Of a DNA stretch of 36,971 nucleotides, positions 1-36,971 are shown in pieces. How positions within the stretch are numbered: position 1 is the stretch's first letter; the number at the start of each line of letters is the position of its first letter. The DNA lies in NCBI GenBank assembly GCA_022614695.1, contig JAKEIC010000239.1, positions 1 through 36,971 on the forward strand, given 5' to 3'. The DNA comes from Planctomycetales bacterium. Its GTDB lineage: Bacteria > Planctomycetota > JAKEIC01. The translations under genes were made by a program, and so were the position numbers. Below the pieces are notes generated by a model. That model made no database searches. It worked only from the letters and a program-made list of their open reading frames with translations, and had not been told where the DNA came from.

Positions 1-41
1 CCTTCGTCCCTGGCACGGTGCTAGCGGTTCGACTCGCCGGA

Positions 42-62
42 CCCGGGGCCGTTGGCCCCGGG
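42..62. terminator. GC-rich hairpin downstream of the coiled-coil gene
   Basis: A perfect 9-bp inverted repeat (CCCGGGGCC, GTT loop, GGCCCCGGG) lies 17 nt beyond the stop codon of the minus-strand coiled-coil gene. No T tract follows. Its position suggests an intrinsic terminator or a 3'-end stabilising hairpin. Confidence 0.5.
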
Positions 63-79
63 CTCCCGGCGGCTCACCG

Positions 80-607
80 TCAATTGATCATCTCCTCGCG
101 CAGCTCGCGGAACTTCGCGATGTTCGAGAGGTAGTCCTCGCGGATCTTCCTGAGCCTCGAGAGCTCGCCCTCGAGGCGCTCGCGCTTCTGCTCGAGCTTC
201 TCGCGCTCGTGCTGGAGCTCCGCCGCCTCCTTCTCGAGCTTCGCGACGTCCTTCCCGACGCCCTCGAGCTCCTTCTTCGCGGCGGCCACCGCCTTCTCGG
301 CCTCGGCGCGCTCCGCCTCGCGCTCGTCCTTCTCCTTGCGGAGAGTCTCGGCCTCCCGGTCGAGCACGGCCTTCTGGGCGCCGATCGTGGCCACGTCGCC
401 CTTCACGCGGTCGAGCACCTCGCGCTGGTGGCCGATCTGCACCTCGGCGAGCGCCGCCTGCCGCGTGAGCGACTCGGTCTCGCGGAGCAGCGACACGAGG
501 TGCGTCGCCTGCCGTCCTGCGAGCCCCTCGGCGCGGACCCGCAGGTCCGCCGCCGCCGCCTCCTCGCCCTTCAGCGCCGCCACGACCTTCGTCTTTGTCC
601 CGGCCAT
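80..607 (-). CDS. Coiled-coil protein of unknown function
   Basis: This 175-aa protein is almost entirely heptad-rich, charged alpha helix from about residue 40 to 165, dominated by E, K, R, A and L, as expected of a long coiled coil. There is no signal peptide, no membrane segment and no recognised catalytic motif, so it is probably a cytoplasmic structural or scaffold protein. The ATG at 607 is preceded by GGAGGAG at a good distance, one of the clearer SD sites in the window. It lies 83 bp downstream of the ABC-2-like membrane gene on the same strand, so the two may be co-transcribed, and a hairpin follows its stop. No specific family was recognised; resemblance to SMC or DivIVA-type coils would be only compositional. 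Confidence 0.8.
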   Translation of the reverse strand: MAGTKTKVVAALKGEEAAAADLRVRAEGLAGRQATHLVSLLRETESLTRQAALAEVQIGHQREVLDRVKGDVATIGAQKAVLDREAETLRKEKDEREAERAEAEKAVAAAKKELEGVGKDVAKLEKEAAELQHEREKLEQKRERLEGELSRLRKIREDYLSNIAKFRELREEMIN

Positions 608-690
608 CGCGTCTCCTCCCCCGGCGTTCCCCGCCAGGCTCTCGATTGGCTATCGGTCCCCGGCCGCCCCCGCTTGACTGGACCCCGGTC

Positions 691-1602
691 TCACGCCTCC
701 CTCGCCCTCGCCGCCGCCACGGCGATGAGGGCCATCCCCAGCCCATACGCAGCCGCTCCCGCCCCGCCCGCCAGCGCGGCCCCCGCCAGGAGGCCCCCCA
801 GGTCCGGCACGAGCGCCCGCACGGCCACCCGCGCCACCGGGCCCGCCCCGAGGAGGGCCGGGCCGCTCGCGTGGCCGAGCACGTAGAGGACCACGACCGC
901 CGCCCCCGCCCCGGCCGGCGGGACCGCGAGCGAGGCGGCCACTCCCGTCGCCGCGAGGACCGCCCCCGCGAGCAGCGCCGCCCCCGACGAGAGCAGGAGC
1001 CCCGGGGCTCCCGCGGGGGCCGCGGGAGCCGCGAGCAGCGCCCCCGCCCCCGCGAACACCGCGACCGCGGCAGCCACGATCCCGAACCGGCCCAGCCGGC
1101 CCGGCCCTCCGCGCGCGCCCCACGTCCACCCGAGGACCGTCGCGGCGAGCGCCACGACGCCCAGCCCCCCCGCGCCCCACGACCGCCCGGCGAGTGCCGA
1201 GACCGACGCCGCCCCCACCGCGAGCACCCCCACCGCCAGCGCGGCCAGCGCCGAGAGCCCGAGGATCCGGCCCGCCACCCAGCCCCCGCGGGAGAGAGGC
1301 GTCGCCCAGAGCGGGACCGCGGTCCCGTCCCGGATCTCCGCGCCCCCGACCCGGAAGAGAGAGACCGCAACCACGGCCGCCGCGCCGAGCCCGAGGGTCG
1401 CGCCCGCCATCTCGGCCCGCAGGACGTCCTCGGCCCCGAGCGCGAATTGCGTCGTGGCGTGGAGCGAGAGGACGAGTGCCGTCAGGAGCGCGACGGCGGC
1501 GAAGACCGCCGGGTCCCGCATGCCCTCCCCGAACGTGGCCCGCGCGAGCCCGAGGACGCAGCGGAAGCCGCCGGGCGCACGCCTGGGGTCCATCGCGCTC
1601 AC
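691..1602 (-). CDS. Multi-pass membrane protein, ABC-2-like permease
   Basis: About 303 aa, made mostly of Ala/Val/Leu/Gly-rich hydrophobic segments (roughly eight to ten), after a short N-terminus with the GLARATF-x-EG pattern common at the start of ABC-2-type permease subunits. It could be the membrane part of an exporter, but no ATPase gene is adjacent. Start choice: GTG at 1602 is preceded by TAGCAT at 1618-1613, the -10-like box seen before other genes here. ATG at 1593 is three codons further in, and a TTG at 1641 would also be in frame but falls inside an inverted repeat. No SD site precedes any of them. It is divergent from parB, with promoter-like A+T-rich DNA between. Confidence 0.65.
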   Translation of the reverse strand: MSAMDPRRAPGGFRCVLGLARATFGEGMRDPAVFAAVALLTALVLSLHATTQFALGAEDVLRAEMAGATLGLGAAAVVAVSLFRVGGAEIRDGTAVPLWATPLSRGGWVAGRILGLSALAALAVGVLAVGAASVSALAGRSWGAGGLGVVALAATVLGWTWGARGGPGRLGRFGIVAAAVAVFAGAGALLAAPAAPAGAPGLLLSSGAALLAGAVLAATGVAASLAVPPAGAGAAVVVLYVLGHASGPALLGAGPVARVAVRALVPDLGGLLAGAALAGGAGAAAYGLGMALIAVAAARAREA

Positions 1603-1612
1603 GAGATCTGGA

Positions 1613-1618
1613 ATGCTA
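1613..1618 (-). promoter_or_regulatory. -10-like TAGCAT box before the membrane protein gene
   Basis: TAGCAT on the minus strand lies 10 nt upstream of the GTG at 1602 and has no SD site after it. It fits the TAnnnT pattern found before several other starts here. No convincing -35 element was seen. Confidence 0.35.
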
Positions 1619-1638
1619 CCGGGTGTGGGCAGCCGGCT

Positions 1639-1656
1639 CAAGGGACCTATCCCTTG
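1639..1656. promoter_or_regulatory. Perfect inverted repeat, possible operator
   Basis: CAAGGGA-CCTA-TCCCTTG is a perfect 7-bp inverted repeat with a 4-bp spacer, in the intergenic region between the minus-strand membrane gene and parB, just upstream of the TATAAT at 1669. The geometry fits a dimeric repressor site. It overlaps the furthest upstream possible start (TTG 1641) of the minus-strand gene, an argument against that start. Confidence 0.4.
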
Positions 1657-1668
1657 TTTTGGACATGT

Positions 1669-1674
1669 TATAAT
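1669..1674 (+). promoter_or_regulatory. Consensus -10 box (TATAAT) upstream of parB
   Basis: A perfect TATAAT sits in the most A+T-rich stretch of this part of the window. No good -35 hexamer is present at 16-18 bp spacing. If used, it gives a leader of about 70 nt before the SD-preceded parB start at 1753. Confidence 0.5.
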
Positions 1675-1752
1675 CTACAAATCATCCGATAGTCTATGGG
1701 GGAGCCCGGCGGCCCCACGGGCCCGGGAGACACCCCGGAGGGAGACTTCTCT

Positions 1753-2634
1753 ATGGAAAGGGACAGGCGTCTCGGTCGCGGCCTCGACCTCCTCCTCGCG
1801 CGCTCCGGCGAGTCGGTCGCGGGAGACATCGTCTCGATCCCGCTCGACTCCATCCGGCCGAACCCCCGGCAGCCGCGAGGGAAGATAGACCCCTCGGATC
1901 CGGAGCTGGCGGGGCTCTCGCTCTCGATCAAGGCCGACGGCGTCCTCCAGCCCATTCTCGTCCGGAAGTCCACCGGGTCCTCGGGAATCGGGGGGAACGG
2001 GGGGAACGGCGGGGACGGCTACGAGCTGATCGCCGGGGAGCGGCGCTTCCGCGCCGCCCAGGCGGCGGGCCTGCGGGCCATCCCCGCCATCGTGCGGGAG
2101 GCCGACGACCGGGGGCTCCTCCGCCTCGCCCTGGTCGAGAACATGCAGAGGAAGGACCTCGATCCCATCGAGAAGGCAGAGGCGATCCAGGCACTGATCG
2201 AGGACTTCGATTTGACTCAAGACGAAGCGGCAAAAGAAGTTGGGATTGAGAGATCCTCGATCGCGAACTTCATCCGGCTGCTCGACCTCCCCGCGGCGAT
2301 CCGCGACGCTGTTTCACGTGGAACAATCACGATGGGGCACGCGAGGGCTCTCCTCTCGGTCGCGGACCCCGAGCAGCAGCTGGCGCTCTTCCACCAGATC
2401 CTCGAGAGCTCCCTCACCGTGCGCGACGTCGAGACCCAGGCGCGGCGGGGCTCGAGGAGGCCTTCCCGGCGGCGCGGACCGTCTGTCGAGGCGCTCGAGG
2501 GAGCGCTCCGCGAGAAGTTCGGGACCAAGGTCGCGATCCACGCGCGGGGACGAGGGGGACGCATCGTGGTCCACTACGCGAGCGCCGAGGAGTTCGACCG
2601 CCTCCTGGACCTCTGGAGAGTCCCGAGGGAGTGA
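1753..2634 (+). CDS. parB: Chromosome partitioning protein ParB
   Basis: A 293-aa ParB/Spo0J family CTPase that loads at parS sites and spreads on DNA to drive origin segregation. The N-terminus has the LGRGLD motif (residues 7-12) that in this family contacts the partner ParA. The CTP-binding core carries GERRFR (95-100) and the ENMQRKDLDP segment (129-138). A helix-turn-helix spans about 154-178, and the C-terminal dimerisation region is short. A Gly/Asn/Ser-rich insertion lies just before the GERR motif (about 74-88). Start chosen at ATG 1753 because GGAGGGAG precedes it and the family N-terminus begins there; an upstream in-frame ATG at 1696 has no SD. No parA lies in the window; the gene overlaps rsmD by 4 bp (GTGA). 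A parS site lies within codons 186-191. Confidence 0.95.
   Translation: MERDRRLGRGLDLLLARSGESVAGDIVSIPLDSIRPNPRQPRGKIDPSDPELAGLSLSIKADGVLQPILVRKSTGSSGIGGNGGNGGDGYELIAGERRFRAAQAAGLRAIPAIVREADDRGLLRLALVENMQRKDLDPIEKAEAIQALIEDFDLTQDEAAKEVGIERSSIANFIRLLDLPAAIRDAVSRGTITMGHARALLSVADPEQQLALFHQILESSLTVRDVETQARRGSRRPSRRRGPSVEALEGALREKFGTKVAIHARGRGGRIVVHYASAEEFDRLLDLWRVPRE
2310..2325. promoter_or_regulatory. parS: parS centromere site inside parB
   Basis: TGTTTCACGTGGAACA reads on the other strand as TGTTCCACGTGAAACA, an exact match to the Bacillus-type parS consensus (TGTTNCACGTGAAACA). It encodes the residues A-V-S-R-G-T of ParB itself. B. subtilis likewise has a parS within spo0J. This strongly suggests the locus is near the chromosome replication origin. 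Confidence 0.93.
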
Positions 2635-3236
2635 GTCGGGACGGGATCCGGATCACGGGAGGGAGCCTCCGCGGCCGGGTGATCCGGTCGCCCGACCTCC
2701 CCGGAACACGGCCCCTGCTCGCGCGCGTCCGGGTGGCCCTCTTCGATCTCCTCGGCGGACACGTCGAGGGAAGGTCCTTCCTGGATCTCTTCTCCGGCAC
2801 GGGCGTCGTCGGCCTCGAGGCCCTGAGCCGGGGGGCGCGGCCGGTCGCCTTCGTCGAGTCGTCTCGCGCGGCGGCGAAGGCCATCTCGGATTCGGCGAGA
2901 GGGTTCGGGGTCCCGGCGGGACTCGCGGTGGTGGTCCGGGGGGATGTGCTCGACCCGGCCTCCTGGGTCCAGCGACTCCCGGGCCCGGCCGCGACGGCGT
3001 TCGTCGGAACGCCGTACCGGCTCCTCGCGGCGGCCGGCGGCCCGTCCCGGCTCGCCCGGGCCCTCACGGAACTCCGCGACGGCGGGGGGATCGCCGAGGG
3101 AGCCCGGGTGATCGTCCAGGAGGAGGCCGGCTCCCCGGGAGTGACCTCCGGGGATCTGGGCAGGGGATGGATCCCCGACCCCGCGGTGTCCCGGACGTAT
3201 GGCCGGACCCGGCTCTCCTCCTGGCGTGTGGTCTGA
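2631..3236 (+). CDS. rsmD: RsmD-like 16S rRNA (guanine-N2) methyltransferase with altered active site
   Basis: This 201-aa protein aligns along its length with RsmD, which methylates G966 of 16S rRNA in the small subunit. It has the N-terminal RITGG-x-x-RGR segment (7-16), TRP-x4-RVR-x-ALF (26-38), the SAM-binding motif DLFSGTG (52-58), an acidic motif II residue (E76) and GD (104-105). The catalytic motif IV, normally (D/N)PP(Y/F), reads GTPY (126-129): the Asp/Asn and first Pro are both lost. Activity is therefore doubtful, although the open reading frame is intact. The GTG start overlaps the parB stop in GTGA, implying translational coupling. Length is slightly above the usual 180-200 aa. 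Confidence 0.8.
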   Translation: MSRDGIRITGGSLRGRVIRSPDLPGTRPLLARVRVALFDLLGGHVEGRSFLDLFSGTGVVGLEALSRGARPVAFVESSRAAAKAISDSARGFGVPAGLAVVVRGDVLDPASWVQRLPGPAATAFVGTPYRLLAAAGGPSRLARALTELRDGGGIAEGARVIVQEEAGSPGVTSGDLGRGWIPDPAVSRTYGRTRLSSWRVV

Positions 3237-3274
3237 CCCCCAACCCAGACCCGCCCCGCTCGTTCCAAGGGCGG

Positions 3275-4240
3275 ATGGCAAGCGCCCTCCGTGTCGCCGC
3301 CGCGCTCGCGCTCGGGTGGGCGGCCGCTCTCGGCTGCTCCTCCGACCCGGACGTCGAGCGTCACGCCCGGGCCCTCGAGAAGCTCCACGGCGGGCTCGCG
3401 GCGGACCTGGACCGGCTCCTCCTGCGCTGGTCGGCCGCGCAGGACGAGGGCAATGTCCACCAGCAGATGGTGGCCGAGGCCTGGGTCCGGCAGAAGCTCC
3501 GGGACCCGGAGGCCGTCTTCGCCGTGCGCGTCGGACTCGCGCTCACGGAGGAGGAGATCCTCGCGACCTGCGCCGCGGCGGCGGGGTTCACCGGCGAGGC
3601 GTCGTTCGGGAGCGAACTGGCCCGCCTGCTCCGCCACGCGGACGCGGCGGTCCGCGCCAACGCCGCGCTCGGGGCGGTGCTCCTCGGGGGTCCCGGCTGC
3701 CCGATCGAGACCGCCGTCCCGCTCCTGCGGGACGAGGACGCCGGCGTCCGGCGCCACGCCGCGACCCTCGCGGGGCGGGTCCTGGCGCGGAGCGGTGGGG
3801 CGCCCGGATACGCCGAGGGGCTGCTCGCCTACCTCGACGCCCTCTCGGACCCCGACGCACAGGTGCGGGCGCACGTCGCGGAGGGGCTCGGGAGGCTCGG
3901 GGACCCGCAGGCCTCCACGCACCTCGTGCGGGCGGGCCTCCGGGACCCGGTCCCCGCGGTCCGCTACACGAGCGCGCTCGCACTGGCAGCTCTCAAGCCC
4001 GCCTCGCAGGCCGACGCGCTCGTGGAATTCGGGGAGGCCGAGTTCAACCCCTACGTGAAGAAGGCGATCTCGGCCGCGCTTCGGGCGATCACCGACCAGG
4101 AGATCTCGGACTTCGGGGAGTGGAGGAAGGCCGTCCGCGACTGGCGCCAGAAGCGGAACCAGCCGCCGCCGCCCGCTCCTCTGCCGGAGCCTCCGACCCC
4201 GACCACGCCCACGCCTCCCGCGGGCGGGCCCAAGCAGTAG
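3275..4240 (+). CDS. HEAT-repeat lipoprotein
   Basis: A 321-aa predicted lipoprotein. The signal peptide is residues 1-20 with a lipobox-like A-L-G before Cys21. From about residue 115 to 275 come HEAT/PBS-lyase-like repeats, with recurring patterns such as LLRHADAAVRANAALG, LLRDEDAGVRRHAATLAG and LSDPDAQVRAHVAEGLGRLGD. The C-terminal 30 residues are a Pro-rich tail (about 292-321). Such repeats are protein-binding scaffolds; no enzyme domain is seen. It starts at ATG 3275, preceded by AAGGGCGG, 38 bp after rsmD, so it may be the last gene of the parB-rsmD transcription unit. Two hairpins follow its stop. The specific partner is unknown. Confidence 0.8.
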   Translation: MASALRVAAALALGWAAALGCSSDPDVERHARALEKLHGGLAADLDRLLLRWSAAQDEGNVHQQMVAEAWVRQKLRDPEAVFAVRVGLALTEEEILATCAAAAGFTGEASFGSELARLLRHADAAVRANAALGAVLLGGPGCPIETAVPLLRDEDAGVRRHAATLAGRVLARSGGAPGYAEGLLAYLDALSDPDAQVRAHVAEGLGRLGDPQASTHLVRAGLRDPVPAVRYTSALALAALKPASQADALVEFGEAEFNPYVKKAISAALRAITDQEISDFGEWRKAVRDWRQKRNQPPPPAPLPEPPTPTTPTPPAGGPKQ

Positions 4241-4246
4241 GCCCGA

Positions 4247-4281
4247 GCCGCGCTCGCGGCCGTGAGGGTCTAGACCCTCAC
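4247..4281. terminator. Twin hairpins incl. a 20-bp perfect palindrome
   Basis: Just past the HEAT gene stop come GCCGCG-CT-CGCGGC (4247-4260) and then a perfect 20-bp palindrome, GTGAGGGTCT followed by AGACCCTCAC (4262-4281). The genes on either side converge on this point, so the pair could terminate transcription in both directions. The palindrome has no loop, so it could also be a protein-binding site. Confidence 0.5.
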
Positions 4282-4493
4282 CCAACACTGCCAGGGCGAC
4301 GGGGCGCCAATCCCACGGTGTGGAGCGAGGTCGAAACTCACGGAGGCGCCGACCGACGGGACCCGGGGGGAGCGACCTGTCGCGGGGGCTCCCCCGGGTG
4401 CCGCGCCCCCGCGACCGGGAGCGAACCCCGGGTCCCCGAGGGCGGCGCCGATGCAGGGCCGGTCGGGCGCATCCGACCCGCGAGTCGTCTCCT
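4282..4493. other. Intergenic region without recognised gene
   Basis: About 210 bp between convergent genes. I see no coding signature, RNA gene or strong repeat here apart from general G+C-rich local inverted repeats. Confidence 0.5.
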
Positions 4494-6263
4494 CTACGGA
4501 GACACGCCCAGGTAGCTCTGGAGCATCGCCCAGCTCGAGAGGCCGTTCGTGTAGCACGTCGTCGCCGCCGAGACGCCGTGCCCGCTGAACGCGCGCGACG
4601 TGAAGGACGTGAGCCCGCTGAAGCTCGCGACGTCCTTCATGACGTTGGTCGTGCAGCAGCTGTTGTGCGCCCCGCTCGCCCCGCACTGCGAGGCGCCGCC
4701 GCACGAGCCCGTGAGCGCGCTCCCGGTGAGACCGACCGAGTGGCCGATCTCGTGGGACGCGATGTAGGCGAGCCTCTGGGCGTACTGCAGCAGTCGCGCG
4801 TGGATGTCGTTGTAGCGCGTGCCGGAGGTGACGGAGCCGTCGAGGTTGGGCTGGTCGGCCTGGCTGAGCGCGGGGGAGAGGGCCGTCGTCGGCACCGAGG
4901 CGGAGAAGACGCCGAGGGTGCCGCCCGAGCCGCCGAACTGGCTCCCGAGGCAATCGTCCTCGCTCGAGTTCCCGCACGGGCTCCCCGAGTCGAACCAGGC
5001 GGTCCCGAGGACCCCCGCGCCCGAGCTGCTCGTCCCTCCGATGCACATCCGGCTGTAGTCGGTGGTCGCGTTGGTCCCGCCGGGGCTCCCCGTGGCCGGC
5101 GCGATCCCGACGAAGGTGATGTGGATGCTCGTCCCCGAGACGCGCGTCCCGTCGGAGTTGCGGCCGTAGGCGACGTTGAGCCCCTGCAGGATGTAGGCCC
5201 GCATCCAGTCGAGCGCGTAGGCGTTCACCGGGTCGCTCGCCGTCCCGGTCTGGAGCCCGCGCGCCTGCAGGTCCGAGAGGAAGGCCGCCCAGTTCGCGTC
5301 CACGAGCCAGCGCCGCGTGTGGTTGATCCCGGTGGAGGTGTCCCACGTGAACTGCGTCGTCTGGCGGTTCGGAGGGTAGACGTAGCGGAAGCCCTGCGTG
5401 AGCGCGCCCGGGTTGGGACCGGGGTTGGTCACGCGCACGTCCACGACCGCCGGCGCGTGGGCCGCCGTGACTCCCACGATCTGCGTGCTCGAGACGACGC
5501 TGACGCTCGCGAGCGCCGTTCCCCCGAGGTCGGCCGTCGCGCCGGGCGCGAAGGAGGACCCGGTGATCGTGACCGCGTCTCCCCCCGCGTCGAGCCCCGT
5601 CCCCGGCGCGATCGCCGAGACCGTCGGGACCGCCGTGTAGAGGAAGCCGTTCGGGAGGGAGGCCGACTGCGTGTCGGGGTTCGTGACCGTGACGGTCACC
5701 CGGCCGATCGGGTGCGCCGCGGTGACGCCGGTGATCGTGTTGGCGTTCACGAGCGCGACGCTCGAGAGCGGCGAGCCGCCGAACGCGACGGTGGCCCCCG
5801 ACTGGAACGCCGAGCCCGAGACCGTGACGCTCGTGCCGCCCGAGTCGAGGCCGAAGGCCGGCGAGACGGACGAGAAGGACGGCGGCGAGAGCAGGTAGGT
5901 GAACGCCCCGGCGAGCGAGGCCGACCGCCCGTCCGGGTTCAGGACCGTGACCGAGACGGCCCCCGCCGTCCCGGGAGGAGTCGTCGCCACGATCGTCGTG
6001 GCCGAGGCGACGGTCGCGCTGGCCGCGGACGAGCCGAAGAGCACCGATGCCCCGGCCTGGAAGAAGTCCCCGGAGACCGTGACGCTCGTCCCTCCGGTCG
6101 TCGGGCCCGAGGAGGGCGCGACGCTCGCCACGAGGGGCGGGGAAGGCTCGGCCACCGGGAGTGGACGGTGGCGCTCCTTCTGACAACCGGAGCCGGCGAC
6201 CGCCATGACGATCGCGGCGAGGATCAGCGCGCCCGGGCCGGGGGGCAGGTGCGCCGTGCGCAT
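4494..6263 (-). CDS. TIG-repeat lipoprotein with zincin (HEIGH) metalloprotease-like domain
   Basis: A 589-aa predicted lipoprotein: signal peptide 1-26 with V-A-G-S-G before Cys27. Three IPT/TIG immunoglobulin-like domains follow (about 42-125, 126-210, 211-295), each opening with a VxPxxGxxxGGxxVT pattern. The C-terminal 280 residues hold HEIGHSVGL (504-512), the zinc-binding helix of metzincin-type proteases, and a downstream NVM (541-543) that could be a Met-turn. In the canonical HExxHxxGxxH motif the third zinc ligand would be at 514, but Gly is there. Several Cys residues near 518-539 suggest disulfides and extracytoplasmic location. It is likely a surface or periplasmic protease or a non-catalytic derivative. 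Start ATG 6263 fits the signal peptide; no SD is visible. It is divergent from the gene at 6568. Confidence 0.8.
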   Translation of the reverse strand: MRTAHLPPGPGALILAAIVMAVAGSGCQKERHRPLPVAEPSPPLVASVAPSSGPTTGGTSVTVSGDFFQAGASVLFGSSAASATVASATTIVATTPPGTAGAVSVTVLNPDGRSASLAGAFTYLLSPPSFSSVSPAFGLDSGGTSVTVSGSAFQSGATVAFGGSPLSSVALVNANTITGVTAAHPIGRVTVTVTNPDTQSASLPNGFLYTAVPTVSAIAPGTGLDAGGDAVTITGSSFAPGATADLGGTALASVSVVSSTQIVGVTAAHAPAVVDVRVTNPGPNPGALTQGFRYVYPPNRQTTQFTWDTSTGINHTRRWLVDANWAAFLSDLQARGLQTGTASDPVNAYALDWMRAYILQGLNVAYGRNSDGTRVSGTSIHITFVGIAPATGSPGGTNATTDYSRMCIGGTSSSGAGVLGTAWFDSGSPCGNSSEDDCLGSQFGGSGGTLGVFSASVPTTALSPALSQADQPNLDGSVTSGTRYNDIHARLLQYAQRLAYIASHEIGHSVGLTGSALTGSCGGASQCGASGAHNSCCTTNVMKDVASFSGLTSFTSRAFSGHGVSAATTCYTNGLSSWAMLQSYLGVSP

Positions 6264-6474
6264 GGAGCGTGACGGAGCAAAGGCGGTGCCTCCCCGGACC
6301 ACGATCACGTAACTTCTTGTTTTCAAAGTGGATGCGGCAGAGACTCGCCGCCGTTCGCGACCATGTTCCGGAGGGCTCCTGTAATGCTCGACTCGTCCGC
6401 TCCTCGCGGATTCTGGAGGCTGAGTCCGCAACTCCTGCCTCCCGCGAGCGTTCAGCAATGGGCGCCGCACCGAG

Positions 6475-6500
6475 GCCGTGTAAAGCCGGCCTTACACGGC
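6475..6500. promoter_or_regulatory. Inverted repeat with 9-bp perfect arms
   Basis: GCCGTGTAA and TTACACGGC are perfect reverse complements separated by 8 bp whose core GCCGGC is itself palindromic. It lies about 70 bp upstream of the start at 6568. An operator or an RNA hairpin are both possible. Confidence 0.4.
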
Positions 6501-6504
6501 CCGT

Positions 6505-6563
6505 CGGAATCCGACTGGGGACGGAATCCGACCGGCGCGCGTGCGGCTCCCCCTAGAATCCGA
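6505..6563 (+). repeat. Three GAATCCGA direct repeats before the gene at 6568
   Basis: CGGAATCCGAC occurs at 6505-6515 and again at 6522-6532. GAATCCGA recurs at 6556-6563, where its TAGAAT part (6554-6559) looks like a -10 box 8 nt before the ATG. The first copy also forms the palindrome GTCGGA-A-TCCGAC. This could be a regulator-binding array over the promoter. Confidence 0.4.
6554..6559 (+). promoter_or_regulatory. -10-like TAGAAT box, leaderless-type
   Basis: TAGAAT ends 8 nt before the ATG at 6568, with no SD site between, so a transcript from it would begin at or next to the start codon. It overlaps the third GAATCCGA repeat. Confidence 0.45.
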
Positions 6564-6567
6564 ACCC

Positions 6568-8631
6568 ATGCTCCGTTCCCGCGCCGTGCCGGTCGCCCTC
6601 CTGGTCCTCGCCGCGCTCGGCGCCTTGCTCCTCCTGCTGCTCGCGCGCGGGCCGAGCCCCGGGGACCTGGGGATCGGCTCGGGGCCCGCGGGCGATGATG
6701 CGTCCGACGTCGCGGCCCGGGCGCCGGGGAGCACAGCGGATCCGCGTGGTCCCCCAGCCGCTCCCTCGTCGGGTGGAGGCACGGCCCCGGGAGGGACTGC
6801 CGCCGGCGCGTCGGCTCGCCCGATCCCCGAGGGGAAAGCTCGACTCGGCCTGCGCGTGGCCGACGCGGTCACCGACACCCGGCTGGGCGCGCGAGTCCGC
6901 GTGGGCGAGCTCTCCGCGGACGAGCCCGCCGGGGGGCGGGAGCCCCCGTGGACCGAATCCCTCGAACTCCACCTCGAGCCCGGGACCCGCGTCCGGATCC
7001 GGTTGGAGGCGGACGGCTACTTCCCCGCGGAAGGGATCGTCCCTGTCCCTCAGTCGAGCGGGGAGGAGCGCGAGGTCCGCGCGTGGCTCCTGCCGCGGCC
7101 CGTACCCGGGCGGGGAGTCGTGCGCGGCGAGGAGGGGAACGTCGTCTACGAGGCGCGGGTCGCGTTCGGCCGGCCCCCGCGGGCGAAGGGGTGGGAGGCG
7201 CACGACGAGGACGAGCGGACCGGTTGGGCGGCGGGGAACCGGCTCGGGTGGTCCGCCGTCCCTTCCGCCGAGGGGCTCGCGGCCTGGGGCCGGATCACGT
7301 CCGCGACGGCCCGCACCGAGACCGACGGGACCTACGCCCTCGACCTCATCCCCGGGCTCCAGACGCGGCTCTCGGCGTCCCACCGCTTCCGCTACTACTC
7401 CAACCGCTCGGCGGCGACGATCCGGCCGGCGTCCGAGCCGACGCGGATCTCGGACATCTCGCTCGGCGGCGGCGGCGCCGCGGCGCTCGTGGTCGCGCTC
7501 GCGCGGGACCGCGGCTCGGCCGGGACGATCCACCTCGCGGCGTTCCTCCACGCCGTGGACGGCGGCCGCGTCTACGCGCGCGAGATCGCGGGCGTCACCG
7601 AGTTCGAGATGTGGGGACTCCCGCCCGGCGCGGCCGAGCTGCACCTCCTGCCGCTGCTCCGCGCAGTGAAACCGGCGCGCGTGCCGGTGGAACTCCGTCC
7701 GGAGGAGGTGGCCCGCGCGGGGGTGACCCTCGAGGACGCGCCGATGCTGCGCGGGTCCGTCGCCGACGTGAACGGTCGGCCGGTCCCGCGCGCCGTGCTC
7801 CTCGCCACGTTCCGCTGGCCGGGGCTCCCGGAGGTGGAGATGCCCGAGGCGCCGGCGAAGGGACGCGCGTCGAACGCCCCTTCGGGGGAGGAGCTGAGCG
7901 CCCTGGCCGCCGGCTCCGGCGTCGAGACGCCCTACGGGTGGGAGATCTCGGGCCTGGCCTGGTTCGCCTCCGTGACCGACGGGCGAGGCGCCTTCGTCCT
8001 GGAGGGACTTCCCGAGGGGGGCGCGGACCTCGTCCTCTCGATCCGCGGGGCGACGCGTTGGAGGGGGCGCGGCGTCCCGGGAGAGGCGCCGCTCGAGATC
8101 CGGCTCGCCGAGTCGGAGCCCGACCTCCTCGTGTTCGTCGCGGGGGCCTCCTGGGGCGGCGAGGTGGCCCTGTTCTCGGAGGGAAGGGCCGTCGAGACGG
8201 CCCGGCTCGGGGTCCCGGGCGCCCCGGCCGCGTTCCGCGGGCTCAGGTCCGGACGGTACGCCGTCCTCGCGCGCGAGCGCGGCCTCGATCAGCCCCTCCT
8301 CGGGTACCGCGAGGTGACGGTCGGTGGGGACCGGGCCGAGGCGCTGGACATCGCACTGGCCCCCGCGGGCGTCGTCACGCTGCGGGCGTCCGAGGCGGAG
8401 ACGGGCGCGCCCGTGCGCGCGGCCCTCGAGTGCCTCGCGGGCGGGATCCCGATCGTCCGCCTCGACCTCCGCGAGGGCGAGGCCGAGGTCGCTCTCCCCC
8501 CGCGGACCGCGATCCGCCTGACCGTCTCGGCCGAGGGCCTCGAGCCGTGGGTCCGGGACCTCGCGCTCGAGCCCGGCGAGCGGCTCACGCTCGGGGAGAT
8601 CCGGCTCCGGCGTGCGGGGAGTGGGAAGTAG
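6568..8631 (+). CDS. Membrane-anchored protein with carboxypeptidase-regulatory-like domains
   Basis: A 687-aa protein with an N-terminal membrane segment (about 6-28, Ala/Leu-rich) followed by a Pro/Gly/Ala-rich linker and a large extracytoplasmic part. That part contains several beta-sandwich segments of the carboxypeptidase-regulatory-like/Cna-B type, recognisable from the pattern V.D...G.P......A.....T...G.F...G.P.G near 400-500 and from the C-terminal ATG-style segments ending in EPGE (about 666-669). No enzyme motif is seen. The layout (TM anchor, low-complexity linker, repeated sandwich domains) is the same as in the protein encoded at 21362-24019, suggesting paralogues. Start at ATG 6568 is favoured by the TAGAAT box 8 nt upstream; no SD. 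Its stop faces the ABC-2 permease stop 10 bp away. Confidence 0.8.
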   Translation: MLRSRAVPVALLVLAALGALLLLLLARGPSPGDLGIGSGPAGDDASDVAARAPGSTADPRGPPAAPSSGGGTAPGGTAAGASARPIPEGKARLGLRVADAVTDTRLGARVRVGELSADEPAGGREPPWTESLELHLEPGTRVRIRLEADGYFPAEGIVPVPQSSGEEREVRAWLLPRPVPGRGVVRGEEGNVVYEARVAFGRPPRAKGWEAHDEDERTGWAAGNRLGWSAVPSAEGLAAWGRITSATARTETDGTYALDLIPGLQTRLSASHRFRYYSNRSAATIRPASEPTRISDISLGGGGAAALVVALARDRGSAGTIHLAAFLHAVDGGRVYAREIAGVTEFEMWGLPPGAAELHLLPLLRAVKPARVPVELRPEEVARAGVTLEDAPMLRGSVADVNGRPVPRAVLLATFRWPGLPEVEMPEAPAKGRASNAPSGEELSALAAGSGVETPYGWEISGLAWFASVTDGRGAFVLEGLPEGGADLVLSIRGATRWRGRGVPGEAPLEIRLAESEPDLLVFVAGASWGGEVALFSEGRAVETARLGVPGAPAAFRGLRSGRYAVLARERGLDQPLLGYREVTVGGDRAEALDIALAPAGVVTLRASEAETGAPVRAALECLAGGIPIVRLDLREGEAEVALPPRTAIRLTVSAEGLEPWVRDLALEPGERLTLGEIRLRRAGSGK

Positions 8632-8641
8632 GGGAGTCGCC

Positions 8642-9391
8642 CTACGCTCTCGCCCGCACCGTGAGGCTCGCGGCGGCGAGAAGCCCGGCGCCCATCGCCA
8701 CGAGGGCGCCGAGCCAGGGAGCCACCTCCGCGAAGGTCCTCCCGTCGCGCAGCAGCCCGAGGAGCACCTTCTCGGCGTGGGTGAGCGGGATCGCGTAGGC
8801 GATCGCGCGGAGCCAGCCCGGGAGCGACGCGAGCGGGATCACGAGGCCGCAGAGGAGGAGCGAGGGCGCGATCACGAGCGGGATCGTCGGGAAGACCTGC
8901 CCCTCGGTGCGCGCGAGCGCCGAGACGAAGACCCCGAGCGCCACCGAGACGACGGCGAGCGAGAGGGTCGTCGCGACGACGGGCGCCACGCGCCCCGCGA
9001 GCGGGACGTCGAAGGCGAGGAGCGTCGTCCCGAAGAGGAACGCGGTCTGGACCGCGGCGATCGTGCCGTAGCCGAGGACGTAGCCGAGGACCACCGAGGC
9101 GCGGCCGTAGCCCGCGGCGAGCGTCCGCTCGAGCGTCCCGTCCCGCCGCTCGCGGACGAGGACGATCGTCGAGAGGACGTAGGCGAGGAAGAACACGATG
9201 AAGCCGCCGGCCGGGAGCGCGTAGACCCCGATCCGGAGCCCGAGCCTCTGGAACATCGGCACGCCCTCGAAGACGGCCTTGAGCAGCAGGACCAGGAGCA
9301 CCGGCACCGCGCAGGCGAGGCCGACGAACCGCGGGTCCCGCGCGATCTGCGCGAGGATCCGCCGGGCGACGCGGGTGGTGTCGAGGAGCAC
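8642..9391 (-). CDS. ABC-2 type transporter permease
   Basis: A 249-aa integral membrane protein with six hydrophobic segments and the hallmark RERRDGTLERTLAAGYGR stretch after the second segment (about 81-98), typical of ABC-2 (DrrB/NodJ-type) export permeases. It probably pairs with the ATPase encoded at 10855-11748; the LanC-like lipoprotein gene lies between them on the same strand. The start is GTG at 9391. A TACGAT box ends 8 nt upstream and no SD is present, so this gene may have its own promoter as well as being read from upstream genes (90-bp gap). The substrate is unknown; a lipid, peptide or antibiotic-like compound would be family-typical. Confidence 0.85.
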   Translation of the reverse strand: MLLDTTRVARRILAQIARDPRFVGLACAVPVLLVLLLKAVFEGVPMFQRLGLRIGVYALPAGGFIVFFLAYVLSTIVLVRERRDGTLERTLAAGYGRASVVLGYVLGYGTIAAVQTAFLFGTTLLAFDVPLAGRVAPVVATTLSLAVVSVALGVFVSALARTEGQVFPTIPLVIAPSLLLCGLVIPLASLPGWLRAIAYAIPLTHAEKVLLGLLRDGRTFAEVAPWLGALVAMGAGLLAAASLTVRARA

Positions 9392-9399
9392 GGGGACCC

Positions 9400-9405
9400 A
9401 TCGTA
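9400..9405 (-). promoter_or_regulatory. -10-like TACGAT box before the permease
   Basis: TACGAT on the minus strand ends 8 nt before the GTG at 9391, with no SD between. It matches the TAnnnT pattern found before other starts in this window. Confidence 0.4.
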
Positions 9406-9481
9406 CACGGCCGTCCGGCGCCGCTCCCGCGGCCGGGCTCGGCGGGGAACTCCGGGCCGCCGCGGCGTCGCCCCGGGGCGC

Positions 9482-10828
9482 TCAGTCGCCGAAGGGGCTG
9501 TCGGGGAGGGCCGGCAGGCGGCGGCCCGCCTCCAGCGCGTGCATCTTCAGGAAGAAGAGGCCGATCCCGGCCGCCCCCTGGCCATAGCCGGCCTGCGCGA
9601 AGACCTCGTTCGGGCTGACGCGGTTCTCCGCCTGGACCCACTTGAATCCCGGCCGGCCCGGGGTGGCGCGGCGCACCAGGTCCTCGACGCACGCCTCCGC
9701 GCGGCGCCGGTACCGCTCGTCGCGGGTGAGGAGGTACATCTCGGCGAGGAACTCGCCGAGGCCGGCGGTCCCGCAGCACTGGCTCACGTTCCAGAAGCCC
9801 GGCTGGGGCTTCTCCGGGGCTCCGGAGGCCAGGACCCATCGCGAGCATCCGTCCACCCACGAGTCCCACGCGGGGTCGCCCGTGGCGCGCCGGAGCTGGC
9901 GGAAGAGGCGCGCGGTGCCGGCGGGGCCGTGGCACCAGCCGACGTAGTAGAGGTCGGTCGCGTCGGGCTCGTGGCGGTGCCACGCCGAGCCGGCGTCCGT
10001 CTTCTGGCGGTGCGCCGCGAGCCAGTCGGTCGCCTGCCGCGCGGCGGCGAGGAAGCGCTCGTCCCGCGTCGCCTCGTAGAGGACGGCGAGCGCGTAGGCG
10101 ACCCCCGAGGTGCCGTGCGAGAAGTTCGGATAGAGGCGGTCCCACGTCTCCGACATGCGCCAGCGGAGGCCGTCGCTGTCCCGCATCGCCCGCGCGACGA
10201 GGTGCTCGCCGATCCGGACGGCGGCGGCGAGGAAGCGGGGCTCTCCGAGCTCCCGGGACGCCCTCACGAGGAAGAGCGCGGCGCCCGCGGCGCCGTAGAT
10301 GATGTCGTACTTCGTCCACTCCTCGATCGGCCGGGCGGCGACCCACGCGGCGGCGCCGGCGGCGGCGCGGCGGTAGTCGTCGTGGCGGAGGCCGCGGTGG
10401 AGCTCGAGGAACGCGGCGCCGATGCCGGAGGCGCCGGTGTAGAGGCCCGGGTCGAGGACGGGCTTGCCGTCGTCGTCGGGCACGGACCAGCAGAGGCCGT
10501 CGCCGGCCGGGCGCGCCTGCGAGAGGAGCCACCGCGCGCCGCGCTCGGCCATCGCGCGGTCGTCCTCGTCGCCGGTGGCGCGGTACAGCTCGAGGAAGAA
10601 GAGGACGACGCCCGCGGTCCCGTAGTAGAGGTCGCCGCGCGGAGGGGCGGCGGACTCGGGCACGGCGCGCCAGGTCGCCGCGTCTCCCTCCGTGACCGCG
10701 TTGGCGCGCAGCCACGCCGCCGCCTCCTGCGCGAGCGCGAGATGGCGGGAAGGAGCGGGCGCAGGCGCCGCGGCGCAGGAGGAGCCGGCCATGAGTCCGA
10801 GCGTGACGGCGGCCCAGCGGCGGCGCAC
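9482..10828 (-). CDS. Exported LanC-like (lanthionine synthetase C-like) lipoprotein
   Basis: A 448-aa protein with a signal peptide and probable lipidation Cys18 (M-A-G-S-S-C context), then an alpha/alpha-barrel of the LanC type. Seven GxxG turns are visible (YGTAG, TGASG, YGAAG, HGTSG, CHGPAG, CCGTAG, QGAAG), one per helical layer. The zinc-site motif of LanC cyclases is C...CH. Here GWCHG supplies C299 and H300, and the second site is CCG (C351-C352) instead of CHG. Cytoplasmic LanC enzymes form thioether rings in lanthipeptides; this one is predicted to be exported and no precursor gene or dehydratase is visible, so it may act on another substrate such as a glycan. GTG 10828 is preceded by GGGGAGG. 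It sits 26 bp after the ATPase gene. Confidence 0.82.
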   Translation of the reverse strand: MRRRWAAVTLGLMAGSSCAAAPAPAPSRHLALAQEAAAWLRANAVTEGDAATWRAVPESAAPPRGDLYYGTAGVVLFFLELYRATGDEDDRAMAERGARWLLSQARPAGDGLCWSVPDDDGKPVLDPGLYTGASGIGAAFLELHRGLRHDDYRRAAAGAAAWVAARPIEEWTKYDIIYGAAGAALFLVRASRELGEPRFLAAAVRIGEHLVARAMRDSDGLRWRMSETWDRLYPNFSHGTSGVAYALAVLYEATRDERFLAAARQATDWLAAHRQKTDAGSAWHRHEPDATDLYYVGWCHGPAGTARLFRQLRRATGDPAWDSWVDGCSRWVLASGAPEKPQPGFWNVSQCCGTAGLGEFLAEMYLLTRDERYRRRAEACVEDLVRRATPGRPGFKWVQAENRVSPNEVFAQAGYGQGAAGIGLFFLKMHALEAGRRLPALPDSPFGD

Positions 10829-10854
10829 CGAGCGTCCTCCCCGTTTCGCCGAGC

Positions 10855-11748
10855 CTACCCGCCGGGGGCCGTGCGATCCAGGCTCGCCGAACTTCGCCCC
10901 CCGGCTCCGGGGTCGGACCTCTCGCCGATCAGGCGCACGAGCACGTCTTCGAGCGTGTCGGGCCGCACGCGCAGCTCGACGATCTCGCCCGCGCCGATCC
11001 CGGCGATCCACGGGGGCATTCCCCGGGCAGGGTCCTCGAAGCGCCGCTCGTGGACCGCGCCTGCGCGGGTGCGGGCCGTCGCGCTCGCCCCGCCGCGCGC
11101 GAGCAGGTCCGCGGGCGGGCCCTCCCAGAGGACGCGCCCCTCGCGGATCACGAGGAGGCGGTCGCAGTGGACCGCTTCGTCTATCTGGTGCGTCGAGACG
11201 AGGAGGGTGCGGCCCTCGTCCCGGAGCCTCCGGAACTCCTTCCAGAACTCGACGCGGAGGATCGGGTCTATCCCCGCCGTCGGCTCGTCGAGGAGGAGCA
11301 GCTCCGGGTCGCGCGCGAGGGCGCAGGCGAGCGAGACGCGCTGCTTCATCCCGCCCGAGAAACCGAGCACCGGGTCGCCCGCCCGGTCGGCGAGCCCGAG
11401 GAGCGCGAGGAGCCGGTCCACGCGGTCGTCGGGGACGCCCCGGCCGAAGTACCGGACGTTCGCGCGCGCGGGCAGCTCCTCGTAGAGCGCCGCCTCCTGC
11501 GGCATGTAGCCGATCCGGGCGCGGAGCGCGCCGTCGGCGCTCCCGGCGTCCGCCCCGAGCACGCGGAGGCTCCCCTCCGTCGGCCGCGCGAGCAGCCCCA
11601 CGCACCGGACGAGCGTGGTCTTCCCCGCCCCCGACGGCCCGAGCACGCCGACGATCGTGCCGCGCGGGATCTCGAGCGAGACCTCCGCGAGCGCAGCGAC
11701 GCGGCCGTAGCGCTTCCCGAGCCCGCGGGCGAGCACGGCCGGCTCCAT
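10855..11748 (-). CDS. ABC transporter ATP-binding protein
   Basis: A 297-aa ABC ATPase with Walker A GPSGAGKT (37-44), Q-loop Q84, signature FSGGMKQR (130-137), Walker B LLLLDEP (150-156) and switch His187. The family is the DrrA/CcmA-like class that energises ABC-2 exporters, and the C-terminal 85 residues after about 210 are the extra regulatory domain of that class. It is the first gene of a same-strand set with the LanC-like lipoprotein (26-bp gap) and the ABC-2 permease. ATG 11748 is preceded, 9 nt away, by TATCGT; no SD is present. It probably forms an exporter with the permease at 8642-9391. Confidence 0.92.
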   Translation of the reverse strand: MEPAVLARGLGKRYGRVAALAEVSLEIPRGTIVGVLGPSGAGKTTLVRCVGLLARPTEGSLRVLGADAGSADGALRARIGYMPQEAALYEELPARANVRYFGRGVPDDRVDRLLALLGLADRAGDPVLGFSGGMKQRVSLACALARDPELLLLDEPTAGIDPILRVEFWKEFRRLRDEGRTLLVSTHQIDEAVHCDRLLVIREGRVLWEGPPADLLARGGASATARTRAGAVHERRFEDPARGMPPWIAGIGAGEIVELRVRPDTLEDVLVRLIGERSDPGAGGRSSASLDRTAPGG

Positions 11749-11757
11749 CGCGGCCCG

Positions 11758-11763
11758 ACGATA
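11758..11763 (-). promoter_or_regulatory. -10-like TATCGT box before the ABC ATPase
   Basis: TATCGT on the minus strand ends 9 nt before ATG 11748 and no SD lies between. It could start a leaderless or near-leaderless transcript of the ATPase, LanC-like and permease genes. Confidence 0.4.
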
Positions 11764-11792
11764 CCACGCGGCCGCGGGCGCCGTCCCGATCG

Positions 11793-12608
11793 TCAGCGCC
11801 CCGCGCCCCCCGAGGGAGGGAGCCGCCCCTCCTCGCACTCGGCGAGCCAGGCGCGCGCCTGCGTGGCGAGCTGCGAGTCCGGGGCGAGGCGCAGGAACTC
11901 CTCGAACTCGGCCTTCGCGCCCGCCCGGTCGCCCCGCTCGAGCCGGGAGCGGCCGAGGTTCAACCGGGCCTCGGCGAAGCCCGGGCGCAGCCGGACGGCG
12001 GCCGCGAACTCCTGCTCGGCCTCGGCGGCCCGCCCGAGGAGCCCGAGGGCGATGCCGCGATTGACGCGGGCGGTCCCGTCTTCCGGCGCGAGCCGGAGCA
12101 CCGCGTCGAAGTCGGCGAGCGCCGCCTCCGCCTCTCCCAGCTCCCGGCGCATCGCGCCGCGGTTGTTGAGCGCGTCGCGGTAGGTGGGCCGGATCCGCAG
12201 CGCCGCCGTGTAGTCCGTGATCGCCGCGGCCGCGTTCCCGAGGAGGCGATGCGCCTCGCCTCGCCGGAAGAACGAGTCCGCGTCTTCCGGGTCGAGCACC
12301 AGCGCAGCGGAGAGGTCCGCGAGGGCCGCGGCGGGCTCGCCCAGCACCAGGCGGACGTCTCCGCGGTTCCGGAGCGGCTGGACGAGCTTCGGGTCCCGCG
12401 CGAGCGCGGCGCTGAAGTCCTCCGCGGCCCCCGCGAGATCGCCGAGGGCCCGGCGCGTGACCCCCCGGTTGTTGTACGTCTGCGCGTCGTCCGGCCGGAG
12501 CGAGAGATGGAAAGTGTAGTCCTCGATCGCCCCCAGGAGATCGCCGGTCCCCTGCCGGATGAGGGCGCGGTTGAAGCGGACCGAGGGGTCCTGCGGGAGG
12601 AGAGCCAC
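11793..12608 (-). CDS. TPR-repeat protein, probable 3' part of a broken kinase/TPR gene
   Basis: Seven or so tetratricopeptide repeats, with recurring patterns such as NNRGVTRRALGDLAGAAEDF and NRGIALGLLGRAAEAEQEF, fill this 271-aa frame. TPRs bind protein partners. The frame is identical to that of the kinase fragment upstream. Between them a single TAA (12699-12701) interrupts what is otherwise continuous TPR coding: the codons after it read P-R-L-G-A-A-L-S-N-R, a normal repeat start. The GTG at 12608 is only the first possible restart and no SD precedes it, so this part may not be translated on its own. It is most likely the C-terminal half of one gene spanning 11793-13886, disrupted by a nonsense change. 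Confidence 0.65.
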   Translation of the reverse strand: MALLPQDPSVRFNRALIRQGTGDLLGAIEDYTFHLSLRPDDAQTYNNRGVTRRALGDLAGAAEDFSAALARDPKLVQPLRNRGDVRLVLGEPAAALADLSAALVLDPEDADSFFRRGEAHRLLGNAAAAITDYTAALRIRPTYRDALNNRGAMRRELGEAEAALADFDAVLRLAPEDGTARVNRGIALGLLGRAAEAEQEFAAAVRLRPGFAEARLNLGRSRLERGDRAGAKAEFEEFLRLAPDSQLATQARAWLAECEEGRLPPSGGAGR

Positions 12609-12698
12609 GGCCTCCTCCGCGTCTCGGAGCGCCCCGGCCGGGTCCCCGAGCGCCCCGCGCGCCTTCGAGCGGTTCGAGAGCGCCGCCCCGAGACGCGG

Positions 12699-13886
12699 TT
12701 AGATGCGGAGGGCCGCATCGCAGTCCTCGAGGGCGCCCTTCAGGTCCCCGCGCTCGCCCCGGAGCGCTCCCCGCTGGGTGTAGACCCCGGCGAGCGGGAC
12801 GCCGGACTCGAGGACGCGCGTGTATTCGCGGATCGCCGCGTGCCGGTCCCCGAGGGGGTCCCATGCCTCGACGTAGGCCCGCAGCAGCGATGCGTCCCAG
12901 CCGGGCTCGTCGCGGAGCAACGCCCGGGCCTCGAGCCAGTCCTCCCGGAGGATCGCCGCGAATGCCCGGGCGAGCCGGTACTCGCGCCCGCCCCCGGCAG
13001 CGATCGGCTGCACCGCCCCGGCGACGCGACGGGTCCGCTCGTCCCGCGGCGCCCCGACGTCGAAGGTCGCCTCGAGCGCCTCCGCGATCCGCGCCGCGGG
13101 TCCCTGGGGTGCGTCGGTCGGGACAGCCCGCCACGCGGCGCGGGCCCCCTCCCCGTCCCCGATCCCCCACAGGAGGATCCCGCGCTCGAGCCTCCAGGCG
13201 TGGCGGCCGGGCTCGGCCTCGAGCGCCTCGCCGAGCAGCCGCGCCCCCTCGCGGGGGTCGAGGGTCCGGACGGCGGCCGCCCGCGCGGCGAGGTCCTCGC
13301 CGGGCGGGCGAGAGCGCGGGGCGCCGGCCGGCGGGCCATGCACCGGGCCGTCCGGCCCGCGGGCCGAGAGGGCGGCAAGGGCCACCGCGCCGGCGACGAG
13401 GACGAACGCGACGCCCGCGGCCGTGACCGTGCGCCGCGGCGGGGCCAGGGGCGCCTCCCCGGCGAGGACGAGCGCGAGGTCGTCGCGGAGCGCGCCCGCC
13501 CCCGGGTATCGGCGGCGCGTGTCCTTCGTGAAGCAAGCGCCGACGACCCGCAGGAGCCCCGCCGGCGAGTCGGGCCGCAGCACCCGGAGGGGCGCCGGCC
13601 TCTCCAGGAGGATCCTCGCGACGAGCGCGGCGTCGGTGTCCGCCTCCCACGGCGGCCGGCCCGAGAGCATCTCGTGCAGCACGCACCCGAGGCTCCAGAC
13701 GTCCGTCGCCGGCGTGAGCGAGGCGGTCTCGCCGCGGGCCTGCTCGGGGGACATGTAGGCCGGGGTCCCCAGGGCGACGCCCGTGCGGGTGAGCTTCGAG
13801 CCGGTGGCGACGGACTTCGCGAGGCCGAAGTCGGCGAGGAAGCCGCCCGCGGGCGCCGGTCCGCGGGCCTCGGTCGGCTGCGCCAC
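12699..13886 (-). CDS. N-terminally truncated Ser/Thr kinase (C-lobe) with membrane segment and TPRs, probable pseudogene
   Basis: The 395-aa frame begins just before the DFG motif (ADFGLA at 18-23), followed by GTPAYMSPEQA and DVWSLGCVL, all normal for the C-lobe of bacterial Hanks-type kinases. The entire N-lobe is missing: there is no glycine loop, no ATP-binding Lys and no HRDxKPxN catalytic loop, and the divergent gene at 13937 takes the place where they should be. A membrane segment lies at about 155-172, followed by TPR-like repeats. The frame stops at a TAA within a TPR, and coding similarity continues beyond it in the same frame. It cannot be an active kinase as read. GTG 13886 has a TAGCAT box 7 nt upstream, so transcription may still occur. 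Confidence 0.7.
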   Translation of the reverse strand: MAQPTEARGPAPAGGFLADFGLAKSVATGSKLTRTGVALGTPAYMSPEQARGETASLTPATDVWSLGCVLHEMLSGRPPWEADTDAALVARILLERPAPLRVLRPDSPAGLLRVVGACFTKDTRRRYPGAGALRDDLALVLAGEAPLAPPRRTVTAAGVAFVLVAGAVALAALSARGPDGPVHGPPAGAPRSRPPGEDLAARAAAVRTLDPREGARLLGEALEAEPGRHAWRLERGILLWGIGDGEGARAAWRAVPTDAPQGPAARIAEALEATFDVGAPRDERTRRVAGAVQPIAAGGGREYRLARAFAAILREDWLEARALLRDEPGWDASLLRAYVEAWDPLGDRHAAIREYTRVLESGVPLAGVYTQRGALRGERGDLKGALEDCDAALRI

Positions 13887-13893
13887 GGGCGCT

Positions 13894-13899
13894 ATGCTA
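13894..13899 (-). promoter_or_regulatory. -10-like TAGCAT box before the truncated kinase
   Basis: TAGCAT on the minus strand ends 7 nt before the apparent GTG start at 13886. It fits the window's leaderless-type pattern and is one reason to think the truncated frame might still be expressed. Confidence 0.35.
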
Positions 13900-13936
13900 C
13901 CGGGCGAGCGGGCCGGACGGGGAAGGGGGGACCGCG

Positions 13937-15778
13937 GTGAGGCGGGGCGTGCGGGCAGGGCTCCTGTTGGTCCCGATCGTCGCCGCGCTCGCGGCTCCCG
14001 CCCGGGCCGACGAGTTCGACTACCGCTTCGGGAAGGGCGAGGTGCTGCGCTACACGGTCCGGCGCCACCTCCGCGTCTCGTACAAGGGCGACGCGGCGAA
14101 GATCACGGAGACCGACCTCACCGACAACACCCTCGACCTCGAGCCGACGGAGGAGCGCGCGACGGACGGCGCCCTCGCGGCCCGCTTCCGCGAGATGAAG
14201 CTCGTCCGCACCACGGCGGAGTTCTCCATCCAGTTCGACTCGCGCTCGCCGCCCGGCGAGAGAGCCGTTGCCGAGGCCCCGGGCCTCGGGATGCTCTCGG
14301 GGATCATCGGCGACGGGTTCAACCTGTCGGTGGACCCGCGGGGGCGCGTCGGCGCGTGGGGCTTCCCCGACCTCCTCACGCGCGGGGCCTGGCGCGGCCT
14401 CGGCGCCGAGCTGGGCGCGGCCGTTGCGCAGGGCACGGAGGTGAGGCAGGTGCTCTCCGACGCCTCGGCGACGGTGTCCTACTCGACGCTCTTCGTCCCG
14501 TTCCCCGACCCGGTCCCCTCGGGAGGCGAGTGGACCGCGACCGTGACGACGGTGGACGGCGACATCGGTCACGTCCTCGAGTTCAAGTACCGGATCGTCT
14601 CGGTCTCGGGCCCGGTCGCGAGCCTCGCCATCGGCGGGGCCTACAAGCTCACCTACCGGGGGCAGCCAGTCCCGAAGGAGGGTCCGATCCGCGGGTCGGC
14701 GTCGTTCGACACGCGCGCGGGGCGTCTCCTCTCGTGCAGCCACGAGTCCTCGATCAAGCTCCCGAACGTCTCGCTCTCGAGCAGCGCCGACCTGCGCTTC
14801 GTGAAGGCGGTGCCCGCGGAGGAGGCGGGGCCCGAGTCGTTCGAGACCCCGCTCAAGGCCGGCGTGGCGCTGCTCGGGCGCCGCCGCGCGCCGGGCCGGC
14901 GGGACCAGCCCACGCGGATCCGCGCGGACGAGTCCTGCCGGGTGACGGCGTTCCACGCGTGCGGAGGGGATCTCCTCCGGGTCCTCGAGCGGCGCGAGGC
15001 GCCCGAGGGCGCGCGGCTCCGGGTCGTGAGCGCGCGAGGCCGCGCGGGCTGGGTGCCCGAGGCCGAGACCGAGCCGGCCCCGCCTCCCAGGGCGGGGGGC
15101 GGGCGGGCGGGCCGGGCGCTCGAGACGTGCGTCTTCGTCCCCTCGTTCCAGGTGGACGGAAGGACCCTGCGGGCGGGGCACGCCTTCGCGCTCGCCCCGG
15201 CGGACGGGAGGGCGCTGATCGTCACGTGCATCCACCTCTTCACGCGGGCCGCCGGGCTCGCGCAGGACATCCCCGCCGAGGAGCTGCCGACGCGGGTCAC
15301 GAACTACTCGCTCCTCGACCCGGCGAGCGACGCGCTGCTCGCCGAGGGCGGGCCGCCGCTCCTGATCGCGGCCGCGCGCCCGATGTTCCCGATGGAGGGC
15401 GCGATGGTCTGCGCGATGGACCTCGCCGCCTTCCCGGCGCCGGAGGGCGTGAAGCTGAAGCTCTTGAAGCTCGCGGAGCGGACCCCCGAGCCAGGCGAGA
15501 CGGTGACGGTGCTCTGCCGCGCGGCCGACAAGCCGCGCGAGGGCGCGAAGCCCCGGCGCGCGACGGTGACGTCGGTCACCGCGTCGCAGCTCGCCTACGT
15601 CTTCGAGGAGCCCCTCCCGCTCCAGGCGCTCAGCGGGGCGCCGGTCCTCGACTCGTCGGGCGACGTCGTGGGGATGAACCTCGGCGGGAGGACCGACGAG
15701 CAGGGGAAGGTCCACGGCGTCGGGAACCCCGCCGCGGGGATCCGTCGGCTGCTCGGGACGGCGAAGAAGGGGTCGTAG
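13937..15778 (+). CDS. Secreted two-domain protein with C-terminal trypsin-like serine protease domain
   Basis: A 613-aa protein with a cleavable signal peptide (1-24, A-R-A before D25). Residues 25 to about 300 form a beta-rich domain resembling the DUF6263-type repeats of secreted planctomycete and Bacteroidetes proteins. After a Pro/Gly-rich linker (about 375-390) comes a chymotrypsin-fold domain (400-613). Candidate catalytic residues are His433 (VTCIHLF, in place of TAAH), Asp495 (AMDLAAF) and Ser566 (LSGAPVL, in place of GDSGGP), followed by the usual D-x-x-G-x-VVGM strand. The GTG start is preceded by GGGGAAGGGGGG. The triad is assigned by spacing and motif only, so the domain may be a binding relic. 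Its stop is 3 bp from the converging M14 gene. Confidence 0.75.
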   Translation: MRRGVRAGLLLVPIVAALAAPARADEFDYRFGKGEVLRYTVRRHLRVSYKGDAAKITETDLTDNTLDLEPTEERATDGALAARFREMKLVRTTAEFSIQFDSRSPPGERAVAEAPGLGMLSGIIGDGFNLSVDPRGRVGAWGFPDLLTRGAWRGLGAELGAAVAQGTEVRQVLSDASATVSYSTLFVPFPDPVPSGGEWTATVTTVDGDIGHVLEFKYRIVSVSGPVASLAIGGAYKLTYRGQPVPKEGPIRGSASFDTRAGRLLSCSHESSIKLPNVSLSSSADLRFVKAVPAEEAGPESFETPLKAGVALLGRRRAPGRRDQPTRIRADESCRVTAFHACGGDLLRVLERREAPEGARLRVVSARGRAGWVPEAETEPAPPPRAGGGRAGRALETCVFVPSFQVDGRTLRAGHAFALAPADGRALIVTCIHLFTRAAGLAQDIPAEELPTRVTNYSLLDPASDALLAEGGPPLLIAAARPMFPMEGAMVCAMDLAAFPAPEGVKLKLLKLAERTPEPGETVTVLCRAADKPREGAKPRRATVTSVTASQLAYVFEEPLPLQALSGAPVLDSSGDVVGMNLGGRTDEQGKVHGVGNPAAGIRRLLGTAKKGS

Positions 15779-15781
15779 GGG

Positions 15782-17428
15782 CTACCGCCGCGCCCAGCCC
15801 GGGGGAGGCGGGACCCGGCGCATGGCGAGCCGCGCAGGCTCGTTCACGCGGAGGACCGGGAACTCGGCGCCGCGGCGGGGCCGCGGGCGGACGAGGTCCC
15901 AGCGCGCGAAGCCGTCGTCCGACTCGGGCTCGAGGAGGTAGATCGCGAGGTTCGCGAGGGGCTGCGCCATCGGGACGACGTGCGTCCCGGCCGGGAGGCG
16001 GCGCGTCACGACCTCGCTCCGGCAGTAGAGCACGTTCTCGTCGCGCTTCACGCGTCCGACGTCCGGGGAGTCGGTCTTGAGGACGTCGAGGACCACGTAG
16101 CGCTCGACCTGGAGCGTGGCCGGCCGCGAGAGCCTCTCGACGCGGATGTTGTGGGTGAGGAGCCGCCGCGCGAGGTCGCGGGGGACGAGGTAGGCGAGGG
16201 GGCGGGAGACGGACCGGGTCGCAATGAACTCTCGGAAGTGTTGGACACGGTACTTTGTCAACGTTCCCCCCGAGATCCGCCTCTTCAGTATCGTCTTGCG
16301 GTCCCACCCGAGGATGTCTGCCGGCTCGGAAAGCGGATGGACCGGGTACTCGAAGACGACGCGCCCCCTTGGCGCGCTGCGTGAGACACCGTACGCGATG
16401 CCGGTCCCGAGGAATGAGCGCCAGCGCGACGTCGGCGCCTCCACAGTCTTTCTCTCGGCGAGCCGGACTATCTCTTGTAGTCCGCGCGCCCTCCGACTTG
16501 CGAGTTGGAGGAGCTGTTCGAGCGTTGTGGACATCACCTGGACTCGCTGCCGGAAGGGGATGTAGCTGTAAGTCTCGAGCAGAACGTCCGCCCGACCCGT
16601 CAGGCCGCGGTAGTGGCTGCCGTATCGTGGAAGCGGCGAGTATGTCTGCCAGCCCTTCGTCGGATCTGTCTGATCCCTGTAGTTGCCATAGAAGAAGGTC
16701 CTCACGCCTCGGCCAGCCAGCTCGCGTCTCAATTCCTCGAGAAGCAGCATGTTGACAAACTCGATGGGTTCTATCGGTCCGCTCTTCGCCGTATGCGCCG
16801 TGTCGTAGGTCAGGTGGTATCCGTGTATGGACCCGTCCGTCGTGTGGCAGTCCACGGTGAGGTGCGGCCACCAGAGGCCGAAGAGGCGCGAGAGCGCGAT
16901 CGTCTCGGGGGCCTCCTGCTTCATGTAGTCGCGGTTCAGGTTGATCCCCTGCCCGGTGTAGCGCGTCCCCGCGCCGCCGTCCGGGCCGATCTGGCCGTCG
17001 AGCTTCTTCAGGTCGAGCCGCCGGTTCTCGGTGTTGATCCGGTCGTTCCCGTCCGCGTTGTAGTCGGGGACGAAGACGATCACGCACTTCCGGAGCCACG
17101 CGGGGGGACGGCCGCCCGGGGCGCGGACAGTCCAGTCCCGGAGCAGCATCTGGCAGGCCTCTTTCCCCTCCACCTCGCCCGCGTGGATATTGGCGATCAC
17201 GAGGATCCGGAGGAGCCCCTTCCTCTCGGCCGCCTCCGGCGTGAAGGCCCTCGCCGCCGAGAGGGTCGCCGCCACCATCGGCCGCCCCTCCGGTGTCCGG
17301 CCGAACGTGTGCAGCCGCACGAACCGCGTCCTCCGCGCGAGCCGGCGGAGGAAGTCCACCACCTCGGCGTGCGTCGAGGTCTCCCGGCACCCGGTCCGCT
17401 CGGGCTTCGTCAGGAGCGGCGCGTCCAT
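15782..17428 (-). CDS. M14 zinc carboxypeptidase-like protein
   Basis: A 548-aa protein whose first 300 residues match the M14 metallocarboxypeptidase fold. Zinc ligands are H82 and E85 (HAGEVEGKE) and H195 (DCHTTDG), the substrate-binding Arg is R166 (NLNRDY), and the catalytic Glu is E285 (LLETYSY). M14 enzymes remove C-terminal residues or cleave peptidoglycan side chains. The C-terminal 250 residues have no recognised domain. No signal peptide is visible from ATG 17428, although many relatives are secreted; start evidence is only the family N-terminus and a weak GAGAAT box nearby. The middle of the gene (about 16230-16850) is clearly lower in G+C (roughly 57-62%) than its ends (70-80%), suggesting a recombined segment. 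Confidence 0.88.
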   Translation of the reverse strand: MDAPLLTKPERTGCRETSTHAEVVDFLRRLARRTRFVRLHTFGRTPEGRPMVAATLSAARAFTPEAAERKGLLRILVIANIHAGEVEGKEACQMLLRDWTVRAPGGRPPAWLRKCVIVFVPDYNADGNDRINTENRRLDLKKLDGQIGPDGGAGTRYTGQGINLNRDYMKQEAPETIALSRLFGLWWPHLTVDCHTTDGSIHGYHLTYDTAHTAKSGPIEPIEFVNMLLLEELRRELAGRGVRTFFYGNYRDQTDPTKGWQTYSPLPRYGSHYRGLTGRADVLLETYSYIPFRQRVQVMSTTLEQLLQLASRRARGLQEIVRLAERKTVEAPTSRWRSFLGTGIAYGVSRSAPRGRVVFEYPVHPLSEPADILGWDRKTILKRRISGGTLTKYRVQHFREFIATRSVSRPLAYLVPRDLARRLLTHNIRVERLSRPATLQVERYVVLDVLKTDSPDVGRVKRDENVLYCRSEVVTRRLPAGTHVVPMAQPLANLAIYLLEPESDDGFARWDLVRPRPRRGAEFPVLRVNEPARLAMRRVPPPPGWARR

Positions 17429-17484
17429 CGGCCGGGCGATTCTCGGCCGGAGAGCCCCCGGGTCAAGCGAGCCGCGTCGAGTGA

Positions 17485-17528
17485 CCAGGTCGGTGCCAGG
17501 TTCGTCCCAGGTTGGTTCCAGGTACCGA
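17485..17528 (+). repeat. Four CCAGGT hexamers at exact 11-bp period
   Basis: CCAGGT begins at 17485, 17496, 17507 and 17518, each followed by a variable 5-bp spacer. All four hexamers would face the same side of the DNA helix. They lie between the divergent M14 gene (start 17428) and the small gene at 17624, so an array of activator or repressor sites is plausible. Confidence 0.6.
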
Positions 17529-17623
17529 CCCCAGGCGTCGCCTTGTCGTGTTCCTCTCAAGCCCTCCACCGCGCCATCCGATGCCCTCTGTGCCGCCCCT
17601 CGGGGGGCGCGCGGAGGTTTCCG

Positions 17624-17857
17624 ATGACCGAGCTCTCGAGTCGCGATGTCCTCTCGGCCCACGGCGCAGACGCCGTCCACGACCACATGGTCGCGTTCAT
17701 CCGGAGGAACTTCTCCGACACGCTGGGCTCGGACGTGGATCTCCTCTCGCTCCCCGAGGGGCTTCGCCTCATCCAGGAGCGGGTCTGGCTGCGCCTCATG
17801 GGCGGCAGGACCCGCCTCCTGCGAGCCCTTGCCCGGCTGCGCTCGGAACCGACGTAG
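17624..17857 (+). CDS. Small conserved-looking protein of unknown function
   Basis: A 77-aa protein, probably all alpha-helical, with a charged and amphipathic sequence (for example IRRNFSDTLG and GLRLIQERVWLRLM) and no signal peptide or membrane segment. I do not recognise a family. ATG 17624 is preceded by GGAGGT at a good distance, one of the best ribosome sites in the window, which is the main evidence that it is real. A hairpin terminator follows at 17881-17921. The upstream region holds the phased CCAGGT array, so expression may be regulated together with, or opposite to, the divergent M14 gene. Confidence 0.7.
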   Translation: MTELSSRDVLSAHGADAVHDHMVAFIRRNFSDTLGSDVDLLSLPEGLRLIQERVWLRLMGGRTRLLRALARLRSEPT

Positions 17858-17880
17858 CCGGGCGGGGGACCCGGGCGTGG

Positions 17881-17921
17881 CCCCGCGGGAGGACAGGTGG
17901 GGTGCCCGTCCTCCGGCGGGG
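17881..17921 (+). terminator. Hairpin terminator after the 77-aa gene
   Basis: CCCCGCGGGAGGAC and GTCCTCCGGCGGGG pair at 13 of 14 positions around a 13-nt loop, followed by a short T-containing stretch (GTGCTTTAAT). It begins 24 nt past the stop codon at 17857. Confidence 0.65.
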
Positions 17922-18022
17922 CGTGTGCTTTAATCGCGAGCGGACTTGGACTTCCGCGGTACGGGCGGCGGACCGGTCGAGCGGTCCGCGCCTTGCTCCT
18001 GTTCCCGAAGGAGGTCCTTCCG

Positions 18023-18349
18023 ATGCTGCGAGCTACTCTTCTCGCCGCCGCCCTCGCCGCCGTGTTCGCGGGTTCGGGCTGCAAGGTGACCTACGAGCCC
18101 ATCTACGAGGACCCGCCGGCCCGGCTTGCCACGGACGCGGGGGTTCCCGGGGCCGCGGAGAGGACCTCCGGCCCGGAGGAGGCCCGCCGGCCCATCGGCT
18201 ACCGCAAGCGCGTCCGCGTGGACTGGGACGGGATCGGCAACGCCCTCGGAGGAGCCGCCGAGGCCGTCGGGGTCGCCCTCTACGTGACCGGCCGGGTCGC
18301 CCTCGAGGTCGCGGTCGCGGCCGCGAGCTGCTGCTGCAAGCACCAGTAA
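18023..18349 (+). CDS. Small lipoprotein with Cys-rich C-terminus
   Basis: A 108-aa predicted lipoprotein: signal peptide 1-19 with A-G-S-G before Cys20. A hydrophobic stretch (about 76-100, Ala/Val/Gly-rich) near the C-terminus could be membrane-associated or glycine-zipper-like, and the protein ends in C-C-C-K-H-Q. I recognise no family. ATG 18023 is preceded by a perfect AAGGAGGT at a good distance, the strongest SD site here, implying high translation. A TTTAAT at 17929-17934 could be its -10 box, giving a leader of about 80 nt. Its TAA stop lies inside the left arm of the long hairpin at 18345-18393. Confidence 0.8.
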   Translation: MLRATLLAAALAAVFAGSGCKVTYEPIYEDPPARLATDAGVPGAAERTSGPEEARRPIGYRKRVRVDWDGIGNALGGAAEAVGVALYVTGRVALEVAVAAASCCCKHQ

Positions 18350-18393
18350 TTTCGGCGCGGCCCCTTCAGAGCGGTCGCCGCGCCGAAATTACT
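18345..18393. terminator. Bidirectional hairpin with 16-bp perfect arms containing a stop codon
   Basis: AGTAATTTCGGCGCGG (18345-18360) and its exact reverse complement (18378-18393) enclose a 17-nt loop. The left arm contains the TAA stop of the lipoprotein gene. The right arm overlaps the TAG stop of the converging minus-strand gene (18392-18394) by two bases. It probably terminates both transcripts. Confidence 0.8.
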
Positions 18394-18805
18394 AGCGTGC
18401 GATCCTGGCAGCCCGGTGCAGGAACTCCGCCACCTCGGAGGCCGACGGGATCCCGCCGATCTCCGCGATCGAGCGCCCCTCGCCGTCGAGGATCCGGAGC
18501 TCGGGCAGCGTCGGGGTCTTCCGCCAACGCGCCTCGTTGGGGGCGAGTGTCAAGTCCACCTTGTGGAAGACGAACTCCTCGAGGGCCGCCTCGACGCGCG
18601 GGTCGGAAAGGGTCTCGCTCTCGACCCGCTGGTACGCGGTCCCCGGCTCGAACAGGAGCAGCGCGAGGAGCCTCCCCTCGGCGCGCGCTTCCTCCAGGAC
18701 GTCCCCGACCGGCCGCGGGGCCCAGGCGGGGCCGCGGTTCTCCGTCGAGGAGCAGGCCATGCCGGCGACGAGGGCGGCGGCGAGGGTGAACGGGCCGGGA
18801 CGCAC
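18392..18805 (-). CDS. Thioredoxin-fold lipoprotein lacking the CxxC motif
   Basis: A 137-aa predicted lipoprotein with signal peptide 1-17 and Cys18 (V-A-G-M-A-C). The rest resembles the thioredoxin-7/DUF255-type fold: an LLALLLFEPGTAY strand where the redox-active WCxxC normally lies, ETLSDPRVEAAL, FVFHKVDL, a cis-Pro candidate in TPTLPELRIL, then the GIPSASEVAEFLHRA helix. Both active-site cysteines are absent, so disulfide chemistry is not expected; a binding role is more likely. GTG 18805 has a TATCAT box 8 nt upstream and no SD. It converges on the lipoprotein gene at 18023. Confidence 0.75.
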   Translation of the reverse strand: MRPGPFTLAAALVAGMACSSTENRGPAWAPRPVGDVLEEARAEGRLLALLLFEPGTAYQRVESETLSDPRVEAALEEFVFHKVDLTLAPNEARWRKTPTLPELRILDGEGRSIAEIGGIPSASEVAEFLHRAARIAR

Positions 18806-18813
18806 GGGGCGAC

Positions 18814-18819
18814 ATGATA
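18814..18819 (-). promoter_or_regulatory. -10-like TATCAT box before the thioredoxin-fold gene
   Basis: TATCAT on the minus strand ends 8 nt before GTG 18805. It fits the leaderless-type pattern. No -35 was recognised. Confidence 0.4.
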
Positions 18820-18829
18820 GCCCGCGCGC

Positions 18830-18858
18830 TTGCGCGCGGCGCCCCCCGCCCTTACCGT
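18830..18858 (+). promoter_or_regulatory. Promoter (TTGCGC-17-TACCGT) of the epimerase gene
   Basis: TTGCGC (18830-18835) and TACCGT (18853-18858) are 17 bp apart. The -10 ends 6 nt before GTG 18865, so a transcript would begin at or next to the start codon. Confidence 0.45.
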
Positions 18859-18864
18859 TCCGCC

Positions 18865-19887
18865 GTGGCCCGGTTCCTCGTGACCGGCGGCGCGGGGTTC
18901 ATCGGTTCGCACGTCGTCGAGTACCTCCTGCGCCTTCGCGAGCAGGTCGTGGTCCTCGACGACCTCTCGTCGGGGCGGCGCGAGAACCTGGCCCCCCTCG
19001 GTGAGAGGGTGCAGGTCGTGCTCGGCGACGTCCGCGACCCGGCCGCCTGCGCCGAGGCCGTGCGCGGCGCCGACTTCGTCCTCCACCTGGCCGCGCTCAC
19101 GTCGGTCCCCCGCTCCGTCGCCGAGCCGGCGGCCACGTTCGACGTGAACGCCACGGGGACCCTCCGGGTCCTCGAGGCGGCGCGCGCCGCGAAGGCGAAG
19201 CGCGTCGTGCTGGCGTCGTCCTCCTCGGTCTACGGCGACTCGGCGGTGTCGCCGAAGGTCGAGACCCTCCCCCCGAACCCGCTCTCCCCCTACGCGGCGA
19301 GCAAGCTCGCGGCCGAGGGGCTCGCGCAGGCGTGGGCGCGCTCCCTCGGGGTCCCGACGATCGCCCTCCGGTTCTTCAACGTGTTCGGGCCCCGCCAGGA
19401 CCCGAAGTCGCAGTACGCGGCGGTCGTCCCGAGGTTCGTGACGGCGATGCTCTCCGGAGGGACCCCGATCGTCTACGGCGACGGGAAGCAGACGCGCGAC
19501 TTCACCTACGTGGAGAACGCCGTGCAGGCGCTCGTCCTCGCGGTGCGACAGGGCGTCCCCGGGTCGGTCTACAACGTGGCGGGCGGCAAGGCCACGACGG
19601 TCCTCGACCTCCTCGGGATGATCGCCAAGGCCGCCGGGGCGAAGGCCCGCGCGGAAAGGCAGCCGGCGCGGCCGGGCGACATCCTGCACTCGCACGCCGA
19701 CGTGGCGAAGGCGCGGAAGGAGCTGGGCTTCGCGCCCTCGGTGGACGTGGCCGAGGGGATCCGCCGGACGGTGGAGTGGTACCGGAGGGAGACGCGCCCG
19801 GGCGTGGCTCCGGCCGGACCGGCGACCGTGGCCGGACCGTCGGCCATGGCTGGCCCTGGCGGCCCTCAGCCGACGATCGAGGGTTGA
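18865..19887 (+). CDS. NAD-dependent sugar epimerase, WbpP-like UDP-GlcNAc/Glc 4-epimerase
   Basis: A 340-aa extended short-chain dehydrogenase with the NAD-binding GGAGFIG (8-14), Asp33 region, active-site Ser at 119-121, and YxxxK as Y143 and K147. The segments RFFNVFGPRQDPKSQYAAVVP and YGDGKQTRDFTYV are characteristic of UDP-N-acetylglucosamine 4-epimerases of the WbpP/Gne type, which supply UDP-GalNAc or UDP-GalNAcA for surface polysaccharides. Exact substrate is inferred. The last 30 residues are an Ala/Gly/Pro-rich tail unlike the family. Start GTG 18865 fits the family N-terminus and the TACCGT box; an ATG at 18814 would add 17 atypical residues. It is followed after 1 bp by the TPR membrane protein gene. 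Confidence 0.9.
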   Translation: MARFLVTGGAGFIGSHVVEYLLRLREQVVVLDDLSSGRRENLAPLGERVQVVLGDVRDPAACAEAVRGADFVLHLAALTSVPRSVAEPAATFDVNATGTLRVLEAARAAKAKRVVLASSSSVYGDSAVSPKVETLPPNPLSPYAASKLAAEGLAQAWARSLGVPTIALRFFNVFGPRQDPKSQYAAVVPRFVTAMLSGGTPIVYGDGKQTRDFTYVENAVQALVLAVRQGVPGSVYNVAGGKATTVLDLLGMIAKAAGAKARAERQPARPGDILHSHADVAKARKELGFAPSVDVAEGIRRTVEWYRRETRPGVAPAGPATVAGPSAMAGPGGPQPTIEG

Positions 19888-19888
19888 C

Positions 19889-20851
19889 GTGGACGACGCC
19901 CCCGCCCCCTCGCCCGGTCCGTCCCCGGCGCCCCCGGCCTCCCCGCGTCGCGACGAGGGGCTGTTCCTCCGCGTGTGCCTCGGCGTGACGTTCGGTGTCG
20001 CCTTCGTCGGCATCGCGGTCGGGGCGGTCCTGCTCGTCGCGCCGACATTCGTCTACGACCTGATCGGCGTCCGGCCCGCGGCGCGCGCGGAGGCGGCGAC
20101 GCCGGCTCCCTCGCCCGCTCAGGCTCCGGCCGGCCCCGGGCGGACGGCGCGGAGCGAGCCGAATCCAGGCCCTCCCGTGCCGGCCCCGATCCCCGCCGAG
20201 GCGCCGGCCCCGGACGTCCCTCCCCTCTCCGGCCTCCCCGCGGGCGCGCTCCTCCGCCTCCTCGACGCGCCCGATCCCGCGACGAGGGAGGCCGCCCGCG
20301 CAAGGCTCCGGCTCGCCGGCCCCGAGGCGGTGGACGCCCTGCTCGCGGACCTGGCCCGCGAGCGCGAGGCGTCCGGGGCTCTCCGGCGCGAGATCGGGCC
20401 GATGCGGCGCGCGCTCGAGGCCGCGCTCCGGCAGGCGGACACCGAACGCGAGGCGCGGCTCGCCGCCGAGACTCGCCGCGAGTCGGAGCGGGCGGCCGAC
20501 CTCTACCGCGAGGCCCAAACGGCGGCCGGGCGAGGCGAGACGGCCCGCGCGAAGGCGCTCCTCGGCGCGGTGCTCCGCCTCGACCCCGGCCACGCCGGCG
20601 CCCACGCGGCCCGCGGCGCGATCGCTCTCCGGGAGGGCGACCTCGAGGCGGCGCGGGCGGACCTGGCCGACGCGGCCCGTCTCGACCCGGGATTCGCGGG
20701 CCACCGGCTCCGGCTGGGAGAGGCCCTGCTCGCTCTCGGCCGGGCGGCCGAGGCGCTCGCCGCCTACGACGAGGCCCTGCGCCTCGCCCCGGCCGACCCC
20801 GACGCCGCCGCCGGCCGCGCGGAGGCGGAGCGCCGCCTGGCCGGCCGGTAG
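19889..20851 (+). CDS. Membrane-anchored TPR protein
   Basis: A 320-aa protein: Pro/Ala-rich cytoplasmic N-terminus (1-24), one membrane segment (about 27-52), a long Pro/Ala/Gly-rich linker (62-115), a charged helical or coiled-coil region (about 120-200), and two to three TPR repeats (about 205-315; LDPGHAGAHAARGAIALREGD-type units). It probably displays a protein-binding module outside or at the membrane; no enzyme domain is seen. The GTG start lies 1 bp after the TGA of the epimerase gene, so the two are co-translated. Its stop is 9 bp from the converging brnA gene. Partner unknown. Confidence 0.75.
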   Translation: MDDAPAPSPGPSPAPPASPRRDEGLFLRVCLGVTFGVAFVGIAVGAVLLVAPTFVYDLIGVRPAARAEAATPAPSPAQAPAGPGRTARSEPNPGPPVPAPIPAEAPAPDVPPLSGLPAGALLRLLDAPDPATREAARARLRLAGPEAVDALLADLAREREASGALRREIGPMRRALEAALRQADTEREARLAAETRRESERAADLYREAQTAAGRGETARAKALLGAVLRLDPGHAGAHAARGAIALREGDLEAARADLADAARLDPGFAGHRLRLGEALLALGRAAEALAAYDEALRLAPADPDAAAGRAEAERRLAGR

Positions 20852-20860
20852 CGGCGCGAG

Positions 20861-21082
20861 CTACCGGGACCTGGAGGGGCGACTCGCCCGCCGCCGCAGA
20901 AGGCTTCGGAGGGCCTCGTTCACGGCCCCCGAGTCAGGGAAGGCCCTCGCAACGTCCGGATCAAGCCGCACGACGTTCGTCCCCGAGGAGTAGCGACTCG
21001 CGTACTTCCCACGGACGCCGCCGCGGAAGTCGTACTCCGGGAGCACCCGATCGCCGCCTCGCGTCCTACCCGCCTGCTTCAT
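20861..21082 (-). CDS. brnA: BrnA-like antitoxin
   Basis: A 73-aa protein with the EYDFRGGVRGKYASRY segment (residues 16-31) and a C-terminal short ribbon-helix-helix-like region (NVVRLDPDVARAFPD, VNEALRSLL) typical of BrnA-type antitoxins that neutralise BrnT and repress the operon. ATG 21082 overlaps the end of brnT by 17 bp, the normal toxin-first arrangement with translational coupling. G+C here (about 60%) is lower than the window average, as is common for toxin-antitoxin modules acquired by transfer. The family assignment is by motif recognition. Confidence 0.85.
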   Translation of the reverse strand: MKQAGRTRGGDRVLPEYDFRGGVRGKYASRYSSGTNVVRLDPDVARAFPDSGAVNEALRSLLRRRASRPSRSR

Positions 21083-21362
21083 AGTTCCGCCGCTCGCGGG
21101 GCGTGGCCTCACGCGCGCTGATGAGACGGATTGTATCGCCTCGGTCCTTGTGAGACACCACGACGAGGCGTCGCTGGGCGGTCTCGCCGATCGTCACGAA
21201 GCGGTCGGGTTCGTCCGGATGAGTGGGGTCCGGAATCGTCAAAGAGAGAGGATCGCCGAAGACGGTGGTGACCTCGCCGAACGAGACGCCGTGCTTCCGT
21301 AGGTTGGAGTCCGCCTTGACAGGATCCCACTCGAAGGTCAGTGCCAAGGCATTCCGTGCCAC
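21066..21362 (-). CDS. brnT: BrnT-like ribonuclease toxin
   Basis: A 98-aa protein with the BrnT signature: FEWDP-x-KA-x2-N-x2-KHGVSF (10-28), an R-F-V-x-IG segment, and the C-terminal RLISAREATPRERR-x-Y. BrnT is a RelE-fold mRNA-cleaving toxin that stops translation and is held by BrnA. The GTG at 21362 shares one base with the TAG stop of the upstream 885-aa gene (TAGTG), so toxin translation may depend on that gene; a TTG at 21347 is an alternative start. No SD was seen. The A+T content is higher than that of its neighbours. Confidence 0.88.
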   Translation of the reverse strand: MARNALALTFEWDPVKADSNLRKHGVSFGEVTTVFGDPLSLTIPDPTHPDEPDRFVTIGETAQRRLVVVSHKDRGDTIRLISAREATPRERRNYEAGG

Positions 21363-24019
21363 TACCGGCCCCGCGCCGGTTCCTCCCAGACGACCGCGAA
21401 GTCGCGCACCTCGTCTTCCGCGCTCCCCGAGGTCTCCCACTCGAAGTGCGCCCAACGATACCCCCACTCCTCTAGCGGAGCCGAAACGGTGGCCGCGTAG
21501 TGGGAGGACACCGGGACGGTCGTCCGATAGTGGCCGTCGGCATCGCTCTCGGCCATCATCGAGGCGGCGTGGAGGAGGTAGGTCCCTTCCGCCTCGATGA
21601 GCGAGGCCTGTGGAAGGACACTCACCTTGGCGAGCGGCCGCCCGGTCTGTTTCTCGGTCACGCGGCCGCGGAGGACCCGAACCGGAATCCCATCGAAGGC
21701 CTTGCCCTGGAGGACCGGGAACCGGATGGTGAGCGTCGTCGCGCGGACCGACGGCGGCGTGGATGGCCGCAGCGAGACGGACTCGTACCGCCGGCGCAAC
21801 TCGGACTGCGTCCCCTGGGAGGAAGGGTCCTCGAACGTCAAGTACGGCGCCGCCTCCCCGAGCCCTTCGAGCCGGAACCGTCCTTCGGAATCGGTGAGGG
21901 CCCCGACGGAGGACGATTCCGTGCCGTCGCTCCCGGTGGCCCAGACTCGAACTCCGGGGAGGGGCTTCCCGGTCGCCCGGGCGGTGAGCAGGCCCTCGTA
22001 GGCGGCGCCCGCGAGCGAGACTCGCAGAGGTTGGTCATCCGTGGCAGCTTGCCGAATCTGAAATCTCCAGAGGCGGCGAGTCGGGCTGGCGAGCTCCACG
22101 GTCCCGCGCTCGACGGGCAGCGTTCCCTCCTCGGCCACGGGCTTCCAGTCGCCCCCCCAGAGTCTGGCCCTCCAGCCAGGGCCCGGAGGGGCGCTGTCCA
22201 CCAGCAGGCGGAGGGGACGCGACTCGTCGGGAGATCGGTCCTCGCGGAGCACGAAGTCAACCTCGCGACGCTCGCCGGGCTCGAGGACTACTTCCTGAGG
22301 GTCCCCGAGGTTCTCCCATCCCATTTCCTCCGATTGGCGAGAGAGACTGATCGTCACGGCGCCCGGGGGGACCCCGTCGAAGAACGCTCGGCCCTCGGGG
22401 TCGGTTTCCTTCCACCAGGGCCTCCGGGTGACGTCCGCGAATGAGGCCTGGATACCGCCGATCGGCTGTCCTTCCGGGTCGCGGACCGAGACGGCGACCG
22501 TGGCGAAGGCAGAGAGATCCACCACGATCGGGCTTGCCTGCGGGATGGGCGCGCCGACGAAGCGCGTGAGCCCACTTGAGACGACACGCAGACGGTGTTC
22601 CCCGGCCGGTCCCTGGAGGGAGAAGCGACCGTCACCCCCGGTTGTCTGTCCGTCGAGGAGAAACGCGTAGTCGGGCGTCCACTGCAGGGTGCGGCCAACC
22701 GAAAGCAGGGACACCTCCGCCCCCTCCACGGGATTCCCCCGATCGAGGACGACCCCGGAGATCCTCGGAGCGGCTCCACGCAGGAGACCGAACTCGAGAT
22801 CGGCTCCCGCGGGGCTGAACGGGTTCTCGACGTCCCGCGTCTCGATCTCGTAGCCCTCCGCCCAGACGGAGAACCGGAACGTCCCCTTGTCGTTGGACTC
22901 GTTCTGGAGGTTATCGAGGAGCCAGACGACGCCGCCCGGCGCGACGTAACGACCCGCCCGCCGAGGGAACTCCTCCCGGAAGTCCGTGAGGTGATGGATC
23001 TGCAGGTTCACGACCTCGATCGGCGCTCCGGTGGCCGCGTCACGGACCCGGAGGACGGGAATCCGCCTCACGCGGATCTCCACGGGCGCGTCCCCGGCGT
23101 CGAGGATGAAGCCCGGGTCCACGATCCAGCCCGGGGTGGCGGAACGCGGGTGGACCCGCGGCCCGCCGATCTCGGCCCGGAACGTGCCATCCGCGGAGGT
23201 CTGGACGACGGAAACGCCGAGGTCCTCGCTCTCGATCGTCCCGTCCGGCTTTGGCTCCCCGAGCCTCATCCAGGTGAGCGCGAGCGCGAGAGGCGCGGGC
23301 GGGGGGGCGCCCCCGTCAGTCACGACCCGACCGTGGAGGGCCCGCACGGGCCAGAGGCCGACCTTCAGATCCTCGGCCGCCTGCTCGACGGCCAGGGCGC
23401 GCGCCGCGAAGCCCGGGTGCTCGGCGACGAGAGTCCCGCCACCGGCGGGGAAGCGAAGCTCGAAGCGTCCCTCGGCACCGGAGCGCGTCTCCTCCGACGG
23501 CGTCTCGCTTCCCGCCGGCGGGTCGTAGAGGACCAACGGCTCCCGGCCGAGTCGGGCCGCGTCGGAGACGGGCTCGGCGATGCGGGGAAGCGGCCGGTGC
23601 GCCTGAAAGAGCCCGTCGTGGAGGGCCGCCCCGAGGAGTTCCGGGTGGAGCCGGAACACCTCCTCGATCGGGACCCGCCGCGGGGGATAGAGCCGCACGA
23701 GCGCCCCGGGGAGCGGTGCGCCCGTCGGGCCGTTGACGACGATCCCTTTCAGGAGCGCCGCGCCCTCGGTTTCGCGAGACCCAGGGGGCCCCGGCGCGTC
23801 CGATGGCGGGCCTCGGGCGGCCCGCCCCTCGGACTCCACGCCGGGATGTGCGGGCGCTCGCGCGGAGTCACCGCCTCCCGGCACGCCCGCCGGACCGGCG
23901 ACCCCCGGCTCGACCGATCCCGGTCGCGGCCCCGCGCCCCACCAGAGGAGCGCGACGGCGCCGATCAGCGCGGCGATCAGTGCGGCCGACTGTCCTCTCC
24001 GCCTATCCCCCCGATGCAT
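21362..24019 (-). CDS. Membrane-anchored protein with repeated carboxypeptidase-regulatory-like domains
   Basis: An 885-aa protein with one N-terminal membrane segment (about 11-28), a Pro/Gly/Ala-rich linker to about 80, and at least five beta-sandwich units of the carboxypeptidase-regulatory-like type. Signs include VVNGPTGAPLPGALVRL, VLDRGNPVEGAEVSLLSV, VRDPEGQPIGGIQASF, ARATGKPLPGVRVWATG and VTEKQTGRPLAKVSVLP, with SxxGRFxLxG-like strands between. Such arrays form stalks or adhesive surfaces; no catalytic motif is seen. It has the same plan as the protein at 6568-8631. ATG 24019 is chosen because the TAGGAT box at 24033-24038 would exclude the other candidate, ATG 24034. Its 3' end overlaps brnT. 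G+C is near 63-66%. Confidence 0.8.
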   Translation of the reverse strand: MHRGDRRRGQSAALIAALIGAVALLWWGAGPRPGSVEPGVAGPAGVPGGGDSARAPAHPGVESEGRAARGPPSDAPGPPGSRETEGAALLKGIVVNGPTGAPLPGALVRLYPPRRVPIEEVFRLHPELLGAALHDGLFQAHRPLPRIAEPVSDAARLGREPLVLYDPPAGSETPSEETRSGAEGRFELRFPAGGGTLVAEHPGFAARALAVEQAAEDLKVGLWPVRALHGRVVTDGGAPPPAPLALALTWMRLGEPKPDGTIESEDLGVSVVQTSADGTFRAEIGGPRVHPRSATPGWIVDPGFILDAGDAPVEIRVRRIPVLRVRDAATGAPIEVVNLQIHHLTDFREEFPRRAGRYVAPGGVVWLLDNLQNESNDKGTFRFSVWAEGYEIETRDVENPFSPAGADLEFGLLRGAAPRISGVVLDRGNPVEGAEVSLLSVGRTLQWTPDYAFLLDGQTTGGDGRFSLQGPAGEHRLRVVSSGLTRFVGAPIPQASPIVVDLSAFATVAVSVRDPEGQPIGGIQASFADVTRRPWWKETDPEGRAFFDGVPPGAVTISLSRQSEEMGWENLGDPQEVVLEPGERREVDFVLREDRSPDESRPLRLLVDSAPPGPGWRARLWGGDWKPVAEEGTLPVERGTVELASPTRRLWRFQIRQAATDDQPLRVSLAGAAYEGLLTARATGKPLPGVRVWATGSDGTESSSVGALTDSEGRFRLEGLGEAAPYLTFEDPSSQGTQSELRRRYESVSLRPSTPPSVRATTLTIRFPVLQGKAFDGIPVRVLRGRVTEKQTGRPLAKVSVLPQASLIEAEGTYLLHAASMMAESDADGHYRTTVPVSSHYAATVSAPLEEWGYRWAHFEWETSGSAEDEVRDFAVVWEEPARGR

Positions 24020-24032
24020 GAGGTCCGAGGCC

Positions 24033-24038
24033 ATCCTA
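24033..24038 (-). promoter_or_regulatory. -10-like TAGGAT box before the 885-aa gene
   Basis: TAGGAT on the minus strand lies 13 nt before ATG 24019 and overlaps the alternative ATG at 24034. If it is the promoter, 24019 is the only usable start. Confidence 0.3.
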
Positions 24039-24075
24039 CCAGGGCGCTCTCCTTCCGGGCGTGGTCCGTCGGTGC

Positions 24076-24081
24076 TAGCGT
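24076..24081 (+). promoter_or_regulatory. -10-like TAGCGT box before the acetyltransferase
   Basis: TAGCGT ends 7 nt before GTG 24089 and no SD lies between. A weak TTCCGG at 24053-24058 stands at 17-bp spacing. This supports 24089 over the upstream GTG at 24080 as the start. Confidence 0.4.
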
Positions 24082-24088
24082 GTCGGGC

Positions 24089-24679
24089 GTGGCCGCGGAG
24101 ACGCGCCCCCTCGACGCCTCGACCCGCGCCGACCTCCTGCGCTTCTTCGCGGAGCAGGCGGACTTCGCGCCGTGCTGCTGCGCCTACTGGGACTTCCGGG
24201 GCGCGAACCGCGACTGGATCCACCGGCCCGCCGCGGAGAACCGGGGCGACCTCGAGCGGCGGCTCGGGGAGGGGAGCCTCCGGGGAGTCCTCCTCACCGT
24301 GGACGGGGCCCCGCGCGGGTGGTGCCGGGTGGACCTCCGCTCCCCCGACGACAAGCTCTCCGAGTTCTTCGGCCCCCCGGCGCCGGGCACCGCGGCGGTC
24401 ACCTGCTTCTGCGTCGCCGCCGCCGAACGCCGGAGGGGGCACGCGCGCCGGCTCCTCGACGCGGCCGTGGCCCTCGCCCGGTCGCTCGGCGCCACGCGCC
24501 TCGAGGGCTACCCGCGCCCCGAGGAGGAGCCGATCCCGGACGGCGAGGCGTGGACGGGCCCCGTCCGGCTCTTCCGCGCGGCCGGCTTCGCGATCGAGCC
24601 CCGCGAAGGGGGCCGCGTCGTCGCGGTGCAGGAATTGTCCAGCGGCGGGGAGCCTCAGGCGCCGCTGGACAATTCCTAG
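24089..24679 (+). CDS. GNAT-family N-acetyltransferase
   Basis: A 196-aa protein with the GNAT core: a beta-4 strand VTCFCVA followed by the acetyl-CoA pyrophosphate-binding RRRGHA loop (114-119) and the long alpha-3 helix (RRLLDAAVALARSLG), then the C-terminal FRAAGF segment. The substrate is unknown. An unusual Cys cluster (C29-C31, in FAPCCCAYW) lies near the N-terminus. It is divergent from the 885-aa gene with only about 70 bp between. The last 16 codons, including the TAG stop, form the long hairpin at 24630-24677, so the 3' coding end doubles as a terminator. Confidence 0.85.
   Translation: MAAETRPLDASTRADLLRFFAEQADFAPCCCAYWDFRGANRDWIHRPAAENRGDLERRLGEGSLRGVLLTVDGAPRGWCRVDLRSPDDKLSEFFGPPAPGTAAVTCFCVAAAERRRGHARRLLDAAVALARSLGATRLEGYPRPEEEPIPDGEAWTGPVRLFRAAGFAIEPREGGRVVAVQELSSGGEPQAPLDNS
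24630..24677 (+). terminator. Hairpin with 18-bp perfect arms inside the 3' end of the acetyltransferase gene
   Basis: The 18-nt left arm (24630-24647, starting AGGAATTG) is the exact reverse complement of 24660-24677, around a 12-nt loop. The right arm includes the last sense codons and the first base of the TAG stop. An A+T-containing base and a G+C-rich tip are shared with the hairpin at 18345-18393. Confidence 0.75.
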
Positions 24680-24727
24680 CGAGCGCGCGAGGCTCTTGGC
24701 ACACTCCTCGTCCCTCCGGGGTCCCGC

Positions 24728-26827
24728 ATGCACCTCGAACCCCTAGCGGAATCGCTCACCGTCCTCGCAGCCTTCACGGGGAGCGATTCCGCCGTGGACG
24801 CGACGACGCACCTCCGCGGGATCGTCGTCCTGCTCGCCGCTTCGGTCTTCGCGGCGGCGCTGCTGGGGCGGCTCGGCCAGTCCTCGATCCTCGGCTACCT
24901 CGGGGCCGGGATCCTGCTCGGCCCGAACGCCCTCCGGCTCGTCGCGGCCGACGCGCAGACCCGGATCCTCTCGGAGGTGGGCGTCGTCCTCCTCCTTTTC
25001 ACCATCGGGATCGAGTTCTCGCCCGAGCGGCTCCTCAGGCTCGGCCGCTCGGCGATGCTCGGGGGGATCCTGCAGGTCGCGGCGACGATGGCCGCGGTCG
25101 TCCTGCTGACCGCCGCGGGGCTCGGGTTCCCGCTCCGGGGCGCGCTCGTGGCGGGCGCGGCGCTCGCCATGAGCTCGACGGCCATCGTCCTCGCGCTCCT
25201 CAAGGAGCGAGGCGAGCTGGACACGGCCCACGGTCGCATCGCGCTCGGGATCCTCATCGTCCAGGACGTGTGCGTCCCCCCGCTCATGCTGATCCTCGAC
25301 GCCGCCGGAGCGCCGGGGGCGCTCCTCTGGAACGTGGCCGGGGCGCTCGGGAAGGCCGCCGTGCTGCTCGCGGGCGTCGCCTTCGTCGCGCGCTTCCTCC
25401 TCCCGTGGCTCCTCGGGTTCGCGGCGCGCACCGAGAGCAGCGAGGTGTTCACCCTCACGGCGCTCACGGCCTGCCTCGGCACGGCCTGGGCCGCGTCGGC
25501 CCTCGGCCTCTCGCTCCCGCTCGGGGCCTTCGTCGCCGGGGTCGTCCTCGGAGGCTCCGCCTACAGCCACCAGATCGCCGCCGACGTTTTGCCCTTCCGG
25601 TCCCTCTTCTACAGCCTCTTCTTCGTCTCGATCGGGATGCTCCTCGACCTGCGCGTGGTCTTCGGCGGGCTCGGAGACGTCCTGCTCCTCGCCCTGGCCG
25701 TCGTCCTCGGCAAGGCGCTGATCGCCGCGACGATCATCCGGCTCCTCCGGTTCCCGATCCGCGTCGCCGCGCAGGCGGGCCTCGAGATCGCGCAGGCCGG
25801 CGAGTTCAGCTTCGTCCTGCTCTCGATCGGCATGGCCGAGGGGGGCGGGCTCGACCGCGCCACACACCAGTCGCTTCTCGCCGCCTGCGTGCTCTCCATG
25901 CTCGCCACCCCGGCGCTCCTCACCGCGGGTCCCCGGATCGCCGCCTGGGCCGAGAAGCTGCGGCTCGGCCCGGCCGATCGCGAGGGGGCGGTCACGCGCC
26001 GCCTGGCGCCCGTGCGGCGCGACCACGTCGTCATCTGCGGCTTCGGGCCCGTGGGCGAGACCCTCGGCCGGGTCCTCGAGTCCTGCGAGATCCCCTACGT
26101 CGCCCTCGAGCTCTCGGCCCGCACCGTCGAGCGGGCCCGCGCGACGGGGAAGCCGGTCCTCTACGGGGACGCGACTCGCCGCGAGGTGCTCGCCGCCGCC
26201 GGCGCCCGCGAGGCGCGCGTCCTCGCCGTCTGCGTGCCCGACCCGATCGCGGCGCGAGCGATCACGCGGACCGCCCGCGACCTCTCCGACCGAGTGATGA
26301 TCCTCGTCCGCACGAAGTTCGTCTCGGAGGTGAAGGAGCTCTACTCCCTCGGCGCCACCGAGGTGGTCGAGGAGGAGCGCGAGACCGCGCTCGAGATCCT
26401 CGCCCGGTCGCTCCGCGCTTTCGCGATCCCGAAGGACGTCGTGGGCCGCGAGATCCAGCAGATCCGCGCGGCCGGGTACGCCGTCTCGGACGACCTCGGC
26501 CACAAGCCGCGCTCGCTCGGGGACGTGACCCAGGTGCTCCGCGGGATCGGGGCCGAGGTGCTGACGATCGCCGAGGGCTCCCGCGCCGCGGGCCAGGCGC
26601 TCTGGGAGCTGGACCTGCGCCGCCGGACGGGCGCGTCGGTGCTCGCCGTGCTCCGCAAGGGCCAAGTCACCCCCGCCCCGGGCGGGGACTTCACGCTGCT
26701 CCCGGGCGACGTCGTGGTCGCCGCCGGGGCGCCCCCGCACCTCATGGCCATCGAGCAGGAGTTCCAGGCGCCCGCGTCGGGGGTGGTCCCGGCGCCGAAG
26801 AGGGAGGACGGGAAGGGGAAGGCCTAG
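24728..26827 (+). CDS. CPA2-family cation/proton antiporter with RCK domains (KefB/YbaL-like)
   Basis: A 699-aa protein. The first 410 residues hold about 12 membrane segments with the CPA2 pattern (GYLGAGILLGP, LLLFTIGIEFS, ALAMSSTAIVLALL, GILIVQDV with the transport-site Asp). A TrkA-N/RCK domain follows at about 432-560 with the nucleotide loop CGFGPVGE, then a TrkA-C-like domain (about 610-685; LRRRTGASVLAVLRKGQ ... LLPGDVVVAAG). Members exchange K+ or Na+ for H+ and are gated by nucleotides bound to RCK. Glutathione gating, as in KefB/C, is not evident. ATG 24728 has no SD. The stop overlaps that of the converging outer-membrane protein gene (CTAG shared). Confidence 0.92.
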   Translation: MHLEPLAESLTVLAAFTGSDSAVDATTHLRGIVVLLAASVFAAALLGRLGQSSILGYLGAGILLGPNALRLVAADAQTRILSEVGVVLLLFTIGIEFSPERLLRLGRSAMLGGILQVAATMAAVVLLTAAGLGFPLRGALVAGAALAMSSTAIVLALLKERGELDTAHGRIALGILIVQDVCVPPLMLILDAAGAPGALLWNVAGALGKAAVLLAGVAFVARFLLPWLLGFAARTESSEVFTLTALTACLGTAWAASALGLSLPLGAFVAGVVLGGSAYSHQIAADVLPFRSLFYSLFFVSIGMLLDLRVVFGGLGDVLLLALAVVLGKALIAATIIRLLRFPIRVAAQAGLEIAQAGEFSFVLLSIGMAEGGGLDRATHQSLLAACVLSMLATPALLTAGPRIAAWAEKLRLGPADREGAVTRRLAPVRRDHVVICGFGPVGETLGRVLESCEIPYVALELSARTVERARATGKPVLYGDATRREVLAAAGAREARVLAVCVPDPIAARAITRTARDLSDRVMILVRTKFVSEVKELYSLGATEVVEEERETALEILARSLRAFAIPKDVVGREIQQIRAAGYAVSDDLGHKPRSLGDVTQVLRGIGAEVLTIAEGSRAAGQALWELDLRRRTGASVLAVLRKGQVTPAPGGDFTLLPGDVVVAAGAPPHLMAIEQEFQAPASGVVPAPKREDGKGKA

Positions 26828-27714
26828 AAGCTCACCCCCACCGCGAGCACGGGGCCGTGGGCGGCGACCTGCGCGCGCTCCCGCCCGCCGCTCCCCCAGC
26901 GCCGCGGCTCGAAGGCCGTGTACTCGTAGCCGAGCGAGAGGCGCGCCGCGACGGGTCCGGCCGCGACCGCCCGCTCCCTCAGCCCGATCGTCACCGTCAC
27001 CTCCGCGCGCAGCCGGAGCGACTGGTCGTCCCGGCGCTCCCCGCCCGCCCCGAATGCGAGCCTCCCGTACTCGACGAGCCCGCCGACCTCGAGGGCCCCG
27101 GGGCCCCGGGCCCAGGCGAGCGACCTCGCCTCGAGGCCGAACGCGAGGAAGAAGGCGTCGGTCGTCTCGAGCGCCCTCGTCGGGCCCGTGGTCGGGGCCG
27201 ACTGCACGATCTCGGTGCGCAGGCCCACATACCGGGCTCCCGCGCTCCCCTCGACGGTCCAGCCCCCCTCGCGCGCCACACCGAAGAGGGCCGAGAGCGA
27301 CGCGTGGACCAGATCGAGATCGGTCCGAGTCCGGGAGCCGGCCGCGAATCGGCCGTTGTCGAAGCCGAACGGCCGCGAGGGAGTGGCAGACCCCCGGGAT
27401 GCCGCCTGCCCGTAGTCGGCAGCGATGCCGAACGAACCCGAGAGCCACGCGCGACCCCGGAGGGCGAAGCTCGCCCCCGGCCGGTCCAGGCCGAGGTCGT
27501 CGAGCCTTACGTCGCCGTTGCGCGCCCCTTCGGAGTCCTTGAGGAGCCGGCCCTCAAGCCATCGCAGGGTCGGGGAGGCCGCGACCTCCAGAGCCGGCCG
27601 GGCGGGGGAGCGGTCGCCCGGAGGGGGCGCGCCGAGCGCCGGCGAGGAGGCCCCCACGAGCATCGCGAGAGCGACCGGCACGCTGGCGGCACCGTGCGCG
27701 GGCCCGCGACGCAT
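26824..27714 (-). CDS. Outer-membrane beta-barrel-like protein
   Basis: A 296-aa protein with a signal peptide (1-28, A-L-G before A29). The mature part alternates polar and hydrophobic residues in amphipathic strands (for example ARLSLGYEYTAF and AEVTVTIGLRE) and ends in Phe (VGVSF), the C-terminal signature of BAM-assembled barrels. It probably forms an 8- to 12-strand barrel of unknown role. ATG 27714 has a TAGACT box 7 nt upstream and no SD. It is divergent from the uracil-DNA glycosylase gene, and its stop overlaps that of the antiporter gene. Its presence implies a Gram-negative-type envelope. Confidence 0.78.
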   Translation of the reverse strand: MRRGPAHGAASVPVALAMLVGASSPALGAPPPGDRSPARPALEVAASPTLRWLEGRLLKDSEGARNGDVRLDDLGLDRPGASFALRGRAWLSGSFGIAADYGQAASRGSATPSRPFGFDNGRFAAGSRTRTDLDLVHASLSALFGVAREGGWTVEGSAGARYVGLRTEIVQSAPTTGPTRALETTDAFFLAFGLEARSLAWARGPGALEVGGLVEYGRLAFGAGGERRDDQSLRLRAEVTVTIGLRERAVAAGPVAARLSLGYEYTAFEPRRWGSGGRERAQVAAHGPVLAVGVSF

Positions 27715-27721
27715 TCGCGCC

Positions 27722-27727
27722 AGTCTA
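27722..27727 (-). promoter_or_regulatory. -10-like TAGACT box before the barrel gene
   Basis: TAGACT on the minus strand ends 7 nt before ATG 27714 with no SD between. It is part of the leaderless-type pattern. Confidence 0.4.
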
Positions 27728-27750
27728 CCCCGCGCCCCGCCGGTTTTTCG

Positions 27751-27779
27751 TTGACCCTTGCCGACCCCTTCGCTAACGT
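27751..27779 (+). promoter_or_regulatory. Promoter (TTGACC-17-TAACGT) of the uracil-DNA glycosylase gene
   Basis: TTGACC (27751-27756) and TAACGT (27774-27779) are separated by 17 bp. The -10 box ends 12 nt before GTG 27792, giving a leader of only a few nucleotides. Confidence 0.55.
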
Positions 27780-27791
27780 CCCGCTCCCGGC

Positions 27792-28472
27792 GTGCAGTTC
27801 GACCTCTTCGACGCCGACAGGAACCGGATCGTCGGCGCGACGACCTACGAGGACTTCGCCACCCGGCTCCGCGACTCGGGCTGCCAGCGTTGCGCGCTCG
27901 GCAAGACCCGCACGCACATCGTGGTGGACCGGGGGAACCCGGCGGCGAAGGTCCTCGTGATCGGCGAGGGCCCGGGCGGCGAGGAGGACGCCCAGGGGAA
28001 GGCCTTCGTCGGCCGGGCCGGCAAGCTCCTCGACTCGATCATGACGGCGATCGGGCTCGACACGAACCGAGACCTCCTGATCGCGAACGTCGTGAAGTGC
28101 CGGCCGCCGGAGAACCGCGCCCCGCGCACCGAGGAGGCGCGCGCGTGCCTCCCCTTCCTCCAGAAGCAGATCGCGCTCGTGGCCCCGCGCATCGTCTGCC
28201 TCCTCGGCGCGACGGCCTTGAAGCACCTCGACCCCGACCGGCCCGAGTTCGCCATGGGCGACGAGGCGGGGAAAGAGATCGAGCTCGCCCCCTACCCGCG
28301 GATCCCGTTCATGGTCCTCTACCACCCCGCCGCGCTCCTCTACAACGCGAACTTGAAGCCCGCGATGTGGGAGCACGTGAAGGCGCTCCGGCGCTGGCTC
28401 GAGCAGGAGGGGCTGCACCCGAACCCCCGGAAGGCGCCCGAGTCGGGCCGCGTCCCGGCGGCGCACGCTTGA
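27792..28472 (+). CDS. Type-4 uracil-DNA glycosylase (4Fe-4S)
   Basis: A 226-aa family-4 uracil-DNA glycosylase that removes uracil arising from cytosine deamination in the first step of base excision repair. The four cluster cysteines are C31 and C34 (CQRC), C103 (KCRPPENR) and C119. Motif A is GEGPGGEEDAQGKAFVG (58-74) and the second active-site motif is HPAALLYN (178-185). Length matches the family. The GTG start fits the short-leader promoter upstream. The 2Fe-2S ferredoxin gene follows after 48 bp on the same strand; a joint role is not established. Confidence 0.95.
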   Translation: MQFDLFDADRNRIVGATTYEDFATRLRDSGCQRCALGKTRTHIVVDRGNPAAKVLVIGEGPGGEEDAQGKAFVGRAGKLLDSIMTAIGLDTNRDLLIANVVKCRPPENRAPRTEEARACLPFLQKQIALVAPRIVCLLGATALKHLDPDRPEFAMGDEAGKEIELAPYPRIPFMVLYHPAALLYNANLKPAMWEHVKALRRWLEQEGLHPNPRKAPESGRVPAAHA

Positions 28473-28520
28473 AGTTCCGGCGCCGCCGGGGATGATTCCC
28501 GCTCGCGGAGGCCCCCGCCC

Positions 28521-28868
28521 ATGCCGAAGGTGAAGTTCCTCCGGGAGAAGAAGGAGCTGGACGTCGCCCTCGGGGCGAACCTCCGACTGGCCGCCCTCGA
28601 CGCGGGGATCGAGGTCTACCCGGGGCTCGCGGCCTACCTGAACTGCCGCGGTAAGGGGCTCTGCGGAACCTGCCGCATGCTCGTGAAGGGAGGCACGGTC
28701 CGGAACTGCTCCCCGAAGGGCTGGCTCGAGAGGCTGCGGCTCTTCCTCGCCCCGTGGGCCATCGGTCACGAGCAGGAGGTGCGACTCTCCTGCCAGGCCC
28801 ACGTCCTCGGCGACCTCGAGGTGGAGACCCAGGCGCCGAAGATGAACTGGTCGGGGGAGTTCGAGTAA
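28521..28868 (+). CDS. 2Fe-2S ferredoxin
   Basis: A 115-aa plant/adrenodoxin-type ferredoxin with cluster ligands C42, C48 and C51 (C-x5-C-x2-C) and C91 (SCQA), an electron carrier. An extra Cys63 sits in a loop, and the segment between the cluster loop and the last ligand (about 65-85, WLERLRLFLAPWAIG) is longer and more hydrophobic than in typical ferredoxins, possibly a membrane or partner contact. ATG 28521 has no clear SD. It probably shares a transcript with the glycosylase gene; its redox partner is not in the window. Confidence 0.9.
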   Translation: MPKVKFLREKKELDVALGANLRLAALDAGIEVYPGLAAYLNCRGKGLCGTCRMLVKGGTVRNCSPKGWLERLRLFLAPWAIGHEQEVRLSCQAHVLGDLEVETQAPKMNWSGEFE

Positions 28869-28909
28869 GGGTCTGTCACGGCCGCGCCACGGGGTCCCCC
28901 CCCCGCGCG

Positions 28910-28939
28910 TTGACGCCCTGCGCGGGAAGCGGATACAGT
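28910..28939 (+). promoter_or_regulatory. Promoter (TTGACG-18-TACAGT) of the thiolase operon
   Basis: TTGACG (28910-28915) and TACAGT (28934-28939) are 18 bp apart in the gap before the thiolase gene. Transcription would begin near 28946, about 10 nt before the TTG start. It is the only good promoter seen for the five-gene operon. Confidence 0.55.
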
Positions 28940-28956
28940 GCCCGCGGCGGTTCCGC

Positions 28957-30150
28957 TTGAATCCACGCGTCGTCCTCGCACAGGCCGTCCGGACCCCGAT
29001 CGGGAAGTTCCTCGGGGCGTTCCAGGACCTCTCGGCCGCCGACCTCGGGGTCCAGGCCGTGCGCGCGCTCCTCTCCCGGGCGAACCTCGCGCCCGACCGC
29101 GTGGACGAGGTGATCGTCGGGAACGCCCGCCAGGCCGGCGGCGGGCCCAACGTCGGGCGCCAGATCGCGCGTCGCGCCGGCATCCCGCAGGAGGTCCCGG
29201 CCTACACCGTGAACATGGCCTGCGGGTCGGGGCTCAAGGCCGTGCTGCTCGCGGCCGAGTCGGTGACGCTCGGGCGCTCGCGGATCGTCGTCGCGGGCGG
29301 GACCGAGAGCATGACGCGGGTCCCGTTCCTCCTCGACCGGATGCGGCTCGGCTACGGGGCCGGCGACGTCGAGGTCGTGGACGGGATGTACCGCGACGGG
29401 TTCCTCTGCCCGCTCGCGAAGCAGGTGATGGGCGAGACGGCCGAGACGCTCGCCGACCGCTACCGGATCCCGCGCGAGGAGCAGGACCGGTTCGCCGCCG
29501 AGAGCCAGCAGAAGTGCGAGCTTGCCTGGAAGGCCGGGCGCTTCGACGACGAGATCGCGCCGGTGGAGCTGCCGGTCCAGAATGGGTCGGGGCCGAAGCG
29601 CGTCTCGCGCGACGAGCACCCGCGGGCCGGGGTGACGGCCGAGAGCCTCCGCGACCTCGCTCCCGTCTTCCGGAAGGACGGGACGATCCACGCGGGGAAC
29701 TCCTCGGGCATCACGGACGGCGCGGCGGCCGTGCTCGTCTGCTCGGAGGACGCGGCCCGCGAGATCGGCGCGACGCCGCTCGCGTTCCTCGAGGCCTCAG
29801 CGATCGTAGGCGTGGACCCGGCGATCATGGGGATCGGCCCGGTGCCCGCGGTCCGGAAGCTCTTCGGCGCGCAATCCCTCTCCTGGGACGCCGTGGACCT
29901 CGTGGAGCTGAACGAGGCCTTCGCCGCCCAGGTGCTCGCCTGCGACCGCGACCTCCGGATCCCGCGCGAGCGCCTCAACGTGAACGGCGGCGCGATCGCG
30001 CTCGGCCACCCGATCGGGGCGACGGGGGCGCGGATCCTCGTGACGCTGCTCTACGAGATGCGGCGACGGGGCGCGCTCCGCGGCCTCGCGACGCTCTGCG
30101 TCTCGGGAGGGCTCGGGCTCGCGGCGACGGTGGTGAGGGAGGGGCGATGA
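28957..30150 (+). CDS. Thiolase (acetyl-CoA acetyltransferase)
   Basis: A 397-aa thiolase-family enzyme, normally a cytoplasmic homotetramer that joins two acetyl-CoA or cleaves 3-ketoacyl-CoA. Present are the nucleophile C89 (NMACGSGLKA), NEAFAAQ, H351 (GHPIGATGAR) and the second Cys C381 in CVSGGLG (usually CxGGGxG). Length is family-typical. TTG 28957 is the only start that gives the complete N-terminus (PRVVLAQAVRTPIGKF). Its stop overlaps the next gene in ATGA. Pairing a metabolic enzyme with a redoxin-like protein and kinases in one operon is unusual; whether they act together is unknown. Confidence 0.94.
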   Translation: MNPRVVLAQAVRTPIGKFLGAFQDLSAADLGVQAVRALLSRANLAPDRVDEVIVGNARQAGGGPNVGRQIARRAGIPQEVPAYTVNMACGSGLKAVLLAAESVTLGRSRIVVAGGTESMTRVPFLLDRMRLGYGAGDVEVVDGMYRDGFLCPLAKQVMGETAETLADRYRIPREEQDRFAAESQQKCELAWKAGRFDDEIAPVELPVQNGSGPKRVSRDEHPRAGVTAESLRDLAPVFRKDGTIHAGNSSGITDGAAAVLVCSEDAAREIGATPLAFLEASAIVGVDPAIMGIGPVPAVRKLFGAQSLSWDAVDLVELNEAFAAQVLACDRDLRIPRERLNVNGGAIALGHPIGATGARILVTLLYEMRRRGALRGLATLCVSGGLGLAATVVREGR

Positions 30151-31229
30151 GGCCGCGGCTCCTCGTGCTCGTTCCCGTCCTCGTGCTCGTGCTCGGAGCG
30201 GGAGCCGGGGGGCAGGATCCCGCCCCGCCCGCCGCGCCGCCCCAGGCGCTCGAGATCCCCCGCACTCCCGAGGAGGTCCGGAACGAGGAGCGGCTCGCCG
30301 AGGCGTGCCTCAGGGCCGAGAAGTACGCCGAGGCGAGCGGGCACTGGGACAAGGTGCTCCTCGCCAAGCCCGGCCACCTGACGGGACTGTACTTCCGGGC
30401 CACGTGCCGGGTGGCGCTCCTCCGGTGGGAGGAGGCGGAGGCGGACCTCACGGCGGCGCTCGAGAAGAAGCCCGACTGGCAGCCGGCGCGGGGCCTGCGG
30501 GCGCAGGTGAGGCTGCTCCGGGGCCACTGGGACGGGGCCCTCGCCGACTTCGACTCGGCGCTCGCCGACCGTGTGGGTCCCGGCGGAAAGCCGGTGAAGC
30601 CCGACCCCCAGCTCGCCGCCTGGCGCGACCAGGCGGTCGCGCTCCGGGACGCGGAGAGGCGCCTGCGTCCGGGCCTCCCGGCTCCCGACGCGCGGTTCCT
30701 CTCCCCCGACGGCGTCGAGGTGCGCCTCTCCTCCTTCCGCGGCAAGTCCGCGGTCGTGCTCGTGTTCCACCGGGGGTTCGGCGGGGAGGAGGGGGCGAGC
30801 GGGCGAGCCGGCGATCCCAAGTCCGCCGACCTCTCCGCCGCCTCGATGGCCCACCTCTCGTCGCTGCGCGAGCACCACCCGGCGCTCACGGCCCGCGGCG
30901 CGGTGGTCCTCGCGGCGAGCCGGGACACGCCGATCGAGAACCGCACGCTCAAGTCCGAGAAGGGGCTTCCTTACGAGTGCCTCTCGGACCTCGACGGCGA
31001 GGCGACCGCCGCCTTCGGCGTCGAGGACATGGCCCACGCGGGCGCGGAGGGTCGCTCGCTCCTCGCGCTGGTCGTCGTGGACAAGGACGGCCGGCTGCGC
31101 GAACGCGAGGTCTTCCCGTTCCCGGGGAAGTTCGCCGACCTCGAGGCGCTCGCGAAGAGGCTCGAGGAGGTCACGGGGGTGAAGCCGCCGGCGGAGGACG
31201 CGTCGAAGAAGGACGGAGGCGGCCGGTGA
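30147..31229 (+). CDS. Exported TPR protein with Cys-less redoxin (AhpC/TlpA-like) domain
   Basis: A 360-aa protein with a signal peptide (about 1-22). TPR-like repeats span about 45-150, and a thioredoxin/peroxiredoxin-fold domain spans about 175-345: PGLPAPDARFLSPDGVEVRLSSFRGK, then AVVLVFHRGFGGEEG where the peroxidatic Cys or WCxxC should be, then a VVLAAS strand and VVDKDGRLRE. The active-site cysteines are missing, so peroxidase or reductase activity is not expected. The ATG overlaps the thiolase TGA (ATGA), and the stop overlaps the next start (GTGA). It is the second Cys-less thioredoxin-fold exported protein in the window. Confidence 0.8.
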   Translation: MRPRLLVLVPVLVLVLGAGAGGQDPAPPAAPPQALEIPRTPEEVRNEERLAEACLRAEKYAEASGHWDKVLLAKPGHLTGLYFRATCRVALLRWEEAEADLTAALEKKPDWQPARGLRAQVRLLRGHWDGALADFDSALADRVGPGGKPVKPDPQLAAWRDQAVALRDAERRLRPGLPAPDARFLSPDGVEVRLSSFRGKSAVVLVFHRGFGGEEGASGRAGDPKSADLSAASMAHLSSLREHHPALTARGAVVLAASRDTPIENRTLKSEKGLPYECLSDLDGEATAAFGVEDMAHAGAEGRSLLALVVVDKDGRLREREVFPFPGKFADLEALAKRLEEVTGVKPPAEDASKKDGGGR

Positions 31230-31672
31230 GCGAAGGGAACCTCCCGCACGACCCGAGGCCCACCCCCGGCCGTCCGCCGGGGGGAGACCCGCGGCCAACT
31301 CCCAAGCGCCCGAAGGACTCCGAGTTCTTCGAGCTGCCGCCGAACCTCGCGGCGGGCCCGCCCAAGTCCCCGCCCATCGGCTCCCCCGCGTTCTCGCGCC
31401 CCGAGAGCGGGCTCAGGCCCAGCGCCTCGCTCGATGTCCGCGCCGTGATCGCTCTGGTGGCGGCGGTCGTCGGGGTCCCCGCCTCCTGGCCGATGGCCGG
31501 CGCCCTCTTCCTCCCGGCGGCGGCGCTGGGGCTCGGGGTCGTAGCCGTCCTCGGGATCCGCAAGAGCGGCGGGAAGCTCATGGGCACCCAGCTCGCGCAG
31601 GCCGCCGTCCTCCTCGGCGCGGCGACGCTCCTCGTGATGGGGCTCCTCCACCACGCGCTGCAGCTGGTTTGA
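31226..31672 (+). CDS. Small membrane protein with Pro-rich N-terminus (DUF4190-like)
   Basis: A 148-aa protein: a Pro-, Gly- and charge-rich cytoplasmic N-terminus (1-65), then two to three membrane helices (about 71-92, 94-112 and 122-146). The hydrophobic part, with the PAAALGLGVVAVLGIRKSGGKLMG segment, resembles DUF4190-type proteins of unknown function. Overlaps in GTGA upstream and TTGA downstream place it firmly in the operon. It may be a membrane partner or substrate of the kinase encoded next; that is inference from gene order. Confidence 0.75.
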   Translation: MSEGNLPHDPRPTPGRPPGGDPRPTPKRPKDSEFFELPPNLAAGPPKSPPIGSPAFSRPESGLRPSASLDVRAVIALVAAVVGVPASWPMAGALFLPAAALGLGVVAVLGIRKSGGKLMGTQLAQAAVLLGAATLLVMGLLHHALQLV

Positions 31673-34062
31673 GGATCGGCCCCTACGAGGTCCTCGGGGA
31701 ACTCGGCGCGGGCGGGATGGGGGTCGTCTACCGGGCCCGGGACCCGGAGCTGCGCCGCGAGGTCGCGCTGAAGGTCCTGCCCGGGGGCGCGCCGCCGGAC
31801 GTTCGGGCACGCTTCCTCCGCGAGGGACGCACCGGGGCGCGCCTCCGGCACGAGGGCATCGTCGCGGTCCACGCGGCCGGCGAGGCGGACGGGCAGGCCT
31901 ACATCGTCCAGGAGCTGATCGAGGGCGAGAGCCTCTCCCGGGTCCTCGAGCGCGGGACGCTTCCCCCCGAGCGCGCGGCCGCGATCGTCGAGAGGGTCGC
32001 CCGGTCGCTCTCCTACGCCCACGGTGAGGGGGTGATCCACCGGGACGTGAAGCCGGGGAACATCCTCCTCGACCGCGCGGGCGCGCCGCACCTCGCCGAC
32101 TTCGGGCTCGCGCGCACCGTGGAGGTCTCTGCCGCCCTCTCCCAGTCGGGGCAGGCGATCGGCACCCCGCACTACATGTCCCCCGAGCAGGCCGAGGGGC
32201 GGCCGGGGATGACCGACGCCCGGAGCGACGTCTGGGCCTGCGGGGTCGTCCTCTACGAGTGCCTCGCCGCCGCCCGGCCCTTCGAGGGGGGACCGCACTC
32301 GGTGATGGAGCAGGTCGTCCGGGACGAGCCGGCCCCTCTCCGGCGCAAGGTCGCGACGGTCCCGCGCGCCCTCGAGACGATCGTCTCCCGCTGCCTCGAG
32401 AAGGAGCCCCACCGGCGCTACCCGACGGCCGAGGCGCTCGCCGAGGACCTGGCGCGGTTCCTGCGGGGCGAGGAGGTCGAGGCGCGGCCGGTCTCGCTCG
32501 TCGAGAGGCTCCGCCGCCGGGTGCGGCGCAACCCCGCTCCCTGGGCCCTCGGCGCGGCGCTCGCGGCGACCCTCCTCCTCGTCGCGGGGGGGCTCGGCCT
32601 CTCCGACTGGCGGGAGCGGGCGCGCGTCGCCGAGGAGCTGCGGCTCGCCCGGGAGCTCGCCCCGGCGGACCCGGACCGGGCGATCGGGGTCCTCGACCTC
32701 CTCGCGAAGCGTGCCCCCGGGGCCCCCGGGCTCGAGGAGATCCGCGCGGCGGCCGACCGGAGGCGCGACGAGATCGAGGTGGAGAGGCTCCGCACGCAGG
32801 CCGGGGCGCTGCTCCGCGCCGGGGAGAAGGCGGCGCGGGAGCACGCCGGGGCGGCCGGCGACGCTCGGCGCCGGGACGCGGCCTACGCGGCCGCCCGCGC
32901 GGGGTTCGGCGGCTCGTGCGAGCTGCTCGCGTCCCACCCCGACGCCCCGGAGCGGCGCTCGGCCTCGGGAGCCATGGCCGCCCTCGCGGCGGAGAGGCTC
33001 CGCGAGGCCGAGGCGGCCGGCGACGAGGAGGCGGCCGCCCGCTTCGAGGCCGACCTCCGCGCCTTCGGGGCGGAGTCGCACGCCCGGGAACTCGAGGGCT
33101 CAGGGACGCTCTCGCTCGACACGGTCCCGACCGGGGCGGAGGCGGAGCTCCTGCGCTTCGAGCCGCAGGACGGCGCGCTCGTCCCGAAGCCCCTCCGGTC
33201 CCTCGGGCCCACCCCGATCCGGGAGGCGCCCCTGCCCATGGGCTCCTACCTCCTCCTCCTGCGGAAGCCCGGGTTCCTCGACGCGAGGCTCACGATCCGG
33301 GTCGAGCGCTGCGAGGCGGAGGCGGCCCCCGACCCGGTTCCCCTGCTGACGGAGGGGCAGGTCGGGCCGGGGTACGTCTACGTCCCCCCGGGCGAGACGG
33401 TGCTCGGCGGGGACGCCGAGGCGACCCTCGCCTGGCCCCGCCGGAAGGTCCGGCTCCCGGGGTTCCTCATCGCCGAGCGCGAGGTCTCGATGCGCGAGTA
33501 CGGCGAGTTCCTGGCGTCGCTCCGGGCCTCGGGATTCCCGGAGGCCGAGGTCCGCCGGCGGGCCCCTCGCCGGATCGCGGGGGACCCCTTCGGGCGCCTC
33601 CCCGAAGATTGGCCCGCGCTCGGGGTCTCGTGGGAGGATGCCGAGGCCTACGCCGCCTGGAGGACGGGAGTCGAGGGGCGGGCGGTCCGGTTGCCCCGGC
33701 AGGAGGAGTGGGAGAGGGCGGCGCGCGGGGCGGACGGGAGGCCCTACCCGTGGGGCCCGGCGTTCCGGTGGGACCGCGTGGTCGGCGCGCGGAGCCCCGA
33801 CCAGCCCGACGGCCGTCCCTCGCCGCGCCCCGTCGGATCGGCCCGCGACGACGTCTCCCCGTTCGGCGTCCGCGACCTCTCCGGGAGCGTCGTCGAGTGG
33901 TGCGCGGACGAGGTGGCGCGCGGCCTCCGGGCCGTCCGCGGCGGCGCGTGGAACTACGCCGACGCGGCCGCCTTCCGAGTGGCGGGCCAGGGCGGCTACC
34001 AGACCGACAACGTGAGCGATGCCGTAGGATTCCGGGTGGCCGCGGAACCGCGGCCGAGGTAG
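31669..34062 (+). CDS. Membrane Ser/Thr protein kinase with PEGA and FGE-sulfatase (SUMF1-like) domains
   Basis: A 797-aa Hanks-type kinase. The cytoplasmic domain has the glycine loop GAGGMGVV (13-20), Lys35, HRDVKPGN (124-131), DFG (144-146) and GTPHYMSPEQ (165-174), so it should be active. A membrane segment (about 291-311) leads to a helical region, a PEGA-like domain (about 480-545; LDTVPTGAEAEL) and a C-terminal FGE-sulfatase domain (about 565-797; LPRQEEWERAARGADGRPYPWG and RGGAWN). The FGE fold here is probably a binding sensor, as no paired active-site Cys is obvious. TTG start overlaps the previous stop (TTGA). It is followed after 3 bp by a paralogous kinase. Confidence 0.92.
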   Translation: MRIGPYEVLGELGAGGMGVVYRARDPELRREVALKVLPGGAPPDVRARFLREGRTGARLRHEGIVAVHAAGEADGQAYIVQELIEGESLSRVLERGTLPPERAAAIVERVARSLSYAHGEGVIHRDVKPGNILLDRAGAPHLADFGLARTVEVSAALSQSGQAIGTPHYMSPEQAEGRPGMTDARSDVWACGVVLYECLAAARPFEGGPHSVMEQVVRDEPAPLRRKVATVPRALETIVSRCLEKEPHRRYPTAEALAEDLARFLRGEEVEARPVSLVERLRRRVRRNPAPWALGAALAATLLLVAGGLGLSDWRERARVAEELRLARELAPADPDRAIGVLDLLAKRAPGAPGLEEIRAAADRRRDEIEVERLRTQAGALLRAGEKAAREHAGAAGDARRRDAAYAAARAGFGGSCELLASHPDAPERRSASGAMAALAAERLREAEAAGDEEAAARFEADLRAFGAESHARELEGSGTLSLDTVPTGAEAELLRFEPQDGALVPKPLRSLGPTPIREAPLPMGSYLLLLRKPGFLDARLTIRVERCEAEAAPDPVPLLTEGQVGPGYVYVPPGETVLGGDAEATLAWPRRKVRLPGFLIAEREVSMREYGEFLASLRASGFPEAEVRRRAPRRIAGDPFGRLPEDWPALGVSWEDAEAYAAWRTGVEGRAVRLPRQEEWERAARGADGRPYPWGPAFRWDRVVGARSPDQPDGRPSPRPVGSARDDVSPFGVRDLSGSVVEWCADEVARGLRAVRGGAWNYADAAAFRVAGQGGYQTDNVSDAVGFRVAAEPRPR

Positions 34063-34065
34063 GCC

Positions 34066-36564
34066 CTGAAGATCGGCCCCTACGAGGTGCGCGGGGAGCT
34101 CGGCGCCGGCGGGATGGGCGTCGTCTACCGGGCCTGGGACCCGGAGCTGCGCCGCGACGTCGCCCTCAAGGTCCTCTCGCTCGGCGCGCCGCCCGACTTC
34201 CGGCAGAGGTTCCTCCGCGAGGGGCGGATGGGGGCGCGGCTCAAGCACCCCGGGATCGTCGCCGTCCACGCGGCCGGCGAGGCCGACGGGCAGGCCTTCA
34301 TCGTCCAGGAGCTGATCGAGGGGGAGAGCCTCTCCCGGAGGTTCCTCGAGGGGCCCCTCCCGCCCGGGACGGCGGCGCGGATCCTGGAGAAGGTGGCCCG
34401 GGCGCTCTCCTACGCCCACGCCGAGGGCGTGGTCCACCGGGACGTGAAGCCCGGCAACATCCTCCTCGACCGCGCGGGCGACCCGCACCTCGCCGACTTC
34501 GGGCTCGCGCGCGAGGCGGACGCCTCGATCCAGCTCTCGCGGAGCGGGGAGGCCATCGGGACGCCGCACTACATGTCTCCCGAGCAGGCCGAGGGGAAGC
34601 CCGGCCGCGTGGACGCCCGCACCGACATCTGGGGCTGCGGGGTCGTCCTCTACCAGGCGCTCTCGTGCGCGCTTCCCTTCGAGGGGGGCGCGAACCTCGT
34701 GATGGAGCGGGTCCTCGCGCGGGAGCCGGTGCCGCTGCGCCGGCGCCGCCCCTCGGTCCCGCGCCAGCTCGAGGCGATCGTGGACCGCTGCCTCGAGAAG
34801 GACCCCGGGCAACGCTACCCGACGGCGGAAGCGCTCGCCGACGACCTCGCCCGGTTCCTCCGGGGAGAGCCGACCTCCGCGCGGCCGATCGGACCCGTCT
34901 CGAGGATCGCGCGACGCGTCCGCCGGAACCCCGTCCCCGCGGCCGTGGGAGTCGTGGCTCTCGCCCTGGGGGCGGCCGGCGGCGTCGCGGCGCTCTGGTG
35001 GGCGACCCGGCCGGCCCCCTGGCGCCTCGTCTTCGAGGACGACTTCGAGCGGGCGGATCTCGGGGAGGCCTGGGCGAACGTGATCCGCGGCGACGTCCGG
35101 ATCCACGACGGGGCGCTCTGCTCGCGCGTCGGCCACGTGGCCTTGGACCTCCGGTTCGCCGACGACGTCGCGCTCGAGGTGACGGCCACCGTCCAGCCCG
35201 ACGCGCGGCGGCCGGTCGAGGCGAGCGTCTTCCTCTCGGGGACCCCCGCGTCGGGGCTCCGGGCGGGGTACTCCTTCGAGCACGGGATCGTCCCGTACGG
35301 CGAGTCGGGAGCGACGGACCTCGTCCAGAGGCTCGGGAGGACCGTGCTCCAGGTGGACACGAAGCCGCTCGTCCCCGGGGTCCCGTCCCGGCTCGAGGCC
35401 CGGCGCGACTCGGGCCGGGTCGTCTGGACGGTGGACGGACGGGAGCGGGGCCGCGTCCGGGACCGGGACCCGCTCGAGGGGGACCGGATCGGGATCGGCT
35501 CCAACTGCGACCACATCCACTACGACGACCTGCGCGTCTGGCAGCGCCTCGCGGACCCGACGCTCGCGGCGCTCCGGCGCGCGCAGGGCCTCGCGCGCAC
35601 GGCCCGGCCGGACGCGGCGGCCGAGGCCGCCGGGGAGGTGGCGGCCGACGGGCGAGCCGCGCCCGAGCTCGTGCGGGCGGCCACGGAGATCCGGGTGCCC
35701 GCGATCGCGCGGCGCGACCCGATCGCGGCGTCCCACGAGCTCGCGGCGCTCCGGCCCCGCTGCGGGCTGGTTCCGCGGGAGGTCTCCTCCTTCATCCGCG
35801 GGCTACTGGACGGCCCGGTCGCGGCGGGAGGCGACCGGAAGGCCGTCGAGACCCTCCGGCGCCTCCGCGTCGAGGGAGACCCGGACTACCGGAGCGCGGC
35901 GGCCGAGGCCCTCGAGGCGGTGGCCATCCGGAACCCCGCCGCCGCGCCGGAGGAGGCGGCCGCGCTCCGGGAGCGGGAGGCGCGGGACCCGTCCGCCCAC
36001 CCGCGGTGGACCCTCGAGGAGGCCCTCGCCGCCTGGGACGCCTCGGGCCGGGACGCCGCGCGGCTCCGGATCGGGCCCGACGTCGGCGCGGGTCCCGACC
36101 CGCTCACGGACCGGTGGCGGCGGATCCTCCTCGCGCTCCTCGAGGGGACGTCCGAGGGCCGGGGCCGGATGGGGGACGAGGCCCGCGAGTCGTTCGTGGA
36201 CTGCGCGGTGCCCGCGGCGCTCCTCTCCTACGCGGGGGCTCTCGGGGCCGGCGACCCTCCCGACCTCTCCAAGCGTCGGGCCGACCTGGACGCGCTCGCA
36301 AGGCGGCCCCACCTCGACGTGGGGCTCCCCCAGCGACGCATCATCGCCGCCCTCTCGGGCCTCCCGGAGGAGGAGATCGCGCGGGACCTCCCCCCGTTCG
36401 CCGCTCCCGTCGGGTCCCGCGACGCCGCCCTGGTCGCCTCCCTCGGGGCCTTCTTCCGCGGGGATCGGGCCGCCGGCCGCGCCGCGCTGGAGCGCTACCT
36501 CGCCCAGGAGGATCCCGGGAGCCTGCGGGGCCTCGCGCGGGAGATCCTGGCGGCGGGACGCTAA
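34066..36564 (+). CDS. Membrane Ser/Thr protein kinase with concanavalin-like extracellular domain
   Basis: An 832-aa paralogue of the preceding kinase, near-identical in layout over the first 290 residues: glycine loop GAGGMGVV, Lys35, HRDVKPGN and DFG all kept. After the membrane segment (about 291-314) comes a ConA/LamG or DUF1080-like beta-sandwich (about 322-500; LVFEDDFERADLGEAW, LRAGYSFEHG, RLEARRDSGRVVWTVDG), then a helical region of 330 residues. The outer domain could sense a glycan. Start: the family N-terminus (x-K-I-G-P-Y-E-V) requires a CTG at 34066; the GTG at 34087 would remove seven conserved residues. Only three bases (GCC) separate it from the previous TAG. Confidence 0.88.
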   Translation: MKIGPYEVRGELGAGGMGVVYRAWDPELRRDVALKVLSLGAPPDFRQRFLREGRMGARLKHPGIVAVHAAGEADGQAFIVQELIEGESLSRRFLEGPLPPGTAARILEKVARALSYAHAEGVVHRDVKPGNILLDRAGDPHLADFGLAREADASIQLSRSGEAIGTPHYMSPEQAEGKPGRVDARTDIWGCGVVLYQALSCALPFEGGANLVMERVLAREPVPLRRRRPSVPRQLEAIVDRCLEKDPGQRYPTAEALADDLARFLRGEPTSARPIGPVSRIARRVRRNPVPAAVGVVALALGAAGGVAALWWATRPAPWRLVFEDDFERADLGEAWANVIRGDVRIHDGALCSRVGHVALDLRFADDVALEVTATVQPDARRPVEASVFLSGTPASGLRAGYSFEHGIVPYGESGATDLVQRLGRTVLQVDTKPLVPGVPSRLEARRDSGRVVWTVDGRERGRVRDRDPLEGDRIGIGSNCDHIHYDDLRVWQRLADPTLAALRRAQGLARTARPDAAAEAAGEVAADGRAAPELVRAATEIRVPAIARRDPIAASHELAALRPRCGLVPREVSSFIRGLLDGPVAAGGDRKAVETLRRLRVEGDPDYRSAAAEALEAVAIRNPAAAPEEAAALREREARDPSAHPRWTLEEALAAWDASGRDAARLRIGPDVGAGPDPLTDRWRRILLALLEGTSEGRGRMGDEARESFVDCAVPAALLSYAGALGAGDPPDLSKRRADLDALARRPHLDVGLPQRRIIAALSGLPEEEIARDLPPFAAPVGSRDAALVASLGAFFRGDRAAGRAALERYLAQEDPGSLRGLAREILAAGR

Positions 36565-36574
36565 GAACCTATCT

Positions 36575-36593
36575 CAGCAGGGATCCGCTGCTG
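36575..36593 (+). terminator. Possible weak terminator hairpin after the kinase operon
   Basis: CAGCAG and CTGCTG form a 6-bp stem around a 7-nt loop, 10 nt beyond the stop at 36564. No T tract follows, so support is limited. Confidence 0.35.
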
Positions 36594-36610
36594 CGGCCGG
36601 CTGCGCGGCT

Positions 36611-36700
36611 CGAGTGCGAGTCCGAGTCCGAGTCCGGTCGCGAGGACGAGGCCGACTTCGGGCCGATCCGGCATCGGACTCGGATCCGGACTCGATCTCG
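36611..36700. repeat. Hexamer (CGAGTC) low-complexity tract with inverted counterpart
   Basis: CGAGTG then three CGAGTC hexamers run from 36611 to 36634. About 40 bp later the complementary words GGACTCGGATCCGGACTCG appear (around 36675-36693), so the region can fold into a long imperfect hairpin. No gene with a convincing coding signature lies between 36565 and 36741. Confidence 0.6.
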
Positions 36701-36741
36701 GCCTCGATCCTCGTCCGTGCCTGTGCCCGAATCCGTGCCCG

Positions 36742-36971
36742 GTGCACGGTCTCCCGCACGAGCGTCTCGATGCGTGGCGCGTCGCCCTCGAGCTCGACCG
36801 CGAGGTCGTCGCCGCGGTCCGGATCGTCCCACGCGGCCATGCGTGGCTCGCCGACCAGGCGGCCCGAGCCTCGGGGTCCGGGCTCCTGAACCTGGCGGAA
36901 GCGATGGGGCGCCGCGGGGCGGACCGCGCTCGGACCCTCCGCATCGCGGCGGGGTCCGTGCTCGAGGTCTC
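36742..36971 (+). CDS. Four-helix-bundle protein (S23/IVP, Avd-like family), 3' end outside window
   Basis: The frame runs open to the window edge and gives 76 codons. The pattern matches the four-helix-bundle family first found in 23S rRNA intervening sequences: LDAWRVALELDREVV (the usual LxVWxxAxxLxxEVY), WLADQAARASGSGLLNLAEAMGRR (usual LxxQLRRAAxSIxxNIAEGxGR) and RTLRIAAGSVLEV (usual RFLxIAxGSLxEL). Function of free-standing members is unclear; relatives act as accessory proteins (Avd) of diversity-generating retroelements. GTG 36742 is the first plausible start near the family N-terminus. No SD is visible. Another 30-40 residues would be expected beyond the window. Confidence 0.75.
   Translation, partial: MHGLPHERLDAWRVALELDREVVAAVRIVPRGHAWLADQAARASGSGLLNLAEAMGRRGADRARTLRIAAGSVLEV

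Follow-up and report, generated by a model that had tools for sequence, protein, structure and literature searches.

A LanC-Like Protein with a Predicted Export Signal, Encoded Between the ATPase and Permease Genes of an ABC-2 Exporter in Planctomycetota

The Locus and Its Genes

The window considered here is an entire contig of 36,971 bp with a GC content of ~75%, taken from a 5.0-Mb, 88% complete assembly of a member of the Planctomycetota. Within it, positions 8642 to 11748 are filled exactly by three minus-strand genes. The first encodes a DrrA-like, ABC-2 type exporter ATPase (10855..11748, minus strand; PF00005, 107 bits), the second a LanC-like protein of 448 amino acids that is a predicted exported lipoprotein (9482..10828, minus strand), and the third an ABC-2 type permease that is the probable partner of the ATPase (8642..9391, minus strand; PF01061 ABC2_membrane, 97.7 bits). 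Coordinates and Pfam domains agree exactly with the gene order given in a preliminary description of this DNA. Gaps of only 26 and 90 bp separate the genes, which leaves no space for a precursor gene inside the three-gene block. The LanC-like gene begins with a GTG start at 10828 and is preceded by GGGGAGGA.

Several other genes of the window deserve mention. Directly upstream of the ATPase gene is a Ser/Thr kinase-TPR gene (11793-13886, minus strand) that is decayed in appearance: its TPR part is broken by an in-frame TGA near 12699, possibly a sequencing error, and the kinase N-lobe is absent, the match covering Pkinase positions 139-251 only. Sequence motifs also point to two large Ser/Thr protein kinase genes in tandem at 31669-36564 (plus strand), with products of 797 and 825 amino acids. 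The window (15782-17686, minus strand) and its nearest sister locus (L054:1-3171, minus strand) each encode M14 zinc carboxypeptidases within a few genes of the LanC-like one, which may be chance.

Family Membership and Fold of the LanC-Like Protein

The product of the middle gene matches the Pfam LANC_like model (PF05147) with 138.9 bits (E 2e-40), against a curated cut-off of 23.2 bits. Weak matches (~32 bits) to stretches of the GH127, GH88, and GH76 glycosidase models also exceed their respective cut-offs. An AlphaFold2 model built from 63 aligned sequences has a mean pLDDT of 94.5 and consists of seven helical hairpins that supply 14 barrel helices. When this model was compared with the PDB using Foldseek, the top 21 matches were all of the LanC/LANCL type, with TM-scores of 0.59–0.67; they include LanCL2, CuvL, MadC, LanCL1, GCR2, LicM2, NisC, ThurKC, and SalKC, and the scores to LanCL, MadC, and NisC are 0.62–0.67. 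Glycosidases (GH76) and sugar epimerases rank below these, with TM-scores of at most 0.52. The Pfam E-value, together with a structure match of E 1e-12, places the similarity beyond chance. Given the Pfam score, the seven-hairpin fold, and the PDB matches, the protein is a true member of the LanC superfamily, both by sequence and by fold.

A Candidate Three-Cysteine Zinc Site

The probable active site was located by aligning a profile of 15 family members to human LANCL1. In this alignment, H238 corresponds to His219 (SHG/AHG motif), C299-H300 to Cys276-His277, and C351-C352 to Cys322-His323. C299, H300, C351, and C352 occupy precisely the positions given in the preliminary description, and all four are invariant in the 63 aligned sequences, which come from several phyla; H238 is conserved in at least 90% of them. 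Two further invariant residues, R403 and Q417, share a C-terminal segment with Arg364 and Glu374 of LANCL1, in a part of the alignment that is unsure.

The chemistry of this site is known from related enzymes. LANCL1 relies on zinc for thiol activation, on His219 as proton donor to the enolate, and on His277 to hold the carbonyl (PMC9934072). The position of His277 is a His in LANCL, ProcM, and HalM2, and a Tyr in stand-alone LanC enzymes (PMC9934072). In enzymes of the ProcM clade, the zinc ligands are three cysteines (PMC13060382). The window protein carries GWCHG and CCG motifs, which had been taken initially as a zinc motif kept only in part. That assessment needs to be revised: since the three cysteines align to the LANCL1 ligands and three-Cys sites are known from the ProcM clade, the set appears complete rather than partial, and C299, C351, and C352 form a candidate three-Cys zinc site. 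The idea that CCG marks a loss of zinc was likewise rejected, as ProcM-clade enzymes are active with sites of this three-Cys type. A concern that the Cys and His residues might lie far apart is eased by the LANCL1 alignment, in which they fall on zinc ligands.

Export Signals

The N-terminus of the LanC-like protein, MRRRWAAVTLGLMAGSSC, satisfies the PROSITE lipoprotein rule at Cys18, and the signal sequence with its lipobox-like cysteine is encoded at 10775..10828 (minus strand). Its hydrophobic stretch is short and falls below the threshold of a crude signal-peptide score. Since the window's own signal is short and weak, the export call leans on the relatives as well. Among these, the strict PROSITE lipoprotein rule is satisfied by 13 of 80, versus 3.2% of other genes in related loci, and a Sec, lipoprotein, or Tat-like signal is found in 50 of 71 by the crude signal score. 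In several further relatives with a mis-chosen start codon, a signal is visible on inspection. Twin-arginine signals are clear in six members (L070, L072, L104, L106, L110, and L123). No signals are found in members from the Caulobacteraceae, Acidimicrobiales, Synergistaceae, and Lachnospiraceae, and one subgroup is cytosolic. These counts suggest that most of the family is exported. The prediction that the window protein is exported as a lipoprotein with a lipobox-like cysteine thus holds up, as the PROSITE rule applies to it and export signals recur among its relatives.

Lanthipeptide Machinery in the Genome

LanC enzymes are best known from lanthipeptide synthesis. Domain profile searches against the sampled genome (88% complete) returned a single LanC domain and no match to the LanM dehydratase domain PF13575 or the LanB dehydratase domain PF04738. 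Nor is a fused kinase and lyase of classes III/IV present, as the 448-amino-acid protein consists of a LanC domain only and is the genome's sole LanC. The lack of a dehydratase noted around the gene thus extends to the sampled genome. As far as this 88% of the genome shows, a single LanC and the absence of LanB and LanM domains make ordinary lanthipeptide synthesis unlikely.

The ABC Exporter as Partner or Neighbor

The two flanking genes supply the ABC_tran ATPase and ABC2_membrane permease domains of an ABC-2 exporter, although the ATPase scores 187.7 bits against the drrA model, below its cut-off of 312. Since the preliminary description had proposed that exporter and LanC-like protein form a common envelope system, 80 genome loci and 20 from Planctomycetota were examined for the association by means of tblastn, clustering, a Pfam tally, and background counts. 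Relatives were collected from 392 Planctomycetota genomes, 34 of which had a match, and from a collection of genome contigs with 140 relatives, 80 of which were kept.

An ABC ATPase lies within three genes of five of the 80 relatives (6.3%); the corresponding figure for the remaining genes of these loci is 5.9%, and the five cases include importers (L130 and L131) and an ABC-F-like protein (L082). Among 128 direct neighbors, ABC_tran occurs four times, and the ABC-2 permease domain is not among the 25 commonest families. No recurrent neighbor family was found beside the LanC-like relatives; operon-like direct neighbors all differ, and no other conserved operon partner emerged.

The exporter genes can also be followed in their own right. 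Relatives of the ATPase in L164 and L165 share 55% and 50% identity with it, and are followed directly by relatives of the permease with 44% and 42% identity. In the closest relatives of the pair (G145 and G114), the ATPase gene adjoins the permease gene with no LanC gene between them. Two loci point toward a partnership. In L054, the nearest sister (SH-aLRT 96–98), a DrrAB-type pair lies one gene downstream of the LanC-like gene, but its ATPase is only 34% identical to that of the window and the gene order differs. In G145, a distant exported LanC-like gene is located ~5.5 kb upstream of the related ABC pair. Since about one hundred loci were examined, such neighbors are expected by chance. 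A further genome, G232 (L172), has a similar LanC gene with no ABC neighbor within the stretch searched.

The proposed LanC–ABC envelope system is therefore not borne out: ABC genes stand at background frequency, homologs are scattered without them, no neighbor recurs, and the pair is intact without LanC in G145 and G114. The ATPase is probably an ordinary neighbor of the LanC-like gene, and the simplest reading is that the LanC gene was inserted into an ordinary DrrAB-like exporter operon.

Distribution and a Fused Protease-Like Domain

LanC-like relatives with predicted export occur in the Planctomycetota, Acidobacteriota, Bacteroidota, Gemmatimonadota, and others. In a sister lineage, six genomes of the phylum of G392 were searched and a match was found in G392 only, while the class of G016 was represented by one genome. 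No relative was found in viral contigs with a single-protein query, and PHROGs gave no match to the LanC-like protein. Annotated plasmid matches in Mesobacillus and Nonomuraea have no informative gene context. Cytosolic relatives of the Synergistaceae and Lachnospiraceae (L130:3262-7943 and L131:2550-12121) are encoded beside amino-acid/oligopeptide ABC importers and near PLP enzymes of Cys/Met metabolism, perhaps a hint of thioether amino acid use.

Adjoining the window protein and L054 in the tree are LanC domains with predicted export that are fused to a C-terminal domain of ~500 amino acids (L039, L041, and L050; SH-aLRT 87). In another locus (L102:11409-12983), this domain has a gene of its own, immediately following that of the LanC protein. 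The domain has no Pfam name. In a structure search with its model (pLDDT 90), gingipain K, separase, and TPR-CHAT came out on top, which is suggestive of a clan CD protease fold, although the TM-scores are weak (≤0.42). A Cys-His pair is invariant, and the HG motif appears to have lost its usual catalytic His, reading GDP instead. The domain co-occurs with LanC-like genes in 17 of 29 genomes, versus 2.5 expected, mostly by fusion. This association of the clan CD domain with LanC is far stronger than that of ABC genes with LanC, although the domain is absent from the window.

Proposed Function

Taken together, the middle gene would encode a stand-alone, extracytoplasmic zinc LanC enzyme that probably catalyzes thiol chemistry, and would be an insertion in an otherwise ordinary exporter operon; the probability of this reading is put at roughly 0.5. 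Points against it are the short, weak signal of the window protein, the cytosolic subgroup among the relatives, the weak glycosidase matches, and the unusual placement of reduced cysteines in an oxidizing envelope. In such an enzyme, zinc held by C299, C351, and C352 would bind and activate a thiol, while H300 would steady the other substrate and H238 would protonate it. The outcome might be either addition of the thiol to an electrophilic double bond, for instance that of a dehydroamino acid, or its elimination to leave one, and the reaction would be sited in the envelope instead of the cytoplasm. We infer thiol addition or elimination on an electrophilic alkene outside the cytoplasm, and a likely use would be to quench or modify the dehydroamino-acid groups that exported proteins or incoming peptides carry. 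The flanking genes would encode the ATPase and permease of an ordinary, DrrAB-like exporter of the ABC-2 type, with the LanC gene inserted into its operon.

The chief alternative is a carbohydrate-active or carbohydrate-binding alpha/alpha barrel that has only the LanC fold in common with these enzymes. The above-threshold matches to GH127, GH88, and GH76, and the placement of GH76 and sugar epimerases next in the structure search, speak for it. Set against this are the LANC_like score of 138.9 versus about 32 bits, the 21 best structures, all LanC/LANCL (0.59–0.67 versus at most 0.52), and zinc cysteines invariant in 63 relatives, which a glycosidase would not need; a sugar-related function is accordingly deemed unlikely. 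A non-catalytic zinc- or thiol-binding envelope protein, serving as a sensor, scavenger, or chaperone, would accord with the general rule that reduced cysteines, and with them a Cys3 zinc site, are unusual in the oxidizing envelope. It is nonetheless improbable, as not only the ligands but also the acid His238 and the oxyanion-type His300 are conserved, which is what catalysis predicts.

About as improbable is that the lipoprotein works with the ABC exporter after all, either modifying the exporter's cargo once it is in the envelope or receiving it there. Such a role would fit the tight gene order of the window (gaps of 26 and 90 bp), L054 with a DrrAB-type pair one gene downstream, and G145 with an exported LanC-like gene near the related pair. 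In contrast, ABC ATPases near the relatives do not exceed background (5 of 80 versus 5.9%), ATPase and permease are adjacent without LanC in G145 and G114, the L054 pair is of another lineage, and the LanC gene of G232 (L172) has no ABC neighbor in the stretch searched. Least probable by far is that the protein is a conventional lanthipeptide cyclase whose dehydratase is encoded elsewhere in the genome and works with it in trans. Superfamily membership and the ~12% of the genome that is missing would allow for it, but the signal sequence, the single LanC without PF13575 or PF04738 in the sampled genome, and relatives that likewise stand alone all argue against it.

Beyond the window, a broader and more tentative proposal, which we hold at less than even odds, is that LanC enzymes outside the cytoplasm form a widespread family, so far undescribed, to which the protein belongs. 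Members would carry lipoprotein, Sec, or Tat signals, occur in several phyla, and perform zinc-dependent thiol addition or elimination on dehydroamino-acid groups of the envelope, with a clan CD (gingipain-like) protease fused to the enzyme in some planctomycetes. Known LanC chemistry either serves antibiotic synthesis in the cytoplasm or adds glutathione in eukaryotic cells; to our knowledge, no bacterial example has been described that is both extracytoplasmic and unrelated to lanthipeptide synthesis. If the proposal is true, a conserved, catalytically complete, exported LanC family would represent a new envelope modification or detoxification reaction, and the window protein would be a directly testable enzyme. 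Such a family could also account for part of the "unclassified" LanC-like proteins discarded by genome mining: of 12,705 LanC-like proteins surveyed, 3052 remained unclassified, and some of these lie near ABC transporters and proteases (PMC7268733).

Comparison with Known Systems

A search of the open-access literature found no description of exported LanC-like proteins. Four known groups offer a comparison. DrrAB-type ABC-2 exporters share the ATPase and permease domains of the flanking genes. The window pair differs from them in scoring below the curated drrA/drrB cut-offs and in having a LanC gene between the two genes.

The class I LanC cyclases, such as NisC and MadC, resemble the window protein as stand-alone, seven-hairpin toroids with a zinc site. 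NisC, however, has a Tyr where the window protein has H300, employs a Cys-Cys-His ligand set, and is a cytoplasmic enzyme that works with LanB. The cyclase domains of ProcM-clade LanM enzymes have, like the window protein, a three-Cys ligand set and a His after the first Cys (PMC13060382, PMC9934072). They are cytoplasmic, whereas the window protein is predicted to be exported; it also lacks a dehydratase domain and has no precursor gene between it and its two neighbors. The window protein would thus possess the same kind of metal site as the ProcM clade but is not a member, because the dehydratase is absent even though the three cysteines are present.

Finally, LANCL1 and LANCL2, the eukaryotic LanC-like glutathione transferases, are among the best PDB matches and share the fold, the WCHG motif with a His after the first zinc Cys, and the catalytic acid His. 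They differ in showing only ~18% identity, in having CHG where the window protein has CCG, and in not being exported; in the alignment, the glutathione-binding residues of LANCL1 have no confident counterpart in the window protein.

What the first reader, a model, noticed from the sequence alone, without database searches (positions are those of the whole stretch)
36611..36971. Four-helix-bundle gene preceded by a CGAGTC repeat hairpin
The partial gene belongs to the family found inside 23S rRNA intervening sequences and as Avd in diversity-generating retroelements. The low-complexity tract upstream can fold back on itself, and the gene cuts in right after a kinase operon, all suggesting a small mobile unit. 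What lies beyond the window edge decides between a solitary gene and a retroelement.
Basis: partly seen in the sequence, partly recalled or inferred. Interest (0 to 1): 0.5.

Follow-up and report, generated by a model that had tools for sequence, protein, structure and literature searches.

The report
Jumping four-helix-bundle genes with repeat arms
A small gene known from inserts inside ribosomal RNA turns out to belong to a tiny mobile element, present 24 times in this genome and widespread in bacteria, that slips in beside or inside other genes and carries no known transposase.

Summary
The window is one whole contig that ends inside a 23S_rRNA_IVP (four-helix-bundle) gene; the CGAGTC tract before it folds better than 198 of 200 shuffles. 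The gene is not solitary: the 5-Mb genome holds 24 copies in three subfamilies. One subfamily shares terminal inverted repeats, the CGAGTC tract and a hairpin that hides the ribosome-binding site. The window copy has lost the hairpin and start codon. It is not a diversity-generating retroelement: the genome's only reverse transcriptase lies on another contig.

Following the family outward: in 53 of 77 loci from 15 genomes plus one named contig, and 11 of 12 named plasmid loci, the gene lies between complementary arms of degenerate, mostly 7-base tandem repeats. Related plasmids show filled and empty sites, two with exact 5-bp target duplications, and arm-only derivatives. One locus sits in a 23S rRNA gene whose sister copy is empty, so rRNA intervening sequences and these chromosomal units look like one mobile family. 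Copies keep the protein (dN/dS about 0.19). G000's own copies are a variant: the strict arm test passes in only 1 of 19. That the IVP protein drives mobility is inferred.

The parts
34087..36564 (+). Host gene upstream: protein kinase, stop codon TAA at 36562-36564
   Evidence: ORF; PF00069 E 7.1e-46
36565..36613 (.). Stretch between stop codon and tract; not the terminal repeat seen in the other copies; recurs once on C110 (87% over window 36562-36613)
   Evidence: 5' terminal motif: 4 mismatches here, 0 in 7 of the other 9 family-A copies
36612..36699 (+). CGAGTC-type tract folding back on itself (5' arm of the element)
   Evidence: fold z -2.5 to -3.3; window 36617-36718 is 95% identical to the same tract of copy C50
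36705..36741 (+). Remnant of the N-terminal codons of the gene; the hairpin and start codon that precede them in intact copies are deleted here
   Evidence: matches positions 248-284 of the C50 copy while 36617-36718 matches 44-145; alignment
36742..36971 (+). 23S_rRNA_IVP four-helix-bundle gene, partial (cut by the contig end); first in-frame start codon left is GTG 36742
   Evidence: PF05635 E 3.7e-8; 24 copies in the genome

Best explanation
The window carries one decaying copy of a small mobile element whose only gene encodes an IVP (S23, four-helix-bundle) protein. SHOWN: the genome holds 24 copies; subfamily A moves as a unit with its tract and terminal repeats; relatives of the gene elsewhere lie between complementary arms of 7-8-base tandem repeats; they occupy sites that are empty in close relatives, between genes of operons, in frame inside dnaE, or in 23S rRNA; two sites carry exact 5-bp target duplications; arm-only and internally deleted derivatives exist; the protein-coding sequence is under purifying selection. 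INFERRED: the arms pair in the transcript (or in single-stranded DNA) so that the unit tolerates life inside other transcripts, as the rRNA intervening sequences do, where RNase III cuts such a stem; the IVP pentamer binds the arms and is the element's own mobility factor, acting alone or with a host nuclease or polymerase. In this genome (G000) and in G013 a variant adds a very stable hairpin over the ribosome-binding site, so that the protein is probably made only when the hairpin is opened, for example by a ribosome reading through from the gene upstream.
For: 24 copies at E below 1e-9, identities 68-99% (16) and 44-49% (8), 7 of 24 within 400 bp of a contig end against about 1.4 expected (my arithmetic). 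Family-A terminal motif: 10 exact genome hits, 9 of them at ends of A copies; at most 2 mismatches at both ends in 5 of the 8 copies whose 3' end is held. Internally deleted copies without the IVP domain on C330 and C160. Arms: upstream and downstream tracts complementary beyond every shifted control in 53 of 77 loci and 11 of 12 plasmid loci; tandem score 19/24 or more in 35 of 77 against 4.3% of 1527 controls; period 7 in 31 and 8 in 9 of 42. Empty sites. dN/dS mean 0.19 over 15 pairs of 6 copies. Invariant N65, E68, E90 in 38 diverse proteins. Hairpin over the start: 21 copies, -41 to -70 kcal/mol; 8 of 25 pairs with changes on both sides in 12 sequences. RNase III cutting, complementary ends and tandem heptamers before the S23p start in the Coxiella rRNA IVS: passages of PMC4990558.
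Against: In G000 itself the strict inverted-arm test passes in only 1 of 19 testable copies, so the window's subfamily is linked to the armed elements by gene family, tract, terminal repeats and placement, not by that test. Only 2 of 8 filled/empty comparisons show an exact 5-bp duplication, one more 4 of 5 bases; the other five show none. No movement was observed in an experiment, and no catalytic activity is known for IVP. The Coxiella authors report that S23p is probably not made in vivo.
Confidence: 0.75

Rival explanations
1. The IVP gene is a passenger or a helper: the elements are non-autonomous and are moved in trans by an enzyme of the host or of another element (reverse transcriptase, Y1 or DDE transposase, or repair).
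For: No catalytic motif of a known recombinase; fold is shared with Avd, which works as a partner of a reverse transcriptase. Arm-only derivatives show that the gene is not needed in cis. Some enzyme able to act in trans exists in most genomes (PF00078 in 30 of 59; PF01797 in 38 of 59).
Against: G000 has no Y1_Tnp match; G033 (listed as 100% complete) has neither PF00078 nor PF01797, yet holds a filled site that its congener lacks. The gene is kept by selection. DDE transposases were not searched.
Confidence: 0.3
2. It is the avd gene of a diversity-generating retroelement whose reverse transcriptase lies beyond the contig end.
For: Same fold as Avd; the contig ends inside the gene.
Against: 24 dispersed copies, none on the contig of the only PF00078 match. 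That protein has only a partial RVT_1 match. A DGR-like pair (IVP-type match 5' of a reverse transcriptase) does occur in another genome, G019 C81, as a contrast.
Confidence: 0.03
3. The gene is an ordinary host gene with paralogues; tandem tracts and hairpins are host regulatory or terminator sequences, or replication-slippage debris.
For: Tandem tracts are also seen without the gene, and 4.3% of control regions score as high.
Against: Filled and empty sites with exact 5-bp duplications in near-identical plasmids; insertion into 23S rRNA with an empty sister copy in the same strain; insertion in frame in dnaE; patchy presence in 24 of 59 genomes with up to 25 copies.
Confidence: 0.04

Closest known systems
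Intervening sequences (IVS) of 23S rRNA that carry an S23p/IVP reading frame (Leptospira, Coxiella; PMC4990558 passages read)
   Same: Same protein family; complementary ends; tandem heptamers next to the start codon in Coxiella; called selfish, and Ralph and McClelland 1993 (as cited there) already proposed that the ORF serves mobility. The Azospirillum locus found here is such an IVS and has the same arms.
   Different: The elements here lie mostly outside rRNA: between genes of operons, after stop codons, in frame in dnaE, between cas genes; they are multi-copy, show 5-bp target duplications in two cases and arm-only derivatives.
Avd of diversity-generating retroelements (4DWL, 8UB7/8UB8)
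   Same: Four-helix-bundle fold, Z 14-14.9.
   Different: About 10% identity; no reverse transcriptase beside the copies here.
Short tandemly repeated repetitive (STRR) and other heptamer repeats of cyanobacteria, Beggiatoaceae, Geobacter, Xanthomonas (PMC4679880, PMC4692102, PMC2700814: passages read)
   Same: Heptamer tandem tracts in intergenic regions; PMC4679880 speculates that a repeat-binding protein could be the mobile element.
   Different: In none of the passages found are they tied to IVP/S23 genes; PMC4692102 states that its repeats were generally not associated with mobile elements. The link shown here is the new part; that all such repeats are relics of these elements is untested.
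MITEs and foldback transposons (recalled)
   Same: Short units with inverted arms, internally deleted derivatives, small target duplications.
   Different: No recognised transposase; arms are tandem heptamers with a different unit in each element.
REP/RAYT and IS200/IS605 hairpin elements (recalled)
   Same: Stem-loops and insertion near gene ends.
   Different: The Y1 transposase is absent from G000.

Membership tests
23S_rRNA_IVP protein family (PF05635) | Match over the curated Pfam cut-off | tested here: met
   Window fragment 34.0 bits vs 33.8; full copies 43.7, 51 and 49.6 bits
23S_rRNA_IVP protein family (PF05635) | Fold of the solved family members | tested here: met
   AlphaFold2 model of copy L003, pLDDT 90.6; 2gsc Z 18.1, 2rld Z 15.8
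23S rRNA intervening sequence | Lies inside a 23S rRNA gene | tested here: not met
   The window copy follows a kinase gene. Met for the Azospirillum relative only
23S rRNA intervening sequence | Complementary ends that form one stem around the ORF | tested here: inconclusive
   Met in 53 of 77 and 11 of 12 relatives; 1 of 19 own-genome copies by the same strict test; terminal inverted motif in 5 of 8 family-A copies; the 3' end of the window copy is missing
23S rRNA intervening sequence | Excised by RNase III without ligation | not testable with these tools
   Known for Coxiella from PMC4990558
Diversity-generating retroelement | Reverse transcriptase next to the avd-like gene | tested here: not met
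   Only PF00078 match is on C350, which has no IVP match; beyond the contig end is unread
Diversity-generating retroelement | Template repeat and variable repeat | not tested
   The contig ends in the gene
DNA transposon with terminal inverted repeats | Terminal inverted repeats shared by copies | tested here: met
   Family A: (5 of 8 copies at both ends)
DNA transposon with terminal inverted repeats | Target-site duplication | tested here: inconclusive
   Not seen in G000 copies; exact 5 bp at 2 of 8 filled/empty sites of relatives, 4 of 5 at one
DNA transposon with terminal inverted repeats | Transposase encoded in the element or genome | not tested
   Elements hold only the IVP gene; DDE families were not searched in the genome
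IS200/IS605 or REP/RAYT elements | Y1 transposase | tested here: not met
   0 PF01797 matches in G000

The most novel reading that the evidence does not exclude
IVP/S23 genes with their heptamer arms are a distinct class of autonomous bacterial transposable element whose single four-helix-bundle protein, with invariant Asn, Glu and Glu, is itself a new kind of recombinase; rRNA intervening sequences are only their best-known landing sites, and many of the unexplained heptamer (STRR-type) repeats in bacterial intergenic DNA are their arms or relics.
Probability: 0.35. Interest if true: 0.95.

Novelty: new variant of a known kind. Interest (0 to 1): 0.8.

Why it matters
The role and spread of the S23/IVP protein have been open since rRNA intervening sequences were described. 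The filled and empty sites give concrete insertions with target duplications to test, in culturable Nostoc, Trichormus, Picosynechococcus and Azospirillum. They also offer an origin for heptamer repeats that have been catalogued without a cause, and a plain reason why IVP genes turn up among cas genes (PMC3936711 lists 18 in cas loci as an interesting function). A mobile element whose only product is a 120-residue helix bundle would be among the smallest known and would widen the range of proteins that can move DNA.

Tried and rejected
Retroelement reading: rejected on RT counts. IVP presence and RT presence are not associated by count: IVP+RT+ 14, IVP+RT- 10, IVP-RT+ 16, IVP-RT- 19 of 59 genomes (my cross-count). 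Y1 transposase: absent in G000. A first terminal-repeat alignment over long flanks exceeded its shuffles in one copy only (L012, 59 against 57); the motif tests were more telling. The strict inverted-arm test on the own genome failed in 18 of 19 copies. RNAalifold over all 21 hairpins misaligned the outer stems; the 12-sequence set of two subfamilies was used instead. Searches for a published link between IVP/S23 genes and tandem-repeat arms or chromosomal mobility (open-licence PMC papers only) gave none beyond the rRNA literature; subscription papers and preprints were not searchable. Fold rows other than IVP and Avd (pectin methylesterase inhibitors and others) were taken as common helix-bundle resemblance.

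Rows dropped before counts: one of 78 profile hits, an overlapping second segment in L112, giving 77. Neighbour orientation used 37 of 71 loci with enough upstream sequence, those with GC at most 0.60. Purine bias used 58 loci; hairpin-type loci of G013 and L127 and short flanks were left out. Of 32 plasmid records 12 were fetched as IVP loci. Of the loci, 60 stretches were fetched besides 10 loci already held. Own-genome copies with short flanks (5 of 24) were not testable.

Full report
What is in the window. The window is the whole of contig C239 (36,971 bases) of a 4.99-Mb draft genome in 369 contigs. A protein kinase gene ends with TAA at 36562-36564. A CGAGTC-type tract follows and folds back on itself (z -2.5 to -3.3). 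Then comes a reading frame that matches Pfam 23S_rRNA_IVP from 36742 to the contig end.

Copy number. The 76-residue fragment finds 24 copies at E below 1e-9 in the same genome, 16 at 68-99% identity and 8 at 44-49%. PF05635 finds 25 matches. Seven of the 24 copies lie within 400 bp of a contig end where about 1.4 would be expected, as repeats that break assemblies do (my arithmetic). Three subfamilies appear on alignment: A (10 copies, with the window), B (6) and C (8).

Anatomy in this genome. Family A copies share, in order, an end motif (consensus TAAGCGGGTCGGCGGATCTCTTTGGGGATCGG), the CGAGTC tract, a hairpin, the gene and an inverted copy of the end motif. The motif pattern has 10 exact hits in the genome, 9 at ends of A copies, and is present with at most 2 mismatches at both ends of 5 of the 8 copies whose 3' end is held. 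Four of these 8 clearly lie between the stop codons of two convergent genes. Contigs C330 and C160 carry internally deleted copies without the IVP domain. In 21 copies of all three subfamilies a hairpin of -41 to -70 kcal/mol pairs the Shine-Dalgarno region with a stretch upstream, with changes on both sides in 8 of 25 pairs among 12 sequences. In several copies the outer arms reach into the first codons. The window copy has lost this hairpin and the start codon: its 36617-36718 and 36705-36741 match positions 44-145 and 248-284 of the C50 copy. So it is probably a decaying copy. Its own 5' end is replaced by a stretch that recurs once on C110.

Selection. Among six complete A copies dN/dS averages 0.19 over 15 pairs, range 0.14-0.33. 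The protein is maintained while the copies spread. A pair of Nostoc elements at different sites gives 0.12 (dS above 1, so rough).

Not a retroelement. The genome has one PF00078 match, on C350, where no IVP copy lies. Across 59 phylum genomes IVP and RT occur independently by count: 14 with both, 10 with IVP only, 16 with RT only, 19 with neither. G012 (97% complete) has 14 IVP matches and no RT. G000 itself has no Y1 transposase.

The family elsewhere. Tandem 5-12-base periodicity is concentrated just before and just after the gene: 35 of 77 loci reach 19/24 in the 160 nt before the domain against 4.3% of 1527 control regions. With the ten annotated cyanobacterial plasmid loci added, 42 of 87 upstream tracts reach it; the best period is 7 in 31 and 8 in 9, against 29 of 1077 control stretches. 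The tract before the gene is complementary to the tract behind it: in 53 of 77 loci the inverted match exceeds every position-shifted control of the same locus, where about one in twenty would by chance. Twelve plasmid loci were added: ten cyanobacterial, one Azospirillum, one Gemmatirosa; 11 of 12 pass. The 5' arm is purine-rich and the 3' arm pyrimidine-rich (0.577 and 0.457 against 0.519, n = 58). In 37 loci with GC at most 0.60 the upstream neighbour reads the same way in 29 and the opposite way in 5; both neighbours read the same way in 27; the median gap from stop codon to IVP start is 56 nt. These elements live inside operons.

Filled and empty sites. (1) Trichormus and Scytonema plasmids hold an element where Nostoc linckia and Fremyella plasmids at 97-98% identity read AAAAAGTAATTAACAAAT; the filled copies have GTAAT on both sides. 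(2) Nostoc ATCC 53789 holds a related element (79% protein identity, same CAGGAGTCAG arms) between two other genes, with TTCTA on both sides; related plasmids are empty. (3) A third element is inserted at a stop/start overlap TAATG, with TAATG and TTATG flanking. (4, 5) Two more sites, behind an integrase gene and behind a traM-like gene, show insertion without a clear duplication. These five are. (6) Picosynechococcus PCC 7003 has an element between cas10 and cmr3 that PCC 7002 lacks. (7) In Azospirillum lipoferum 4B the element lies in 23S rRNA (Rfam LSU) in place of a small hairpin tip, and another rRNA copy of the same strain, 99% identical on both sides, is empty. (8) In genome G033 an element of about 450 bp lies in dnaE; the host frame stays open right through it; its congener G002, 87-88% identical on both sides, lacks it. 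Two of eight show an exact 5-bp duplication, one 4 of 5 bases, five none. At one Nostoc site, arms of the same type flank no IVP gene at all in four plasmids; elsewhere one locus has arms without the gene and one a decayed gene.

Where G000 stands. By the same strict inverted-arm test only 1 of 19 testable own copies passes. The G000 type, and the related hairpin type of G013, is therefore a variant: a 5' foldback and a start-codon hairpin, with short terminal inverted repeats in family A. The link to the armed elements rests on the gene family, on the tract, and on placement at stop codons. L031 carries both a long hexamer tract and a start-codon hairpin with a 75% identical protein, which bridges the two types.

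The protein. The model of a full A copy has pLDDT 90.6 and is an IVP fold: 2gsc Z 18.1, 2rld 15.8, then Avd of the Bordetella phage DGR at 14-14.9, above the unrelated helix bundles. Across 38 proteins down to about 20% identity, Asn65, Glu68 and Glu90 are invariant and Gln54, Ser61, Arg72, Gly86 nearly so. That pattern would suit a working site, but no activity is known and this is inference.

Mechanism. Shown: the unit inserts, carries its arms with it, decays into arm-only forms, and keeps its protein. Taken from the literature passages: the Coxiella rRNA IVS has complementary ends, tandem heptamers before the S23p start, and is cut out by RNase III (PMC4990558). Inferred: the same stem forms in mRNA and limits the damage to the host transcript, and IVP binds the arms and drives or guides insertion. 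Ralph and McClelland's 1993 proposal that the ORF serves mobility is cited in PMC4990558; the present data support the mobile part and leave the enzymology open.

Prior work. Nine literature searches of the open-licence PMC library found no paper tying IVP genes to tandem-repeat arms or to chromosomal mobility. PMC4679880 and PMC4692102 (passages) discuss heptamer repeats without naming IVP. PMC3936711 (passage) reports 18 IVP genes in cas loci; insertion of these elements into operons is a plain explanation. PMC5524665 (passages) lists a four-helix-bundle gene 34-36 bases from its neighbours on both sides in Flavobacterium columnare. Preprints and subscription papers were out of reach, so novelty is provisional.

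Verdict. The finding is real and leads to a larger one: rRNA intervening sequences and hundreds of scattered 'four helix bundle' genes appear to be one family of small mobile elements. I file the window copy as a variant of the IVS/IVP kind, not as a retroelement.

Noticed in passing
window 36562-36613 and G000 C110:13138-13189 (L164): A 52-bp stretch behind the kinase stop codon recurs once elsewhere at 87%; it may be the end of another short repeat family.
   Followed up: partly
L003, L004, L005, L007, L008 (family A) and L010-L014 (family B), first 20 codons: N-terminal extension rich in cysteine (CSCPxPCPVHG, TCTCTCS) encoded by the tract that pairs with the 5' arm; it could be a metal site or only a by-product of the repeat.
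   Followed up: no
L110, L112, L122 (genome G013): IVP genes in head-on or back-to-back pairs within about 500 bp, with a conserved hairpin (CGCCCC..CACTTGCGTGGGGCG) before each.
   Followed up: partly
L066, downstream part of dnaE (genome G033): A second, gene-less GGCACGA tract lies in frame in the same dnaE gene (TLEEGRHEGTEARRHEERN).
   Followed up: partly
L140, L145, L147 (Pseudanabaena, Picosynechococcus, Anabaena plasmids): IVP elements between cas6 and cas4 or cas10 and cmr3; one such site is empty in a sister strain.
   Followed up: yes
G000 C350:27475-27915 (L058): The genome's only reverse transcriptase has a partial RVT_1 match (profile 62-193) and reads FKDD where YxDD is usual (motif recalled); it may be a defence-type enzyme.
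   Followed up: no
G036 C2:10721-11840 and G019 C81:25808-27282: IVP-type matches within about 600 bp of a reverse transcriptase; the G019 pair, in the same orientation, looks like a true DGR avd-RT.
   Followed up: no
L031 around 7926-8050 and 5272-5610: A second GAGCAC-type hexamer tract and a second, oppositely oriented IVP gene near the Acidobacteria copy.
   Followed up: no
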